A DNA stretch of 9,117 bases. Source: Thermoproteota archaeon. Its GTDB lineage: Archaea > Korarchaeota > Korarchaeia > B14-G2. How positions within the stretch are numbered: the first letter of the stretch is position 1; the number at the start of each line of letters is the position of its first letter. The DNA lies in the NCBI GenBank assembly GCA_003661385.1, contig QMWA01000058.1, positions 1 through 9,117 of the forward strand, given 5' to 3'. The notes below the pieces were generated by a model. The model saw only the letters and a program-made list of their open reading frames with translations, did no database searches and was not told the origin of the DNA. Below, one piece after another: positions 1 through 9,117 of the stretch. The position numbers were made by a program, and so were the translations under genes.

Positions 1-1
1 C

Positions 2-379
2 TTGGTGCTTGCATGCAGGAAGATTGGGGGGCAGGGGGTCAACTGGGCTATGGCGGCAGCGTTCTTCGCTGCTGGAGCAGCTTCCTCAGCTGCTGCAGTC
101 AAGCTGCTGGCTCTAAGGGGAGGTGGGCTCCAGGAGGCTGAGGAGGCCTTGCCCCTGAGCTCAGCTGAGGCGAGAATCATCAAGACGCTGGCTGATGCTG
201 GAGGTGAGCTGACGCAGAAGGAGATATGCAGGAGGACAGGGTACTCTAAGTCTAGGGTGAGCACCTTGGTGTCGAAGCTGGTTGAGAAGGGGGTTGTGAG
301 GAAGGAGCCTATGGGGAAGACGAACAAGATTATCCTCATGAAGGTTCCAGATGAGGTGGCTGCTGAAAGCCTGTCTTGA
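2..379 (+). CDS. Membrane-anchored winged-helix transcriptional regulator (C-terminal part; 5' end outside window)
   Basis: The reading frame is open to the left edge, so the true start probably lies upstream; the TTG at position 2 is only the first possible start in view. Residues 15-38 of the visible part form one Ala/Phe-rich hydrophobic segment, followed by K/R-containing residues, which suggests a cytoplasmic C-terminus. From about residue 52 to 113 there is a winged-helix domain: a helix starting LSSAEARII, a turn with GGELTQKEI, a recognition helix around GYSKSRVSTLVSKL, and a wing ending in GKTNKIIL. That pattern matches COG2512-type membrane-associated archaeal regulators, in which a GRTN-like wing motif is usual. 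Such proteins probably bind DNA from the inner membrane face, but ligand and targets are unknown. The next gene is 133 nt downstream, so this is probably the last gene of its transcript. I am confident of the wHTH and fairly confident of the membrane segment. Confidence 0.72.
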   Translation: MVLACRKIGGQGVNWAMAAAFFAAGAASSAAAVKLLALRGGGLQEAEEALPLSSAEARIIKTLADAGGELTQKEICRRTGYSKSRVSTLVSKLVEKGVVRKEPMGKTNKIILMKVPDEVAAESLS

Positions 380-383
380 GGTG

Positions 384-451
384 CAGCAGGGTGGGCTGTA
401 GCTGCCTGTAGGCACATGCCTTCTAGCTGTGTTCTCAGCTGTACCCTGCTG
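384..451 (+). other. 68-nt imperfect hairpin just after the regulator gene
   Basis: CAGCAGGGT (384-392) is exactly complementary to ACCCTGCTG (443-451). The stem continues inward with GCTG (395-398) against CAGC (436-439) around a bulged G, and then AGCT (400-403) against AGCT (425-428). The tip contains alternating TGCCT/AGGCA/TGCCT segments (403-421) that can form two mutually exclusive small hairpins. It begins 5 nt after the stop codon at 377-379. No strong T-tract follows, only CCTTTAG at 460-466, so it may be an RNA-processing or 3'-end structure, an unrecognised small RNA, or a chance fold. Pairing was found by eye and no energy was computed. Confidence 0.4.
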
Positions 452-512
452 GGTTCCCTACCTTTAGTGAACGTTCTCATGTACCCTGTAAAGCTAAAGT
501 AGTTAAGTAGCC

Positions 513-1307
513 TTGAGTAGGGGATTGGGGGTCCACTTGCCTTACAGGCATGTCCACCTCTACATAACCTTCATGCTCATGGTGTCTTTGCTCCTCCCCA
601 TAGCTGGCTATGGGGGCAGTCAGTCTCAGCTCACGTTTGGCGACTTCCAGTACCTGTTTGTTGACTCTCGTGTGTGCTACTTTGTGATAACTGAGACTGG
701 CGAAAATGGGAAGCCTATCCCTGGGGCTGTACACGACAACCTGGCTGCAGCCTACGTGGCTGCGATCCCTGGGGGCTGGAATGCATCGGTTGTCGTGATA
801 GTTGACAGCAACGAGTACTTCGTGTCGCAGGAGCCGCCGTATGAGCCTAGGAACTTCGAGTACGACAGCTCTCTGATCTTGTTTGGTGGCCCAGTCTCCA
901 ATGCGCTGACATACTACTACATGAGCCTGAACTACCCTGAGGGCTCTCCTCCTGTGATAGTCTGGGCTGATGACACTGCTGTCCACTTCACGAGGACAGA
1001 TACAGGTGAGGAGCTTCTGTCTGTTTCCTTTGATGACATAAGCAGGAACATGGGGAAGAGCGACCTGTTTCTCATAGAGGTCTTCGAAGACCATGAGGGT
1101 AGGCCTGTCATGATATGCCTTGGGGTAACTGCCTACGGCACCTACGCTGGAGGCTGGTACTTCAGGAACGTGATCTACGGCAACAGCCTCTTTGACGGGT
1201 ACTCCTATCTCATAGTGAACTGGACAGATAACTTGGAGTACGGCAGGTACCCTGGTGTCCCAGACGACTGGGACTACTGGGCTCCGCTCTGGGATGTCTC
1301 AGGCTAG
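513..1307 (+). CDS. Secreted or membrane-anchored protein with a GGPxxN motif, function unknown
   Basis: The frame gives up to 264 residues. After an Arg/His-containing N-terminus (YRHVHLY) comes a hydrophobic stretch, ITFMLMVSLLLPIAG (residues 18-32), which looks like a signal peptide or anchor. The remainder is hydrophilic and rich in Tyr, Trp, Asp, Gly and Asn with no further membrane segment, as expected for an exported beta-rich protein. ILFGGPVSNAL (122-132) resembles the GGPxxN motif I associate with archaeal S-layer-type surface proteins. The C-terminus is very aromatic (DDWDYWAPLWD). The start is uncertain: TTG at 513, 525 or 537 all keep the signal segment, none has a strong ribosome binding site, and a weak AT-rich patch (488-506) could be a promoter. 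Codon use resembles the neighbours. I infer a cell-surface location but no activity. Confidence 0.62.
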   Translation: MSRGLGVHLPYRHVHLYITFMLMVSLLLPIAGYGGSQSQLTFGDFQYLFVDSRVCYFVITETGENGKPIPGAVHDNLAAAYVAAIPGGWNASVVVIVDSNEYFVSQEPPYEPRNFEYDSSLILFGGPVSNALTYYYMSLNYPEGSPPVIVWADDTAVHFTRTDTGEELLSVSFDDISRNMGKSDLFLIEVFEDHEGRPVMICLGVTAYGTYAGGWYFRNVIYGNSLFDGYSYLIVNWTDNLEYGRYPGVPDDWDYWAPLWDVSG

Positions 1308-1323
1308 CATGCTGGCATCTAGC
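1303..1323 (+). other. Short stem-loop over the stop codon of the secreted-protein gene
   Basis: GCTAG (1303-1307, containing the TAG stop) pairs with CTAGC (1319-1323). After a bulged C1308, ATG (1309-1311) pairs with CAT (1316-1318), closing a CTGG tetraloop. That is eight base pairs plus a possible outer G-T pair. No T-run follows, so a transcript-end or stability role is only a guess. Confidence 0.3.
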
Positions 1324-1329
1324 TCCCAG

Positions 1330-1402
1330 TAGGGCTGCTGCTTGAGCTGTGCTGAGACCCCCTCCTACCTAAAGTTTTTAACGTGAAGCTCTAGGGCTGC
1401 TG
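1330..1402 (+). repeat. Direct repeat TAGGGCTGCTG flanking the ferredoxin promoter
   Basis: The 11-mer TAGGGCTGCTG occurs at 1330-1340 and again at 1392-1402, a start-to-start spacing of 62 nt. One copy lies upstream of the TATA-like element and one between it and the GTG start of the ferredoxin gene. It could be a pair of regulator sites. The genome's bias toward CTG/GCT words makes coincidence plausible. Confidence 0.25.
1371..1382 (+). promoter_or_regulatory. TATA-like archaeal promoter of the ferredoxin gene
   Basis: AAAGTTTTTAAC is the only strongly AT-rich patch in this GC-rich intergenic region. Its centre (about 1377) is 36 nt before the GTG start at 1413, so initiation about 26 nt downstream would give a leader of roughly 10 nt carrying GGGGTGG (1402-1408). 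Confidence 0.55.
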
Positions 1403-1412
1403 GGGTGGTTAA

Positions 1413-1595
1413 GTGCCTCCGAAGGTTGATTTAGAGAAGTGCACTGGATGTGGGACTTGCGCAGAGGTGTGCCCAGCTGACCCTGTTGTCTACGAGATAA
1501 AGGAGGGCAAGTCTCACGTAGTGCACCCAGAGGCCTGCATGGAGTGCCAGGCTTGTGTTGAGAGCTGCCCTGAGGGCGCTATTTCTATGGAGTAG
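1413..1595 (+). CDS. 2[4Fe-4S] ferredoxin, 60 residues
   Basis: This is a small soluble electron carrier. Two complete cluster-binding motifs are visible: C10-x2-C13-x2-C16-x3-C20-P (CTGCGTCAEVCP) and C42-x2-C45-x2-C48-x3-C52-P (CMECQACVESCP). In this family the first three cysteines of one motif and the last of the other ligate each [4Fe-4S] cluster, and all eight are present. At 60 residues it is the minimal bacterial-type form, without the N-terminal zinc-binding extension of some archaeal ferredoxins. Likely partners are ferredoxin-dependent oxidoreductases such as 2-oxoacid oxidoreductases, but none is encoded nearby. The start is GTG, preceded by GGGGTGG (1402-1408), and the gene has its own TATA-like element and is probably monocistronic. 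It converges with lysS, with 17 nt between the stop codons. An isolated ferredoxin domain acting as an enzyme subunit is less likely. Confidence 0.9.
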   Translation: MPPKVDLEKCTGCGTCAEVCPADPVVYEIKEGKSHVVHPEACMECQACVESCPEGAISME

Positions 1596-1598
1596 CCC

Positions 1599-1621
1599 GG
1601 GGGCGGCCACCCCTACTTTTT
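1599..1621 (+). terminator. Possible terminator of the ferredoxin gene
   Basis: GGGG (1600-1603) can pair with CCCC (1610-1613) around a CGGCCA loop, followed by TAC and five T (1617-1621). A U-rich run is the main archaeal termination signal. The site overlaps the last codons of the convergent lysS gene (stop at 1613-1615), so both transcripts would overlap slightly at their 3' ends. The same hairpin without a T-run lies just past lysS on the minus strand. Confidence 0.45.
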
Positions 1622-3088
1622 CTCAGGCCTCAGTACTGGGAACAGTATCACCTCTCTTATTGATGGGGCGTCTGTGAGGATCATCACAAGCCTGTCTACT
1701 CCTATGCCTAAGCCCCCTGTCGGAGGCATCCCGTGCTCTAAGGCTACTATGTAGTCCTCATCCATCTCGTGGGCTTCCTCATCCCCCATCTTCCTGAGCT
1801 CAAGCTGCTCTAGGAACCTCTTCTTCTGGTCGAATGGGTCGTTTAGCTCTGAGAAGGCGTTTGCTATCTCCATTCCAGCTATGAAGAGCTCAAACCTCTC
1901 TACTAGCCCAGGCTTGCTTGGGCTCGCCTTAGCTAGCGGCGATATCTCAATTGGGTAGTCTACTATGAACGTAGGCTGAACCAGGTTTGGGACCACGCTG
2001 TGGTCTAGGACCTTGTCCAGTATGTGCCCCTTGGTGTAAGTCCTCTCAGTCTGAACCCCTAGCTCAAGGGCCTTCTCCAGGGTCTGGTCCCTGTCTAGCT
2101 CCCTGAAGTCTACTCCAGTGTACTCCTCTAGGGCATCGTAGAAGCCTACCCTCCTGAACGGAGGCGTCAGGTCTATCTCCCTGCCCTGGTAGGTTACCCT
2201 GGTGGATCCCAGCGCTCTCTCTGCTACTGTGGATATGAGCTCTTCTGTGAGCTTCATTATGTCATTGTAGTCTGCATAAGCCTGGTAGAGCTCCAGTATG
2301 GTGAAGTCTGGGTTGTGCATTCTGTCTATGCTCTCGTTCCTGAAGACCTTCCCTATCTCATACACCTTCTCGTATCCCCCTACTATCAGCCTCTTCAGGT
2401 AGAGCTCTGGGGCTATCCTCAGGTAGAGCTCTACACCGAGCTCGTTGTGCCATGTCTTGAATGGCCTAGCTAGGGCGCCTGTCGCCACGTAGCTCATCAT
2501 CGGGGTCTCGACCTCTAGGAACCCCTTTGAGTCGAGGAACCTCCTTATCTCAGCTATTATCCTAGCTCTCAGCTGGAACCTCCTCCTGACTTCAGGGTTC
2601 ATTATGAGGTCGAGGTAGCGCTGCCTGTACCTGGCTTCAACCTCCCTGAGCCCATGCCACTCTGATGGCAGGGGCCTTACGGCTTTAGCTAGGAGCTTGT
2701 AGCCTGAGACGTCCACAGTGAGCTCCCCAAGCCTCGTCCTGAAGACCTTGCCCCAGGCCCCCAGTATGTCTCCTATGTCAACGTACTTCCTGGCGAAGCT
2801 GTAGCTCTCCTCCCCTAGCCTGTCCTTGGCGAAGTAGAGCTGAACCCTGCCTGTTGCGTCCTCTAGGTCCATGAAGGTGGAGCCTCCATGCACTCTCTTC
2901 CCCCTTATCCTCCCAGCCACCCTGACTTGGCTGTCAGAGTGCTTGTCTGGGGTCACCCAGCTGAACTCCCTTCTTATGTCGCTAGCTGTATGTGTCCTAT
3001 CAAATCTGGTCTCCTTGAAGGGGTTGACCCCCATCTCAAGGATCTCCCTGTACTTCTTGAGCTTCTCCCTCACTATCTCCTCAGCCAT
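1613..3088 (-). CDS. lysS: Class II lysyl-tRNA synthetase
   Basis: This enzyme charges tRNA-Lys with lysine using ATP, in the cytoplasm. The 491-residue length is normal for class II LysRS. An N-terminal OB-fold anticodon-binding domain spans roughly residues 55-140 (VRVAGRIRGKR, FMDLEDATGRVQLYF). The class II catalytic core follows: motif 1 around 188-205 (FLEVETPMM, then GALARPF), motif 2 near 248-266 (FRNESIDRMHNPDF) and motif 3 near 457-470 (GLGIGVDRLVMIL, followed by IREVILFP). The lysine-pocket and late-core signatures EISPLAK and GMEIANAFSELNDP are intact. Archaea are split between class I and class II LysRS, so this gene fixes the type here. The ATG start is placed before the usual N-terminal helix and lies about 40 nt downstream of a TATA-like element. 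The gene is monocistronic, divergent from the GTPase operon and convergent with the ferredoxin. Confidence 0.96.
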   Translation of the reverse strand: MAEEIVREKLKKYREILEMGVNPFKETRFDRTHTASDIRREFSWVTPDKHSDSQVRVAGRIRGKRVHGGSTFMDLEDATGRVQLYFAKDRLGEESYSFARKYVDIGDILGAWGKVFRTRLGELTVDVSGYKLLAKAVRPLPSEWHGLREVEARYRQRYLDLIMNPEVRRRFQLRARIIAEIRRFLDSKGFLEVETPMMSYVATGALARPFKTWHNELGVELYLRIAPELYLKRLIVGGYEKVYEIGKVFRNESIDRMHNPDFTILELYQAYADYNDIMKLTEELISTVAERALGSTRVTYQGREIDLTPPFRRVGFYDALEEYTGVDFRELDRDQTLEKALELGVQTERTYTKGHILDKVLDHSVVPNLVQPTFIVDYPIEISPLAKASPSKPGLVERFELFIAGMEIANAFSELNDPFDQKKRFLEQLELRKMGDEEAHEMDEDYIVALEHGMPPTGGLGIGVDRLVMILTDAPSIREVILFPVLRPEKK

Positions 3089-3122
3089 CTCCAGCCCACA
3101 CCAAGATCCCTAGCATGAAGGC

Positions 3123-3133
3123 TGATTTAAGTT
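3123..3133 (-). promoter_or_regulatory. TATA-like promoter of lysS
   Basis: On the minus strand this reads AACTTAAATCA. Its centre is about 40 nt upstream of the lysS ATG, which predicts a start of transcription near 3101 and a leader of about 13 nt. It lies in the 94-nt gap between the lysS and GTPase start codons. Confidence 0.5.
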
Positions 3134-3143
3134 GTGGAGGCTA

Positions 3144-3155
3144 AAGGTATTATTA
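3144..3155 (+). promoter_or_regulatory. TATA-like promoter of the GTPase operon
   Basis: AAGGTATTATTA is the AT-rich patch on the plus strand. Transcription starting about 26 nt downstream of its centre would begin near 3176, at or just before the GTG/ATG cluster at 3174-3185. This argues against the far-upstream TTG at 3132 as the start and suggests a leaderless or nearly leaderless first gene. Confidence 0.45.
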
Positions 3156-3182
3156 GGGCTGTATGCTTGTCTTGTGGTGCTC

Positions 3183-3800
3183 ATGCTGTTCAGGTTTAAG
3201 GTTGTTGTTGCAGGCCCGTTTGGGGCTGGGAAGACGACCTTCATCAAGGCTGTAAGCGACTCTAGCCCTCTGCTCTCAGAGGCTCAGCTGCGCCAGGGTG
3301 GCTCAACTACTGTGGCGTTCGACTTGGGGCAGGTGAGGCTTACTCCAAGGATTCTCCTCCTGCTCTTCGGTGCACCAGGGCAGAGGAGGTTCCGCTACAT
3401 GTGGGGGCAGCTGGCTGACGGGATGGATGCTCTGCTGCTCCTCGTAGACTCAACTGACGTGGAGAGCTGGCCTGAAGCCAAGGTGATATACAGGTTCTTC
3501 TCCTCAGCTGGAGACATACCCACTGTGATATGCGCTAACAAGCAGGATCTACCTGGAGCATACCCGCCTGAGAAGGTTGCTGAGGCCATAGAGCTGCGTG
3601 GAGCCCCTGTGCTCCCCCTCATAGCATATGACAGGGCTTCAGCTAGGTGTGCTCTCAGGAAGCTTGTGGAGTCCCTTTACCAGCACCTGGTTGAGACCCT
3701 AGAGGGCAGGAGAAGGCACCCATCTGCGTACCGCAGGCTGAGGAGGCTTACCAGAGAGGCTATAGTGGAGCTCGGGGTGGGAGCTCGTGAGAAAGCCTAG
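3183..3800 (+). CDS. Ras/Arf-like small GTPase (COG2229-type)
   Basis: This is a predicted cytoplasmic GTP-binding switch protein. Numbering from the ATG at 3183, the P-loop is GPFGAGKTT (11-19), a switch I Thr pair is in GSTTVAFD (40-47), the G3 region is LFGAPGQRRF (61-70), and the base-recognition motif is NKQD (119-122). G3 lacks the usual Asp of DxxG (FGAPG instead), a feature I associate with the COG2229 GTPases related to MglA and SR-beta-like proteins. After the G domain (to about residue 165) comes a basic, Arg-rich tail. GTG at 3174 or 3177 would add two or three residues. A longer frame back to TTG 3132 would run through the predicted promoter and is unlikely. The gene overlaps the next membrane-protein gene by 14 nt, so a membrane partner is plausible. 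No roadblock/LC7 regulator is in view. Confidence 0.85.
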   Translation: MLFRFKVVVAGPFGAGKTTFIKAVSDSSPLLSEAQLRQGGSTTVAFDLGQVRLTPRILLLLFGAPGQRRFRYMWGQLADGMDALLLLVDSTDVESWPEAKVIYRFFSSAGDIPTVICANKQDLPGAYPPEKVAEAIELRGAPVLPLIAYDRASARCALRKLVESLYQHLVETLEGRRRHPSAYRRLRRLTREAIVELGVGAREKA

Positions 3801-5247
3801 CGCGGTCTCGTCTGTGCTGGTAGGCCTCAAGTGGGGCCTCCTCAACCCTAGGCTGGCTGTCTTCCAGCTGTCAGGCTGGGGGGCTTCAGCTGTAGCGAGC
3901 ATAGCTTCAACTCTGCTGCTAGCTGAGCTCCTCCTCAAGCTGGCTTCCTCGCCTTCCATTGAGGGAGGCCTGCTCCAGCTCCTAGCTGAGGCCATCAGAG
4001 CAAGGGAGCTTGCTGCCATAGCTGCTGCATCTGCTGTAGCCGTGGGGCTGGCTGAAGCCTTCTCCTGGATGCCTGCCATGCTCTACTTGAGGAGCCTCCT
4101 CAGAGCTGAGGAAGCTGAGACAGGGGAGGCTCTCTCAGCTGTGCTGATGTCTCCTCTGAAGCCTCTCACGGTAGCTTTCACGAAGCTTGCTGCCCAGCTC
4201 CTCCTGATAGCTCCAGCACTAGCGTACCTGGCTGCGAGGCTGGCTGAAACCCCACCTGGCATGTGGCTCCAGGAGCTTGCAGGGTGCGCCTGGCTTCTCC
4301 TGGCTTCTGCAGCCTGGTATGCCGCCACGGAGCTCGCCTTCACCTACGCCTACTGCTTCGCTGCAGAAGGCCTCGGAGCTGCTAGCTCTATAGCTGCGTC
4401 AGCAGCTCTATTCGCTAGGGCGCCAGCATTCACCTTCACCCTCAGAGCAGTGTACTTCCTGCTGCTAGCTGCATCTGCCACGCTCCTATCAGTGGGAGAC
4501 CTGGTGGTCCCAGGCTTCTCCCTCTCCATGTCAGCTCTCCTAGCTCTGTACCTCAACCCCTCGAAGATGGCTTCTGTCATGTCAGCTTACATGCTCCTAC
4601 GCGGGGAGCTGCCTGCTCCACCTCCTCCCAGCGAAGCTAGGGTGCTAGCTGCCCTAGCTGGAGGCTTGAGGTCTGCAGTCAAGGCCTTAGCTAAGGCTGC
4701 TAGAGAGCTTGTGCCAGAGGCTGCTCTCTCAGCAGCTGTGCTAGCTGCCCTGATGCTAGCAGGCTACCACAGAGGCAGCGTGGCTGCAGGAGCTCTATCA
4801 AGCAAGGCTGCTGAAGCCATCAGAGCCCTCCTGTCGAGGGAGCCCTCCTTGACTGCGCTCGAGAGCTCAGGGCTAGCCATGCTCATAATGTCGCACAACT
4901 GGCAGATAGGGCTTGCCTCAGCCTCGTCAGGGGTTCTCGTAGCCACCCCTCTGCTGATCTCGGCTGTAAACGGGTACGTCATAGGCCTAGCAGTGGGCTT
5001 CCTGAAGCCTATAGTAGGAGAGCCTATAGAGCTCAAGCTCATACCCCACGGCATAGTGGAGGTTCCAGCATTCATACTCTGCTGCAGCCTAGGCTTGAAG
5101 CTCAGCAGAGCGGTAGCAAGCTCCCTGAGGAGGGGGAGCTCCCTCTCATCTGAGCTGCTGGAGTCCATAGCGCTTGCTGCAGCAGGTACTCTGCCTCTCT
5201 TCATAGCTGCAGCCATAATAGAGGCCTTCATCTCACCGTACATGTAG
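3787..5247 (+). CDS. SpoIIM/DUF95-family multi-pass membrane protein with long N-terminal membrane region
   Basis: This 486-residue, very Ala/Leu-rich protein has many hydrophobic segments, about nine to twelve, for example near 35-55, 75-95, 120-150, 160-185, 220-250, 312-328, 375-410 and 462-482. The C-terminal part carries the SpoIIM/DUF95 (COG1300) signature: SHNWQIGLAS (369-378), with an Asn in the position typical of the family, AVNGYVIGL (393-401), and IPHGIVEVPAFI (419-430), the PHGxxE motif. Typical SpoIIM proteins are around 200 residues, so the first ~290 residues are an additional membrane region whose family I do not recognise. SpoIIM acts in bacterial sporulation with SpoIID/P, but archaeal homologues have no established role. 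GTG 3787 overlaps the GTPase stop by 14 nt, with GGGGTGGGA (3774-3782) just upstream as a possible ribosome binding site. Base composition matches the neighbours. Confidence 0.82.
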   Translation: MRKPSAVSSVLVGLKWGLLNPRLAVFQLSGWGASAVASIASTLLLAELLLKLASSPSIEGGLLQLLAEAIRARELAAIAAASAVAVGLAEAFSWMPAMLYLRSLLRAEEAETGEALSAVLMSPLKPLTVAFTKLAAQLLLIAPALAYLAARLAETPPGMWLQELAGCAWLLLASAAWYAATELAFTYAYCFAAEGLGAASSIAASAALFARAPAFTFTLRAVYFLLLAASATLLSVGDLVVPGFSLSMSALLALYLNPSKMASVMSAYMLLRGELPAPPPPSEARVLAALAGGLRSAVKALAKAARELVPEAALSAAVLAALMLAGYHRGSVAAGALSSKAAEAIRALLSREPSLTALESSGLAMLIMSHNWQIGLASASSGVLVATPLLISAVNGYVIGLAVGFLKPIVGEPIELKLIPHGIVEVPAFILCCSLGLKLSRAVASSLRRGSSLSSELLESIALAAAGTLPLFIAAAIIEAFISPYM

Positions 5248-5250
5248 GAG

Positions 5251-5946
5251 GTGGTGGAGCTGGCTAGAAGAGGCGAGAGCAGCCTCAGGATAGCTGCTGA
5301 GGTGCTTGAGGAGTCTGGCCTCAAAGTCATAGAGACCTCAAGGAGGATAACACTTGGTGGGGTTGAAGCTGGTGAAGTAGACATCATAGCAGAAGACCCT
5401 CAGGGATTGAGGTATGCAGTGGAGGTCAAAGCTGGCAGAGCTGGCGTGTCAGATGTCAGGCAAGCCTACGTCAACGCTCTGCTGCTGGAGCTGAAGCCTA
5501 TGCTGGTCTGCAAGGGGCTGGCAGACGAAGCAGCTCAGGCTGTAGCTGAGAAGCTCGGTGTGAAGGTGCTTCAGCTCCCAGACTACTACATACTGCTAGA
5601 GGGGGAGGAGCTGGAGTATGCTGTCAGAGAGGCTGTAGCAGACACCCTATCCAAGGCGCTGGCAGCAGCCTCCGCCCTAGGTGAGCTAGCAGAGACGCTA
5701 GCTCAGTCACAGGACATGGAGGAGGCCTCCAGGAGGGCAGGCTGCACTCCTAGAGAGCTGGCTGCAGCGCTAAGCAGGCTAAGGAGAGAGGGGAAGATCC
5801 CGAGGAAGACGAGCTTCAAGCTCCTCAAGCTAGCAGCACAGATCACGCTGCTCAAGAGCTCGCTGGCAGAGAGGCTGTCTCGCATAGAGGAGGAGATAGC
5901 TGAGGTCAAGGAGGCTTTGAGGAAGATCCAGAATGAGCACAGCTAG
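5251..5946 (+). CDS. RecB-family (PD-(D/E)xK) nuclease-like protein with C-terminal coiled coil
   Basis: This 232-codon frame (231 residues) has a restriction-endonuclease-like core at residues 10-115. The motif pair is GEVDII (41-46, Asp44) and AVEVKAG (56-62, Glu58 and Lys60), giving D-x13-ExK, followed by VRQAYVNA (69-76) with the Gln often seen after this core. The pattern is that of archaeal COG4998-type predicted RecB-family endonucleases. The acidic and Lys residues are intact, so metal-dependent nuclease activity is possible. Residues ~150-185 look like a small helical, HTH-like region (DMEEASRRAGCTPREL), and residues ~203-228 are a heptad-like charged helix (RLSRIEEEIAEVKEAL). The start follows the upstream stop after only GAG: TAG GAG GTG GTG. 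GGAGGTG (5247-5253) overlaps the start itself, which suggests termination-reinitiation. GTG 5254 is the alternative. The substrate is unknown. Confidence 0.78.
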   Translation: MVELARRGESSLRIAAEVLEESGLKVIETSRRITLGGVEAGEVDIIAEDPQGLRYAVEVKAGRAGVSDVRQAYVNALLLELKPMLVCKGLADEAAQAVAEKLGVKVLQLPDYYILLEGEELEYAVREAVADTLSKALAAASALGELAETLAQSQDMEEASRRAGCTPRELAAALSRLRREGKIPRKTSFKLLKLAAQITLLKSSLAERLSRIEEEIAEVKEALRKIQNEHS

Positions 5947-6712
5947 CCTAGCTGAAGCCCTCCCCCTGGCTGCAAGGGTAGCTCAGCTGTCAGCTCCAGC
6001 TAGAAGCTGCATGCTGGAGCTTGTGCCAGAGGAGGATGTCGTTGCATCAGGTGTGGGCGCGGCTGCAAGCCTGGCTTCAGAGCTAGGCCTCGAGGTCGTA
6101 GGCAAGGTCAGCGACTCAGAGCTGGTGAAGAGGGGAGAGCCTCTGCTAGAGCTGAGAGGGTGCTCTAGAGCTCTCCTGCTGGTTGAGCCAGCTATGAGGC
6201 TCATGATAGCCATGGCATGCAGCATAGCGACCAAAGTGAGGAGAGCAAAGGCCAAGCTGGCGCCGTCAGCGGTAGCTCTCCCGCTTCAAGTCCCCTACAG
6301 GCTGTACGAGCTGGAGTGCAGGGCTGTAGAAGACGGCGGCGGCCTCGGATTCAGGCGGGATGTGGCTCTTATATCAGCTCTCCACCTCAAGCTATCAGGG
6401 GGAGCTAAGAGAGCTGCTGAGAGGGCTCAGATAGCAAGGAAGCTCGGCTTGAAGGTTGCAGTGGAGGCACCTACCCTCAGGGACATCATGGAGGCAGCTG
6501 AGCTAGCTGACATCATAGTGGTGAAGAGCATGGGGCTGGCTGAAGCTGCAGTAGAGGCGGTAAGAGAGCTCGGGCTAAGAACTCTAGTGGAGCTCCAGGT
6601 AGCTGCTCTGAGCGAAGCTGAGGGGTGCAGGAGGCCACCAGATATAGTGTCCAGCTTAGAGCTGCTGTCAGCAAAGCCAGCGCCAATAGCATCGAGGATC
6701 CACTTGCACTAA
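5933..6712 (+). CDS. NadC/ModD-fold protein with degenerate active site
   Basis: The 259 residues follow the order of nicotinate-nucleotide pyrophosphorylase (NadC). They show an N-terminal domain with LVKRGEPLLELRG (64-76), a VEPAMRLMIAMACSIATKV stretch (84-102) corresponding to ERxxLNxLxxxSGIAT, then ELECRAVEDGGG (126-137), FRRD (140-143), KVAVEAPT (174-181) and ADIIVVKS (192-199). The GGG, one Arg of the HR pair and the Glu of VAVE are kept. The TRKTxPG loop is replaced by ALPLQVPYR (115-123), KDNH by LHLKLSGG, and the late Asp-Asn of LDN by VKS. Normal quinolinate phosphoribosyltransferase activity therefore looks unlikely. The ATG overlaps the nuclease gene by 14 nt, with GAGGAAG upstream (5919-5925). 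It is the last gene of the operon. It could bind a nucleotide-like ligand or be a structural paralogue. Confidence 0.68.
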   Translation: MSTASLAEALPLAARVAQLSAPARSCMLELVPEEDVVASGVGAAASLASELGLEVVGKVSDSELVKRGEPLLELRGCSRALLLVEPAMRLMIAMACSIATKVRRAKAKLAPSAVALPLQVPYRLYELECRAVEDGGGLGFRRDVALISALHLKLSGGAKRAAERAQIARKLGLKVAVEAPTLRDIMEAAELADIIVVKSMGLAEAAVEAVRELGLRTLVELQVAALSEAEGCRRPPDIVSSLELLSAKPAPIASRIHLH

Positions 6713-6789
6713 TCTCTGTAAGCTATACAGCTATTCTAGGCTTGCCGGCTATCAGGCTTCTCCTGCACACATGCCTTGGCTGCACACGG

Positions 6790-7224
6790 CTATAGTAGCT
6801 CGCTTATGTTCACTCCCTCAGGTAGGAGCACTTTGACCTTTGGAGCCCTCCTTAGCCCCCATCTGAGCCTGTGTCTGGCTATTGAAAGTGGCACCCCATC
6901 TATTGTCTCGGCTACTTCGACAGCTGCCCCACTTCTCGCTAGAGTCTTCGCTTTGAGCACTCCCCCCTCTATGTCTAGGAACACTATGCTCTCGAGCCCG
7001 TAAGAGAGCTCTCTGAGCAGGTTCTCTGGGTAGCCTATCTTCTTCAGCAGCTTGATCAGCTTGTCGACATCAGCCTTGCTTCTGATCTTTATCATCCACT
7101 TTGGCGGGTCTCGTGTGAACTCTATTCTCCCAGGGAACTCCTCGAGCAGCTTCCTGTGCAGAGCCTCATCTAGGTATGGTGCTTCCAGAGGTACCTCTAT
7201 CTCATATGCAAGCTGGGATAGCAA
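6790..7224 (-). CDS. Uncharacterised small basic protein, 144 residues
   Basis: I do not recognise a family. From TTG 7224 the product is soluble with no membrane segment or signal. The first part mixes strands and helices (LAYEIEVPLEAP, then a Lys-rich stretch KADVDKLIKLLKKIGYPENL). The second half has alternating hydrophobic strands (ESIVFLDIEGGVLKAKTLA, AAVEVAETIDGVPL), a basic helix with RHRLRWGLRRAPKVKV, and a short end (NISELL). The frame is open to GTG 7239, but GGAGGTG (minus-strand 7237-7231) sits 6 nt before TTG 7224, which makes TTG the better start. Basic patches would suit nucleic-acid or ribosome binding, but this is only inference. It converges with the NadC-like gene (77 nt between stops) and diverges from the UbiD gene across a region with a long hairpin. 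Confidence 0.68.
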   Translation of the reverse strand: MLSQLAYEIEVPLEAPYLDEALHRKLLEEFPGRIEFTRDPPKWMIKIRSKADVDKLIKLLKKIGYPENLLRELSYGLESIVFLDIEGGVLKAKTLARSGAAVEVAETIDGVPLSIARHRLRWGLRRAPKVKVLLPEGVNISELL

Positions 7225-7230
7225 AACACC

Positions 7231-7237
7231 CACCTCC
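7231..7237 (-). promoter_or_regulatory. Ribosome binding site GGAGGTG deciding a TTG start
   Basis: On the minus strand GGAGGTG is complementary to the archaeal 16S 3' end (CACCTCC) and is followed by a 6-nt spacer (GGTGTT) and TTG at 7224-7222. The upstream GTG at 7239 would place this site inside the coding region. Confidence 0.6.
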
Positions 7238-7238
7238 A

Positions 7239-7302
7239 CCTAGGTAGTCACCTGACGACGCCAAGCCCGGCCATATGGCATTCGTCGAAGTGCTGACCTA
7301 GG
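7239..7302 (-). other. 64-nt imperfect stem-loop in the divergent intergenic region
   Basis: On the minus strand CCTAGGT (7302-7296) pairs with ACCTAGG (7245-7239). A 3x3 internal loop follows, then CAC (7292-7290) with GTG (7251-7249), then GACGA (7286-7282) with TCGTC (7258-7254), and GCC (7279-7277) with GGC (7262-7260). This leaves a 14-nt loop that includes half of the palindrome GCCATATGGC (7270-7279). In total about 18 pairs form across 64 nt. The 3' arm ends next to the GGAGGTG ribosome binding site of the minus-strand gene. It may be a regulatory leader, a small RNA, or a DNA-level operator. Pairing was checked base by base, but stability was not calculated. Confidence 0.45.
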
Positions 7303-7316
7303 GGTTGTCCTCCAAC

Positions 7317-7326
7317 ATACTTAAAC
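7317..7326 (+). promoter_or_regulatory. TATA-like promoter of the UbiD gene, implying a leaderless mRNA
   Basis: ATACTTAAAC has its centre about 27 nt before the A of the ATG at 7349, the classic archaeal TATA-to-start distance, so transcription should begin at or next to the start codon. No ribosome binding site precedes the ATG, in agreement. Read on the minus strand (GTTTAAGTAT) the same patch could also serve the divergent gene, giving it a leader of about 70 nt. Confidence 0.6.
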
Positions 7327-7348
7327 CTTTCCACACACCCTCAAACCC

Positions 7349-8734
7349 ATGTCAGGTGAAGCAGCTACATGCAGCTCCCTGAGGTCAGCGGTTGCCAGGA
7401 TGAGGGGAGAAGGGCTAGTGAAGGATGTTGGAGCCCCCCTCTCTACAGAATACGAGATACCCTATGTGATCAGCAGGCTTGAGGGCAGGTATGCCTGCAT
7501 CTTCCACAAGCCGCTGCACAAGGGGAGAGAACACAGCATACCGGTCATAGGAGGGATCTACTCGAGCAGAAAGGCTATCTCCACAGCCATATCGTCCAAG
7601 CTGCCTGTCCAGGATGTGCTCGCCAGAGCTCTTGAGGGGCGTGGCGCCACTGCCAGAGGCCAGCCTGCATTTGGCGAGAAGGTTGTGGAGGAGCCTGATG
7701 TAGTAGATGTGCTCCCTGTGCTAAGGCACTACCCCTGTGAGCCTGCCCCATACATTACTGCTGGAGTGGTGTTCGCTAAGCACCCTGACGGCTACACCTC
7801 AGCCTCATATCACAGGATGATGCCTGCTGGACGCAGCAGGCTTGCCATGAGGGTTGTGGAGGGCAGGGAGCTCCACAGGATAATATCGATGAGAGAGGAT
7901 GCAGGTGAGCCTACTGAGGTCGCTATCGCCATAGGCGTGCCCCCTGCGGTGGCTTTAGCTGCCGCGTCGCCGACGATGGGGGCTGATAAGCTGGAGCTTG
8001 CTGCAGCAATCCAGGGCTCTCCACTCGAGGTAGCAGGCTGCGAGACAGTTGACCTGGAGGTTCCAGCTTGCTCTGAGATAGTCCTGGAGGGCGTGATCGA
8101 GCCTGGCTCCAGGGAGATGGAGGGCCCCTTCTACGAGATAATGGGTGTTGACATAGCTAGGATGCAGCCTGCAGTCGACGTGAAGCTGATGCAGCTCGCT
8201 GAGAGCCCACTCTACCAGGCTATACTGCCTGGCGGCAGGGAGCATGAGCTCCTGATGGGGCTTCCAGTCGAGCCTATCATACTCAAGGAGGTGAGGAAGC
8301 ACGCTAAGAAGGCTAAGGTGGCCATGACCCCAGCGGGAGCTCACTGGATTGAGGCTGCGATAAGCATTGAGAAGGAGTATGAGGGGCAGCCTCTCGTAGT
8401 GGCTTTAGCAGCTATATCAGCTCACAAGTCTCTTAAGAGCGTGATAGTAGTGGACGACGACGTTGACGTTGAGGACTATGAGCAGGTGGCTAGGGCTGTA
8501 GCTCAGAGAGCTAACCCAGCTAGAGACATACATGTCATCAGAGAGGTGAGAGGCTCTAGCCTAGACAGGAGCAACCTGAGGTACGTTAATATAGGTGGGA
8601 GGAGAGTCCTTATCGAAGAGCCTCAGTCTAAAGTGATAGTGGATGCTACCTGCAAGGCATCTAGAGACCTGTTCACGAGGCCTGAGATGCCAGTTGACAA
8701 GCGTAGGCTAGAGGAGGTTCTGCTTGCCGAGTAA
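7349..8734 (+). CDS. UbiD-family prenylated-FMN decarboxylase (candidate anhydromevalonate phosphate decarboxylase)
   Basis: UbiD-family enzymes use prenylated FMN, made by UbiX, to decarboxylate unsaturated acids. The 461 residues are of family length. Visible signatures are TSASYHRMM (150-158) in the place of the cofactor and metal-binding NxxYR region, AIAIGVPPAVALAAA (193-207), and VPACSEIVLEGVIEP (238-252) with GPFYEIMG (259-266), which hold the conserved acidic residues of the active site. The YHRM form is the one I associate with archaeal UbiD proteins rather than bacterial UbiD. In archaea such as Aeropyrum pernix a UbiD homologue decarboxylates trans-anhydromevalonate 5-phosphate to isopentenyl phosphate in isoprenoid synthesis. 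This gene could be that enzyme, but its aconitase-X-like partners are not in the window. The ATG is apparently leaderless. The gene overlaps hflX by 11 nt. Confidence 0.88.
   Translation: MSGEAATCSSLRSAVARMRGEGLVKDVGAPLSTEYEIPYVISRLEGRYACIFHKPLHKGREHSIPVIGGIYSSRKAISTAISSKLPVQDVLARALEGRGATARGQPAFGEKVVEEPDVVDVLPVLRHYPCEPAPYITAGVVFAKHPDGYTSASYHRMMPAGRSRLAMRVVEGRELHRIISMREDAGEPTEVAIAIGVPPAVALAAASPTMGADKLELAAAIQGSPLEVAGCETVDLEVPACSEIVLEGVIEPGSREMEGPFYEIMGVDIARMQPAVDVKLMQLAESPLYQAILPGGREHELLMGLPVEPIILKEVRKHAKKAKVAMTPAGAHWIEAAISIEKEYEGQPLVVALAAISAHKSLKSVIVVDDDVDVEDYEQVARAVAQRANPARDIHVIREVRGSSLDRSNLRYVNIGGRRVLIEEPQSKVIVDATCKASRDLFTRPEMPVDKRRLEEVLLAE
8711..8717 (+). promoter_or_regulatory. Ribosome binding site GAGGAGG for hflX inside the UbiD gene
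   Basis: GAGGAGG is followed by a 6-nt spacer (TTCTGC) and TTG at 8724. This supports TTG rather than ATG 8748 as the hflX start and shows that hflX is translated from the UbiD transcript. Confidence 0.6.
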
Positions 8735-9117
8735 AGCCATACTCTGCATGGTGAGGACGAACCCACACGACCACGTGTTCTACAAGCTTAGGATGCGTGA
8801 GCTCAGGGCCCTAGCTGAGGTGGCTGGCTACACTCCTGTTGACACCATGATCCAGACCAGGCTCAAGCCCACGACAAGCTACTGCTTTGGGAAGGGGAAG
8901 GCTCAGGAGCTTAAGGAGAAGGTTGAGGCCCACAAGGCTGACACCGTGATATTCTACAACACGCTTTCCAGCAAGCAGAAGCTTAACCTTGAGAGGCTCC
9001 TCTACCCAGCTAGGGTCATAGACAGGGTTGAGCTCACTCTCGAGATATTCCAGCTCTCTTCAGCTGACGTTTTCTCAGCCCTCCAGATCATGCTTGCGTT
9101 CAAGAAGAAGGTCTTCC
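8724..9117 (+). CDS. hflX: GTP-binding protein HflX, N-terminal part (3' end outside window)
   Basis: HflX is a translation-factor-class GTPase that binds the large ribosomal subunit and can split ribosomes under stress. The 131 codons visible cover the N-terminal HflX domain: a first strand AILCMVRTNP, a helix RELRALAEVAGYTPVDT, the hallmark glycine-rich SYCFGKGKAQEL (family form YxGxGKxxEL), NTLSSKQKLNLERLL (family LSPxQxRNLE), and VIDRVELTLEIFQ (family VIDRTxLILxIF). The linker helix that follows (SALQIMLAFKKKVF) begins the usual QxELA..Y segment. The G domain lies beyond the window. Starting at TTG 8724 gives LPSKAILCMV, which completes the first strand and has a well-spaced GAGGAGG. ATG 8748 would cut that strand. 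The start overlaps the UbiD gene by 11 nt, so the two are co-transcribed. Confidence 0.9.
   Translation, partial: MPSKAILCMVRTNPHDHVFYKLRMRELRALAEVAGYTPVDTMIQTRLKPTTSYCFGKGKAQELKEKVEAHKADTVIFYNTLSSKQKLNLERLLYPARVIDRVELTLEIFQLSSADVFSALQIMLAFKKKVF

Follow-up and report, generated by a model that had tools for sequence, protein, structure and literature searches.

A NadC-fold protein that lacks most quinolinate phosphoribosyltransferase ligand residues in a korarchaeal genome: a candidate non-catalytic descendant of NadC

Here we describe a 259-residue korarchaeal protein that is homologous to the NAD biosynthesis enzyme NadC, is predicted to share its fold, and has lost most of the residues by which NadC holds its ligands. 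Probably, though by no means surely, it is a non-catalytic descendant of NadC, retained in a heat-loving, salvage-using archaeon after the loss of the de novo pathway. Its gene lies on a stretch of DNA, hereafter the window, that is a complete contig of 9117 bases (C58) from an assembly of 1.74 Mb that is 91% complete, and it stands in a run of four genes:

3132 to 3800, plus strand: small GTPase of the Arf/ATP_bind_1 type, first gene of the run (profile match)
3787 to 5247, plus strand: membrane protein with a SpoIIM domain, second gene of the run (profile match)
5251 to 5946, plus strand: PD-(D/E)XK nuclease-like protein (D44, E58-V-K60) with a C-terminal coiled coil (profile match)
5933 to 6712, plus strand: protein of 259 aa with the NadC fold, lacking most of the ligand residues, ATG start (profile, PDB, structure and alignment evidence)

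By sequence, the match to NadC clearly exceeds chance. The NCBIfam model TIGR00078 matches the protein with an E-value of 1.1e-16 and 60.9 bits, which is below its cut-off of 198.4, and in Pfam QRPTase_N is over its cut-off (5e-7) and QRPTase_C below it (0.0019). Sequence matches in the PDB are confined to NadC-type enzymes, including 1o4u (2.4e-13), and a weak nicotinate phosphoribosyltransferase; the nicotinate phosphoribosyltransferase model NF006415 (PRK08662) reaches 13.1 bits against a cut-off of 243. A ModD-type role was rejected both by score (TIGR01334, 23.8 bits against a cut-off of 178.85) and by context, as there are no molybdate/tungstate ABC transporter genes. We likewise rejected the idea that a frameshift or a wrongly registered frame explains the missing motifs, since a single frame aligns with NadC from the N- to the C-terminus. 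This full-length alignment agrees with the original prediction, made before the present analysis, that the NadC order of segments is kept.

That prediction had also proposed a profile search and a structure prediction set against NadC; both were run, the former giving NadC-type matches and the latter a predicted NadC fold. The AlphaFold2 model (pLDDT 91.5, pTM 0.87) has the two-domain architecture of NadC, and that fold is partly carried by the input alignment, whose 35 relatives are canonical NadCs and one ModD-like protein. Its best structural matches in the PDB are all NadC/QPRT, with human QPRT (4kwv) at Z 24.5 and an rmsd of 2.6 over 255 residues. Mycobacterial, Thermus and other NadC structures match it near full length with Z about 24, and the nicotinate phosphoribosyltransferase 2i14 does so with Z 19.1.

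The pocket residues of human and pig QPRT were mapped by alignment, through a korarchaeal NadC, onto the window protein. Of the 14 mapped ligand residues common to human and korarchaeal NadC, 3 are kept, namely (human numbering first) R161 as R141, H174 as H151 and E201 as E178, and 11 are lost: R102', R138, K139, H160, K171, D222, N223, S248, G249, G250 and G270, the last being replaced by L242. Q274 is also deleted, but was left uncounted because it is not conserved in the korarchaeal NadC. The other replacements, all placed by alignment, are as follows:

6185 to 6199, plus strand: EPAMR (residues 85-89) in place of ERTxLN, with which the long helix starts; the partner-subunit Arg102' is Pro86, and Arg89 stands three residues further on
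6281 to 6301, plus strand: residues 117-123 in place of the TRKTxPG loop; its TRK is P117, L118, Q119, so that Arg138 has become L118 and Lys139 Q119
6335 to 6355, plus strand: GGGLGFR (135-141); GGG and the R161 equivalent kept, His160 replaced by Phe140
6374 to 6385, plus strand: SALH (148-151) in place of KDNH; His174 kept, Lys171 replaced by Ser148
6455 to 6466, plus strand: VAVE (175-178); Glu178, the equivalent of human Glu201, kept
6521 to 6529, plus strand: VKS (197-199) in place of LDN; Asp222 replaced by Lys198 and Asn223 by Ser199
6590 to 6607, plus strand: ELQVAA (220-225); SGG phosphate loop lost (S248 to A224, G249 to A225, G250 deleted)

It has been shown that in Mycobacterium tuberculosis NadC the replacement by Ala of Arg105', Arg139, Arg162, Lys172 or His175 leaves in each case no detectable activity (PMC4065032). 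In this quinolinate-site set only the equivalents of Arg162 and His175 are kept in the window protein (R141 and H151), and the other three positions are P86, L118 and S148. In pig QPRT, the ribose of NaMN is bound by Glu201 and Asp222 and its phosphate by Lys139, Asn223, Gly249, Gly250 and Gly270 (PMC3633916); only the Glu201 equivalent, E178, survives of these ribose acids and this phosphate site. Because all mapped phosphate elements and one of the two ribose acids are gone, binding of PRPP by the known mode is unlikely. To judge from the alignment and the predicted secondary structure, Lys198, in the place of Asp222, would lie near the kept Glu178, so that opposite charges would face each other where NadC holds the ribose hydroxyls.

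With respect to these motifs, the original prediction was right that the GGG, one HR-type Arg (R141) and the VAVE Glu (E178) are kept and that the TRKTxPG loop and the LDN motif are changed. It was also right that KDNH is changed, but it had set LHLKLSGG opposite this motif, a register that does not hold: KDNH aligns with SALH, which retains the His. The losses of the partner-subunit Arg, the SGG loop and Gly270 were absent from it. Its conclusion that the protein is not the NAD biosynthesis enzyme is strengthened, since the residue pattern makes quinolinate phosphoribosyltransferase activity very unlikely. A working enzyme whose residues have shifted position, an idea for which one could cite the three retained residues and R89, just past the lost Arg102', appears highly improbable: R89 is the sole visible shifted Arg, the alignment offers no other site at which the ligand residues are regained and no visible replacement for Arg138, Lys139, Lys171, Asp222, SGG or Gly270, and the absence of nadA means that there is no evident supply of quinolinate. 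A phosphoribosyltransferase or other enzyme for a new substrate, its pocket rebuilt around R141, H151, E178 and K198, would be in keeping with the retained barrel, the three active-site residues and the GGG beside R141, but it is also quite unlikely, given that the mapped phosphate elements (Lys139, Asn223, the SGG loop and Gly270) and one ribose acid have all disappeared and that no signature of another enzyme was found in Pfam or NCBIfam.

The genomic context of NAD synthesis points in the same direction. No canonical nadC, nadA (TIGR00550) or aspartate dehydrogenase was found in the 91% complete assembly, and no nadB scored over its cut-off. The nadB-family matches across the phylum are all below cut-off; in most genomes their frames run to about 520-590 aa, and they are taken to be SdhA-type flavoproteins. 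The absence of nadA and nadC is likely; it should be noted that the missing ~9% of the genome could hold both. On contig C27 the genome does have a nicotinate phosphoribosyltransferase (506 bits, cut-off 243), besides which the window gene is its only NadC-type gene. The original prediction had called for a look at whether the same genome has a canonical nadA/nadC pair, and this search returned none; the term paralogue, if it means a second copy, is therefore not supported. The phylum sample comprised 29 genomes, this one and 28 others, none of which belongs to the same family. Only 4 of the 29 have nadA and nadC, which adjoin in each case; in two genomes (G014, contig C26, and G017, contig C157) they form a nadA-nadC-aspartate dehydrogenase cluster, and the other two have nadA-nadC alone. 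The natural reading is that salvage supplies the NAD of this lineage, as of most of its relatives. The literature yielded nothing useful on how Korarchaeota make NAD. Thus, with nearly all the NadC ligand residues gone and de novo NAD synthesis apparently abandoned, the protein is most probably a relic, worn down or re-used, and not a working enzyme.

The contig itself probably belongs to its bin. Its tetranucleotide use correlates with that of C27 of the same assembly at r 0.975, against 0.33-0.66 for other korarchaeal genomes; mis-binning is not supported, C27 being the best match. The window also contains, at 1613-3088 on the minus strand, a full-length class II lysyl-tRNA synthetase that looks foreign to the class: no match at 1e-30 was listed for it in the 28 other phylum genomes, and its nearest relatives, 50-52% identical, are in other archaeal families. 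This gene was possibly acquired by horizontal transfer. A 149-aa ORF at 6790-7239 on the minus strand has a good coding signal and no convincing Pfam or NCBIfam family.

The divergence of the NadC-like protein is unevenly distributed. Of 61 positions that at least 85% of the relatives share, it retains 25 (41%), where canonical NadCs retain 83-100% and the ModD-like protein 63%; where conservation is moderate, its divergence does not exceed that of the ModD-like protein (35% vs 36%), and its hydrophobic core is kept at 88% of positions vs 82%. That only 41% of the conserved positions but 88% of the core are kept indicates that loss was concentrated in the functional site and that the core was spared. 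The codon-usage score is 0.456 in frame, within the 0.36-0.48 of the other window genes, and -0.40 to 0.12 in the other frames. In a simple neutral simulation, 0.5% of runs still had no stop in the frame when identity had fallen to 47%, and 0.05% when it had fallen to 26%. The intact frame, the locally normal codons and the kept core suggest that the gene diverged mostly under selection, and not as a pseudogene.

These observations bear on the main rival reading, in which the gene is a decaying relic whose function was lost with de novo NAD synthesis, its frame still open and perhaps translated, but idle and destined for loss. Consistent with it are the missing de novo pathway, the failure to find an orthologue in the genomes searched (see below), and the very long branch of the protein in a maximum-likelihood tree, 7.23 changes per site vs a median of 0.54. 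By path, the nearest rows in this tree are korarchaeal NadCs, with the placement of so long a branch unsure. Yet it is improbable under neutrality that about 30% identity would be reached without a stop or frameshift, and the normal codon usage and hydrophobic core count against long neutral drift, if not against a recent loss. The gene is thus not a long-dead pseudogene, an observation that argues against long neutral drift and is compatible with a recent loss of function, and we consider the decaying relic doubtful as an explanation.

Pattern scans of contigs from the genome and viral collections found no degenerate NadC orthologue with the same replacements. None was found among 393 other archaeal genomes either, in which the best matches, at ~63 bits, scored as canonical NadCs do and kept the NadC motifs in those examined, nor in 50 nuclease-bearing genomes, which gave 19 matches with motifs kept in the 6 examined. 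Since the survey covered the best-scoring matches, it could have passed over a degenerate relative at greater distance; within this scope the degenerate NadC is known from a single genome, and the finding is a modest one.

The neighbours of the gene in the window are those for the nuclease, the SpoIIM protein, the GTPase and UbiD. The nuclease and NadC-like ORFs overlap by 14 nt on the same strand, the GTPase and SpoIIM ORFs also overlap by 14 nt, and 3 nt separate the SpoIIM and nuclease genes; in this genome the four resemble a single transcription unit. The original prediction had drawn attention to the coupling with a RecB-like nuclease gene. As gene order this coupling is real, and the overlap suggests translational coupling, which would fit a protein that serves as a subunit or regulator of the nuclease, a special case of a non-catalytic role. 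A functional tie of this kind has a low probability: relatives of the nuclease are many, across Thermoproteota and Thermoplasmata, and at none of the 80 related archaeal loci examined (3 kb flanks, matched with the window's proteins) was a NadC-like neighbour found. A GTPase or SpoIIM neighbour was found at none of them either, these genes being likewise not conserved with the nuclease. In Korarchaeum-type genomes the nuclease is flanked by a KaiC-type ATPase on one side and a PEBP protein on the other, the neighbours it has in korarchaeal relatives. A conserved operon of GTPase, SpoIIM and nuclease was not found in the phylum. Two relatives of the small GTPase, in G025 and G026, follow apparent roadblock-type proteins (judged by eye), unlike the arrangement in the window.

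Returning to a non-catalytic descendant of NadC as the preferred reading, we propose that an ordinary nadC would be the ancestor of the window gene. Once de novo NAD synthesis had gone from the lineage and nicotinate salvage had taken its place, the constraint on the active site would have been lifted; the quinolinate and PRPP sites would then have been replaced and the two-lobe barrel kept under selection. The end state would be a stable NadC-fold protein without phosphoribosyltransferase activity, kept for a non-catalytic role; candidate roles are to bind a small ligand in what remains of the cavity (R141/H151/E178) or to serve as a scaffold or partner. The lack of catalysis, the order of events and the non-catalytic role are what we infer, and we put at about even the prospect that, in an archaeal lineage in which de novo NAD synthesis was lost, a NadC fold has become a non-catalytic protein serving as ligand binder or partner. 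If the protein does have a job, it would be a case of an NAD-enzyme fold re-used after pathway loss in a poorly known archaeal lineage. An annotation could label the gene NadC, and thereby falsely predict de novo NAD synthesis. As a single-genome orphan, the protein is of limited general importance.

Compared with known systems, the window protein resembles NadC (TIGR00078; QRPTase_N and QRPTase_C) in its full-length two-lobe fold, its segment order, the GGG and the equivalents of R161, H174 and E201; it differs in its score (61 vs 198 bits), in lacking 11 of the 14 ligand residues and in having no nadA partner. ModD (TIGR01334), a NadC relative of molybdate/tungstate transporter operons, is likewise divergent, without nadA and similar in core retention. 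A korarchaeal ModD-like NadC relative (L086; G010, contig C18, 1438-2235, minus strand), in a genome without nadA, adjoins apparent tungstate/molybdate-type ABC transporter genes and keeps TRKTHPG; the window protein has neither the motif nor the transporter. Nicotinate phosphoribosyltransferase, a type II PRTase, shares the fold, but has about 400 aa vs 259 aa. In trypanosomatid deoxyhypusine synthase, a catalytically dead paralogue is kept as a partner (PMC3663545). Such dead-paralogue partners differ from the window protein in that its would-be active partner, NadC, was not found in its genome; the likeness to the trypanosomatid case is that an enzyme fold is kept and its catalytic residues are lost.
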